A stretch of DNA of 44,197 nucleotides from Bacteroidaceae bacterium (GTDB lineage Bacteria; Bacteroidota; Bacteroidia; Bacteroidales; Bacteroidaceae), in contig JAFOCV010000058.1 in the NCBI GenBank assembly GCA_017381015.1, positions 1 to 44,197 of the forward strand, read 5' to 3'. Under the pieces are notes generated by a model that saw only the letters and a program-made list of their open reading frames with translations, searched no databases and was not told the DNA's origin. The position numbers were made by a program, and so were the translations under genes. This document shows positions 1 through 44,197 of the stretch, piece after piece. Each line of letters starts with the position of its first letter. Within the stretch, counting starts at the first letter, position 1.

Positions 1-309
1 AATAATTTCTTTTAAATCGTCGTTGAGAGACGAGAACATATTATCATCAATAATGTTGCTTTCAAGAAGGATTTCTAACCAGTATTGTGTTTCGTCTGCT
101 TCTTTTAGAGCAATAGATAACTTGTTGGCAAAGTCGGCATTACTTTGGGCGTTTAATCGTTCTCTTGTATTGGCTCCAATGCTTGTTCCACTTCGCAATA
201 TCTGTTTTGATAGGACTATCTCTTTTTGGGCGTTTACCAAGAATTTGTAGAAGTGGACTATTCGCACAGCAAATGCCTTGCACTTTCTGTCGAGTATGTT
301 ATCCTTCAT
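1..309 (-). CDS. Four-helix-bundle protein (S23 / 23S rRNA intervening-sequence family), cut by window edge
   Basis: Reading the minus strand from the ATG at 309 gives 103 codons open to the window edge. The protein starts MKDNILDRKCKAFA and carries the family hallmark LRSGTSIGANTRE (about residues 38-50), followed by a helix with ALKEADETQYWLE. These are typical of the small four-helix-bundle family first seen in open frames inside 23S rRNA intervening sequences of spirochaetes and common as free-standing genes in Bacteroidota. Family members are usually about 115-125 aa, so only the last part is missing. The start overlaps the stop of the upstream efflux adaptor by 11 nt, so translation may be coupled. 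No enzymatic residues are known for the family; its role is unknown and I do not infer one. The family assignment is secure from the motifs. Confidence 0.9.
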   Translation of the reverse strand, partial: MKDNILDRKCKAFAVRIVHFYKFLVNAQKEIVLSKQILRSGTSIGANTRERLNAQSNADFANKLSIALKEADETQYWLEILLESNIIDDNMFSSLNDDLKEII

Positions 310-1420
310 TGTCACTCTCCAGTTTTCCGTTTTCCGTTTTCCGTTTTCCGTTTACAGAAACGCTTACCTGCTGACCAGCACGCAATTGCATGGTACCGCT
401 GGTGATTACGGTGTCACCCACACACAAACCTCTCAATACCTGCACCAAAGCATCAGTGCGCAATCCTTTGGTAATCTCTACGGGTTCGGCCTTACCGCCC
501 TTGCATAGGTATACCTTGTCTATACCCATCTCTGATACGATAGCTTCGCTGGGCACGGCCAATGCGTTTGCGTACTCTCTGGTGGTGAGATTTACGCTTA
601 CGTATCTACCGGGAACTAGTTTGCCGTCTTTATTGTCGTAGAGAGCGCGCACGGTGAAGGTGCGTGTTTTTTCATCCACTCGAGAGTCAGAAGCATACAC
701 TTTGGCCGAGCGTGGAGTGAGGTCGCCTTCCACGGTAAATTCCAGATGCGCACCATCGGGTAGAGTACCTGCATATCGTTCGGGAACACTGAATTCTACC
801 TTCAAAGGGCTACGTTTTGTAAGCATTGCTACGGCCGTCTGTGTGGTGGCAAAAGCGCCCACGCTCACTTGTCTTAAACCAATGATACCAGAGAATGGTG
901 CTCTCAGTTCTGTTTGTGCAATCTCTGCCTTCACACCATCAATCTCTGCCTTCAGAGCAGAGAGGTTGGCCTCTGCTTCTTGGAAAGCCTCCTTACTTAC
1001 GGCCTCTTTTTCCAACAAAGCCTTGGCTCTGAATACACGGTCCTGCATCAGTCTTAGTTGGGCTTCCTTTCTGCGGAGTTCTGCCTGAAGGGGAGCATCG
1101 TTTATCTTGGCCAGCAATTGCCCCTTTTCCACCATAGAGCCCTCCTTGAAGAAGATGTCAGTAATCTTGCCCGATGTTTCGAAAGAAAGGCTCACCTCTT
1201 CGTCGGGCACCAGTGAACCGCTCATGGCCAATCCGTCAGTGAGCGACTGCTCCTTGATTACTACGGCTCTTACGTTGAGAGCCTTGCTTTGCTTCTTGTT
1301 GGATTGCTGAGGCATTTCGGTATTGTCATTAGCCTGAGGGCCACTGCATTTTCTATACACACCATAGACACATCCAAGGGCAATAATGCCCAGGATGCCG
1401 TACTTTGTTATTTTGTTCAT
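299..1420 (-). CDS. RND-type efflux periplasmic adaptor (membrane fusion protein)
   Basis: 373 aa. An N-terminal hydrophobic segment (about residues 7-22, ending ALGC) anchors it as a membrane or possible lipid-anchored protein. Next come a lipoyl-like half motif (about 79-108, SGKITDIFFKEGSMVEKGQL), a helical hairpin rich in Glu/Ala/Lys (about 108-165), the second lipoyl half (ELRAPFSGIIG) and beta-barrel/membrane-proximal domains. This is the AcrA/MexA/HlyD family, which bridges an inner-membrane RND pump to an outer-membrane channel. The pump and channel are not in the window and may lie beyond the left edge. The start codon overlaps the M18 peptidase stop (ATGA, 4 nt). Oddity: the last ~17 residues are encoded by a GGAAAAC heptamer array and are not expected in the family. 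Substrate cannot be told. Confidence 0.9.
   Translation of the reverse strand: MNKITKYGILGIIALGCVYGVYRKCSGPQANDNTEMPQQSNKKQSKALNVRAVVIKEQSLTDGLAMSGSLVPDEEVSLSFETSGKITDIFFKEGSMVEKGQLLAKINDAPLQAELRRKEAQLRLMQDRVFRAKALLEKEAVSKEAFQEAEANLSALKAEIDGVKAEIAQTELRAPFSGIIGLRQVSVGAFATTQTAVAMLTKRSPLKVEFSVPERYAGTLPDGAHLEFTVEGDLTPRSAKVYASDSRVDEKTRTFTVRALYDNKDGKLVPGRYVSVNLTTREYANALAVPSEAIVSEMGIDKVYLCKGGKAEPVEITKGLRTDALVQVLRGLCVGDTVITSGTMQLRAGQQVSVSVNGKRKTENGKLESDNEG
322..353 (-). repeat. Tandem heptamer array GGAAAAC x4 inside the 3' end of the adaptor gene
   Basis: On the plus strand GTTTTCC is repeated perfectly at 322-328, 329-335, 336-342 and 343-349, with a partial copy to 353. On the coding (minus) strand this reads GGAAAAC. 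The array is translated as part of the adaptor C-terminus, and the four-helix-bundle ATG follows about 13 nt downstream. Related arrays occur at 27366-27386 and, in the opposite orientation, near 27548-27576. Confidence 0.9.
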
Positions 1421-2733
1421 AGTGCGTTGTAAAACTCAGTGAATACTTTGATGCAATTCTCGTGGTCGGCAATGTGTGCCGTTTCGCGAACGGAGTGCAT
1501 AGCCCAAATGGGATTGCCCATATCCACGCCCTTCACAGGGAATGAAGACGATAGTATATTGCCCAGAGTGCTACCACCAGCCACGTCGCTATGATTTACG
1601 AAAGTCTGATATGGCGCACCAGCCTTCTGGCAGGCCTGCATGAATACGGCAGCACCCACGGCATCGCTCAGGTACTTCTGGCTGGCATTGTACTTGATTA
1701 CAGGACCACCGCCCATAACGGGATGGTTGGTGGGGTCGTATTTCTCGCTATAATTGGGGTGCCAAGCATGAGCATTGTCGGCACTAATCATGAACGAATG
1801 CTCTATGCACATGGCAAAGTTTTCAAATTCAGAACTGCTGCTTCCACCCTGCTTGGCCACTAGTCTTTGTACCAGTGATGCGAAGAATGGTGAACCTGCA
1901 CCTTGCTTCGTTTGGCTACCGGTCTCCTCATTGTCGAAGATGGCCAAACACTTGGTAACTTCTGGAGTCTCGCCTTTGGCCAACAACGCTTCCAAACCGG
2001 CATGAGCCATGGAGAGGTCGTCAAGGCGACCACTCTGCACCAACTCGTTGTTCAAGCCTACGCGCTGAGCAGGGGTAGTATCGTAGAGATAGAGGTCAAA
2101 GTCCAGGATTTGCTCGGGAGCAATACCCAGCTCGTCAGAGATTAGAGCTTTGAGAATGCCATGCTTTGCTTGCTTCTCATTCAAGCACATGTTGCCTGCG
2201 GTGATTACAGGTAGCATATCCTTCTGCTTGGAGAGAGCCACACCATCGTTTACCTGACGGTTGAAGTGGATGGCTAGGTTGGGTATAGTGGCGATGGGGC
2301 GATTGATGCGCATTAGCATTACCTTGGGCGAGGTGATGGAACCTGTTTCCGATGCTACGATAACACGGCCAGCTAGTGAAAGTGGGCGGTCCATCCAGGT
2401 GGACATTACGGCACCGCCATACAATTCGGTGTTCAACTTTACAAGGCCACCCTCGCACTTGATTTCTGCGTTGGGCTTAATGCGGAAGCAGGGACTGTCC
2501 GAGTGAGCCGATACGATGTGCATACCGCCATCAGCCAATGTTTTGTTGCCCATGTGGAAGGCAAAGATAGCAGAACCGTTCTTGGTTACAAAGATTTTGT
2601 CTCCAGCCTTTATCTCGGGACAAGTCTTGCTAGCATTCCACTCCTGGTATCCTGCCTGGAGAAGACATTGTTTGATGGTCTCTATTGCCCAAAAGTTGAC
2701 GGGCGATGCATTCATGAATTCTTCTAGTCTCAT
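1417..2733 (-). CDS. M18 family aminopeptidase
   Basis: 438 aa, the normal size for the M18 (aspartyl aminopeptidase) family, a cytosolic di-zinc exopeptidase that removes N-terminal acidic or other residues from peptides. Metal and catalytic signatures are visible: SAHSDSP (H77), DNEETGS (E269/E270), SADNAHAWHP (D319) and AMHSVRE (H413), plus HSDVAGGSTLG near 381. The listed start MRLEEFMNAS is kept; an internal Met at residue 7 is also possible. The stop overlaps the efflux adaptor start by 4 nt, so the two are probably co-translated, although no functional link is obvious. No perfect TAnnTTTG promoter was found directly upstream; the 247-nt spacer holds a large inverted repeat. Confidence 0.93.
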   Translation of the reverse strand: MRLEEFMNASPVNFWAIETIKQCLLQAGYQEWNASKTCPEIKAGDKIFVTKNGSAIFAFHMGNKTLADGGMHIVSAHSDSPCFRIKPNAEIKCEGGLVKLNTELYGGAVMSTWMDRPLSLAGRVIVASETGSITSPKVMLMRINRPIATIPNLAIHFNRQVNDGVALSKQKDMLPVITAGNMCLNEKQAKHGILKALISDELGIAPEQILDFDLYLYDTTPAQRVGLNNELVQSGRLDDLSMAHAGLEALLAKGETPEVTKCLAIFDNEETGSQTKQGAGSPFFASLVQRLVAKQGGSSSSEFENFAMCIEHSFMISADNAHAWHPNYSEKYDPTNHPVMGGGPVIKYNASQKYLSDAVGAAVFMQACQKAGAPYQTFVNHSDVAGGSTLGNILSSSFPVKGVDMGNPIWAMHSVRETAHIADHENCIKVFTEFYNAL

Positions 2734-2862
2734 AGTGTATTATTATTATAGATTAGTTTTCAGCTTATTTTTGACCGCTAATTTACAAAAAAAGTTTAGC
2801 AGAGCCACCTTTTTTCTTTTGAAAACTTGCACCAATGAATCAAAAAGATGCAGATACAATGA

Positions 2863-2926
2863 GTCTACGAGACAAAATGTACACCCCAGCCGATAGTATC
2901 CCGTGTGTACTGATTGTCCCGTAGAC
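2863..2926. repeat. Long imperfect inverted repeat between upxY and the M18 gene
   Basis: Arms of 22 nt at 2863-2884 and 2905-2926 match at 18 of 22 positions (outer 12: GTCTACGAGACA against TGTCCCGTAGAC; inner 6: GTACAC against GTGTAC) around a 20-nt centre. It lies 55 nt after the upxY stop. No T-run follows directly on either strand, so it is not a classical intrinsic terminator. It may be an RNA structure or a small palindromic mobile repeat. Confidence 0.75.
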
Positions 2927-2980
2927 ATGTAGAAGCCGTTTTTCCTGGCAAAAATTTCTCTCTTCTTGCGTCGTGTTTTT

Positions 2981-3634
2981 CTACTGTTCTTCCTCCTCCT
3001 CGATAGGTTCGAGATAGTGCTTTGGAATGTAAGTTGTGGCAAAGTTGAGCACGCCTTCTATGCTCACCACCACGCGCTGCTGAGAATGTATTCGTGCCAC
3101 TCTGCCCGTCACTCCCTTGAATTCGCCTTGAGTGATGCGTACCAAACCGCCTGGACGATAATGTATCTCTTGCGGAGTGACGCTATAGGAATGAGGCACG
3201 GCAGCCAAAATCACTCGGATGAAGTTTTGCATCTGCTTGAAGGGGATGGTCATTATCTCGTCGCGTCCAAACTCGTTCTTCCTCGTATGGTCAAAGGTAA
3301 AGTCCACGTACTCGATGCGATACTCGCCAGTTTCTGCTCGGTGGGTAAATTTGAGTACATCGGCATACTTGCCATAGACAAAGAGCATGGAGGGTGTGCA
3401 AGGCTTCTTTGTCCAATGCTTCACTCCGTCCTTCACATAGCTCTTGTATTCCATGGGCAGGAAGGTGAGCATGTCATACTGAGAGATAATCTTTTCTGCT
3501 TTTTCTGCACGAGCATAAGTTATTCTTAATACAAACCACTTATACTCAGGTATTTCGCACGCCTCTGGGCGCACAATATCCTCAAGGGAAGCATACCCTT
3601 TCGGACTCAATGGCTCATTAAACAATGACTCCAT
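2981..3634 (-). CDS. UpxY-type transcription antiterminator (NusG-like)
   Basis: 217 aa. The N-terminal NusG-like (NGN) domain begins at about residue 30 (KWFVLRITYARAEKAEKII, then TFLPMEYKSY), and a C-terminal KOW-type segment is seen at about residues 160-195 (GGLVRITQGEFKGVTGRVARI). This is the Bacteroidales UpxY/NusG-paralogue pattern. UpxY proteins normally sit first in capsule or exopolysaccharide operons and let RNA polymerase read through the 5' leader of their own operon. Here no glycan operon follows: the next gene, 247 nt downstream, is an aminopeptidase. It is therefore an orphan, acting in trans or left over from a lost locus. The acidic tail (EPIEEEEEQ) is unusual but minor. Start chosen as the first Met; nothing conclusive upstream. 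Confidence 0.88.
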   Translation of the reverse strand: MESLFNEPLSPKGYASLEDIVRPEACEIPEYKWFVLRITYARAEKAEKIISQYDMLTFLPMEYKSYVKDGVKHWTKKPCTPSMLFVYGKYADVLKFTHRAETGEYRIEYVDFTFDHTRKNEFGRDEIMTIPFKQMQNFIRVILAAVPHSYSVTPQEIHYRPGGLVRITQGEFKGVTGRVARIHSQQRVVVSIEGVLNFATTYIPKHYLEPIEEEEEQ

Positions 3635-4107
3635 ATCCTATACTAAGGTATTATGTTAAAAATAAAGGTTTCTGACCGCAAAGGAACAAATAATTTCTTA
3701 CAAAACCTAATCTTTAACTCACTAAAAGTGCTTCTTTGTGGGAAAAAGTCTCAGATGGTGGTAAAAGCCATGAATGGATGTTCCGTTTTAGAACCTTCCC
3801 TTGGCATAGCGGTGCCGCCTTCTTCTTTCTTCCGATAGAGCCGGAGCGTCAGCAAATCCTCAATGTATACATCTCCACCTCTGAAAAGCAACAACCAGTT
3901 CTCTGAACTATGGTTTAAGCCTCAGAATTACAACCTCGGATACCCAAAAATGCAATCCTAAACCCAGAAATCGAATATCCAACGTTTAAAACTCGCATTC
4001 TAAATCAGGAATCATAAGTCTTAAAATCCGATAAACATTAATATTTATAAATAATGTGAAAGTGGGCACATAGTATAATATATTCTCTGAAAACCATCAG
4101 AATGGAG

Positions 4108-4222
4108 CATATTTTTGCAAAAGAATGGCAATATGCAAGATTTTTGCATAGAGAGGTTGTATTGCTTTTACTTTTTGTATCATTAATGTTTTAATTTTTG
4201 TATCTTTGCACGCAAATTTGCA
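4108..4222. promoter_or_regulatory. Candidate ArgR operator cluster upstream of argR
   Basis: Three related AT-rich palindromic sites lie before argR: GCATATTTTTGCAA at 4108-4121; a perfect 7-bp inverted repeat TATGCAA-N5-TTGCATA at 4132-4150; and the perfect palindrome GCAAATTTGC at 4212-4221, immediately after the -7 box. ArgR binds paired 18-bp imperfect palindromes in front of arginine genes, and argR is usually self-regulated. The position over and around the promoter fits repression of the whole operon. The match to an ArgR consensus in this phylum is inferred. Confidence 0.5.
4174..4208 (+). promoter_or_regulatory. Bacteroidota-type promoter of the arg/pro operon
   Basis: A -33 box TTTG at 4174-4177 and a -7 box TATCTTTG at 4201-4208 (TAnnTTTG consensus), separated by 23 nt, slightly long. 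It lies 45 nt before the argR start and directly abuts the palindrome at 4212. Confidence 0.6.
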
Positions 4223-4252
4223 TAAAAAAGCATTATAGACTGACATTTTGAT

Positions 4253-4753
4253 ATGGATAAGCAGGATAAAAAGGCAAGATTGCAGTACATACGCACCGTG
4301 ATTGGTAATTGTGCTATAGAGAATCAAGAGGAGCTGTCAAAGGAATTGGCCAAGGCCGGTTTTGCTACGACGCAGACGATGCTGAGCCGCGACTTGAAGC
4401 AATTGCGTATCTCCAAGGTTCGAACACGTTCGGGCAAGAGTGTATACGCTCTGCCAGGTGTGGTGTACTTTGACCCAGCCAAGACGCGCGAGGAATTGAA
4501 CGCAGCCAAGTGGTCGTTGCAGTTCAGTGGCAATATTGCCGTTTTGCACACTCCCCCTGGTCATGCTTCGTTGGTGGCTTACGAGATAGACGAGCAGAAG
4601 TCTGTATTCTTCCTCGGCACCGTGGCTGGCGATGATACAGTGATGATAATCCTGGCAGAGGATGTCAATAGAGAGCAGGCTACTACTTTCCTGATGGATG
4701 CGGTACCCCAATTGAGGAAGCGTCAGCAGAATGCTAATAAGAAAGAGAAGTAA
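4253..4753 (+). CDS. argR: Arginine repressor ArgR
   Basis: 166 aa, typical length. The N-terminal winged helix ends with the recognition segment TQTMLSRDLKQLRISKV (about 41-56). The C-terminal oligomerisation/arginine-binding domain carries GTVAGDDT (122-129), where the two Asp residues contact the arginine corepressor in known hexameric ArgR proteins. It senses arginine and represses arginine synthesis genes. It is first in a ten-gene operon for arginine and proline synthesis, so autoregulation would control the entire unit; palindromic candidate operators lie just upstream. The next gene starts 19 nt after the stop. Identification is firm. Confidence 0.96.
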   Translation: MDKQDKKARLQYIRTVIGNCAIENQEELSKELAKAGFATTQTMLSRDLKQLRISKVRTRSGKSVYALPGVVYFDPAKTREELNAAKWSLQFSGNIAVLHTPPGHASLVAYEIDEQKSVFFLGTVAGDDTVMIILAEDVNREQATTFLMDAVPQLRKRQQNANKKEK

Positions 4754-4772
4754 ACTTGTTTAGAGTAATAAG

Positions 4773-5411
4773 ATGGAAGCTAAGGAAGAATCTAGAACCC
4801 TAGAGGAAAAGGATATAAAGATAGTGGTAGCAGACCCCAGTCACGAGGTGTATGTGGACGAGATATTGCAAACCATACGCGATGCAGCTCGTAAACGTGG
4901 CACCGGTATAGCAGAGCGTACGCACGACTATCTGACCACAAAGATAAAGGAGGGCAAGGCTATATTGGCTCTTTGCGGAGAGCGCTTTGCTGGATTCAGC
5001 TATATTGAGACATGGGGCAACAAGCATTATGTGACCACATCAGGTTTGATAGTGCACCCCGATTTTCAGGGTCTGGGTGTGGCGCGTCGCATCAAGGACT
5101 ATACTTTCACACTGGCTCGTGTGCGCTGGCCTCATGCCAAGATATTTTCACTCACCAGTGGTGATGCTGTGATGAAGATGAATACCGATTTGGGATATGT
5201 GCCCGTAAGCTTCAATCAATTGACCGATGACGAGGCATTCTGGCGCGGATGTCAAGGATGTATCAATCACGACATTCTGGAGATGAAGCAGCGCAAATTC
5301 TGCGTATGTACCGGCATGCTCTGGGATCCCGACAAGCACCATGGCGAACCTACAAGCCTGGAGGTAATAAAGGATGTGATGAAGACTCTGGTGCTGAGAG
5401 GAATTGAGTAA
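4773..5411 (+). CDS. GNAT acyltransferase, probable N-acyl(succinyl)glutamate synthase
   Basis: 212 aa. The GNAT acyl-CoA-binding motif is seen at 94-106 (VHPDFQGLGVARR; Q-x-x-G-x-G/A). Its place between argR and argG is informative: the operon has the later arginine enzymes, but classical ArgA or ArgJ is not present. I recall that genome-wide fitness work in Bacteroides thetaiotaomicron assigned the GNAT of the equivalent cluster as the missing N-acylglutamate (N-succinylglutamate) synthase, and the succinylornithine-type transcarbamylase at the end of this operon fits that. The reaction would be glutamate plus (succinyl-)CoA giving N-(succinyl)glutamate. The Cys-rich C-terminal part (QGCINHD, FCVCTGM) is extra to the basic GNAT fold. 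The family is certain; the substrate is inferred. Confidence 0.8.
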   Translation: MEAKEESRTLEEKDIKIVVADPSHEVYVDEILQTIRDAARKRGTGIAERTHDYLTTKIKEGKAILALCGERFAGFSYIETWGNKHYVTTSGLIVHPDFQGLGVARRIKDYTFTLARVRWPHAKIFSLTSGDAVMKMNTDLGYVPVSFNQLTDDEAFWRGCQGCINHDILEMKQRKFCVCTGMLWDPDKHHGEPTSLEVIKDVMKTLVLRGIE

Positions 5412-5432
5412 AAGGGGGCAGAGAGTGAATTT

Positions 5433-5477
5433 CTGAGTACTCTGAATACTCTGAATACTCTGAGTACTCCGAAAACT
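5433..5477 (+). repeat. 9-bp tandem array (CTGARTACT) between the GNAT gene and argG
   Basis: Five consecutive 9-mers: CTGAGTACT (5433), CTGAATACT (5442), CTGAATACT (5451), CTGAGTACT (5460) and the variant CCGAAAACT (5469). The array ends 38 nt before the argG start and lies in the operon leader between the two genes. Its copy number may vary between strains. Confidence 0.85.
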
Positions 5478-5515
5478 CTTTCAAGGAAAAAGAAACAATA
5501 ATAAAACAATATACA

Positions 5516-6718
5516 ATGGAGAAGAAAAAAGTAGTTGTAGCCTTCAGTGGAGGCTTGGATACCAGTTACACCGTGATGTATCTAGCCAAGGAGAAAGGTT
5601 ACGAGGTATATGCAGCATGTGCAAATACTGGTGGTTTCAGTGCAGAACAGTTGAAAGCCAACGAGGAGAATGCCTACAAGTTGGGTGCAAAGGCATACGT
5701 TACACTTGACGTAACTCAGGAGTACTATGAGAAGTCTTTGAAGTACATGGTCTTCGGTAATGTGTTGCGCAACAACTGTTATCCCATCAGCGTATCCAGC
5801 GAGCGCATCTTTCAGGCAATGGCTATTGCACGCTATGCTCGTGAGATAGGTGCCAGCGCTATCGCTCATGGTTCAACAGGTGCAGGCAACGACCAGATTC
5901 GTTTCGATATGACATTCCTGGTAATGGCTCCCGGTGTGGAAATCATTACTCTTACACGTGATGGTAATCTTACCCGTCAGGAAGAGGTGGATTACCTGAA
6001 CAAGAACGGATATTTTGCAGACTTCACCAAGCTCAAGTACTCATACAACGTAGGCATCTGGGGTACCAGCATCTGCGGTGGCGAGATATTAGATAGTACA
6101 CAGGGCTTGCCCGAGAGTGCATACCTCAAGCACCCTACCAAGGAGGGTACAGAGCTCTTGAAACTAGGTTTCGAAAAGGGCGAATTGGTATCCGTAAATG
6201 GTACACGCTATGAAGACAAGATACAAGCAATTCAGGCAGTGGAGGAGATAGGCGCAGCATACGCCATCGGTCGTGATTGCCACGTGGGCGATACCATCAT
6301 TGGTATCAAGGGCCGTGTAGGTTTCGAGGCAGCAGCTCCCATGCTTATCATCGGTGCACATCGCTTCTTGGAGAAGTACACCTTGAGTAAGTGGCAACAA
6401 TACTGGAAGGAGCAGGTGGCCAATTGGTATGGCATGTTCCTCCACGAGAGTCAGTACCTGGAGCCTGTGATGCCAGACATCGAGGCTATGCTTATCAGCA
6501 GCCAGCGCAACGTCACTGGCGAGGTTACTCTGGAGCTACGTCCCTATAGCTTCCAGACCATGGGTGTGGATTCTCCCAACGACTTGGTGAAGAACAAGCT
6601 AGGCGAATATGGCGAAACTGCCAAGGCATGGAGCAGCGATGATGCCAAGGGCTTCATCAAGGTTAGCTCCACAGCCCTTCGTGCTTACTACTTGGCACAT
6701 CCCGACGAGGAAAGATAA
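5516..6718 (+). CDS. argG: Argininosuccinate synthase
   Basis: 400 aa, standard length. The ATP-pyrophosphatase P-loop is at the N-terminus (AFSGGLDTSY, about 9-18), and the rest aligns by eye with ArgG (HGSTGAGNDQIRF, about 119-131; ELRPYSFQTMGVDSP near 341). It joins citrulline and aspartate, using ATP, to form argininosuccinate in the cytoplasm. Because the upstream steps use N-acylated intermediates, citrulline must first be freed by a deacylase that is not in this window; argH is also absent. The start codon follows an A-rich leader after the 9-bp tandem array. Part of the arg/pro operon. Confidence 0.95.
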   Translation: MEKKKVVVAFSGGLDTSYTVMYLAKEKGYEVYAACANTGGFSAEQLKANEENAYKLGAKAYVTLDVTQEYYEKSLKYMVFGNVLRNNCYPISVSSERIFQAMAIARYAREIGASAIAHGSTGAGNDQIRFDMTFLVMAPGVEIITLTRDGNLTRQEEVDYLNKNGYFADFTKLKYSYNVGIWGTSICGGEILDSTQGLPESAYLKHPTKEGTELLKLGFEKGELVSVNGTRYEDKIQAIQAVEEIGAAYAIGRDCHVGDTIIGIKGRVGFEAAAPMLIIGAHRFLEKYTLSKWQQYWKEQVANWYGMFLHESQYLEPVMPDIEAMLISSQRNVTGEVTLELRPYSFQTMGVDSPNDLVKNKLGEYGETAKAWSSDDAKGFIKVSSTALRAYYLAHPDEER

Positions 6719-6736
6719 CAAGAGAAAAATCCTACC

Positions 6737-6779
6737 TCCTATTCTCTCTCCCTGACCGATAGGGGAGAGGGAAGGAGCA
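6737..6779 (+). other. Internal hairpin between argG and the PspC gene
   Basis: CTCTCCC (within 6745-6753) can pair with GGGAGAG (within 6762-6771) around a 9-nt loop, with additional CTCC/GGAG pairing outside. No T-run follows, so an mRNA-stability or processing element is more likely than a terminator in this operon. Confidence 0.45.
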
Positions 6780-6832
6780 ATGGAAAAAATTAAATAATAA
6801 TCAGTTACTCAATAAATAAAATATAATATACA

Positions 6833-7018
6833 ATGGATAAGAAGTTTGTTTTGTCTAGCAGCGACAAGAAGATAGCAGGTGTTTGTGGTGGTATTGCAGA
6901 ATACTTTGGTATTGATACTTTGTTGGTACGTATCGCATTTGTGGTATTTGCCGTGATTGGTAGCCTAAGTTTCTGGGTTTATCTCCTGTTGTGGTTGTTG
7001 GCTCCTAAGAGCAAGTAA
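6833..7018 (+). CDS. Small PspC-domain membrane protein
   Basis: 61 aa, made up entirely of a PspC domain: a short polar N-terminus, the motif DKKIAGVCGGIAEYFGID (about 11-28), and one hydrophobic segment (about 33-55) ending with PKSK. PspC proteins take part in membrane-stress responses in other bacteria; stand-alone short forms are common in Bacteroidota with no defined role. It is placed inside the arginine operon: its TAA stop overlaps the argC ATG (TAATG), so the two are translationally coupled. No link between PspC and arginine synthesis is established. Single-pass inner-membrane location is predicted. Confidence 0.9.
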   Translation: MDKKFVLSSSDKKIAGVCGGIAEYFGIDTLLVRIAFVVFAVIGSLSFWVYLLLWLLAPKSK

Positions 7019-7989
7019 TGTGTATGGTTAGAGTTGGTATACTTGGAGCTGCTGGTTATACTGGCGGTGAACTCATCCGAGTGCTCCTCAATCATCCCGA
7101 AGCAGAGATAGTCTTTGCCAATAGCGAATCTAATGCGGGCAATCCCGTCAGTGCTGTGCACGAGGGTTTGTTGGGCGATACCGATTTATGCTTCACCAGT
7201 GAGATGCCTTGGGAACAGGTGGACGTGGTATTCTTCTGTTTTGGTCATGGCAAGAGCCGTGCCTTTCTTCAGGAGCACGACATACCTGCCAATGTGCGCA
7301 TCATCGACTTGGCACAAGACTTCCGCATAGCAGGCGAGCACGACTATGTTTATGGTTTGCCCGAGACTCACAGAGAACTTACCAAGGGTGCTATGCATCT
7401 GGCCAATCCCGGTTGCTTTGCCACTTGCATTCAGTTGGCATTGGTACCCGCATTGAAAGCAGGATTGATTAGCGGCGATATTCACGTAAATGGTATTACC
7501 GGTTCTACTGGTGCCGGTCAGAAACCCAGTGCAACAACACACTACAGTTGGCGCAACGATAATATCTCCGTTTACAAGACCTTCAATCATCAGCATCTCT
7601 TGGAAATCAATCAGACGGTACAGGAATTGTGTCCTGGTTATGATGGTCGCGTACTCTTCATCCCCCAGCGCGGATGCTTTGCACGCGGTATTTACGTTAC
7701 TGCTTATGCCAAGTGCGATGCCACATTGGAAGAGGTGCAGAAAGTTTATGCCGAGACATATGCTGATGCAGCCTTCACTCACTTTGTATTCTCTTCGCCC
7801 GATATGAAGCAGGTGGTGAATACCAACAAGGCTGTTGTCTACGTGGAGAAGTACGAAGACCAGCTTCTGATGATTTCTTGCATAGACAATCTGTTGAAGG
7901 GAGCCGTGGGTCAAGCAGTGCAAAATATGAACATCATGTTCGGTTTGGATGAAAAGGCTGGTCTCAATCTGAAGGCTAGCGCATTCTAA
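7018..7989 (+). CDS. argC: N-acyl-gamma-glutamyl-phosphate reductase
   Basis: 323 aa. It has a Rossmann start GILGAAGYTGGELIRVL (about 7-23) and the catalytic cysteine in HLANPGCFATC (C133). It reduces N-acylglutamyl phosphate to the semialdehyde with NADPH, the third step of arginine synthesis; in this phylum the acyl group is probably succinyl. Starts are possible at 7018 (overlapping the PspC stop) or at Met3 (7024), which sits right before VRVGILG; I keep 7018 but 7024 is plausible. It is 12 nt from argD. The kinase argB that feeds it is not in the window. Confidence 0.95.
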   Translation: MCMVRVGILGAAGYTGGELIRVLLNHPEAEIVFANSESNAGNPVSAVHEGLLGDTDLCFTSEMPWEQVDVVFFCFGHGKSRAFLQEHDIPANVRIIDLAQDFRIAGEHDYVYGLPETHRELTKGAMHLANPGCFATCIQLALVPALKAGLISGDIHVNGITGSTGAGQKPSATTHYSWRNDNISVYKTFNHQHLLEINQTVQELCPGYDGRVLFIPQRGCFARGIYVTAYAKCDATLEEVQKVYAETYADAAFTHFVFSSPDMKQVVNTNKAVVYVEKYEDQLLMISCIDNLLKGAVGQAVQNMNIMFGLDEKAGLNLKASAF

Positions 7990-8001
7990 TAAGAAAAGAC
8001 A

Positions 8002-9132
8002 ATGGAATTATTTGACGTATATCCCCTATTCGATATAGCCATAGAGCGTGGTGAAGGTTGCCACGTATGGGATGAGAACGGTACCGAGTATCTGGATCTT
8101 TATGGTGGTCATGCTGTAATCAGCATCGGTCATGCTCATCCTCATTATGTAGAAGCAATAGCATCTCAGGTGGCACGACTAGGTTTTTATAGCAACTCAG
8201 TGCAGAATCCTTTGCAAAAGAATCTTGCTCTCACCTTGGGCAAGGTATCTGGCTATGAGGATTACCAGTTGTTCCTGATCAACTCTGGAGCCGAGGCCAA
8301 TGAGAATGCCCTCAAGTTGGCATCCTTCTATAATGGTCGCACCCGTGTTTTGTCGGCAGAGAAGGCCTTCCATGGTCGTACCTCTTTGGCCGTAGAGGCA
8401 ACAGCTAATCCCAAAATCATTGCTCCCATCAATGCCAACGGACATGTTACCTACCTTCCCATCAATGATATAGAACCATGGCGTGCCGAGATAGAGAAGG
8501 ACGATGTGTGTGCCGTTATCATCGAGTGCATTCAGGGTGTGGGCGGTATCCGCATGATAGAGGAAGGTTTCTTGCACGAATTGCAGGCTTTGTGTGAGGC
8601 ACACAATACAGTACTCATTTGCGATGAGATTCAGTGTGGCTATGGTCGCTCAGGCAAGTTCTTCGCACATCAGCATCTGGGTGTGCGTCCCGATATGATT
8701 ACCGTAGCCAAGGGCATCTGCAATGGTTTCCCCATGGGCGGAGTATTGATTTCTCCCAAGTTCATTCCCATCTATGGTCAGTTGGGCACTACCTTTGGTG
8801 GCAATCACCTGGGATGTGCCGGTGCTTTGGCCGTATTGGATGTAATAGAGAGCGAAGGCTTGGTGGAGAATGCAGCCAAGGTGGGCGAGTATATTATGAC
8901 AGAGTTGCGCAAGATGCAGCTACCTCATGTAGTAGACGTGCGCGGTCGTGGTTTGATGATAGGTATTGAACTGGACATTCCATACAAGGAGCCCCGTACT
9001 CGTCTTATCAAGGAGGAGCACATCTTTACCGGTTGCTCTGGCACCAATGTAATACGCTTGTTGCCCCCCTTGTGTCTCACTATCGAGGAGGCCAACGTAT
9101 TCCTGGAGGCTTTCCGTAGAGTGTTGTCTTAA
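8002..9132 (+). CDS. argD: N-acylornithine aminotransferase
   Basis: 376 aa, class III PLP-dependent aminotransferase. Visible features are the cofactor-binding SGAEANENALKLA (about 95-107), the PLP-ring Asp in CDEIQCGYGRSG (D208) and the Schiff-base lysine in TVAKGICNGFPMGG (K237). It transfers an amino group from glutamate to N-acylglutamate semialdehyde to give N-acylornithine. Operon position between argC and proC and the succinylornithine-type transcarbamylase downstream suggest succinylated substrates. It is shorter than many ArgD proteins (about 400 aa) but no key motif is missing. Confidence 0.93.
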   Translation: MELFDVYPLFDIAIERGEGCHVWDENGTEYLDLYGGHAVISIGHAHPHYVEAIASQVARLGFYSNSVQNPLQKNLALTLGKVSGYEDYQLFLINSGAEANENALKLASFYNGRTRVLSAEKAFHGRTSLAVEATANPKIIAPINANGHVTYLPINDIEPWRAEIEKDDVCAVIIECIQGVGGIRMIEEGFLHELQALCEAHNTVLICDEIQCGYGRSGKFFAHQHLGVRPDMITVAKGICNGFPMGGVLISPKFIPIYGQLGTTFGGNHLGCAGALAVLDVIESEGLVENAAKVGEYIMTELRKMQLPHVVDVRGRGLMIGIELDIPYKEPRTRLIKEEHIFTGCSGTNVIRLLPPLCLTIEEANVFLEAFRRVLS

Positions 9133-9140
9133 TCAATAAA

Positions 9141-9899
9141 GTGAACGAGATGAGAATCGTAGTCATAGGCGCCGGCAATATGGGAGGTGCCCTGGTTCGT
9201 GGTTGGTGCAAGGCCGGATGGGCTTCTAGCATTACCATTACTGCTCGTAGCGAGGAAACCTTGCAACGCTATACAGCTATCTATCCAGAGCTAACAGCTA
9301 CTACCGACAATCTTCAGGCTGTAGCCTCTTCCGACATTGTGATATTGGCAGTGAAGCCGTGGTTGGTGGACGAGGTTGTAGCACAGATTCAGCCCGTTCT
9401 CCGCTCCACCAATGCCCTTTTGGTTAGTGTGGCGGCAGGAGTGCGCAATGCACGCATTAATGTCTACGCTATGCCCAATATAGCGGCAGAGTATGGTGCC
9501 GGTATGACTTTCATTGAAGAGCCAGAGCGCCCCCAGGAGCAAATGGAGATGCTAAAACATTTGTTCTCGATAGTAGGAGAAGTGCAGGTAGTCCCTCATA
9601 AATTGATGGATGCCGGTATGCAGATATCTGGTTGTGGCATTGCCTATGTGATGCGCTATGTTCGTGCCATGATGCAGGGTGGTGTAGAGTTAGGTCTTCG
9701 CCCAGATGATGCTCGCGAGGCGGTGCTCCAAACCATGAAGGGAGCTGTGGCCCTTTTGCAAGAGAGCGGTAAGCATCCCGAACAAGCCATAGATGCGGTA
9801 ACCACCCCAGGTGGATATACCATCCGTGGTCTTAATGCAATGGAGGAGTCAGGCTTCACTCGTTCGGTATTGGCAGGACTGAAAGCAAACAAGAAATGA
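9141..9899 (+). CDS. proC: Pyrroline-5-carboxylate reductase
   Basis: About 250 aa. The N-terminal NAD(P) fold starts IVVIGAGNMGGALVRGW, and the C-terminal dimer domain has the P5C reductase signature near TTPGGYTIRGLNAMEESG (about 221-238). It catalyses the last step of proline synthesis. The open frame begins with GTG at 9141; the ATG at 9150 (MRIVVIG) is the more natural start because the Rossmann strand begins there. Its stop overlaps the proB start (ATGA). The three proline genes follow the pathway in reverse order. Confidence 0.94.
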   Translation: MNEMRIVVIGAGNMGGALVRGWCKAGWASSITITARSEETLQRYTAIYPELTATTDNLQAVASSDIVILAVKPWLVDEVVAQIQPVLRSTNALLVSVAAGVRNARINVYAMPNIAAEYGAGMTFIEEPERPQEQMEMLKHLFSIVGEVQVVPHKLMDAGMQISGCGIAYVMRYVRAMMQGGVELGLRPDDAREAVLQTMKGAVALLQESGKHPEQAIDAVTTPGGYTIRGLNAMEESGFTRSVLAGLKANKK

Positions 9900-10678
9900 A
9901 TAGAATAGCAGTAAAAATAGGTAGTGCCGTTCTCACTCGTGCCGATGGAACTCTGGATGTAACACGTCTGTCCTCATTGGTAGATCAAGTGGCAGAGTTG
10001 CGTCGTCAAGGCATAGAGGTAATTCTCATCTCCTCTGGTGCCGTGGCATCGGGTAGGGGAGAGTTGCATCTGAGTCAGCAGAGCACATTGGAAATGGATT
10101 CTGTAGAGCAGCGCCAACTTTTCTCTGCCGTGGGACAAGCCAAGTTGATAAACAGATACTATGATTTCCTGCGTGAGCATCATATCTCCGTTGGTCAGGT
10201 GTTGACACAGAAGACCGACTTCGACTCAAAGGAGCATCGCGAGAATATGCGCCGTTGTATGGAGGTGATGCTTTCTCACGGAGTACTACCAGTGGTAAAC
10301 GAGAACGATACCGTGTGCATTACCGAGTTAATGTTTACCGATAATGACGAGCTCTCAGGCTTGATAGCACAACTGATGGGTGCCGATACCTTGATTATTC
10401 TGAGTAATGTGGATGGTTTGTATAATGGTCGTCCTGGCGACGAGGGCGTGCATCTGATTCCATGCGTAGAGGCAGGTCATGATGTGAGCGAATACATCCA
10501 GGCAGAGAAGTCGGGTGCTGGACGTGGAGGTATGCAGAGCAAGTGCCATACCGCACAAACCGTAGCCTCATCAGGTATTGATGTTTATCTGGCACGAGGT
10601 ACGAGAGAGAATGTTTTGGTTGACCTACTCTCTCATCCTGAGACCGTACCACATACCCATTTCATGTCGGTAAAATAA
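9896..10678 (+). CDS. proB: Glutamate 5-kinase, short form without PUA domain
   Basis: 260 aa amino-acid kinase domain only: the N-terminus VKIGSAVLTR, the ATP/phosphate region ISSGAVASGRGEL (about 46-58), PVVNENDTV (about 132-140), and AGRGGMQSKCHTA near 208-220. It phosphorylates glutamate, the first step to proline. The E. coli enzyme has about 367 aa with an extra C-terminal PUA domain that is lacking here; short forms exist in several bacteria. The start overlaps the proC stop by 4 nt, so the two are coupled. Feedback inhibition by proline is normal for the family but cannot be judged here. Confidence 0.94.
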   Translation: MNRIAVKIGSAVLTRADGTLDVTRLSSLVDQVAELRRQGIEVILISSGAVASGRGELHLSQQSTLEMDSVEQRQLFSAVGQAKLINRYYDFLREHHISVGQVLTQKTDFDSKEHRENMRRCMEVMLSHGVLPVVNENDTVCITELMFTDNDELSGLIAQLMGADTLIILSNVDGLYNGRPGDEGVHLIPCVEAGHDVSEYIQAEKSGAGRGGMQSKCHTAQTVASSGIDVYLARGTRENVLVDLLSHPETVPHTHFMSVK

Positions 10679-10709
10679 CACGTATTAGTGCATTATACAT
10701 TTTTATATA

Positions 10710-11879
10710 ATGATAGAATCTGATAAAATAAAGCTAGCATCCCAGCAATTGGCATCTCTTTCTACAGAGGCAATAAATGAACTCTTGAAAGATATGGCCA
10801 ATGCGCTTGAAGCAGGAACCGAGGAAATACTTATGGCCAATGAGCGCGACCTCTCTCGCATGGATTCTAGTGACCCAAAATATGACCGTTTGCGTCTCAC
10901 GCATGAGCGAATCGGTGCCATTGCATCCGATTGTCGCAATGTGGCTTCATTGCCATCGCCCCTAGGACGTATTCTCAGTCAGAGAACAATGCCCAATGGT
11001 TTGGAGATAAGTCGTGTGAGTGTACCATTCGGCGTGATAGGCGTGATTTACGAGGCTCGCCCAAATGTAACGCTCGATGTTACTGCCTTGTGTCTGAAGG
11101 CCGGTTCTGCCGTTATTCTCAAGGGTGGTTCTGATGCCGAAGAGAGCAACAAAGCCATTTGTGCTATAATACACCAAGCATTGTTGCGCCATAATCTGGA
11201 CACCTCTGTAGTGACGCTTCTTCCTGCTACTCGCGAAGCCACGGCCGAGTTGCTATCAGCCGAAGGATTGGTGGATTTGATTATCCCGCGCGGTTCAGCA
11301 GGTTTGATACGTTATGTACGCGAGAATGCCAAGGTACCAGTGATAGAGACAGGTGCCGGAGTGGTACATTGTTATGTAGACAAGGATGCCAATATAGAGA
11401 TGGCACGTGATATAGTGTACAATGCCAAGTGTCGTCGCGTCAGTGTGTGCAATGCGTTGGATTGCTTGTTGGTGCATCGTAGTTTGGAATCTCGTTTGCC
11501 AGAGCTCCTGGCTCCTATGCAGGGTAAGGTTACTTTCCATTATGGCGAGTATGGTAGGGAATGGCTATCTCACGATTTGAGCATACGCATAGTGGATAGT
11601 TTAGATGAGGCTCTTTCACACATTCAAGCACATGGTTCGGGTCATAGCGAGAGTATCGTTACTGATGATGAACAAGCCGCAGACAAGTTCCTACGCCTGG
11701 TGGATGCCGCATGTGTTTATCACAATGCACCAACTTCTTTCACCGATGGAGCACAATTTGGTCTTGGTGCAGAGATAGGTATTTCCACTCAGAAATTACA
11801 TGCCCGTGGCCCCATGGCACTGGATGAGATAACCACCAGCAAATATATAATAAAAGGTAATGGTCAGGTACGCTCGTAA
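10710..11879 (+). CDS. proA: Gamma-glutamyl phosphate reductase
   Basis: 389 aa, aldehyde-dehydrogenase-fold enzyme that reduces glutamyl phosphate to glutamate semialdehyde. Seen: the family segment GVIGVIYEARPNVTLDV (about 108-124), LKGGSDAEESN and the catalytic cysteine in SVCNALDCLLVH (C247). It works with ProB, encoded 31 nt upstream; the two often form a channelled complex. The family is usually about 410-420 aa, so this is a slightly compact version with all core motifs present. Confidence 0.95.
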   Translation: MIESDKIKLASQQLASLSTEAINELLKDMANALEAGTEEILMANERDLSRMDSSDPKYDRLRLTHERIGAIASDCRNVASLPSPLGRILSQRTMPNGLEISRVSVPFGVIGVIYEARPNVTLDVTALCLKAGSAVILKGGSDAEESNKAICAIIHQALLRHNLDTSVVTLLPATREATAELLSAEGLVDLIIPRGSAGLIRYVRENAKVPVIETGAGVVHCYVDKDANIEMARDIVYNAKCRRVSVCNALDCLLVHRSLESRLPELLAPMQGKVTFHYGEYGREWLSHDLSIRIVDSLDEALSHIQAHGSGHSESIVTDDEQAADKFLRLVDAACVYHNAPTSFTDGAQFGLGAEIGISTQKLHARGPMALDEITTSKYIIKGNGQVRS

Positions 11880-11939
11880 TCCAGAAATGGAGAATTGAGC
11901 AAAGTGGCTTTACCTGTCTAAAATAAGAAAAATCATACG

Positions 11940-12917
11940 ATGAAAAGTTTTCTCAATGTACAGGACCTTGGATGTCTTAGTCAGGCACTTGCCGAGGCAA
12001 GAGAGATTAAGGAGGACCGTTTCAAATATGTAGAGTTGGGACGCAACAAGACCGCTCTGCTAGTATTCTTCAATAACAGTTTGCGCACTCGTCTTTCTAC
12101 TCAGAAGGCGGCTCAGAATCTGGGCATGAATGTCATTGTGCTGGATGTCAATGCTGGTGCGTGGAAGTTGGAAACCGAGCGCGGAGTGATTATGGATGGC
12201 GATAAGAGCGAGCATTTGCTCGAAGCTATTCCCGTTATGAGCAGTTATTGTGATATCATTGGTATTCGTTCTTTTGCAGGTCTTACCGACCGTGAATATG
12301 ACTATGCCGAGACCGTTTACAATCAGTTTGTAAAGTATTCAGGCAAGCCCATCTTTGCAATGGAAACAGCTACGGTGCATCCTCTTCAGGCCTTTGCCGA
12401 CCTTATCACCATAGAGGAGCACAAGAAGGTGGCTCGTCCGAAGGTTGTGCTCACATGGGCTCCTCATCCTCGTGCTCTTCCACAGGCAGTGCCCAATAGC
12501 TTTGCCGAGTGGATGAATGCTGCTGATGTGGACTTCGTCATCACTCATCCCGAGGGCTACGAATTGGACCCCGCTTTTGCTGGTAATGCACGTGTGGAGT
12601 ACGACCAGATGAAGGCCTTCGAAGGTGCAGATTTTATTTATGCAAAGAACTGGTCATGTCCAGGTGTTACTCGTCCAGAGGATTATGGCAAGATACTTAC
12701 TGATTACCATGAGATGCTTGATTGGACCGTGTCTGACCGCCAAATGGCCGTGACCAACAACGCCCATTTCATGCATTGCTTGCCCGTACGCCGTGGTATG
12801 ATTGTTACCGACGAGGTTATCGAGGCTCCCACATCGCTAGTAATCCCCGAGGCTGCTAATCGCGAGATTTCTGCCACCGTGGTACTAAAGCGCATCCTTG
12901 AAGCAATAGAGAAGTAG
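11940..12917 (+). CDS. argF': N-succinylornithine (acylornithine) carbamoyltransferase
   Basis: 325 aa. It carries the carbamoyl-phosphate motif as NNSLRTRLST (45-54) where ordinary OTCases have S-T-R-T, an ATVHPLQAFADL segment (about 144-155) and HCLPVRRGM near the C-terminus. By eye it is very close to the Bacteroides fragilis enzyme shown to use N-succinyl-L-ornithine. The residue that separates succinyl- from acetylornithine enzymes (Pro90 in B. fragilis, Glu92 in the Xanthomonas acetyl enzyme, as I recall) is Ser90 here (DGDKSEH, 86-92). Substituting Ser, Pro or Ala in the Xanthomonas enzyme was reported to allow the succinyl substrate, so succinyl specificity is likely. Last gene of the operon. 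Confidence 0.92.
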   Translation: MKSFLNVQDLGCLSQALAEAREIKEDRFKYVELGRNKTALLVFFNNSLRTRLSTQKAAQNLGMNVIVLDVNAGAWKLETERGVIMDGDKSEHLLEAIPVMSSYCDIIGIRSFAGLTDREYDYAETVYNQFVKYSGKPIFAMETATVHPLQAFADLITIEEHKKVARPKVVLTWAPHPRALPQAVPNSFAEWMNAADVDFVITHPEGYELDPAFAGNARVEYDQMKAFEGADFIYAKNWSCPGVTRPEDYGKILTDYHEMLDWTVSDRQMAVTNNAHFMHCLPVRRGMIVTDEVIEAPTSLVIPEAANREISATVVLKRILEAIEK

Positions 12918-12946
12918 GCCTGAGCCTATACTTTACGAATAAAACG

Positions 12947-12990
12947 AATCGACTTTTGCCAAAATAATGAGCAAGAGTCGATTTGTCTTT
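12947..12990. terminator. Bidirectional terminator between argF' and licD-type gene
   Basis: AATCGACT-T-TTGC (12947-12959) pairs with GCAA-G-AGTCGATT (12971-12983), one mismatch, around an 11-nt loop. T-rich DNA follows on the plus side (TTGTCTTTTC) and on the minus side (CGTTTTATTC). It separates two convergent genes. Confidence 0.8.
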
Positions 12991-12991
12991 T

Positions 12992-13798
12992 CTATAGGAA
13001 CTCCAAATGAGCGCAATGTGTGCTGATGCTTTCCTCTGGCGGGAACTGCATGTAATTGCCATACATGAGCCGAAGCATGTGGTCATAGTTGCAAGGCACG
13101 GGGAAATCGATGCCTTCGAAGGATAGGGTGGACAATGGGAATATGTCCTTCTCATAGCGAGGATTGTGGTATGGTATACCCATTCCGCTGGTAATAGTTT
13201 TAGTGAATGATAGGGCACAAAGTAGGCGTAGGATAGGGAAGATGAAAAGACGATTGAGGTGGAAGATATGCATGACCTTCTTTATCGCCTTTTGGTCGTC
13301 AGTGCTGGTGCGCCATACTTTATACATATGTCCCACGGTCTTTTCTGTCACCTTGTGCAAACCGATTGGTTGGTGCTCCAGAGGGAAGATGTCAATATAT
13401 ATGCCTTTCTCCTTCCATAAGCGGTCATAGTTGTTGCCCTCAGCCATGATTGAGCGTCTGTCACGAATCTTGGCATAATAGAAGAAATACGTCGGGTCAG
13501 TTTCATGGTTTTGCAGAGCCATGGTTTCGGGCAATTCATTGGGGAGAACCTTCATCAGACGATTATAATCCTTGCGCATCATCTCTATGTCCAGGTCATC
13601 ATCCCAGGGAATGAATCCACCATGTCTGGCAGCTCCTATCAGAGTACCACTGCTCAACCAATATGGTATGTCGTACTTCTTGCAGATACGGTCTATTTCC
13701 TTCAGAATGTCAAGCATACGCAATTGCTGACGACGCAAAAGTGACCCCTCGGGATTGAATTTCTCTCTCAACTCGTTTTGTTTCTCAGTAGATATCAT
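12992..13798 (-). CDS. LicD family phosphotransferase
   Basis: 268 aa with the LicD nucleotidyltransferase-fold signature: YWLSSGTLIGAARHGGFIPW followed by DDDLDIEMM (about 44-72), where the Asp residues are the presumed metal-binding site. LicD proteins move phosphocholine or a similar phospho-group from a CDP-activated donor to a sugar on a surface glycan. There is no signal peptide; a cytoplasmic location is expected. No choline kinase gene is next to it. A LicC-like cytidylyltransferase domain is encoded 2.5-5 kb away (16312-18141), so the donor may be another CDP-alkanolamine. It has its own clear promoter and terminator, so it is a single-gene unit. Confidence 0.88.
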   Translation of the reverse strand: MISTEKQNELREKFNPEGSLLRRQQLRMLDILKEIDRICKKYDIPYWLSSGTLIGAARHGGFIPWDDDLDIEMMRKDYNRLMKVLPNELPETMALQNHETDPTYFFYYAKIRDRRSIMAEGNNYDRLWKEKGIYIDIFPLEHQPIGLHKVTEKTVGHMYKVWRTSTDDQKAIKKVMHIFHLNRLFIFPILRLLCALSFTKTITSGMGIPYHNPRYEKDIFPLSTLSFEGIDFPVPCNYDHMLRLMYGNYMQFPPEESISTHCAHLEFL

Positions 13799-13820
13799 AC
13801 CATTATCTTATTTTAGGCCA

Positions 13821-13851
13821 CAAATTTAGGTATAAAACGAGGAATGACAAA
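13821..13851 (-). promoter_or_regulatory. Promoter of the LicD gene
   Basis: On the minus strand TTTG (13851-13848), 19-nt spacer, then TAAATTTG (13828-13821), a full match to the Bacteroidota -33/-7 pattern, about 23 nt before the ATG. Confidence 0.75.
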
Positions 13852-13862
13852 ATAAATTTTAG

Positions 13863-13870
13863 TAATTTTG
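13863..13870 (+). promoter_or_regulatory. Possible -7 box for the acyltransferase gene
   Basis: TAATTTTG fits TAnnTTTG, 28 nt before the ATG at 13899. No convincing TTTG lies about 20 nt upstream, so support is partial. It sits back to back with the licD promoter. Confidence 0.4.
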
Positions 13871-13898
13871 TACTGCCTTACATACAGAAATTATATTT

Positions 13899-15005
13899 AT
13901 GGAAGAGATAAGTACCATTCCTCAGCCACCCAAGGAGAGGATGCAGTGGCTTGATGCCATGCGAGGATTTACCATGATATTGGTGGTAGCATTTCATGTA
14001 GCACAAATGGGTTTTGACCAATCGGTAAAGCAATCCTCTTCGATGTCTTTCCTGATGCTATTCCGTATGCCTTTGTTCTTTTTTGTGAGTGGTTTTCTGG
14101 CCTACAAGGCTTCTATTAAATGGGATTCAGAGACGCTATTCACGCTTCTTGGCAAGAAGATAAGAGTGCAGTTGCTTCCCACGATAGTTTTCCTCTTATT
14201 CTCGTGCGTAGCCCTTTATCCCAAGTTTTGGCCAGCCTTGGAGAATTGCCTTTCCTCTGCCACCAAAGGCGGATATTGGTTTACCTTGGTATTGCTATAT
14301 ATGTTTGTGGTGTACTATCTCTTCTGCTATATGGAGTCGTGGTTGAAGAAACAGAAATGCCCATCGTGGTTACCCATCGTGGTGCTTTTTGTGCTTTCAC
14401 TGGCGTTGTACGAGACATGCTATTTGCCCAAACTCTGTTGGTGGGCAGATGGGCGCAGAGGTAAGATTCCCAGTCAGATATTGAACTACACATCACTTAT
14501 TCAGTTCATGAAGTACTTCCCCTTCTTTGTTTTTGGCAACATTGTCAGGAGGTATTGGCAGAAGGCTCAGCGATTGATGGATTCCCAATGGTTCTTTCCC
14601 ACGCTGGTGGTGCTGGTAGTCTTCTGCACCATGGATATCCTCAAGTGGCACACCCTTCGTATGGCATGGGCAAACATACCATCCACTCTCTCCAAGTTCA
14701 TCCTTCTGACGATGGTGTTCATGTATTTCCGCCATTATGCTCAGTATTTCACTCAGTCAACCATCATCGGTAGCAGTTTGCAATACATAGGGCGTCGCAC
14801 ATTGGATATCTATCTCATTCACTTCCTCTTTCTGCCCAATCTCCCAGCCGTGGGAACATTCTTCACCAGCAACAAGCACAATTTTGTTATAGACTCCAGT
14901 CTTTCCATCCTCATCGGCTTGCTAGTGATAGCTTTCTGCATCATCACCAGCAATCTCTTGCGCATAAGCCCATTCTTCCGCAAATATCTATTTGGCAAGG
15001 GATAA
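13899..15005 (+). CDS. Acyltransferase family 3 integral membrane protein
   Basis: 368 aa with about ten hydrophobic segments. The N-terminus has WLDAMRGFTMILVVAFHV (about 18-35), with the conserved R and H of acyltransferase-3 proteins, followed by FRMPLFFFVSGFL (about 53-65). Such proteins O-acylate (often acetylate) sugars on exopolysaccharide, lipopolysaccharide or peptidoglycan, taking the acyl group across the inner membrane. Divergently transcribed from the LicD gene, which also fits surface-glycan modification. Actual substrate unknown. Confidence 0.88.
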   Translation: MEEISTIPQPPKERMQWLDAMRGFTMILVVAFHVAQMGFDQSVKQSSSMSFLMLFRMPLFFFVSGFLAYKASIKWDSETLFTLLGKKIRVQLLPTIVFLLFSCVALYPKFWPALENCLSSATKGGYWFTLVLLYMFVVYYLFCYMESWLKKQKCPSWLPIVVLFVLSLALYETCYLPKLCWWADGRRGKIPSQILNYTSLIQFMKYFPFFVFGNIVRRYWQKAQRLMDSQWFFPTLVVLVVFCTMDILKWHTLRMAWANIPSTLSKFILLTMVFMYFRHYAQYFTQSTIIGSSLQYIGRRTLDIYLIHFLFLPNLPAVGTFFTSNKHNFVIDSSLSILIGLLVIAFCIITSNLLRISPFFRKYLFGKG

Positions 15006-15033
15006 AAAGCTTGTTTATATCATTTTAAAGACA

Positions 15034-15191
15034 TTTTTTAAAGAATCAATGACGTGCGTATAAAAAATGCCCTTAAAATTTAAAGGTACGACGTTGATTC
15101 TATAAATTTCAGAAAAATTTTTAAAGAATTGCCTACGTAAGTATAAAAAATGACCTCAAAATTTAAAGGCACGTTGTTGATTCTATAAATT
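15034..15191. repeat. 83-bp tandem duplication downstream of the acyltransferase
   Basis: Two copies, about 15034-15108 and 15117-15191, share blocks such as TTTTTAAAGAAT, GTATAAAAAATG, AAAATTTAAAGG and TTGATTCTATAAATT at a constant 83-bp offset. Each copy is itself an imperfect palindrome (GAATCAA near the left, TTGATTC near the right in copy 1). Copy 2 has drifted in its left arm. Confidence 0.8.
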
Positions 15192-15219
15192 AGGAAATAA
15201 AATCTTCTCCCCACAAACA

Positions 15220-15254
15220 GCGCCAACTTACCATATTTTTAGGTAGGTTGGCGC
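15220..15254. terminator. Strong hairpin between convergent genes
   Basis: GCGCCAAC-T-TACC (15220-15232) pairs with GGTA-G-GTTGGCGC (15242-15254) around a 9-nt A/T loop. It lies 26 nt from the end of the opine-dehydrogenase-like gene and serves as a likely terminator for both directions, though the T-run is short. Confidence 0.65.
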
Positions 15255-15279
15255 CAGTTGTTGTTTTGTGATTTGTTTC

Positions 15280-16284
15280 CTAAATCTTACTCATACCCCA
15301 TTGGTATACCATATCTATCTTCGGAGTGGGAATTCCTTTCTCCTTTGCCAATTGCCAGATGAAGTGTAGACCATACGGGAAGTCCTCAGTAAAGTATCTG
15401 CTGGCAAAGTTGGGTATCCAACCTTGAGCAGTTTGCTTCATGGGAGAAGTAATACCCTTGAATCCCTGAATGGATGAGAGTTTCTGAGCTAATGAGCGTG
15501 CATCATGGCTCTCGTAGTATTCCAGTATTCTAGGCAAATAATTGGGTTTTACGGGCAATACTTCCAATAGACGGAAGAATTCCTCGTCCATGTCTATTAA
15601 TAGTTGTGCTGCTTCCTCTGTCCATTCCTCATAGAAGAGTATCATGCGTGGGAAAGTACGTCCTTCATTGCTAGCACCAAACATAGTGTACAGGCGCGAT
15701 GTGTGGAGCAAGGGATTGCTGTTGGTGAGTGTAGCTTCGTAGAAATTATTCAGCAGGGAGACAGGTGTGTTGAATAATTTCTCGATGAGTAGGCGGAAGT
15801 CTTCCTTCTCGTCAGTACGCTCAACGGCTATGTTCAGGTTGCTCTTGTAGCCAAGAAGATTGGCACTCTGACCATATTCTCGTGTGCGACAGATGAAGGG
15901 GACACGCTGAAAGCCCCATAGCGGTACATCTTCATTCAGTATTTCCATTGCATTGAAGAAGAAGCCCGTGGAGGAGAAAACAGAGCCAACGAAAGTAGTT
16001 GATTTTACGTAAGGTTTGATAAGTTGCAATTGTTGCTTAATGGCAAAGCCAGGCAAGCAAAGCAATATAATGTTGGCTTGCGGTATGACATCCTCGGGAT
16101 TGCTGCTGATGGTGTGGATATGTCCGTGGATAATTGTTTGTTCGGGTGTATGCACCTCAATGTCGTTCTTCCATAGTTGGGGACGTTGTGTTAGCATACT
16201 GACACGCACATCGGCATTAGCACCCAAGTAACCAGCAATCACATGTCCCAGCGAACCACCTCCGCAGATACAGAAATTAATCAT
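15280..16284 (-). CDS. Octopine/opine dehydrogenase-like protein
   Basis: 334 aa. The N-terminal dinucleotide-binding fold starts CICGGGSLGHVIAGYLGAN (about 5-23), and the region after residue 180 (NPLLHTSRLYTMFG, about 188-201) resembles the C-terminal domain of NAD(P)-dependent octopine/nopaline dehydrogenases. These reductively condense an amino group with a 2-oxo acid. It follows the nucleotidyltransferase/PLP fusion by 27 nt in the same direction and is the last gene of the operon starting with the hexosaminidase. The substrate is unknown; an amine produced by the fused PLP enzyme is one possibility. It could also be a ketopantoate-reductase-like enzyme, but the C-terminus argues for the opine family. 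Confidence 0.75.
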   Translation of the reverse strand: MINFCICGGGSLGHVIAGYLGANADVRVSMLTQRPQLWKNDIEVHTPEQTIIHGHIHTISSNPEDVIPQANIILLCLPGFAIKQQLQLIKPYVKSTTFVGSVFSSTGFFFNAMEILNEDVPLWGFQRVPFICRTREYGQSANLLGYKSNLNIAVERTDEKEDFRLLIEKLFNTPVSLLNNFYEATLTNSNPLLHTSRLYTMFGASNEGRTFPRMILFYEEWTEEAAQLLIDMDEEFFRLLEVLPVKPNYLPRILEYYESHDARSLAQKLSSIQGFKGITSPMKQTAQGWIPNFASRYFTEDFPYGLHFIWQLAKEKGIPTPKIDMVYQWGMSKI

Positions 16285-16311
16285 CGTTTCTTGTATAAGG
16301 ATTTTGGAAAT

Positions 16312-18141
16312 TTATTTGTTTGCGATACCTTCTTCCAAGTGTCGAAGACCCTCTATCAACTTAGCATTGTCCTTGTGGTCGCGCACGGCTATACGCATGT
16401 ATTGCTTGCCATCGAAGCCGCCCTTGCCAGAGCAATCGCGCATGAGGATATTGTGCTCCTTGAGCATACGGAGTACAAGGGTATTTGCGGTAAAGGGAGG
16501 CAATACCTCCACCAGGAAGTAATTGGCTTGTGAGGGAATTACACGAAGGAAACTGATGGTGCGAAGCTGGCTTTCAAAGTTGTCACGCTCCTGGATAAAT
16601 CTGTCGCACGCCTTCTTGTAGTCCTTCTCGTACTTGGTGTATATCTGCATGAAGAACTCGCAGAAGGAATTGAGATTCCAGATGCTCACCATCTTCTTTA
16701 TTCTTGAGATAATATCCACGTCTGCCGAACAAAGTATACCTAGTCGGATGCCAGGCACACCATAGCTCTTGCTGATGGATTTCATCACCAGCATAGAGGG
16801 GTATTGCTCCAGGATATTGTCGTGAAGCAGAGTGTTTTCTTCCCAACCGACGCTGAAATCCACGAAACTCTCGTCCACAATCAAGCGTATGCCTTGCTCC
16901 TTACACCATTGTGCCAGGGTGAGCACGTCTTGCATGGGTATGAAGTTGCCTGAAGGATTGTCGGGATTGATGAGCAAAAGATTATCGGCATGGTTCTTGC
17001 CAAAGAAATCCATCAGGTCCTGAGCAGAGTATCTGAATTCGTTGTTCTGTGGAATGAAGGTGACGAGCGAATCCTTGTCTCTACGATTAGGATATTCCTC
17101 AAAGGTGGGACGCACCACACCCATTGTGCCTGGAAGCAGTTCCATCAGTGCCTTAATCAATTCGGCTGCACCATTGCCAGGTACGATGTAATCTTCCTTC
17201 ACTCCCCAGCACTTGCTGGCAAGTAGTGTGTTCACCTTCATGCCCGAGGGGTATTCGGCAATGAGGGTGCGGAAATTGGCCTGCATCTCATCAATAATCT
17301 TAGATGAGCGGAAGTATGGATTAACCAGATAGCAGAAGTCAAGCATCTGAGGGAAGCGCCAATAGCCACCAAAGCGTCCATAATACTTGCGCATGATGTC
17401 CTTCTCCTCGGCAAAGAGAGCCTCTGCTATGTCCAGATCCTGCTTGTCGTCTATCTCATACCATTTTTCATTGGTGATGGGCAGGGCCTTGAGGTCTTTG
17501 CTATTCAGGAAGGTGATGATGCGAAGCACGTTCTCGTAGTACTCGTTGTTGCCCACCGCCTTGGAGTACGCCTCCAGGAAGGGGATATACTTCGTACGGC
17601 TAAATTCCTTGGAGAACTTGTATATATTGATGGTCTTGTAATATTTGTCCACCTCGTCGTACTGGAATGCAGCCTTAGGCACAAAGTTCACGATATTCTG
17701 TTCGTCATCAATCTGCACCATTGTACCATCCATCCATGTCTCGTATTTAGCCACCAGAGCCAGGTTGGGATATGGATTTTCTATGATGAGAGAGAATAGT
17801 TGGTCATCGAAAATCAAATCACTCTCGATGAGCAATGTGTCATCCTCTTGCATCTGCTCTTTGGCAAGGGCAAGGGAGTATATGTTGTTTGTCTTGTCAT
17901 AGATGGGATTGTTGATAAACTCAATGGGAGTGCCATTGAATGAAGTGCCCACGTGGTCCATCAGTTTTTGTCCCTCGTATCCCACCACGATAACAATGCG
18001 ATTGAGTTTTTGCTTGGATAATTGTCCTAATACGCGGTCGATGAGTCGCACACCATTGACCTCTACCATGCACTTGGTGTTTTCCTTGGTAAACTCGCCC
18101 AAGCGCTTGCCCATACCGGCTGCTAATATTATTGCTTGCAT
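16312..18141 (-). CDS. Bifunctional LicC-like cytidylyltransferase / CobD-HisC-like PLP enzyme
   Basis: 609 aa, two domains. Residues 1-245: nucleotidyltransferase with LAAGMGKRLG (6-15), the LicC/PntC-type NNIYSL (85-90), metal Asp in ESDLIF (D108) and EIDDKQDLDIAE (229-240). Residues about 250-609: class I/II PLP enzyme with PGNGAAELIKAL (321-332), INPDNPSGN (391-399), VDESFVDF (D423), the Schiff-base lysine in SISKSYGVPGIRLG (K458) and RDCSGKGGF...YMRIAVR near the end. This end resembles CobD (threonine-phosphate decarboxylase) as much as HisC. The fusion may make a phospho-alkanolamine and activate it as a CDP derivative. Known cytidylyltransferase fusions for aminoethylphosphonate use a different (class V) transaminase, and no PEP mutase is present. 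It is 10 nt behind mnmA. Domain calls are firm; the product is inferred. Confidence 0.82.
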   Translation of the reverse strand: MQAIILAAGMGKRLGEFTKENTKCMVEVNGVRLIDRVLGQLSKQKLNRIVIVVGYEGQKLMDHVGTSFNGTPIEFINNPIYDKTNNIYSLALAKEQMQEDDTLLIESDLIFDDQLFSLIIENPYPNLALVAKYETWMDGTMVQIDDEQNIVNFVPKAAFQYDEVDKYYKTINIYKFSKEFSRTKYIPFLEAYSKAVGNNEYYENVLRIITFLNSKDLKALPITNEKWYEIDDKQDLDIAEALFAEEKDIMRKYYGRFGGYWRFPQMLDFCYLVNPYFRSSKIIDEMQANFRTLIAEYPSGMKVNTLLASKCWGVKEDYIVPGNGAAELIKALMELLPGTMGVVRPTFEEYPNRRDKDSLVTFIPQNNEFRYSAQDLMDFFGKNHADNLLLINPDNPSGNFIPMQDVLTLAQWCKEQGIRLIVDESFVDFSVGWEENTLLHDNILEQYPSMLVMKSISKSYGVPGIRLGILCSADVDIISRIKKMVSIWNLNSFCEFFMQIYTKYEKDYKKACDRFIQERDNFESQLRTISFLRVIPSQANYFLVEVLPPFTANTLVLRMLKEHNILMRDCSGKGGFDGKQYMRIAVRDHKDNAKLIEGLRHLEEGIANK

Positions 18142-18151
18142 TATCTTTGGA

Positions 18152-19276
18152 TTATTCTACAGTGTTTTGTTCAGATTTAGGTGTATTGTTGCTTGCATCT
18201 ATGCGAGGCAAACTAATCTCTCCGCTACCATAGCAGATGGTTTTCTGACGGTCATAAATACAACCAAATTGTCCAGGAGCAATACCCTGAATGGGTAGTT
18301 CAGAACGTACCAGATAACCTTCGCCATCGCACTCTATCGTACCATCCATGAAATGGTCTACGTGGCGTACCTTGAAAGAGATTTCCATCGGAGCATCCCC
18401 CTCCTTGATGGGCAGGGGTTCGGTGATAGCGTGAAAGTCTGCCAGGCGGAATACCTTGCCATACTGCAACTGTGTGTCCCATCCGTGAGCAACGAAGACC
18501 ACATTCTTTCTGACATTCTTCTTTACCACAAACCATGGCCCTCCGCTCAAGCCTAAGCCCTTGCGCTGACCGATGGTGTGAAACCAGAAACCTTTGTGAG
18601 TGCCCACGATGCGGTTTGTTTCAATGTCTATGACCTTGCCCTCTTGCTCGCCAAGGAATTTGCGCAGAAAATCATTATAGTTTATCTTTCCCAGGAAGCA
18701 TATACCCTGACTGTCCTTGCGCTTTGCCTGAGGCAGATGAGCCTCCTGTGCTATGCGGCGCACATCCTCCTTCATCAAATCGCCCAGGGGGAGTATCATA
18801 CGAGATATCTCCACACCTGATAGTTGGGCAAGAAAGTCAGTTTGGTCCTTCACCGGGTCTCGTGCCACACCTAGCCACACCTTGCCGTTACGTTCTATGA
18901 TGCGTCCGTAATGACCGGTGGCAATCTTGTCGTACTTGTATCCCACTTTCTCTTCAAAGGCACCAAACTTGATGAGTCTGTTGCACATTACATCCGGGTT
19001 GGGTGTAAGGCCAGCCTTTACGCGCTCTATGGCATAACCCACCACGCGCTCCCAATACTCCTTCTGCAGGTCAATGACTTCCAGTTTCAAACCATATTTG
19101 CGAGCCGTAGCCATAGACAGCTCTATGTCCTCTTCGGCCGTGCACGACGAGTCCTCGCCCTCCATACCTATCTTGATGTAATACAGGTCGGGCTTATATC
19201 CCTGTTCCACCAATAGATGAGTGACTACAGCGCTATCCACGCCGCCACTAATCAATACAGCTACCTTTTCCTTCAC
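18152..19276 (-). CDS. mnmA: tRNA-specific 2-thiouridylase MnmA family
   Basis: 374 aa. It has the ATP-pyrophosphatase P-loop [10 protein letters not shown] (8-17), the first catalytic Cys in [13 protein letters not shown], the second in QGICFLGK, and the C-terminal beta-barrel. MnmA places sulfur on U34 of tRNAs for Glu, Gln and Lys. Bacteroidales often carry more than one MnmA-like gene, so this could be one of several paralogues. The start is GTG at 19276, within a GTGA overlap with the hexosaminidase stop, so translation is coupled. It is unexpectedly embedded in an operon of glycan-related genes. Confidence 0.88.
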
Positions 19277-20997
19277 TTGGCTATGAAATGTTTGCCATAC
19301 AATCTGCCTGTCAGGTCGAGAAGCAGAGTATCAGCGGTAAAACGTGTACGTAGGCTCTCAAAATCCTTCTTTTCCTCGGGTGTCCATGCAGCTTCAGCTA
19401 CAGCCAGGAAGCGGGGGAAAGCAAGATAGTTGAAGTACTGTATGTCGGATACATGCTCTGTCCAAAAGGTAGCTTGCACGCCGATGTAGTGCTTCTTGAT
19501 TGCAGGGTCGGTAACCTTGTCGGGTACGGGCTTGTAGGCATATACCGCAGGCAATTGGTCGCTCTTGCGTCCGGTACCAGCTGCTACGGGTTCGCCCTCT
19601 CCGTCATGCTGCTTGCGATTGATGTAATAGCAACCAGGACCCCATTCTGTGATAACTGCATCCAGACCCATTGATGCGGCAATAGCAGCACCCTGTTGAC
19701 AAGGATTCCAGCAGAAGATAGTTGCACCAGTGCTCTTGATGATATCCAGGTCGGCACCACCAGCTGTTATGCTCTCGTTCCATAGAATCATCTTGCGGCC
19801 ACGAGCTTTGATGTGGTCGTTCATCTGCTTGATGAAGTAACTTTGCAAGGGGCGGAATCTGTGCTTCTCCAGGTTCTTTACCTTACCCTCCTTGATCAGG
19901 TTGGACAGATGCTCTTGACATTGTGCGTTGCTTTCCCAGGCGTTGGTTGGGCATTCATCGCCACCGATGTGTACATATTGTCCGGGGAATACATCCATCA
20001 CCTCGGTTAGTACATCACGTGCAAACTGAACAGCCTTGGGGTCGCCCACGTTCAGTACGTCAGTCCACACACCTCCCTGATATGTCTGTACCTTGTGCTC
20101 GCCCTCGGGGTTGCAACTGAATTCGGGATATGCCGCCAGTGCAGCCATGATATGTCCGGGCATGTCTATTTCGGGAATGACCTCGATGTGCAAGTTGCGT
20201 GCATATTCCACTATCTCCTTGCAATCCTCGTGAGTATAGAAATAAGGACCATAAGGTTTGCCCAACCAATAGTGTTCTCCCTTTACCATATCGGTCATAC
20301 GGCAATCGCTAGCCACAGAACCGATGGTGGTCAGTTTGGGGTACTTCTTCACCTCGAAGCGCCATCCCTGGTCCTCGGTCAGATGCCAGTGGAAATAATT
20401 CATCTTGTAGATAGCCATAGCATCGAGAATCTGCTTTATCTCGTCCACGGTGAAGAAATGACGACCGCAATCCAGCATGAAACCTCTATACCAGAAACGA
20501 GGTTCGTCTTCTATCTCCACGCAAGGCACTTCGGGGCGCTTGGTGGTCTTGTACCAAGGCAATATCTTCTGAGCATCCTTTATGCTGAGGCCAGCCATTA
20601 CGTTGGCAGGCATTATCTTTTTGATGCTTTGAAAGGCATAGAAGAAGCCTCTCGCCGTAGAGGCGCTGATGCTGATACCCTTGGTGGTAACACTGAGCTG
20701 ATACCCTTCGTGAGCAATGCTGGCATCTACAATCATCATAATGTCGGCCTTCTTGCTTTTGGTTAGTTTGCCCTTGCAACCAGTAGCCACCTGAATAGCT
20801 TCGGCAAAGCGCATGGCTTCCTTCTGCAAACTGTCGGCCAACAAGGCAGCACCAATGGTGTATGACTTGGGAAGAGTGTACTGTCCCTCGTTCACAATCA
20901 TTTGTTTGGGCAGAGGAGTAAGGTTAACAAACTGCTTGGCATTCGCACCAATCAATGCGGCAAATACGCATAATAGCATCAATAAAAATCTTTTCAT
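19273..20997 (-). CDS. Beta-N-acetylhexosaminidase, GH20
   Basis: 574 aa from the Met at 20997. The catalytic pair is in [15 protein letters not shown] (Asp347-Glu348), preceded by the substrate-assisted GH20 barrel ([14 protein letters not shown]). An N-terminal domain (residues 25-150) and a Sec signal peptide [20 protein letters not shown] send it to the periplasm or surface, where it removes terminal GlcNAc/GalNAc from host or microbial glycans. A longer frame would start at 21027, but that lies inside the -7 promoter box, so 20997 is chosen. First gene of a four-gene operon. Confidence 0.92.
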
Positions 20998-21024
20998 CTT
21001 GACAATATTATTATAAATTTGCCT

Positions 21025-21056
21025 CAAAGGTACGAATAAGTGAGAGAAATGCCAAA
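21025..21056 (-). promoter_or_regulatory. Promoter of the hexosaminidase operon
   Basis: TTTG (21056-21053), 20-nt spacer, TACCTTTG (21032-21025) on the minus strand; matches the Bacteroidota pattern. A transcript starting a few bases downstream would exclude the upstream Met at 21027. Confidence 0.75.
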
Positions 21057-21064
21057 TTTATTTG

Positions 21065-21215
21065 AGCATTTCCGAACGAAAGTATCTTCGAGGCATAGCC
21101 TCAAAGGTCTCTACTCCCCCTAGACCCTCTAGAAATACTAGATAGTCTAGTCCCCCAAAAAACTCAAAGGTCCCTAAAGTTCCTAAAACTTAGAGACTCT
21201 AGAGACCTTATGGAT
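21065..21215. repeat. Palindrome-rich spacer downstream of pnuT
   Basis: Contains a perfect 10-bp inverted pair AAGGTCTCTA/TAGAGACCTT at its two sides, a small hairpin CTTCGAGGC-ATA-GCCTCAAAG (about 21087-21107), and several CTAG/TCTAGA palindromes (21120-21150), with A/C-rich degenerate repeats between. No gene is seen. It may end the pnuT transcript. Confidence 0.5.
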
Positions 21216-21236
21216 TATTGATTAGCGTTTAATTTG

Positions 21237-21836
21237 CTACTCTTGCTTACTCGCAACTTTCATCATCTTCTTCCATCTGAAGTATCCCAGCACGGCAAAT
21301 ACGGTGTATGCCACGTGAATGCCAGCCTTGAATGGTAGTCCCTTATACGCCAACAGGTAAACGTCTATTATATTAACCACGAACCACAACCACCATTGTT
21401 GCAAATACTTCTGAGCCATGGCCCACATGGCCACGATGGAGATGGCGTTGGTCAGAGCGTCTTGCACGGGCACGGTGGAGTTGGTGTATGTTTTCAGCAC
21501 CCACCATGTCACTCCCCATATCAGGAAGAATACCGCGGTCAGATACATAGCCACGTCCTTGGGCATGGAAGTGATGGCTCTCACCTCCTTGCCGCCAGAT
21601 GTCTTTATTCGCTTTCCCACGCCAGGCATTGTCCATAGTACCAAGCCATACACGGCAGCCAGGAGATAGTATCCCGATATCATCATATCGCCATAGAGTC
21701 CCACCTCGTAATACAAATACAAGTCGATAGCTGGCATCACTATACCTGCCACCCACACCATCCAGTGAGCCCTATATTCCCACCAAAGATAAAGTACTCC
21801 TAAGATGGAGACAAATAAATCCAAATGTTGTACCAT
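21237..21836 (-). CDS. pnuT: PnuC-family transporter, probable thiamine importer PnuT
   Basis: 199 aa with about seven hydrophobic segments rich in Trp (YLWWEYRAHW near the N-terminus; QQWWLWFVVNIIDVYLLAYKG near 145-165, the PnuC-type WWxWxxxNxxD signature). PnuC proteins move nicotinamide riboside; the thiamine-linked subgroup (PnuT) is found behind TPP riboswitches in Bacteroidota. The gene follows the riboswitch-controlled TonB receptor by 76 nt on the same strand, so thiamine is the likely substrate. It facilitates uptake across the inner membrane after the receptor brings thiamine through the outer membrane. A thiamine pyrophosphokinase gene often accompanies these but is not present here. 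Confidence 0.88.
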   Translation of the reverse strand: MVQHLDLFVSILGVLYLWWEYRAHWMVWVAGIVMPAIDLYLYYEVGLYGDMMISGYYLLAAVYGLVLWTMPGVGKRIKTSGGKEVRAITSMPKDVAMYLTAVFFLIWGVTWWVLKTYTNSTVPVQDALTNAISIVAMWAMAQKYLQQWWLWFVVNIIDVYLLAYKGLPFKAGIHVAYTVFAVLGYFRWKKMMKVASKQE

Positions 21837-21854
21837 CGTTTTTTATAAGTATAG

Positions 21855-21893
21855 AAAAAAAGGGGGGGATGAGCGGTTGGAAATTTCCGCTCA
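21855..21893 (-). promoter_or_regulatory. Hairpin plus A7G7 homopolymer tract before pnuT
   Basis: On the minus strand a 7-bp stem TGAGCGG/CCGCTCA (21893-21870, 10-nt loop) is followed by C7 (21868-21862) and T7 (21861-21855), 18 nt before the pnuT start. Resembles an intrinsic attenuator between the receptor and pnuT, with homopolymers that may slip. Confidence 0.55.
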
Positions 21894-21912
21894 CCTCCCT
21901 ATGTCAAATCCG

Positions 21913-24297
21913 TTAGAACGAAACCGTAACGTGCCCCATCACGTTAAAACCAGCCGAGGGATTGTAACCTATCTGGTAATAACGGTTATCTTCAGTGAAA
22001 CCATAATCGGGCACTACGCTGCTATATACCCAACCGCTTTGTGCAAAGTGACGATTGAAGATATTGTTGAAATCAACTCCAAATACCACCTGTTTCATAC
22101 GGGCATTGTTCTTTTTTAGCTTCTGAGTGTAACTTAGACGTATGGCAGTAGTAGAGTATCGGGGCAGGGAGCGAGCCTCGCATGCCGTATTGTCCAGATA
22201 CTGCTTGCTCACAAAGTTGGTATGCCACACAGCCTTCATTCCCTTCCATGTAAATGTAGCCATTCCGTTTAGTATTACCGAGGGCGAGAAGGCTAGGGTA
22301 GAGCTCTCGTGATGCTTTACCTGGAAGTATTCATCCCAGTTGTAGCTCACGTATTCATCAAAGGCAAGGATACGGTTTCTGCTAAAGGCACCATTTACCT
22401 CCAGGTTCAACCACTTGCAGGGAGTATATCCGGCACTTACCTCCAGGCCCATGCGATACGAGTCTTCTATGTTGGTGGTCAGTGCCTCACCGATGTCACT
22501 CAGTTCGCCCGTTTGCACCAACTGGTCCTTGTACTTCATGTAGTACATCCCCAATTGGGCGTACCAGTTCTTTCCATCATAACTGTATCCCCACTCTATG
22601 TCGTGCATACGTTCGGCCTTGGGCGCTTCTCCGTGTCCGTTGTCGGTAAAGTTGTTGCGCTCTGGTTCTCTCGAACTCATGGCATAACTGGCATAAGCCC
22701 TGTGTCCCTTGTGGTGCCATGCAAGTCCCACCTTCGGATTCAGAAAGTCGTATTTCTTGTCAATGTTCAATTCCTGAGCCACATATTCTCCGTTGGCATT
22801 CTTCATGAACTTGTCATTATGTCCATCCGTTTGGAATGTGGCATGACGATACTGTACATCAGCAAAGGCATCCCATTGCTTGCTCAGATGCCATGTGGCT
22901 TTTGCAAATACCGACATATCGTTCTTCTCGGCATCACTATCATAGTACTGGTATTTACCGCCAGGTTCGGTGATGTAATGATTGCGCAGGTCTTCGTTGC
23001 TGATATATGTCAGATAGCCAAAGTGGTTGCCCGTAAATCTTTGTGCCGAAAGCCCGGTTATCACATCCCATGCCTGGCTCTTGTAGTTGGCATTCAGTTG
23101 CACACTATATGTATGTTGTGTGAGTCCCTTTTGTCTCACAAAGTCAGCCCTGGTGCTACCGTCCTGTGGCGTGTAATTCAGGCCAAATTTGCTTCCAGCC
23201 TTGTTCTGATAGCGAAATTCGTCGTAATAACCATATCCGTACGTATATCTCAGTGCACCGCTCGTGCTCCAATGATTGTTGATGCGATATGCCACAGACA
23301 TTATGTTGTGATTCTGAATGAAGTTGTCGGTGGTTCTGTCCCACAAACTGCCATCAGCCATGACATAGCGTTCGGTGCGTCCGCCCATGGGGTCGTTCCA
23401 ATCCTCGATGTATCTTTCATACAAGCTGTTAAATCTGCCAAGCCCCATGCGATACAGGTCTTCATAGGTCTTTACTCCGCCATAGGCATTCAGGCTATAG
23501 TCGTCATTGCCAGCCACCACACCATTCCATGCCTGACCAGTACTTTCATAATTGCCCAGGTTTCTGTATTTCACCACCAGGCGGCTATCCGTGCTCAACC
23601 ATGCCACTCCAGCCGTATAACTGCCGCTCTTGCCCGATGTGCCGTGAAGATAACCATCCGTTGATGTCTGATGATAAGCACCATCCACCACCCAATGCTC
23701 GCCCAGCAATCCCGTAGCAAACTGTCCTCCTGCACGCCACGTGTTGTAACTGCCATAGCTGCCCGTAATCTCCAGTCTTGGTTCCATCTGTGGCAACTTG
23801 GTTTGCATGGCTATACTACCACCAAAGGCGCCATCGCCCGTGCTGCTACTGCCCACACCACGTTGTACCTGCACGCTGCCCAGCATCGATGCATACGAAT
23901 TCATATTGGCCCAGAATACGCACTGGTCTTCTGGTGAGTTGAGCGACACACCATCTATCGTTACGTTCACTCTGCTTCCGGCACTACCTCTCACTCGCAT
24001 ATACACGGTACCTGTGCCCAAACCGTTCTCTCCCCATGCCACGATACCCGGAGTACGTGCAAAAAGATATGGCAGCTCCTGTCCTCCGGTGGAAAACTCC
24101 TGCAACTGTGCCTTGCCTATTCTGCTCACGGCAAACGGAGCTCCTTTGGGCGCACTCACAGCCTTAATCGTTACCTCACTCAATTCTGCTACCTTGGCAG
24201 AATCCTGTACACTCTCCTGGGCACAAACCATGCCCTCCATACCAGCCATTGCCAATATGGTCAGAAACACTCTTTTCATGTTGTTTCCTGCATTCAT
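21913..24297 (-). CDS. TonB-dependent outer-membrane receptor for thiamine
   Basis: 794 aa (788 if the Met at 24279 is used). The signal peptide MKRVFLTILAMAGMEGMVCA follows that internal Met, favouring 24279 or a short leader. The plug domain follows (VTIKAVSAPKGAPFAVSRI; VRGSAGSRVNVTIDGV; SSSTGDGAFGGSIAM, about 40-165), then a 22-strand barrel ending with aromatic Phe (HVTVSF). There is no N-terminal carboxypeptidase-like domain, so it is not SusC-type. It lies directly under a TPP riboswitch with pnuT next, so the ligand is thiamine or a phosphate ester. Energy comes from TonB/ExbBD encoded elsewhere. Confidence 0.9.
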   Translation of the reverse strand: MNAGNNMKRVFLTILAMAGMEGMVCAQESVQDSAKVAELSEVTIKAVSAPKGAPFAVSRIGKAQLQEFSTGGQELPYLFARTPGIVAWGENGLGTGTVYMRVRGSAGSRVNVTIDGVSLNSPEDQCVFWANMNSYASMLGSVQVQRGVGSSSTGDGAFGGSIAMQTKLPQMEPRLEITGSYGSYNTWRAGGQFATGLLGEHWVVDGAYHQTSTDGYLHGTSGKSGSYTAGVAWLSTDSRLVVKYRNLGNYESTGQAWNGVVAGNDDYSLNAYGGVKTYEDLYRMGLGRFNSLYERYIEDWNDPMGGRTERYVMADGSLWDRTTDNFIQNHNIMSVAYRINNHWSTSGALRYTYGYGYYDEFRYQNKAGSKFGLNYTPQDGSTRADFVRQKGLTQHTYSVQLNANYKSQAWDVITGLSAQRFTGNHFGYLTYISNEDLRNHYITEPGGKYQYYDSDAEKNDMSVFAKATWHLSKQWDAFADVQYRHATFQTDGHNDKFMKNANGEYVAQELNIDKKYDFLNPKVGLAWHHKGHRAYASYAMSSREPERNNFTDNGHGEAPKAERMHDIEWGYSYDGKNWYAQLGMYYMKYKDQLVQTGELSDIGEALTTNIEDSYRMGLEVSAGYTPCKWLNLEVNGAFSRNRILAFDEYVSYNWDEYFQVKHHESSTLAFSPSVILNGMATFTWKGMKAVWHTNFVSKQYLDNTACEARSLPRYSTTAIRLSYTQKLKKNNARMKQVVFGVDFNNIFNRHFAQSGWVYSSVVPDYGFTEDNRYYQIGYNPSAGFNVMGHVTVSF

Positions 24298-24374
24298 GCA
24301 ATCACCTCTAATGGGTGTTTAGGATTGAAAAATTAGCTCGTCAGCCAGCGAAGCCTCGCCATGGCAACAAACCG

Positions 24375-24466
24375 TTCATACTCTCTACGCCGGCACTACC
24401 CGGTTCAGATCATTTGAGGGTATATTCTCAGCAAGGTCAATATCGACCATGCACCCCTGATGACGC
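24375..24466 (-). ncRNA. TPP (thiamine pyrophosphate) riboswitch
   Basis: On the minus strand the THI-box core appears in order: GGGGTGC (24457-24451), GCTGAGA (24432-24426), ATACCC (24423-24418), GATCTGAAC (24411-24403) and TAGTGCCGGCGTAG (24398-24385). It begins right after a promoter and ends about 80-100 nt before the receptor start. No clear terminator with a T-run directly follows, so translational control, or a weak terminator near 24327-24364 (small stem, then T5), is possible. TPP binding should switch the receptor and pnuT off. Confidence 0.95.
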
Positions 24467-24468
24467 CG

Positions 24469-24499
24469 CAAAGATACAACATTTCATTTTCTCCACAAA
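24469..24499 (-). promoter_or_regulatory. Promoter of the thiamine uptake operon
   Basis: TTTG (24499-24496), 19-nt spacer, TATCTTTG (24476-24469) on the minus strand, immediately upstream of the riboswitch. Confidence 0.8.
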
Positions 24500-24586
24500 G
24501 CTTTCCACACCAAAAATGTTGTTCACAACGTAATTCTATGCATATTTTTTTCACCGTCATACCTAAAAAAAAACGGCACAACCGCA

Positions 24587-24616
24587 TCTGTTATATGGAA
24601 TAATTCAGTAACTTTG
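24587..24616 (+). promoter_or_regulatory. Promoter of the sstT gene
   Basis: -7 box TAACTTTG at 24609-24616; a one-mismatch -33 TCTG at 24587-24590 with 18-nt spacing. It lies 38 nt before the ATG at 24655. Confidence 0.55.
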
Positions 24617-24654
24617 TCCGCAATCAATATCGTGCTTGTGCATTTTGTAATCTT

Positions 24655-25887
24655 ATGGGAATCTTTAAATCTATTCTAAACAAGTGGCAGCAGAGCAATT
24701 TGATGCTACGTATTTTTGCTGGCATAGCGTTTGGCTCTTTGTTGGCACTCATTCATCCAGGCATAGCTCCAGTGTCCATGCTGGGCGACCTCTTCGTTGG
24801 GGCGCTCAAGGCTATAGCTCCCGTATTGGTGGCAGTCCTTGTCACCTCGTCTGTTGCCACCGCACGCGCAGGCCTTGGCCACCGCTTCCGCACAGTCATC
24901 ACCCTTTATATGCTCACCACGCTTATGGCAGCTGTGGTGGCCGTTATGGGCAGTTTTCTCTTCCCCGTGGACATCGTCCTGGCAGATGTGTCTGGTGCAG
25001 TGGGCAGTGCCCCAGAAGCGCTTCCCGATGTGTTTCGTAATATCTTGCGCGAGGTGATGAGCAATCCCATCACCGCCATTGTCAATGCCAACTATCTGAG
25101 CATCCTCTTCTGGGCGGCAGTCCTCGGCTTGGCACTGAAAACTGTGGCCGACGAGCATACCATCAGTTCCCTGCGCCATTGGGCAGATGCAGTATCCAAG
25201 GTGGTAGCATGGATTATCCAGTGTGCCCCATTCGGTATCCTCGGTTTGGTATATACCACCGTATCACAGAGTGGTCTTGAAATCTTCACAACGTATGGCA
25301 AGTTGCTTTTGCTCCTCGTTGGTTGTATGCTATTGGTATCGCTCGTGCTCAATCCCATAATAGTGGGATGTATGATACGCCGAAATCCATATCCACTTTT
25401 GTGGCAATGCCTGAAGGAAAGTGCTGTCAGTGCCTTTTTCACTCGTTCCTCAGCAGCCAATATCCCAGTCAATATGAACTTGTGCAAGCGTATGGGCATT
25501 GATGAAGACTTCTATTCCGTGAGCATACCTCTGGGCAGTACCATCAATATGGACGGAGCCGCCGTCACCATTACGGTGATGACGCTTGCCACCTGCCACA
25601 CCTTGGGCATAACGCCATCATTGGGCAGCGCATTGTTGCTCAGTATTGTGGCCACATTTGCAGCATGTGGAGCTTCTGGCGTGGCTGGAGGTTCGCTGCT
25701 ATTGATACCAATGGCATGCTCTCTCTTTGGCATCAGCAATGATATGGCCATGCAGGTGGTGGCCGTGGGCTTCATCATCGGTGTGGTACAGGATTCTGTC
25801 GAGACAGCACTCAACTCCAGTGGCGATGCCTTCTTCACCATAGCCACCGATATGCGCGAACGCATGAAGCATGGAGAAAAGAAATAA
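24655..25887 (+). CDS. sstT: Sodium/serine-threonine symporter SstT
   Basis: 410 aa, dicarboxylate/amino acid:cation symporter fold. Seen: hairpin-1 serine-rich RSSAANIPVN (about 265-274), NMDGAAVTITVMTLA (about 297-311, the NMDG signature of sodium binding), ACGASGVAGGSLLLIPMA and the C-terminal DSVETALNSSGDAFF. The spacing and ACGASGVAGGS segment fit SstT rather than glutamate transporters. It imports serine and threonine with Na+ through the inner membrane. Single-gene unit with its own promoter and a good terminator. Confidence 0.92.
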   Translation: MGIFKSILNKWQQSNLMLRIFAGIAFGSLLALIHPGIAPVSMLGDLFVGALKAIAPVLVAVLVTSSVATARAGLGHRFRTVITLYMLTTLMAAVVAVMGSFLFPVDIVLADVSGAVGSAPEALPDVFRNILREVMSNPITAIVNANYLSILFWAAVLGLALKTVADEHTISSLRHWADAVSKVVAWIIQCAPFGILGLVYTTVSQSGLEIFTTYGKLLLLLVGCMLLVSLVLNPIIVGCMIRRNPYPLLWQCLKESAVSAFFTRSSAANIPVNMNLCKRMGIDEDFYSVSIPLGSTINMDGAAVTITVMTLATCHTLGITPSLGSALLLSIVATFAACGASGVAGGSLLLIPMACSLFGISNDMAMQVVAVGFIIGVVQDSVETALNSSGDAFFTIATDMRERMKHGEKK

Positions 25888-25929
25888 ATGCATTGCCCAG
25901 CATTAATGAATAATGATTAGTAAAGATAT

Positions 25930-25969
25930 AATCCGCAGAGCTCCCAAATCGCCCTGCGGATTATTTTTG
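25930..25969 (+). terminator. Intrinsic terminator of sstT
   Basis: Perfect 9-bp stem AATCCGCAG (25930-25938) / CTGCGGATT (25954-25962), 15-nt loop, then ATTTTTG. Confidence 0.88.
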
Positions 25970-26792
25970 TGCATTTTTGCGCTATCGTAACCACCGTTAC
26001 GGTAATGAGCATTACGATAAATCATTTAGATACGAGATTATTTATAGAGGACTTTCTATAGAGAATATGTAATTTGCGGAATCTATTATATATGTGATAT
26101 ACCCCCTCTTATCTTTCTACAGAGTGGAGAAACCAAAAGATGATGACTGGATATTGCCCACTTGGCTCATGTCACTTTAATCGCAATCCATTTATGTACT
26201 AATCTTAGTCTATCATTAAACATATATTAATAGGGTGTAGATGAAGTGATAAAACATCTGTTATTTCATCATTATGTCCATAGAGGTGGGGGCTTTGTAA
26301 TTTGCGTTTTGCATTTCCGCGAGCGAGGAAATGCTTTTGTAAAATTACAACGGCACTTAAAAAAAGCGTTAAAAAGCTCTTACACTTTGTGTTGAGTGTA
26401 ATTTAGAGTTAAGACAAGAACAAGTAATTCAAATTAATTATTCTCTCAACAGGATTTCACATGATTAAACGCGATATACCTTACAGTTGCACTTTTCACA
26501 CGACGGCCACTCATAGCTTTGCACGATGGCCGCGGAATTTAAACGCCATGTGGCCGAGGAACAAGTAATTGGTAGTTAGTAATTGTAGCTGAACGTGTAT
26601 AGGTTCGCGTTCTGTGTTGTGTGAAACTACGACACAGTCCCAAGCAGAGGATAGGAAAAACATCGAGTATAAATTCGTGTTTAAGTTCTGTTGTTGAATA
26701 TATAAACATAGTGTCAGATGTTTTAGTAACAACACGAGGGATATATATTCGATTAGCGTTGAGCAACGAGCGATGTTCGTGTGGCAAACACT
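25970..26792. other. Gene-poor region between sstT and rlpA
   Basis: About 820 nt without a believable gene. Open frames at 26511-26735 and 26539-26820 (minus) encode overlapping unrelated peptides with no family signs. Structures seen: nested palindromes CGTAAC/GTTACG and GTAAT/ATTAC at 25984-26018; a 56-nt hairpin at 26295-26350; a 12-bp direct repeat GAACAAGTAATT at 26418-26429 and 26559-26570; and CACGACGGCC/CACGATGGCC near 26498 and 26522. It may be a decayed gene or house a small RNA. Confidence 0.5.
26295..26350. repeat. 56-nt hairpin with symmetric internal loop
   Basis: Outer stem TTGTAATTT/AAATTACAA (26295-26303 with 26342-26350), a 7x7 internal loop, then inner stem GCATTTCC/GGAAATGC (26311-26318 with 26327-26334) closed by the 8-nt loop GCGAGCGA. 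Both stems are perfect. Confidence 0.8.
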
Positions 26793-27266
26793 CTACTCTA
26801 TGCTGTCGGCTTGTTGCCAAAGGGGTTCGGGATAGATGGATAGGATTTGATACTGAAGGTCCAGTTCTGGTATCTGCACTTCGGGTTCTTTCATGCGGAA
26901 GGGAACCTTGTTGGGGGCATAGATACTGATTTCTACTGGTGCAAAACCCTTGCGGAGAATGCCTAGGCGGTCGGCGGCGGCTCGGGAGAGGTCGAGGATG
27001 TAACGCTTGGCATAGGGTCCTCGGTCGGTGACTTCCACGATGACTTCTTTGTTGTTGAGCACATTGCGCACCTTGAGCATGGTGCCGAAGGGTAGTTTAA
27101 GATGGGCACAGGTAAGGCTGTCTTTGTGATATATTTCTCCGTTGCTCATCTTGCGTCCGTGCAATACGTCGGAATAGTAGGATGCCTTACCCTTGATCAG
27201 GTGCTGTGCCTTGGCTGGTAGGGTGCAAAGGCACAGGAGACAAAGAAGAGTGTGTAGTGCTTTCAT
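26793..27266 (-). CDS. RlpA-like double-psi beta-barrel protein
   Basis: 157 aa with a signal peptide (MKALHTLLCLLCLCTLPAKA) and an RlpA-type double-psi beta-barrel: GKASYYSDVLHGRKMSNGE (about 26-44), TCAHLKLPFGTMLKVRN and VEVTDRGPYAKRYILDLS (about 77-94; the Asp in VTDRGPY is the conserved catalytic residue of RlpA lytic transglycosylases). No SPOR domain, so it is a minimal form. It would act on peptidoglycan in the periplasm. The start lies only 15 nt behind the 3' end of tRNA-Arg(CCG) on the same strand, leaving no space for an independent promoter. Confidence 0.88.
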   Translation of the reverse strand: MKALHTLLCLLCLCTLPAKAQHLIKGKASYYSDVLHGRKMSNGEIYHKDSLTCAHLKLPFGTMLKVRNVLNNKEVIVEVTDRGPYAKRYILDLSRAAADRLGILRKGFAPVEISIYAPNKVPFRMKEPEVQIPELDLQYQILSIYPEPLWQQADSIE

Positions 27267-27281
27267 CAGTATTCGTTTTTG

Positions 27282-27355
27282 TGACCTCGCTGGGACTCTA
27301 ACCCAGGACCTTCGGAACCGGAATCCGACGCTCTATACAACTAAGCTACGAGGCC
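27282..27355 (-). tRNA. tRNA-Arg (anticodon CCG)
   Basis: 74 nt on the minus strand from G at 27355. The acceptor stem GGCCTCG/CGAGGTC has one G-U pair; the D arm is AGCTTAGTTGTATAGAGC. The anticodon stem TCGGA/TCCGA holds the loop TTCCGGT, giving anticodon CCG (reads CGG, arginine). The T arm contains GGTTAGAGTCC; the discriminator base is A. CCA is not encoded (CAAAAA follows). Immediately downstream is rlpA. Confidence 0.93.
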
Positions 27356-27365
27356 TTTGGTGAAC

Positions 27366-27576
27366 GGAAAACGGAAAACGGAAAACGAACTTGCGCTAAC
27401 AAATAAAACGGAAAAGTGAAAGGTGACTTGCAAAACTTGATGAGCGAAAGCAAATAAGTCTATGACTAAACAATTCGCACATTCACCATATTAATACAGT
27501 ACATCTCAGTTTTCAGTTTTCAGTTTCAGTTTTCAGTTTTCACCTTTCCGTTTTAGTTCCCCTTTTCCGTTTTTCG
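27366..27576. repeat. GGAAAAC heptamer arrays and CAGTTTT array flanking a 120-nt spacer
   Basis: Left: three perfect GGAAAAC copies (27366-27386). Right: CAGTTTT repeated at 27507, 27514, 27527 and 27534 with a short CAGTTT at 27521, then TTTCCGTTTT and TTTTCCGTTTT runs (about 27545-27576), the opposite orientation of the left array. The region between tRNA-Arg and the DPP IV stop thus has inverted purine/pyrimidine ends. The same heptamer is at 322-353. Confidence 0.8.
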
Positions 27577-27578
27577 TT

Positions 27579-29792
27579 TTACTTCATTGCATCCTTGAAG
27601 TGATTCACTAGCTGACGATACAAGTGATTGCGTGTGTTGCCACCATAGATGGAGTGATTGCGATTGGTGTATGTCAGTTGGCGGAAATCCTTGTCGGCAT
27701 GCACGAGTGCTTCGGTGTACTCTGCTACGTTGCGGAAGTGCACGTTGTCATCGGCAAGGCCGTGGATGATGAGCAGGTTGCCGTGCAGATTGTTGGCACG
27801 CGAGATGGGGCTGCAATCATAGCCTTCGGCATTCTCCTTGGGAGTGCGCATAAAGCGCTCGGTGTATACGGTGTCATAGTAGCGCCATGATGTGGGAGGT
27901 GCTACTGCTACGCCAGCATAGAATACGGGGCGACCTTCTGACATGCTCATCAGGGTATTGAAGCCACCGAAGCTCCATCCCCAGATGCCGATATGCTTGG
28001 CGTCAACCCAGGGTTGTTTGCTGAGATAGATGGCTGTCTCTACCTGGTCATGGCTTTCCAGTTGGCCCAACTTGAGGTAGGTCTGCTTTTCGAAGTCGGC
28101 ACCACGACCACCAGTACCACGTCCGTCAACGATGACGCTGACGAAGCCCTCCTGGCACATGTATCTCTCGAGCAAGGCTGCAGAGCAGTTGCCAGCGTAC
28201 CATGAGTCTTGTACCTGCTGAGAACCAGGACCGCTGTACTGGAAGAGGACAACGGGATATTTCTTGTTTGCGTCAAAGTTGGCAGGCTTTACCATGATGC
28301 CATTGAGGTCGATGCCGTCCTGTGTCTGGAAGTTGAAGAATTCAATCTTGCCCAGGTTCATACCGTCCAGCTTCTGCTTCAATGCGGCATTGTCTTGCAG
28401 AGTCTTGGTCACCTTGCCAGTGTTGGCACGCAGGGTATAGGTGGGAGGTGTGCTGGTAGAATGATGGGTGAGCATCAGGTTCTTGTAGTTGGCAGAGAAG
28501 ATGGCCGAGTTCTGACCCTGTTCGGTGCTGATGCGTGTCACCTTGCCTTTGGCATCACACTTGTATACGGCGGTGCGCTGAGGACCATTCTCGTGAGCCT
28601 GATAATAGTAGGTGCCAGTCTTTTCATCAATGCCGTAGAAGTCGGTGATGATGTCTGTGCCCTTGCCTATTTCACGCTTCTGAGTGCCCAGGAGATTGTA
28701 CTGATACAGGTGAGCATAACCGGAGCGCTCGCTCATGAGGATGAAACCGTCCTGGATGGTCTTGAAGAGAGTGTATGTCTTGTCGCCGATGTAGGGCTTA
28801 ACCTCATCGTTCACGATGCAACGGCATTCGGTGGAACGAGGATTGGCCACCCATATCTTGAGGTTGTCCTGATGGCGATTGAGTGTGAGCACCAAAAGCT
28901 TGTTGGGGTCGCTGCTGAAGGCGATGCGTGGGATATAACCTTCGGCATCCAAGGGCACGTTAATCTTTCTGGTGGCACGGCTCTTGATATCGAAGGTGTG
29001 CACTGTAACCTTGCTATTAGCCTGACCAGCAATGGGATATTTATACTCGTATGCACCGGGATATTCTGCATTGTTTTGCATCTCGGGGAGCATGCCCTTG
29101 TACATGGGGAATGAGAATAGGGGCACTTCGCTCTCGTCGTATCTGATCCATGCCAGCATGCTGTTGTCGGCATTGAAGTCGAAGCTGCGGTTGGTGACGA
29201 ATTCCTCCTCGTACACCCAATCAGCCTTACCATTGATGATGTGATTGAACTTGCCATCCTTGGTAATCTGAATCTCGGCATTGTTGAAGAGCAATTTTAC
29301 AAGGAACAGGTTGCCTTCGCGCACGAAAGCCACCAGGTTGCCATCGTTGCTCCATAGTGGGCACTCCTGAGGACCGCCATCAGAGAGGGGTTCGATGGTG
29401 CGATTCTGCACATTGTAGATATAATACACGGCAGTGGTGCTATGGCGATAGATGCTCTGTGTCTGAGTGCGAAGAAGTATGTTCTTCTGGTTGGGAGAAA
29501 GGATGTATCCGTCGATGCGTTCCAATTTGATTTTGCCCTTCGTATCGTTTACGTCAAAGAGAACACCCGTTTGTTCGCCAGTCTTGAACGAACTCACTAC
29601 GATTTGCTTACCTCCCACCAACTGGCTATAGCTCTCGCCATCGGCCAGGGGGTTGACCCCATAGATGCCATGAGCCGAGAAGGTGCCATCGGTGATAGAC
29701 TTGAGTGTAAGAGGACCATTTTCTGCCATTGTGTGGTTTGCTGAAAATGCAGAAAGTAAAAGTGTAAGAATTACAACGAACTTTTTTAGCAT
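27579..29792 (-). CDS. Dipeptidyl peptidase IV (S9B family)
   Basis: 737 aa with a signal peptide (residues 1-23). The N-terminal beta-propeller contains the DPP IV hallmark double Glu in DWVYEEEF (E195-E197) that binds the substrate N-terminus. The C-terminal alpha/beta-hydrolase domain has the serine elbow GWSFGG (S607), Asp in HGLADDNVHF (D681/D682) and His in NRNHSIYGG (H713). It releases X-Pro or X-Ala dipeptides from peptides in the periplasm. Gut Bacteroidales versions are known to act on host peptides; whether this one does is not shown. A -7 box TACCTTTG lies at 29828-29821. Confidence 0.94.
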   Translation of the reverse strand: MLKKFVVILTLLLSAFSANHTMAENGPLTLKSITDGTFSAHGIYGVNPLADGESYSQLVGGKQIVVSSFKTGEQTGVLFDVNDTKGKIKLERIDGYILSPNQKNILLRTQTQSIYRHSTTAVYYIYNVQNRTIEPLSDGGPQECPLWSNDGNLVAFVREGNLFLVKLLFNNAEIQITKDGKFNHIINGKADWVYEEEFVTNRSFDFNADNSMLAWIRYDESEVPLFSFPMYKGMLPEMQNNAEYPGAYEYKYPIAGQANSKVTVHTFDIKSRATRKINVPLDAEGYIPRIAFSSDPNKLLVLTLNRHQDNLKIWVANPRSTECRCIVNDEVKPYIGDKTYTLFKTIQDGFILMSERSGYAHLYQYNLLGTQKREIGKGTDIITDFYGIDEKTGTYYYQAHENGPQRTAVYKCDAKGKVTRISTEQGQNSAIFSANYKNLMLTHHSTSTPPTYTLRANTGKVTKTLQDNAALKQKLDGMNLGKIEFFNFQTQDGIDLNGIMVKPANFDANKKYPVVLFQYSGPGSQQVQDSWYAGNCSAALLERYMCQEGFVSVIVDGRGTGGRGADFEKQTYLKLGQLESHDQVETAIYLSKQPWVDAKHIGIWGWSFGGFNTLMSMSEGRPVFYAGVAVAPPTSWRYYDTVYTERFMRTPKENAEGYDCSPISRANNLHGNLLIIHGLADDNVHFRNVAEYTEALVHADKDFRQLTYTNRNHSIYGGNTRNHLYRQLVNHFKDAMK

Positions 29793-29820
29793 ATGAAGTA
29801 AAATATGTGATATTTTGTCA

Positions 29821-29828
29821 CAAAGGTA
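29821..29828 (-). promoter_or_regulatory. Possible -7 box of the DPP IV gene
   Basis: TACCTTTG on the minus strand, 29 nt before the ATG at 29792; no clear TTTG at the expected upstream distance. Confidence 0.45.
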
Positions 29829-29903
29829 ACAAATTTATATTATAATATGTAGGAAAATGTGACACTTTAACATTTTTTCTGATAATTCTCGAATAAAAGT
29901 ATG

Positions 29904-29931
29904 CTTGTTTCACTACTTTTTTCTACCTTTG
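29904..29931 (+). promoter_or_regulatory. Possible promoter of the ABC ATPase gene
   Basis: -7 box TACCTTTG at 29924-29931, one-mismatch -33 CTTG at 29904-29907, spacing 16 (short). Confidence 0.5.
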
Positions 29932-29995
29932 CCCCCGTTCTAATAAAATAGATACGTAATTCTAACGTAAAAAATAGGTTTTAGGAGGATACGTA

Positions 29996-30718
29996 TTGTA
30001 CGCAACCCCAGAAGATAAGAGCATTGCCCTGAGCATTCAGGATTTAACCACTGGTTATGGCAACAAGGTGGTTTCGATGTCATTGAACGCAGCTCTCTAT
30101 CGAGGCAAGGTAACATGCCTGCTTGGTGCCAATGGGGCAGGAAAGAGCACTCTGTTGCGCACACTGGCTGGGTATCAGCCATACCTTTCCGGAGAGATGA
30201 CAAAGGTGAGCCCCGAGACAATGGGTGTGGTGCTGACGGAGCGCATAGAAGCCATGGGATTGCGCGTGAGAGAAGTGGTGGCAATGGGCAGACATCCATA
30301 CACGGGCTACTTTGGAAGGCTTTCGGATGCTGACGAGAATATCATAGACGAGGCACTCAGACAGGTGCACGTGGAGCATTTTGCTCAGCGCAAGTTCTCC
30401 TCGCTCAGCGATGGCGAGCGCCAAAAGGTGATGATAGCCAAGGCGCTGGCACAGCAGACACCAATGATACTGATGGACGAGCCCTCGGCATTTCTGGACT
30501 TCCCCTCGAAGGTGGAACTGATGCTCCTGCTCAGAGAACTGGCACACACACAAGAAAAGGCCATATTGCTCTCCACACACGATGTGGGAATAGCACTGAA
30601 GATGGCCGACGAGCTTTGGCTCATGCAAGACCAGAATATGACTATCGGTACTCCGCAGGAACTATTGCAAAGCGGTAAGATAGATTCTTTTCTGGGAGAA
30701 AGCAAAATGTATGTATGA
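29996..30718 (+). CDS. ABC transporter ATP-binding protein, siderophore/haem/cobalamin type
   Basis: 240 aa, FecE/BtuD-like. It has Walker A GANGAGKST (44-52), the ABC signature LSDGERQK (about 138-145), Walker B MILMDEP and the switch His in STHDVG. The start is TTG at 29996, supported by a perfect AGGAGG at 29983-29988, 7 nt upstream, rare in this genome. Its permease and binding-protein partners are most likely the genes at 31262-33367, which lie on the other strand. It powers import of an iron chelate, haem or cobalamin across the inner membrane. Confidence 0.88.
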   Translation: MYATPEDKSIALSIQDLTTGYGNKVVSMSLNAALYRGKVTCLLGANGAGKSTLLRTLAGYQPYLSGEMTKVSPETMGVVLTERIEAMGLRVREVVAMGRHPYTGYFGRLSDADENIIDEALRQVHVEHFAQRKFSSLSDGERQKVMIAKALAQQTPMILMDEPSAFLDFPSKVELMLLLRELAHTQEKAILLSTHDVGIALKMADELWLMQDQNMTIGTPQELLQSGKIDSFLGESKMYV

Positions 30719-30817
30719 AAGGCACACCCTGCCTGTGAGGAAAAACGCCCACGAAGACAAACGGATTGTAAAGACAAAACAAATAAAATATAAACTAACA
30801 AAAACTAAACAAAAATT

Positions 30818-31246
30818 ATGAAAAAGTTGTTCGTTGTATTGGCTGCTATGGTTATGACCTTGAGCGCTAGTGCATTTGATTTCGACGGCATCAATTTGAA
30901 TGCTAGTGTTAACAAGATTTCTTCAGCTATCGCAAAGCGTGGTTATGTTTATGACGACAAGTCTGACGCTTTCACTGGCTTGTGCCGTGGTACTCAGATT
31001 TACATGAGCATGAACTGGAAGGACGTTAAGGAGGCAGGCAAGTTGGGTCAGCTTATCGTAGACGTTCCCATGAAGGAAGAGAACGCTTTCGCAGTAGTTT
31101 CTAAGATGTTGAACGTAATCTACCACGTAGCTGAGGGTCACAAGGCTAACGTATACTCTGTAGACGAGGATGGTACCACTCTTGAGATACACAAGAGCGC
31201 TAAGGGTGTTCGTTTGGTTTACAACACTCCTTACTACAAGAAGTAA
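30818..31246 (+). CDS. Small secreted protein of unknown function
   Basis: 142 aa with a signal peptide (MKKLFVVLAAMVMTLSASA, cut before FDFDG). The mature protein is about 123 aa with no family I recognise: FDGINLNASVNKISSAIAKRG near the N-terminus, then mixed alpha/beta sequence ending TPYYKK. Codon use is strongly biased (lysine almost only AAG, many CGT, GCT and GGT), unlike its neighbours, suggesting high expression. It lies 99 nt after the ABC ATPase and ends 15 nt before the permease stop on the other strand. Periplasmic location is predicted; a metal- or ligand-related role next to an importer is only a guess. Confidence 0.85.
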   Translation: MKKLFVVLAAMVMTLSASAFDFDGINLNASVNKISSAIAKRGYVYDDKSDAFTGLCRGTQIYMSMNWKDVKEAGKLGQLIVDVPMKEENAFAVVSKMLNVIYHVAEGHKANVYSVDEDGTTLEIHKSAKGVRLVYNTPYYKK

Positions 31247-31261
31247 TTTCTCTCTAACTTC

Positions 31262-32287
31262 TCACACATTTTTCTTTCTCCCACGCCACGTTAGGTGGGG
31301 CGAAAGAGTATGATAAATGATTACTGGCGCTCCTATTAGGGGCGTCAGTACGTTTATAGGTAGTACCGAGTGGTTGGGCAGGTTGCACACGAGGTTGCAC
31401 ATCAATGCTATGGAACTGCCCATGAGCATGGTGATGGGCAACAATGAGCGATGCGAACCAGAGGGAGATACAAAGCGAGCCATGTGGGGAGTGGCAAGGC
31501 CTATGAAGGTGATGGGACCGCAGAAAGCAGTGCTCACGGCAGATAGCAACCCAGTGCAGAGGAGCAACAAATGACGAGTGTGACCAGTATTCACACCCAG
31601 ATTCTGAGCATAGCGGTCGCCAAGCAACAATGCATCCAGGGGCTTCATCATCAGGAGGGCAATGATAAGACCCACAGAAATCAATCCGAGATACAAAGGT
31701 AGCTGCTCAGTGCTGACACCCGAAAAATTGCCCATACCCCAAAGTACGTATGACTGGAGACCATCGTGATTGGCCCAGAATTGCAGAAGAGATATCAAAC
31801 TGCTGGTAATGTATGATATTATCACGCCAGTGATTAGTAGCATCACCATGCTTCGCAAAAGACTATTGAGCACACTCAGAAGCAGCATGATGCAGATAGC
31901 ACCACCCATAGCCGCCACAATGGCAACGATATGTCCGCCAAGCGACATATTGCCTATGCACACACCACCACCAAACAGCATCATAGCAATAGCCACACCA
32001 AGACTGGCACCACTGTCAATACCCAGGATGGAGGGACCAGCCAGGGGATTGCGGAATGCCGTCTGCAGGAGCAAACCACATGTGGCCAGGGCTGCACCAC
32101 AAAACGTAGCCGTTAGCATCTGAGGTATTCTGCTATGCCACACTATATAGCTCCACGAAGGGTGGGCCGATATTTCTTTGCCCATGAGTATGTCCACCAT
32201 AGCACTCAGAGGAATGTCCAGTGCTCCCCATAGTACGTTGGCTACTATCAGCATTACAAACAAGACAATGACTATCGCTTTCTTCAT
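31262..32287 (-). CDS. FecCD-family ABC permease
   Basis: 341 aa with about ten hydrophobic segments. Seen: RIPQMLTATFCGAALATCGLLLQTAFRNPLAGPSILG-type region (residues about 54-90; the FecCD core with RxP and NPLAxPxxLG) and the C-terminal GPITFIGLATPHMAR (about 256-270), the ATPase-coupling segment. It forms the transmembrane channel for a siderophore, haem or cobalamin importer. It follows the binding-protein gene by 33 nt. The matching ATPase is encoded convergently at 29996-30718 rather than downstream, which is unusual. Confidence 0.92.
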   Translation of the reverse strand: MKKAIVIVLFVMLIVANVLWGALDIPLSAMVDILMGKEISAHPSWSYIVWHSRIPQMLTATFCGAALATCGLLLQTAFRNPLAGPSILGIDSGASLGVAIAMMLFGGGVCIGNMSLGGHIVAIVAAMGGAICIMLLLSVLNSLLRSMVMLLITGVIISYITSSLISLLQFWANHDGLQSYVLWGMGNFSGVSTEQLPLYLGLISVGLIIALLMMKPLDALLLGDRYAQNLGVNTGHTRHLLLLCTGLLSAVSTAFCGPITFIGLATPHMARFVSPSGSHRSLLPITMLMGSSIALMCNLVCNLPNHSVLPINVLTPLIGAPVIIYHTLSPHLTWRGRKKNV

Positions 32288-32320
32288 AATATATGTATGG
32301 GTGTATGCGAGGCGCGTGGA

Positions 32321-33367
32321 TTATTCAAAATATACTTTCTTGGGCACAATGCCAAGTTCGGGGTGGAGCAGGGCAATCAGATTTTCAAGCAAGTATTCCG
32401 GGTGGAAGGGCGTTTCCTCGAAATAAGGAATATTCTTGGTGTCACACACGGCCAATCGGGCAGGTATGAGTTTAGCAGCAGGGCAATCTTGCTCCAGTTG
32501 TGTGCGGCTCAGAGGGCCATAACTTTTTATCAACCAGAGGTTGGCAGTCATTCCCTGCTCGAGAACCTTTTCTATGCTTACTGCTTGCGCACCGCTACCA
32601 GGCAGATGAGCGAAGACGTATTCTGCGCCGGCATCCTGATAGAGAAGGCCTGTGGTGCTCTCTCCGCATGGTACATGCCATGCTCCGCCATAGGGGCGCT
32701 CGGTCAGCAGGCGTACCTTATTGCTTTGCTTGCTGGCCAGTGATTTCAGTTCATGGTATTTCTTTTCCACCTCTTCAAAGAGACTGTCTGCTCGTTGTTC
32801 CACACCAAAGAGCATACCATACACTCTAATCCATTCGGCTCGTGCCAAGGGAGATATCTCCATGTAATCGGCGCATTCCATGATGGGTATGTTCATCTGC
32901 TCCAAACGTCCGTATCCGCCCTGGCTTTCGTATGGCGATGGCATCAAAAGGTCGGGACGGAGGTCCATTACCTGCTCTATGTTGACGGCATTGCTATTGC
33001 CCAGATTGCGAATATCTCCAGAAGAGAGCCGTTCGTGCAAATCTTTGTTGGAAAGATAGTTCACATCAAAGATACCACCGATATGCTCAGCCACACCCAG
33101 TTCTTGCAACAAGGCAGCATGCGTGGCGCTATACACGGCAGCATTCTCTATGGGTGTCTTCACGCAGATGCTTCTCAGGATAGTGGTGGTGTCCCATGGA
33201 TTCCTTATCTCAATCCTGACTTTTCCATCCAATCGCTCAGCTCTTACCAGTTTTGCGTATTTGAAGGCGACGGTTTCTCCCTCGGAGGTGGTGTGGCCAG
33301 GTTTTACGTTGCATGCCACAAGGCAGGTGAGCAATGTCCAAACGAATAGGAAATGATATAGTTTCAT
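32321..33367 (-). CDS. ABC substrate-binding lipoprotein (siderophore/cobalamin type)
   Basis: 348 aa lipoprotein: the lipobox is LVAC at about residues 16-19. Two-lobe BtuF/FhuD-type domain: ILRSICVKTPIENAAVYSATHAALLQELG near 63-91, LGNSNAVNIEQVMDLRPDLLMPSP near 122-145, then the long connecting helix. It captures the ligand in the periplasm and hands it to the FecCD permease encoded just downstream. No TonB receptor is adjacent, so the ligand cannot be decided. A full promoter is present upstream. Confidence 0.9.
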   Translation of the reverse strand: MKLYHFLFVWTLLTCLVACNVKPGHTTSEGETVAFKYAKLVRAERLDGKVRIEIRNPWDTTTILRSICVKTPIENAAVYSATHAALLQELGVAEHIGGIFDVNYLSNKDLHERLSSGDIRNLGNSNAVNIEQVMDLRPDLLMPSPYESQGGYGRLEQMNIPIMECADYMEISPLARAEWIRVYGMLFGVEQRADSLFEEVEKKYHELKSLASKQSNKVRLLTERPYGGAWHVPCGESTTGLLYQDAGAEYVFAHLPGSGAQAVSIEKVLEQGMTANLWLIKSYGPLSRTQLEQDCPAAKLIPARLAVCDTKNIPYFEETPFHPEYLLENLIALLHPELGIVPKKVYFE

Positions 33368-33390
33368 AGTTTAAAGGTTATTTTCGCACA

Positions 33391-33420
33391 CAAAGTTACA
33401 TCTTTTCGTACAGAAGCAAA
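33391..33420 (-). promoter_or_regulatory. Promoter of the binding protein/permease operon
   Basis: TTTG (33420-33417), 18-nt spacer, TAACTTTG (33398-33391) on the minus strand; 23 nt before the ATG. Confidence 0.75.
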
Positions 33421-33545
33421 CTGTTATGGAGAAATTTTTATTAACTTGTCTAGTTTTTCTTTTTAGTCCTTTTATCAATACATAATGACACTTGGTCATG
33501 TCTCCCAACATTATAATGTTTATGTCATATTTATGGAAACATTCT

Positions 33546-33574
33546 ATTGGGATTCATTATTTTTTGTAACTTTG
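33546..33574 (+). promoter_or_regulatory. Promoter of the 283-aa hypothetical gene
   Basis: -7 box TAACTTTG at 33567-33574, -33 ATTG at 33546-33549 (one mismatch), spacing 17. Confidence 0.55.
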
Positions 33575-33602
33575 CGCTACAAAAGCTAACATATTACACA
33601 CC

Positions 33603-34454
33603 ATGATACTACACACCTTTACCGAAGAGGAGAAGCTTCGTGAGTTATTGGCAGATTGGCCATCGATATTGCGCAAGCAGAAGAAGCTATCCAAATATAT
33701 TATCGAACATCGTCCTAAATGGACTATTGGCATCAACGAGGAAGAAGGTGCTGAACTATTTGAAACGGTCAAATCTTGCCGTGGCAACACTTGGCACATC
33801 GGAGTATGGTATGTGGGTAAGAGCAAGAGGTGCTACCACTCCATTACCTGTGAGTATGAATCACAATATGGTACACGCGCATACCTAGTACTGCGAGGCA
33901 TTAAGGCAAAGAAACCCTATTATGTCGAGGTCACTTCGCATACTATCAGTCGAGTCAAGGAGCGAGTAACGAATGTCGATGGTGAAAAGTTCTTTGCTGA
34001 AAACGGATTGAGAAATTTTCTCAATCATAGCATGTTTGATAGCAATGAGATAGGTGTCTTCTTCAAGTACGGAGACAGAGACGAGGATGGTGTCTTTACG
34101 CCAAAACGGGACAAAGAGGGAAACATCCGTGGTATAGTCATGCTACACAATAGTCATTTCCAGGCGCGAATTACCCCCAAAGGCAATTATATCTTCAAGA
34201 CCTATTTCCCCATCTTTAAAAAAGAAAATCCTGAGGGGTCTTTTAAAAATGAATTTATTACCTTCCTCTACTGTTTCTGGACAATAATCAATGCCCCTTG
34301 TGTAAATCCGTATTACGAACCGAGATTAAAAGAATGGTATCAGGCTATAAAAAATGCCACTATTGACCAACGAATAGATCTCCTAATAAAATTATGTCCC
34401 AAATTTGAGCACCTATTGCATAACATCGACCATTTCGATGTCTTGAGGTCATGA
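33603..34454 (+). CDS. Hypothetical protein, orphan
   Basis: 283 aa, not recognised. No signal peptide or membrane segment, so probably cytoplasmic. Visible: a charged N-terminal helix region (EEEKLRELLADWPSILRKQKK), a central segment SHTISRVKERV with an H-x3-R-x3-R pattern (H113, R117, R121), and later HNSHFQARITPKGNYIFKTYF (about 182-202). That order (H..R..R, then G-N-Y-I-F-K-T-Y) is faintly like small nuclease/toxin folds of the RelE or DUF4258 kind, but the protein is much larger and I would not assign it. The gene stands alone with its own promoter and terminator, and its base composition is more AT-rich than its neighbours, hinting at recent acquisition. Confidence 0.75.
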   Translation: MILHTFTEEEKLRELLADWPSILRKQKKLSKYIIEHRPKWTIGINEEEGAELFETVKSCRGNTWHIGVWYVGKSKRCYHSITCEYESQYGTRAYLVLRGIKAKKPYYVEVTSHTISRVKERVTNVDGEKFFAENGLRNFLNHSMFDSNEIGVFFKYGDRDEDGVFTPKRDKEGNIRGIVMLHNSHFQARITPKGNYIFKTYFPIFKKENPEGSFKNEFITFLYCFWTIINAPCVNPYYEPRLKEWYQAIKNATIDQRIDLLIKLCPKFEHLLHNIDHFDVLRS

Positions 34455-34521
34455 ATGATTGACCAATTTGATGCAGAGTTGCAAGAAGAACAATAAATAG
34501 AGACTTAATGAAATACAAAAC

Positions 34522-34565
34522 ATCAACGTCAGTCTATGAACTCTAAATCCTAGATTGACGTTGAT
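34522..34565. terminator. Bidirectional terminator between convergent genes
   Basis: 14-nt arms at 34522-34535 and 34552-34565 (ATCAACGTCA-G-TCT / AGA-T-TGACGTTGAT, one mismatch), 16-nt loop. It serves the hypothetical gene (plus) and the nucleotidase (minus). Confidence 0.78.
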
Positions 34566-34575
34566 TGAATTTAGC

Positions 34576-36123
34576 TTAATATAGAATTTGTATTCTACCC
34601 TGCACGTTGGCATAGTGAGAGGGGATTTTGCCATGCAGATGGTGGGTGATGTAGCGGACTAGAGATTCATGATAGGGGATGATATTGTCAGCAACAACCT
34701 TCTCTTGATGCAGAATGTGATACATACCTCCGCCAGAGATGCAATAATTCGTGGTGCAGAGGGTATATTCTCTGGAGAGAGAAAGCGGTTCGTAGTGGTG
34801 GGTGCTGTCGTTGTATACCTGCACGTTGGATACTCGTTTGTGACCAGTGGCATTGATATTGAGAGTGAATCGGAAACCGGATATTTGTGGGAACTGACCA
34901 TCCAGTCGTGGCGCATTGGCCGTAGTGGCAAGAAGAAGTTCTAATAGTTTTGCTCCGGAAAGTTTTATTACCTGAAGATAATTGTCATAGGGAAGCATGT
35001 TGACAATGTCAGCATAAGTCCAATCGCCTTCGGGCAAGTTCTCGCGCATTCCACCACCATTGTTTACGGCCAGTTGTGCTCCACTTACCTTGCGAAAGGC
35101 ATCACACACGAGATTGCCAGCATTCGTCTCGCGGCATCTCACTATCATGCGTCCCTCTTCATCACGAATAGTTACGGGAAAGTTGCAATGGCACAGTACT
35201 TGCTCGGTTTGTTCGGACATCTCCGATATGATGCTATCCGTAATCTCCAATACTCGCGAGTTGCGATGCCGAATGGAGTCAGTGGGGATGAGTTCCGTGG
35301 AAATGCGTCCATCCGGAGTGATCAATAGTTTGCCAATGTTTTGAAAGCGAGTACCCGTTTGCGAAAGGATGACGGGCTTTCCGTCCAGATTGAAAATAGT
35401 GTCACATGGAATGGTGCTATGTGTGTGTCCGTCCAGCAATACGTCTATGCCACGTGTTTGCTGAATGAGTTCTATGCTGGTGATAATATTCCTGGGAGAT
35501 ACTTCTCCCAAATGAGAAAGTACAATGACGTAATCAGTCCCCAAGTGGCGCACTTCGTCAACATACCTCTGTACCTGCTTCACCAATCTGTCCTTGCAGA
35601 GTGTGTACATCTGCTGGGTGTCCTTGTTGAAAAAGGCATAGGCCTCGCTAATGATAGTTTCTGGTGTGAGAACGCCAAGGAATGCTATGCGTTTATTACC
35701 ATATTCCTTGATGATATATGGCTGGAAGAAGAGTGAGTCGGACGCAATGGTGCGAAAGTTGAGATTTACCACTGGTAGAGAAGCATCGTGCACCAATTCC
35801 AGCAAGCGAGGCACTCTATAGTCAAATTCGTGATTGCCCAGCGCTACTGCATCGTAGTGCATCTCCTTCATGATATCCGTCACGTATTCTCCTCGAGAGA
35901 TGGCGCCAGCCAGTCCTCCATTAAGGAAATCTCCGCTACTCACCAATGCCGTCCATGCCGTATCGCCGCAGGCATCTGCCAAGCCTTTCATTGCCGAGTA
36001 TCCCTCTACGTTGCAATGCACATCATTGTCGTAGAGTATCACGATACTCCTGTTGCCTCTGTCGGTGCACGACAAAAGCAATGCCATTAGCAAGAGCCGG
36101 CACCATTTCTTCATTCCCGTCAT
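34576..36123 (-). CDS. 5'-nucleotidase/UshA-type metallophosphatase lipoprotein
   Basis: 515 aa. Lipobox LLLSC near residues 15-19 (start at MTGMKKW or at the internal MKKW). The metallophosphatase domain shows YDNDVH, SGDFLNG, LGNHEFDY, VLSHLGE and DGHTHS, the two-metal ligands of the calcineurin-like fold. The C-terminal 5'-nucleotidase domain has RETNAGNLVCDAF and NNGGGMREN, with MLPYDN as the base-stacking region. It would remove phosphate from nucleotides or nucleotide sugars in the periplasm or on the surface. It is 42 nt behind an Omp85-type barrel gene, probably one operon. Confidence 0.92.
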   Translation of the reverse strand: MTGMKKWCRLLLMALLLSCTDRGNRSIVILYDNDVHCNVEGYSAMKGLADACGDTAWTALVSSGDFLNGGLAGAISRGEYVTDIMKEMHYDAVALGNHEFDYRVPRLLELVHDASLPVVNLNFRTIASDSLFFQPYIIKEYGNKRIAFLGVLTPETIISEAYAFFNKDTQQMYTLCKDRLVKQVQRYVDEVRHLGTDYVIVLSHLGEVSPRNIITSIELIQQTRGIDVLLDGHTHSTIPCDTIFNLDGKPVILSQTGTRFQNIGKLLITPDGRISTELIPTDSIRHRNSRVLEITDSIISEMSEQTEQVLCHCNFPVTIRDEEGRMIVRCRETNAGNLVCDAFRKVSGAQLAVNNGGGMRENLPEGDWTYADIVNMLPYDNYLQVIKLSGAKLLELLLATTANAPRLDGQFPQISGFRFTLNINATGHKRVSNVQVYNDSTHHYEPLSLSREYTLCTTNYCISGGGMYHILHQEKVVADNIIPYHESLVRYITHHLHGKIPSHYANVQGRIQILY

Positions 36124-36165
36124 ATAAGTGTAGGCCTACTTTACGACTTCTGCCAAGGAATAAGG

Positions 36166-37476
36166 TTAGAACAGGTAGTTGAATCCGATATTATTCCACA
36201 ACTTATTTCCATCACGACTATCCAAAGCGCGTGCAAACTCAACGGAAATAACGAAATTGCGGTTCATTACTATCTTCAGACCACAACCAGCGGTGGCGTG
36301 TATGTTTTCGCTCTTTCCAGAGTAGATGGGGTTGTCGTTAGGATTGCTTGCCAATGATGCTTGGGCTGCTTTCTGCTCGTCAAGACGGTATGGCTGTATC
36401 ACACCACCCATGTCAAAGAAGGGATTCAAAGCGATGTGCCAGTTCTGGTTGATAAAACGGAAGTTCACTATGCGCCAACGGAACTCTGCGTTCAACCATG
36501 CCACACCATTACCCACTACACCATTACGATTGAGGCCACGTACAGAAGCATTGCCACCCAATCCCTCGGTGTATACCTTGCGGAAGAAGAGGGTGTTCAG
36601 ATTGTTGATGAAATAATAAGGTATTTCGCCACAGATGTTTGTCTGCAACCCCAGACGATAGGCAAAGGTAAGCTTGTCCTTCCATACAGGTACGTAATGG
36701 CTACCCACAAAGGTAAAACCAAGATTGCTATATCCCTTTTGGTCAATGATGTCAGGAGCGCCCACCAGAGTAGCCTCAATATTGAAACCGCGTGTGGGGT
36801 CGCTATCGTGGTCACGACTGTCATACACAAGTCCTGCCTTCAGTTGGAGCACATTGCCTCCCTTGGCTTCATTGTCGCGTATTAGTCCAGTGTTGCGATA
36901 GAGCTGATAGAGTGTGTTCTGGCCGTCATAATCTTCCAGGTTTACATTGTTGGTGTAGATGTTATAATAACCGAAACCTGCTGCCCAATTGAGGTTGCCA
37001 ACAATGCGGCGCTGCATACTGGCTACCAAACGGAACTGATTTCTGCGCATCCAGTAGAATTCTGACTTTTCTCCTTCTGCCTTACCGTAGCTGGTTCCCA
37101 GATATGGAGAAGCATAACCATTGTAGCCATAGAAATCAAACTTCTTGGAATTAAAATATGTGCAGTCAAAGAATAGTTTGCCATTGGGGATAAGTGTCTT
37201 GAAGTCACCATAGCAACGGAATAGTGACGAGCCACCGGTAAATGTAGAAGCTTCCAGATTGATTTTATAGTTGTACGATGGGTAACGACTTCCATCACCA
37301 TAGTTGAAGATGTCCACACACGCACCGTACTGAAAACCGAGGTCGCTATCCCAACCGACTACGGGTAGAGGACCAAAATTCCAACCTTTTTTTACAATCT
37401 CTTTACTCTTATTCTCTTGAGCGGCAAGGCCGAAAGTTATGGCACAAAGCAAAAGGAAAACAAGTGAACGCTTCAT
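36166..37476 (-). CDS. Omp85/BamA-TamA-type outer-membrane barrel without POTRA domains
   Basis: 436 aa with signal peptide (MKRSLVFLLLCAITFGLAAQ). Nearly the whole protein is amphipathic beta strands with aromatic girdles, ending in Phe (IGFNYLF). The Omp85 barrel signature is present as VRGLNRNGVVGNG (about 314-326; normally VRGF). POTRA domains, which fill the N-terminal half of BamA, are missing, so it belongs to the short surface-antigen/patatin-type Omp85 group and probably does not assemble other barrels. Its function is unknown; it is encoded upstream of a nucleotidase lipoprotein. A -7 box TACCTTTG lies at 37528-37521. Confidence 0.85.
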   Translation of the reverse strand: MKRSLVFLLLCAITFGLAAQENKSKEIVKKGWNFGPLPVVGWDSDLGFQYGACVDIFNYGDGSRYPSYNYKINLEASTFTGGSSLFRCYGDFKTLIPNGKLFFDCTYFNSKKFDFYGYNGYASPYLGTSYGKAEGEKSEFYWMRRNQFRLVASMQRRIVGNLNWAAGFGYYNIYTNNVNLEDYDGQNTLYQLYRNTGLIRDNEAKGGNVLQLKAGLVYDSRDHDSDPTRGFNIEATLVGAPDIIDQKGYSNLGFTFVGSHYVPVWKDKLTFAYRLGLQTNICGEIPYYFINNLNTLFFRKVYTEGLGGNASVRGLNRNGVVGNGVAWLNAEFRWRIVNFRFINQNWHIALNPFFDMGGVIQPYRLDEQKAAQASLASNPNDNPIYSGKSENIHATAGCGLKIVMNRNFVISVEFARALDSRDGNKLWNNIGFNYLF

Positions 37477-37520
37477 AATATAGGATTATTTTAATTAGTT
37501 ATCAATTAGATTATACATCG

Positions 37521-37528
37521 CAAAGGTA
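37521..37528 (-). promoter_or_regulatory. -7 box of the Omp85-type operon
   Basis: TACCTTTG on the minus strand, 45 nt before the ATG. A TTTTG lies 14 nt upstream, closer than usual. Confidence 0.5.
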
Positions 37529-37705
37529 TAGTAAAATTATCACAAAACCTAGTCAAAAAGGCAGAAATACTATTAAAAATTACATTTTTAGCAAATAAAT
37601 CATATTCCCCATATCTATTGAGCATAGTAATACCCTGTGAAAACAAAAGAATTCCGCAATACCTCTGAACAGAATGGCGTTGCGGAATCTTGCTATATAT
37701 GAGTG

Positions 37706-40700
37706 TTACTCTATGATACTGTCTAAGATAGAGTTTTGTGGTTCTTCATCGTCTTGGATATCCTCGTCGTCTGGTGCCGATGGCGCTGGCATGAGCAATT
37801 CCTTGGGCATCATTACCACGGCTTCCTTCTTCATGCCATCTATCTTGATGGTAAGAGGTTCTGTGAGGCGAACATGGCATACATGTTCAGTCTCCTGCTC
37901 TATAGGCAGACCTTCGAAGAGAGAGCAATCGTACTTGCCATCACCGCGGAAGGCATTGATGGTGAGATAACCTACACCAAGCGAGGTGAGGTTCTGGAAG
38001 AAGTGTGTACCCTGCGAGGGGTCTACCTGGAAGTTTTCCAAACCTGCTTCCACGATTACTTGTGCACTGCTGATGTGTGGCCACTTGACGGGGATGCCAA
38101 GCCATGGATCGCTGGAGCCCCATCGGCCAGGGCCTATGAGCAAGCATTTGCGCTCCTCTTTCAATAGTGTGCGATTGATGCGCTCTATCTCGTCGGCTAT
38201 CTGTGGATTCCTGCTGGGGGTATAGTTTGACTTCTCGCCTGTCTTTACATAGACAATGTCCGTAATGTCTGTGATTACACCATGTCCTATGGCATTGTGG
38301 CTTCTGAGCAAGCACTGCTCGTCGGTAATGTTGGTGAGGTCCTCGTCCAGATTCATGCGATTATCCACCATGGGGCGTATCTGTAACAGGTAGAATTCGC
38401 CACTCTTGTCGGGGTGAATGTTGCATGCAAATTCTATTTCCACGGGGCGCTGCATCTCTTCTTGACCCAACTTGAGCACCAGGCGAAGCAATTCGGGCAT
38501 TGGCCACACTCCATTTTGCAGAATGCCGGCAAAGGAGATTAGCTTGCGATTGCGACCTTCGTAGAATCCATCATATATGCATTGGTCCATTGGGTCGTAG
38601 GTGGAGCATATCCATTGTAGAGAGCCATCATGCTCGGCATCGCGAACGGATACCTTTACCAGATTGAAGCCATCGTCCACTTGGAATTGCGTCTTTTGTC
38701 TGTTGCCGCTACTATCCGTTGGAATGTTGGTTTCAAGGGCAATGAAATTGGTTTGGGTGTCGCGGAGGGCAATATCCATCTCTGACATCTGCAATACCTG
38801 ATTGGGATGATAAGGACAAACGCGCAGTGCCGTACCACCATCTACGATGTATTTGCCAAGACCCATTGCCAGTGATACTGTTCCCTCTTCGGCTTTTTCA
38901 TCACCAATAGGGTAGTAGTTGACCGAGCGTGCCACACCCGAAACATTAGGATAGAAACGAGGTCCAAATTGCTGGCCCACAACTTCTTGCAGAATTACTG
39001 CCATCTTCTCCTGGTCAATGACATTCGAGGTGGCGGTCATGTAATCCTTGCTGCCCTTGTAATACACCGAGGCATAAACAGATTTTATGGCATTGGAGAG
39101 CATCTCCAGTCGCCAATACTTGTCCTCGCTATATGGAATCATATATGTGGAGTAGATGCCGGCAAAGGGTTGGTAGTGACTATCCTCCAGGAGTGAAGAA
39201 CTGCGGATGGCCAATGGGCTTTTTACTACATCGATGAATACTTCTAGGTCGGCAAGCAGACGATGAGGCAAGCGTCCGCGCAGGAAGTGAGTGAGCATCT
39301 CGTCATCGCTGATGTCACTCATGGCCACGCCATACATCTCGTTGGTCTCCATAAATTCGTCAAAGATATCAGTACATAGCACCAACGTCTTGGGAATGTG
39401 GAGGAGGTCGGCATGCTCCACTTCATTTTCACGCACGCGCTTTATCATTCTGTCAAGGAATGCAAGACCACGTCCTTTACCGCCCAACGAACCCTCGCCG
39501 ATACGTGCAAAGTTGGAGTATTGGTCGAAGCGTTCGCGCTGGAACACTGCCACAACGCCCTGGTTCTTCATCTTACGATAAGCCACGATGGCATCCATGA
39601 TTATCTGGCGGTGCACATCCACATCCTGTTGCACGTCCCAAGTGATTTTCTTGAGGAATTCGGCAATGGGGAAGAGGGCACGGCTAGAGAGCCAACGGCT
39701 CACATTGTTGTGACGAAGATGATATTGCAGAGAGTCGAAGGGAAGTGTCATGATATTATCCTGGAGCTCCTTCAGATTGTGTATACGAGCCACTTCCTTC
39801 ATGGTGTTGGGGTCGCGGAAGACAAAGTCGCCAAAGCCAAAATAACGGCTCAGTAGGTCGAGAATCTCCACGTTAAGTATCTTCGAATTCTTGTCCACAA
39901 AGCTGGCTCCACACTTCCACGCCAATTCCTGACGTGCCGCTTCGCTGGATTCCATGATGAGGGGGATATAGGGGTCGCGAGCACGGATACAACTGAGCAA
40001 CTTATATCCAGCCATTTCGTCCATCTGATTGCTATCGTTGTATATGGGGAAACGGCAATCGGAGATGACACCCAGGGTATTGTCGGCAAATTGGTCATAG
40101 AGCGCCCATGCCTCCTCGTAGGTGCGAGCAAGCACAATCTTTGGACGTCCGCGCATGCGAAGCGTTTCCAAAGAACTATTAAGTGCCTCGGTGGCAAATG
40201 CCAAAGATTGATTAAGAATGTACTTGTACAGATTGGGCAATAGGCTGGAGTAGAATCGAATGGTATCTTCCACCACCAAGAGCATCTGCACACCAGCCGA
40301 ACGTATGTCGTGCTCCAGATTCATCTTGTCCTCTATCAGTTTGATGATACTGAGCAATAGTTCGGTGTTGCCCAACCAACAGAAGACGTACTCAAAGGCA
40401 CTTAGGTCCTCGTGCTCCATGCGTTTGGTCACACCATGGCTAAAGGGAGTGAGCACCACGATGGGCACACTGGGATATGCGCTCTTCACGCTACGTGCTA
40501 TGTCAAAGACATCGTTGTTTTCTGCGGCAGGCATACAGATGACCAGGTCTATATTGCCATACTGCATTTCTTCTTGTACCTGAGCTTCCGTGGCGGCACG
40601 GATGAAACGAGGTGGGAAACGAAGACCCAACTTGGCATACTCCGTAAAAATCTTCTCGTCTATGCGGCCATCGTCCTCCAGCATGAAGGCATCGTAGGGG

Positions 40701-40771
40701 TTGGCAATGAGGAGCACGTTGCATACGCGCTTCTGCATCAGGTCCACAAAGGGTGTATCTTTCAGTTGCAT
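37706..40771 (-). CDS. Receiver-domain / PEP-synthase-like ATP-grasp fusion protein
   Basis: 1021 aa, cytoplasmic. Residues about 15-145 look like a degenerate receiver domain (phosphoacceptor position lost, LVICMP). Residues about 160-310 form a second receiver with all key residues: E168-D169, phosphoacceptor D238 (ISDCRFP), S275/S276 and K294 (FVDKNS). Residues about 420-800 match the nucleotide-binding (ATP-grasp) domain of PEP synthase/pyruvate phosphate dikinase: SLGGKGRGLAFL, AIRSSSLLEDS (521-531), and the terminal FYLLQIRPM. The phosphohistidine swivel domain and the PEP/pyruvate barrel are absent; instead there is a C-terminal segment with GPGRWGSSDPWLG (880-892) and PSQGTHFFQNLTS. 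The reaction is unknown. The gene follows an alpha/beta hydrolase by 36 nt. Confidence 0.82.
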   Translation of the reverse strand: MQLKDTPFVDLMQKRVCNVLLIANPYDAFMLEDDGRIDEKIFTEYAKLGLRFPPRFIRAATEAQVQEEMQYGNIDLVICMPAAENNDVFDIARSVKSAYPSVPIVVLTPFSHGVTKRMEHEDLSAFEYVFCWLGNTELLLSIIKLIEDKMNLEHDIRSAGVQMLLVVEDTIRFYSSLLPNLYKYILNQSLAFATEALNSSLETLRMRGRPKIVLARTYEEAWALYDQFADNTLGVISDCRFPIYNDSNQMDEMAGYKLLSCIRARDPYIPLIMESSEAARQELAWKCGASFVDKNSKILNVEILDLLSRYFGFGDFVFRDPNTMKEVARIHNLKELQDNIMTLPFDSLQYHLRHNNVSRWLSSRALFPIAEFLKKITWDVQQDVDVHRQIIMDAIVAYRKMKNQGVVAVFQRERFDQYSNFARIGEGSLGGKGRGLAFLDRMIKRVRENEVEHADLLHIPKTLVLCTDIFDEFMETNEMYGVAMSDISDDEMLTHFLRGRLPHRLLADLEVFIDVVKSPLAIRSSSLLEDSHYQPFAGIYSTYMIPYSEDKYWRLEMLSNAIKSVYASVYYKGSKDYMTATSNVIDQEKMAVILQEVVGQQFGPRFYPNVSGVARSVNYYPIGDEKAEEGTVSLAMGLGKYIVDGGTALRVCPYHPNQVLQMSEMDIALRDTQTNFIALETNIPTDSSGNRQKTQFQVDDGFNLVKVSVRDAEHDGSLQWICSTYDPMDQCIYDGFYEGRNRKLISFAGILQNGVWPMPELLRLVLKLGQEEMQRPVEIEFACNIHPDKSGEFYLLQIRPMVDNRMNLDEDLTNITDEQCLLRSHNAIGHGVITDITDIVYVKTGEKSNYTPSRNPQIADEIERINRTLLKEERKCLLIGPGRWGSSDPWLGIPVKWPHISSAQVIVEAGLENFQVDPSQGTHFFQNLTSLGVGYLTINAFRGDGKYDCSLFEGLPIEQETEHVCHVRLTEPLTIKIDGMKKEAVVMMPKELLMPAPSAPDDEDIQDDEEPQNSILDSIIE

Positions 40772-40807
40772 GTGCTTTGTTCTTGTGATAGATTGAAAGA
40801 AGATGGA

Positions 40808-42031
40808 TTACAAGGCTCTTGTCTCGCCATTGACAATGCTGATTACCGCATTGAAGATGTACTCGCTATCCATACGCTTCTCTATACTGGCATCGATATG
40901 TTCAGCCTTGCGGGGTACATAGTCATTGAATATTTCTGTGCTATTGTATAGGATGCTAACCTTTTTATTAAGGTCAACGATTTGGTCGTTCAGATGAATG
41001 TAGAGCGTATTGTAATCATTGTGCACGATGGTGATGACATTCTTGTGGAAGGAAACTCTCGCCTCCTTGCCAGGTGCCATTTCTTCCTTGGGAATGGAAA
41101 GGTTGTAGAAGCAATCGCGCAAGCCTGATTCTTCCTGTCTCCAAACGATATACTCGGGACGAGGATTGCGCTCAAAATCGTTTATCCATTCTATAGCTGC
41201 CGTATCGGCTCTGTTCATCCAATGCCCACATCCTTCTACGATGGTGGTCTTGTGTGCATAACCTTTGGGATTGTAGTTAGCCAGTTCTGATTGTTCCAGA
41301 GAATCCATCATGGCACCATATTCCACCGCCAGACGGTTGCGATTGTATGCTGCATCGTGCTCTCCCATCCACACCATAAAACCAATATTGCGAAGGTTTA
41401 CGGCAGATGCTTCGCCAGGATGTCCAGCCATCATTGATGAGGCTGCCCAATAGTCGGCCATGCGTGGTGCCATACGATACACACCATCTCCACCAGCAGA
41501 GTATCCCACCAGGTACACCTTGTTGGGGTTAACATCGTGAAAGGCTACGGCACCTTGAATTATCTGTGCAAAGAGGGTGTCCACATGGGGGCGGAACCAC
41601 ATATTCCAATCATCTACGGCTGCTCTGGGTGCGATATACACACCTTCGGCAGGAGTGTACAGTCGTTTCTGATTCTCCCATTGCTGATTGTTCATCTCGG
41701 GAGTAGTATTGCCACCGCCATGCATGGAAATGTATAGGGAACGACCATCTTCGGGCTTCTCTCCATACACTTTCACATCAAAGGGCATGCTCCATTCGCC
41801 AGCCTTCATCACACGCTCGTCCCACATGGGTTTCAACTGCTCGCTCCTTTGTGCCATGGCCTTCTGCCATGCTTCTGTGGCATATTTTTCTGACTCTTCG
41901 CGTGACATACCTTCTGGCTTCGAGCAATGTGAGCACATGGTGAGTACGATGATGGTTAGCACAAACATTACTGCTAATGTGGCATTGAACCAATATCTCG
42001 TTAGCGTCTCTTTGACAAATGGCTTGTTCAT
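40808..42031 (-). CDS. Exported alpha/beta hydrolase (PHB-depolymerase/feruloyl-esterase-like)
   Basis: 407 aa with one N-terminal hydrophobic segment (about 16-33, FNATLAVMFVLTIIVLTM), a signal anchor or signal peptide. The esterase fold is clear: oxyanion HGGG (104-107), nucleophile elbow GYSAGGDG (S178), Asp in MGEHDAAYN (D226) and His in EGCGHWM (H270). The C-terminal ~110 residues form an extra beta-rich domain. It should hydrolyse an ester in the periplasm or outside; the substrate is unknown. It is 36 nt upstream of the receiver/ATP-grasp gene, so the two are likely co-transcribed. Confidence 0.85.
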   Translation of the reverse strand: MNKPFVKETLTRYWFNATLAVMFVLTIIVLTMCSHCSKPEGMSREESEKYATEAWQKAMAQRSEQLKPMWDERVMKAGEWSMPFDVKVYGEKPEDGRSLYISMHGGGNTTPEMNNQQWENQKRLYTPAEGVYIAPRAAVDDWNMWFRPHVDTLFAQIIQGAVAFHDVNPNKVYLVGYSAGGDGVYRMAPRMADYWAASSMMAGHPGEASAVNLRNIGFMVWMGEHDAAYNRNRLAVEYGAMMDSLEQSELANYNPKGYAHKTTIVEGCGHWMNRADTAAIEWINDFERNPRPEYIVWRQEESGLRDCFYNLSIPKEEMAPGKEARVSFHKNVITIVHNDYNTLYIHLNDQIVDLNKKVSILYNSTEIFNDYVPRKAEHIDASIEKRMDSEYIFNAVISIVNGETRAL

Positions 42032-42179
42032 AATTCTGATGTGTTAGTTGTTTTTACTTTTAATGCTTGTTTATGCTCTATTTGTCCTTGGACAATTAGA
42101 TAATCGATGCGAAATTAGTATTTTTTTCTGTCAAAAACAAAGTCATGACCCACAAAATGCCTCAACGAACGTTCAAGAT

Positions 42180-42215
42180 TCAAAAAACAGCCATCGAATC
42201 ACTTCGACAGCTGTT
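42180..42215 (-). terminator. Intrinsic terminator of gdhA
   Basis: Stem AACAGC..TCGAA / TTCGA..GCTGTT (42186-42215, CA bulges, loop TCAC); on the minus strand it is followed by a T6 run. 59 nt after the gdhA stop. Confidence 0.82.
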
Positions 42216-42273
42216 CAAATAGCATTTATCTATGAAAAAAATCTAATGTTTATTCTTTGAAAATACTTTTTCG

Positions 42274-43611
42274 TTATACGATGCCCTGAGCCATCATAGC
42301 CTTAGCCACCTTCATGAAGCCTGCTACGTTGGCACCCTTCACATAGTTGACATATCCGTCTGCTTCGGTACCGTATTTTACGCAGTTCTCGTGGATGTTT
42401 TCCATAATCCAGTGCAACTTGTTGTCAACCTCTTCGCTTGACCATGAGATACGACCAGAGTTCTGTGACATCTCAAGACCGCTCACTGATACACCACCAG
42501 CGTTGCTTGCCTTACCGGGAGCATAAAGAATCTTGGCCTCCTGGAATACACGGATAGCACCGGGAGTAGAAGGCATGTTGGCACCTTCGCTCACTGCAAT
42601 CACACCATTGTTTACCAATGTCTGTGCCTGTTCCTCGTTCAACTCATTCTGAGTAGCCGAAGGCAATGCGATGTCTGCCTTCTCGCCCCAGGGACGCTCG
42701 CCTGCTACATACTTTGCATTGGGATAACGGTCAGCATATTCCTTGATACGGCCACGATATACGTTCTTCAATTCCATGATGAAGTCCAACTTCTCACGGT
42801 CGATGCCTTCGGGGTCATAAATGTAACCATCAGAGTCTGACATAGTCATTACCTGACCGCCCAACTGAAGTACCTTCTCTGCGGTGTACTGAGCTACGTT
42901 ACCAGAACCAGAAATCAATACTTTCTTGCCCTCTACGCTATCGCCCTTGGTCTTGAGCATTTCCTGAAGGAAGTATACGTTGCCATAACCAGTTGCCTCG
43001 GGACGAACCAAAGAACCACCAAACTCGCGACCCTTACCTGTGAATGTACCTGTGAATTCGTGGGTCAACTTCTTGTACATGCCGAACATGTAACCTACCT
43101 CACGACCACCTACACCGATATCACCAGCAGGAACGTCTACGTCAGGACCAATGTGGCGAGTCAACTCAAGCATAAATGCCTGGCAGAAACGCATCACCTC
43201 TGCATTTGACTTGCCGCGGGGGCTGAAATCAGAACCACCCTTACCACCGCCCATAGGCAATGTAGTCAAACTGTTCTTGAAGGTCTGCTCAAATGCCAGG
43301 AACTTCAAAATACCAAGGTTTACTGACTTGTGGAAACGAATACCGCCCTTGTAGGGACCAATGGCGTTGTTATGCTGTACACGGTAGCCCATGTTTGTCT
43401 GAATCTGACCTTTGTCGTCCATCCATGTCACACGGAACTGATATACTCTATCGGGAATGCAAAGGCGCTCTATCAAGTTTGCCTTATCGAATTCGGGGTG
43501 CTTGTTATATTCTTCTTCAATTGTAGCAAGTACCTCTTCTACTGCCTGATGATACTCGGGCTCATTGGGAAATCTTCTTTTTAGTTCCTCTAATACCTTA
43601 ATTGCGTCCAT
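42274..43611 (-). CDS. gdhA: NADP-type glutamate dehydrogenase
   Basis: 445 aa, the classical hexameric small GDH length. Seen: substrate-site lysine region KGGIRFH (88-94), catalytic LPMGGGKGGSDFSPRGKS (118-135, K124), the dinucleotide fold VLISGSGNVAQYTAEK (231-246) and a C-terminal helix NVAGFMKVAKAM. It makes glutamate from 2-oxoglutarate and ammonia with NADPH (assimilatory direction), the precursor for the arg/pro operon in this window. Codon use is optimised, as expected for an abundant enzyme. A single-gene unit with its own promoter and terminator. Confidence 0.95.
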   Translation of the reverse strand: MDAIKVLEELKRRFPNEPEYHQAVEEVLATIEEEYNKHPEFDKANLIERLCIPDRVYQFRVTWMDDKGQIQTNMGYRVQHNNAIGPYKGGIRFHKSVNLGILKFLAFEQTFKNSLTTLPMGGGKGGSDFSPRGKSNAEVMRFCQAFMLELTRHIGPDVDVPAGDIGVGGREVGYMFGMYKKLTHEFTGTFTGKGREFGGSLVRPEATGYGNVYFLQEMLKTKGDSVEGKKVLISGSGNVAQYTAEKVLQLGGQVMTMSDSDGYIYDPEGIDREKLDFIMELKNVYRGRIKEYADRYPNAKYVAGERPWGEKADIALPSATQNELNEEQAQTLVNNGVIAVSEGANMPSTPGAIRVFQEAKILYAPGKASNAGGVSVSGLEMSQNSGRISWSSEEVDNKLHWIMENIHENCVKYGTEADGYVNYVKGANVAGFMKVAKAMMAQGIV

Positions 43612-43650
43612 TGTCGCTATCTTTTAGTTAGTGTTAATTTTATTTCGGCG

Positions 43651-43682
43651 CAAAGTTAACGCAAAATTTGTTTTTATGCAAC
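43651..43682 (-). promoter_or_regulatory. Promoter of gdhA
   Basis: GTTG (43682-43679), 20-nt spacer, TAACTTTG (43658-43651) on the minus strand; about 40 nt before the ATG. Confidence 0.65.
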
Positions 43683-43689
43683 AGATTGA

Positions 43690-44197
43690 TAAAAAATATT
43701 GCTAAAATTGTGTCATTTTGTAAACTTGTGCTTTTCTGCCTGTCAAAATGCTATTAAAATCCCTCTTTTCAAATGACCGTGCAAATATACAACAAAAATA
43801 GAAATCTCTGCAAAATTATCAATTTTTCTCCTCGATGTCTGCCAAAATTGCCTTTCGGTGGCAGAAAATCTGCCAAAAGCCTGCCAAAACCAACCCTCTT
43901 TAACAAGAACACATCACAAGGATTCATTCTTCCTTCCCCTCGCCTGTATTATATATAATGTGTATATTTCAAATGTCCGAATCGAATACCAAGAAATACA
44001 TCAGAAAGTACCCAGCAAACTCAGGAAAGCACCCAACAAAATGATGATTCCTTTAATATTTCTTCAAATTAATGAATCATACTTCAATCTATTGGGATTA
44101 TTTTTAATAATTGTCTAAGTAAATCAACAAAATATTCTTTATTTTCATGGATTCTTAGTACTTTTGCTTTTAGTTAAGCTATAAAAGTGAGATTTGT
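43690..44197. other. AT-rich region upstream of gdhA to window edge
   Basis: No believable gene in about 500 nt. Three CTGCCAAAA copies (43839-43847, 43870-43878, 43881-43889) and the inverted pair TCTGCCA/TGGCAGA (43838-43844 with 43859-43865) lie about 230-280 nt upstream of the gdhA start. Near the edge TACTTTTG (44159-44166) resembles a plus-strand -7 box for a gene beyond the window. Confidence 0.5.

Follow-up and report, generated by a model that had tools for sequence, protein, structure and literature searches.

A cytidylyltransferase/CobD-like fusion gene with an exchangeable reductase in Bacteroidales: candidate for phospho-amino-alcohol decoration of surface glycans

Described systems and the gene set

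According to the accessible parts of two sources, FrbH from FR-900098 biosynthesis in Streptomyces carries an N-terminal cytidylyltransferase and a C-terminal PLP decarboxylase in one protein, which performs both the CTP activation of the phospho group of an amino acid and the decarboxylation (PMC8976061, PMC8007912). PntC-AEPT of Treponema denticola (6pd1), a cytidylyltransferase-PLP fusion, was studied as a route of cell-surface tailoring (PMC6697681, accessible part). For Cj1436 the decarboxylation of serine phosphate to ethanolamine phosphate for capsule assembly was described (PMC11800397), and for SMUL_1544, a distant CobD homologue, the formation of ethanolamine phosphate for norpseudo-B12 was proposed (PMC4585668), as far as the accessible text of both papers goes.

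A gene set with related domains was analyzed in the window, the whole stretch of 44,197 nucleotides from contig JAFOCV010000058.1 of a Bacteroidaceae bacterium (GCA_017381015.1) belonging to the Bacteroides-Prevotella group. It comprises a fusion gene (ORF 16312-18141, minus strand, 609 aa), an opine-dehydrogenase-like gene (OPI), a LicD-family gene and a membrane acyltransferase gene. Judged from sequence, these genes would fairly probably constitute a de novo pathway for the decoration of surface glycans with a phospho-amino alcohol, N-carboxyalkylated by OPI or, in other species, by an OCD/mu-crystallin-family reductase (OCD). The comparative evidence thereby lends support to the phospho-alkanolamine glycan decoration suggested in an earlier note on this DNA. 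A promoter and terminator scan of positions 12900-19400 gave counts close to those of shuffled sequence.

Full-length matches of the fusion were found in 33 of 200 related genomes, the own genome included, and in at least 80 loci taken from the genome collection. Hence, it is no assembly artefact. At least 554 stretches encode some relative; in Priestia a full-length fused relative, 31% identical, adjoins a DXR gene. One stop was flagged in the fusion of G007, G022 and G162, where the ORFs have 603, 602 and 599 aa. The 167 genomes counted as lacking the full fusion include G063, in which it is cut by the contig end, and G170 with split genes. Locus counts refer to 105 non-redundant fusion loci among the matches listed, after 8 of 113 had been dropped as 97% redundant; L001-L030 (short-flank copies of re-fetched loci) and L063-L067 (without the full fusion) were left out.

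The two halves of the fusion protein

The N-terminal half (17407..18141, minus strand, residues 1-245) matched Pfam NTP_transf_3 with E 2e-13 (residues 3-133). Its closest solved sequences are 1jyk, the CTP:phosphocholine cytidylyltransferase LicC (46 bits), and 6pd1, PntC (42 bits), the latter aligning to the fusion only over residues 2-201. A GxGxRL-type nucleotidyltransferase motif and the catalytic lysine K23 are present, and G9, G11, R13, L14, K23 and E106-S-D108 are invariant across the 18 fusion-family sequences of alignment A1 (L042 and L062 left out). The best NCBIfam matches would fit the preference for sugar phosphates that the earlier note had named as contrary evidence: they are sugar-1-phosphate nucleotidylyltransferases, AglF with 75 bits (cut-off 400) and Arch_glmU with 70 bits (cut-off 292). 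They do not discriminate, since a phosphonate-operon cytidylyltransferase shows the same weak matches.

The C-terminal half (16312..17376, minus strand, residues 256-609), a putative phosphoserine/phosphothreonine decarboxylase, matched Pfam Aminotran_1_2 with E 9e-32 (residues 315-598), and its best NCBIfam match is the CobD model TIGR01140 with 171.1 bits, under the cut-off of 290.55. Thus, the combination of a LicC/PntC-like cytidylyltransferase with a CobD-like PLP domain in one protein, as read in the earlier note, was confirmed by Pfam and NCBIfam. Among solved sequences the phosphoserine decarboxylase candidate 6oux is the top relative of the PLP domain both by single sequence (142 bits; 3ftb 101, CobD 1lc5 97, HisC 8bj1 69) and by profile comparison (195 bits vs 128 for CobD), the similarity to 6oux being remote. 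We take 6oux to be SMUL_1544; Cj1436 is presumably a CobD relative as well. The PLP lysine K458 (in KSISKSYGVPG) and R583 are invariant in the 18 family members. R569, aligned with CobD R323, varies (R/K/S), so that the substrate of the PLP domain is not readable from it.

Two other functions of this domain were considered and rejected. A role solely as histidinol-phosphate-type aminotransferase, which the earlier note had named as evidence against its own proposal, is disfavoured: the HisC model TIGR01141 gave 135.8 bits, under the cut-off of 276.55, and two other genes of the own genome exceed this cut-off with 321 and 287 bits. For a role in cobamide synthesis the CobD cut-off was missed, and CobS was not found in the own genome (~85% complete).

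Like FrbH, which the earlier note does not mention, the window fusion places an NTP_transf_3 cytidylyltransferase in front of a PLP decarboxylase-like domain within a single chain, and with PntC-AEPT it shares the joining of a cytidylyltransferase to a PLP enzyme. This common fusion logic could indicate a pathway to a phosphonate, aminoethylphosphonate or aminopropylphosphonate, and split relatives in rhizobia adjoin aepX. We regard this explanation as very improbable. PEP mutase (TIGR02320) was unmatched in the own genome (~85% complete) and above the cut-off in 6 of the 200 genomes, none of them among the 33 with the fusion; the fusion genomes G019 and G117 gave matches of 19 bits over 48 of 284 positions, far under the cut-off. 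FrbH differs from the proposed role of the window fusion in that its substrate, on the way to an antibiotic, is a C-P phosphonate; the neighbours of the window fusion are LicD and an opine-type reductase, with glycan genes in relatives. PntC-AEPT carries a class V aminoethylphosphonate transaminase with a phosphonate substrate, whereas the window protein has a class I/II CobD-like domain (Aminotran_1_2).

The reductase behind the fusion

OPI (15280..16284, minus strand, 334 aa), a putative N-(carboxyalkyl) reductase, begins 27 nt after the fusion, and this position, given in the earlier note, was verified from the ORF coordinates. It matched Pfam Octopine_DH with 114 bits (E 8e-33; cut-off 30) behind an N-terminal ApbA match above cut-off, and aligned with the octopine dehydrogenase 3c7a over residues 2-334 (E 5e-31). 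Conservation of this gene with the fusion, a check proposed earlier, was found: OPI follows the fusion in 58 of the 105 listed loci, and homologues above 200 bits, the threshold for counting co-occurrence, occur in 21 of the 200 genomes, every one with the fusion. The fusion-free genomes G127, G195 and G198 hold OPI-like genes of 30% identity (110 bits), which were left out of this count. OPI relatives also lie on plasmids of two Burkholderiales and one Mesorhizobium; in these 3 of 46 records cytidylyltransferase or LicD annotations were absent within 5-6 kb.

In 22 further loci the same slot is taken by OCD. The laboratory commensal Bacteroides cellulosilyticus has the OCD version (L145), and L032 carries an OCD as well. 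Both families are unrelated, and the nearest solved relatives of OCD are mostly imine or ketimine reductases. On a tree of the fusion loci 20 exchanges between OPI and OCD are needed, at least 17 of them forced by starred branches; the tree is of a quick kind, with L061 and L062 as long branches that meet. Exactly one of the two reductases was detected in 32 of the 33 fusion genomes, compared with 1 of the 167 others. In five fusion genomes it lies on a different contig (OPI in G007, G055 and G115, OCD in G022 and G113). Moreover, OPI and LicD are encoded as a single protein in L116 and L118. The co-occurrence, the separate contigs and the OPI-LicD fusion point to links beyond hitch-hiking. 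The earlier suggestion that the opine-type enzyme could alkylate the amine gained most from this analysis; the exchange of OPI and OCD and the fusion of OPI with LicD favour such a role.

Neither reductase stands directly behind the fusion in 25 of the 105 listed loci; it is elsewhere in the locus in 5 and missing in 18, and 2 are at a contig edge. Five of the 18 have a reductase on another contig, G050 has none genome-wide, and 12 were assessed at locus level. L121 holds both OCD and a divergent OPI. The decoration could be plain phosphoethanolamine, with the reductase gene riding in the same transferable cassette for a separate job. G050 would fit such an arrangement, as would L060, L129, L130, L131, L135 and L141, where LicD instead of a reductase comes straight after the fusion (the LicD match is weak in L129 and L130, 49-51 bits). 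We hold it to be unlikely in view of the single reductase in 32 of the 33 fusion genomes, also across contigs, and of the two loci with fused OPI-LicD.

G033 is the sole genome with a counted reductase and without the fusion. Its OCD gene starts 8 nt after the 2-aminoethylphosphonate aminotransferase gene and ends a ppm-ppd-aept operon, which points to a two-carbon amine as substrate. This argues against a further explanation that is rather unlikely in our view, namely that the PLP domain is an aminotransferase converting, e.g., dihydroxyacetone phosphate to serinol phosphate. The fusion would then yield CDP-serinol or a similar CDP-amine, with reductase and LicD acting as proposed. The fold is common to transaminases, HisC models score 136 bits, the OCD/OPI exchange needs merely an amine, and in Campylobacter it is a transamination by Cj1437 that gives (S)-serinol phosphate (PMC11800397, accessible part). 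However, the decarboxylase-like 6oux is the closest solved sequence, well over every HisC listed, and the fused precedent FrbH decarboxylates, according to the text available for it.

LicD, the proposed pathway and comparison with known systems

The LicD-family gene, a putative phosphotransferase to glycan (12992..13798, minus strand), matched Pfam LicD (PF04991) with 157 bits (E 1e-45; cut-off 22.6) and spans profile positions 1-227. Its product shares 67% identity with the LicD part of the fused OPI-LicD protein of L116. The membrane acyltransferase gene (13899..15005, plus strand) matched Acyl_transf_3 with E 2e-24 and accompanies the fusion in part of the loci, with homologues in 27 of the 105 listed neighbourhoods. 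The presence of both genes near the fusion, claimed in the earlier note, held; the distance of 2-4 kb did not, as they were measured at 2.5 kb (LicD) and 1.3 kb (acyltransferase) from the 3' end of the fusion. LicD also lies just outside, not inside, the interval 13821..18141 to which it had been assigned. The expected co-occurrence of LicD with the fusion was found. Among the listed loci LicD is near the fusion in 53 of the 70 that are well flanked and not near it in 17, and it is present in 32 of the 33 fusion genomes; LicD is near-universal in the own genus regardless (30 of 30 fusion genomes and 78 of 91 others). In G162, the only fusion genome without LicD, a CDP-alcohol phosphotransferase gene adjoins OPI.

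Another explanation sees a lipid head group in the product: a CDP-(N-substituted) ethanolamine would be used for a phospholipid or glycolipid rather than for a polysaccharide. CDP-alcohol phosphatidyltransferase genes are neighbours of the fusion, intact or split, in L062, L064 (called by a custom profile only), L157, L158, L160, L161 and L162, and LicD has a single NCBIfam match, to a diacylglycerol cholinephosphotransferase, with 77 bits, under the cut-off of 225. Against this stand a polysaccharide flippase-type cluster in 31 and a glycosyltransferase-type cluster in 23 of the 105 listed neighbourhoods, each named from one Pfam-searched representative, as well as sugar-nucleotide enzymes in single fusion loci. 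A lipid product is therefore considered quite unlikely.

For the glycan decoration the sequence itself shows the domains and how they are conserved, as well as the shared slot, the co-occurrence in genomes and the OPI-LicD gene fusion. In a first step, for which FrbH offers the biochemical precedent, the two-domain protein would convert O-phosphoserine, possibly O-phosphothreonine, and CTP to CDP-ethanolamine or CDP-1-amino-2-propanol, coupling CTP activation with PLP-dependent decarboxylation and without choline uptake. Gene exchange and family chemistry suggest that the reductase, OPI in the window or its OCD counterpart in other species, would then condense a 2-oxo acid, pyruvate being the likeliest, with the amine and reduce the imine with NAD(P)H. 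This would give N-(carboxyalkyl)ethanolamine phosphate as head group, before or after the CTP activation. Finally, LicD would move the phospho-head group from CMP onto a surface glycan, which the acyltransferase may modify as well.

A possible, though doubtful, extension is a widespread Bacteroidales cassette in which phosphoserine and a 2-oxo acid are turned into a phospho-opine that LicD hangs on the glycan. If OPI and OCD set opposite configurations, (R) and (S), or use different 2-oxo acids, their repeated swap would switch a surface epitope through a single gene. Octopine dehydrogenases set an (R) centre. With pyruvate, OPI would be expected to give the head group N-[(R)-1-carboxyethyl]ethanolamine phosphate, a bacterial polysaccharide component that we take to belong to the O-antigen of Proteus mirabilis, Proteus O14. 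It is named in a figure legend for Klebsiella capsules and P. mirabilis O-polysaccharides (PMC9630907, accessible part). No gene assignment or biosynthesis for it was found in the accessible text of the open literature searched, and the main text of a Proteus O-antigen paper, as far as available, does not mention LicD, octopine, cytidylyltransferase, ethanolamine or carboxyethyl (PMC5560731). A Proteus cluster carrying the fusion was not seen; two P. mirabilis chromosome records hold an OPI relative with just 25% identity.

The gene set is a testable candidate for making the N-carboxyalkylated head group, and it would probably open a new way to a modification of which mainly the chemical structure has been known. 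In common gut bacteria the frequently swapped enzyme would make an amino acid out of a surface group that is otherwise a plain amine. Cj1436 and SMUL_1544 are described, in the accessible parts of their sources, without a fused cytidylyltransferase, and their ethanolamine phosphate ends in an amide or a cobamide. The Lic phosphocholine pathway (LicC, LicD) shares with the proposed pathway the CTP activation and the LicD transfer to glycan. In contrast to the imported choline of the Lic pathway, the amine would come from an amino acid phosphate and then be N-carboxyalkylated. The gene set would also carry the fusion logic of FrbH over to an apparent phosphate ester.

Domains of the fusion protein

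The gene of the cytidylyltransferase/CobD-like fusion (609 aa; 18141-16312, minus strand) lies 10 nt behind mnmA (18152-19276, minus strand) and is followed after 27 nt by that of an opine-dehydrogenase-like protein, OPI (334 aa; 16284-15280, minus strand). A LicD gene (12992-13798, minus strand) and a membrane acyltransferase gene (13899-15005, plus strand) complete the locus. The domain assignments of an earlier note, made from the sequence alone, were confirmed by Pfam and NCBIfam. The acyltransferase accompanied the fusion in only 27 of 105 neighbourhoods. Its gene converges with that of OPI, and in the stretch between the two (15011-15176) a pair of AT-rich repeats of 83 nt, 75% alike, is arranged in tandem.

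For the N-terminal half, the nearest solved sequences were 1jyk, a CTP:phosphocholine cytidylyltransferase (46 bits), and, at 42 bits, the PntC part of 6pd1. NCBIfam gave only weak matches to sugar-1-phosphate nucleotidylyltransferases, and a cytidylyltransferase encoded in a phosphonate operon gave the same weak matches. The C-terminal half, compared as single sequence, was nearest to the threonine-phosphate-decarboxylase-like enzyme 6oux (142 bits), which we take to be SMUL_1544 of Sulfurospirillum, followed by 3ftb (101 bits), Salmonella CobD 1lc5 (97 bits) and HisC 8bj1 (69 bits). With a profile of 18 family members this lead was enlarged (195 bits versus 143 for 3ftb and 128 for CobD). 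The domain remained below the NCBIfam equivalog cut-offs of both CobD and HisC; that of HisC was passed by two other genes of the same genome. A search of this genome, which is 2.45 Mb in size and about 85% complete, found no CobS. Invariant positions in all 18 aligned sequences were those of the nucleotidyltransferase motif, K23, E106-S-D108, the PLP lysine K458 and R583; R569, aligned with CobD R323, varied.

Distribution and exchange of the reductase

The full-length fusion was present in 33 of 200 related genomes, the own genome counted; not included are G063, where a contig end truncates the fusion, and G170, which has two separate genes instead (L064). At least 80 loci of the wider genome collection, many of them MAGs, carried it in full length. 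Among the matches listed, hosts were Prevotella, Bacteroides cellulosilyticus, Hoylesella timonensis, Paludibacteraceae and Fibrobacter. By the named loci, the own genome belongs to a lineage of the Bacteroides/Prevotella group; the nearest of these loci were from Bacteroidaceae MAGs of ruminant guts. Neighbourhoods were read for 113 fusion loci, of which 105 were left after removal of near-copies.

Directly behind the fusion, OPI was found in 58 of these 105 loci, starting 4 nt inside the end of the fusion in 31 of them, and the unrelated OCD_Mu_crystall family (PF02423; OCD) in 22. Among the remaining 25, OPI or OCD was located elsewhere in the locus in five, neither was detected in the locus in 18, and two stop at a contig edge. 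The families were assigned by own profiles, and OCD was confirmed by Pfam in all four genes tested. The nearest solved relatives of OCD are pyrroline-2-carboxylate reductase and alanine dehydrogenase, lower down mu-crystallin and iminosuccinate reductase; these act on 2-imino acids at the C=N bond, as opine dehydrogenases do. When the OPI/OCD label was mapped on a tree built from the 105 fusions, it required 20 changes, of which starred branches force at least 17; shuffled labels required just as many (19.5). Thus, the two reductases are swapped almost freely around a constant fusion. One locus (L121, outside the 200 genomes) contained OCD together with a divergent OPI. With the gene order fusion, SAM methyltransferase, LicD, the cyanobacterium Gloeothece offers a third kind of amine-modifying candidate for this position. 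In L035 and L037 the fusion is followed by an amino-acid permease, identified by Pfam in L035 and by homology in L037. Next comes another cytidylyltransferase-like gene, which stands alone, and after that OCD or OPI.

Both families were searched in the same 200 genomes, mostly drafts, and counted without removing kinship: OPI (above 200 bits) occurred in 21, all with fusion, OCD in 12, 11 of them with fusion, and both together in none. Exactly one reductase was present in 32 of the 33 fusion genomes (exception G050). Reductase and fusion are on different contigs in G007, G055 and G115 (OPI) and in G022 and G113 (OCD); hence, the co-occurrence is more than a matter of a single cassette.

Four IMG/VR contigs filed as viral (L148-L151) code for full-length fusion proteins (43-51% identical), with a phage-type DNA polymerase on L149, a tail sheath on L151 and weak LicD-like ORFs on L149 and L150 (30-32 bits, own profile); the decoration may be carried by phages. 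NZ_CP084075.1 (2.1 Mb), filed as Fusobacterium vincentii plasmid and, judging by its size, probably the chromosome, encodes both the fusion and LicD. A formyltransferase-like gene precedes the fusion there, and a DUF1015 gene follows it. Fusion clusters on plasmids of Erwinia, Rahnella and Priestia (L157, L158, L160) also hold CDP-alcohol phosphotransferase, ATP-grasp and MFS transporter genes. Next to the Priestia cluster is a DXR gene, an arrangement also known from fosmidomycin-type clusters. On rhizobial plasmids (L161-L163) the two domains occur as split relatives adjoining aepX, in L161 and L162 with a CDP-alcohol phosphatidyltransferase; in Rhizobium sp. 007 an octopine-dehydrogenase gene and a methyltransferase accompany the split domains.

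Link to LicD

LicD was located between -7.0 and +5.5 kb from the end of the fusion in 53 of the 70 loci flanked by 5 kb or more on either side; about 1% is expected by chance, given 1-4 LicD genes per 2-4 Mb genome. A single protein combines OPI and LicD in L116 (599 aa) and L118 (597 aa), and each of the two Pfam domains scores above cut-off. The OPI half of L116 is 54% and the LicD half 67% identical to the separate proteins of the window. Of the 33 fusion genomes, 32 also encode LicD; in the exception, G162, a CDP-alcohol phosphotransferase adjoins OPI. LicD is also found in 78 of 91 genomes of the genus without fusion. As LicD is common in the genus anyway, the weight rests on the adjacency and the OPI-LicD protein.

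Proposed product and known systems

G033 is the sole genome of the 200 with OCD but without fusion. Its operon (L164:1716-7076) consists of cytidylyltransferase, PEP mutase, phosphonopyruvate decarboxylase, 2-aminoethylphosphonate aminotransferase and OCD, which starts 8 nt behind the aminotransferase; the three middle enzymes each exceed their NCBIfam cut-offs. Aminoethylphosphonate, the C-P analogue of ethanolamine phosphate, is the only obvious amine here, which argues for an aminoethyl phosphate, or a close compound, as product of the fusion. Ending in an OCD-type reductase, the operon predicts N-carboxyalkylated aminoethylphosphonate. A phosphonate as product of the fusion itself is unlikely, since none of the 33 fusion genomes has a PEP mutase match above cut-off; the own genome gave no match at all, G019 and G117 matches of 19 bits over 48 positions.

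Among the open papers listed in literature searches, none was recognised as describing this gene combination. Cj1436 converts serine phosphate by decarboxylation into ethanolamine phosphate, which serves a capsule (PMC11800397). By analogy, the fusion would convert phosphoserine and CTP to CDP-ethanolamine or the aminopropanol counterpart. The role predicted for OPI is the addition of a 2-oxo acid to this amine, which in the case of pyruvate would yield N-(1-carboxyethyl)ethanolamine phosphate. Its (R) form is, as we assume, a component of Proteus O14. In PMC9630907 this form is named in a figure legend; the figure deals with capsules of Klebsiella and O-polysaccharides of Proteus mirabilis. 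From family chemistry, our guess is that OPI and OCD yield opposite configurations. (S)-1-carboxyethyl amino acids are constituents of Providencia O-antigens (PMC10609480).
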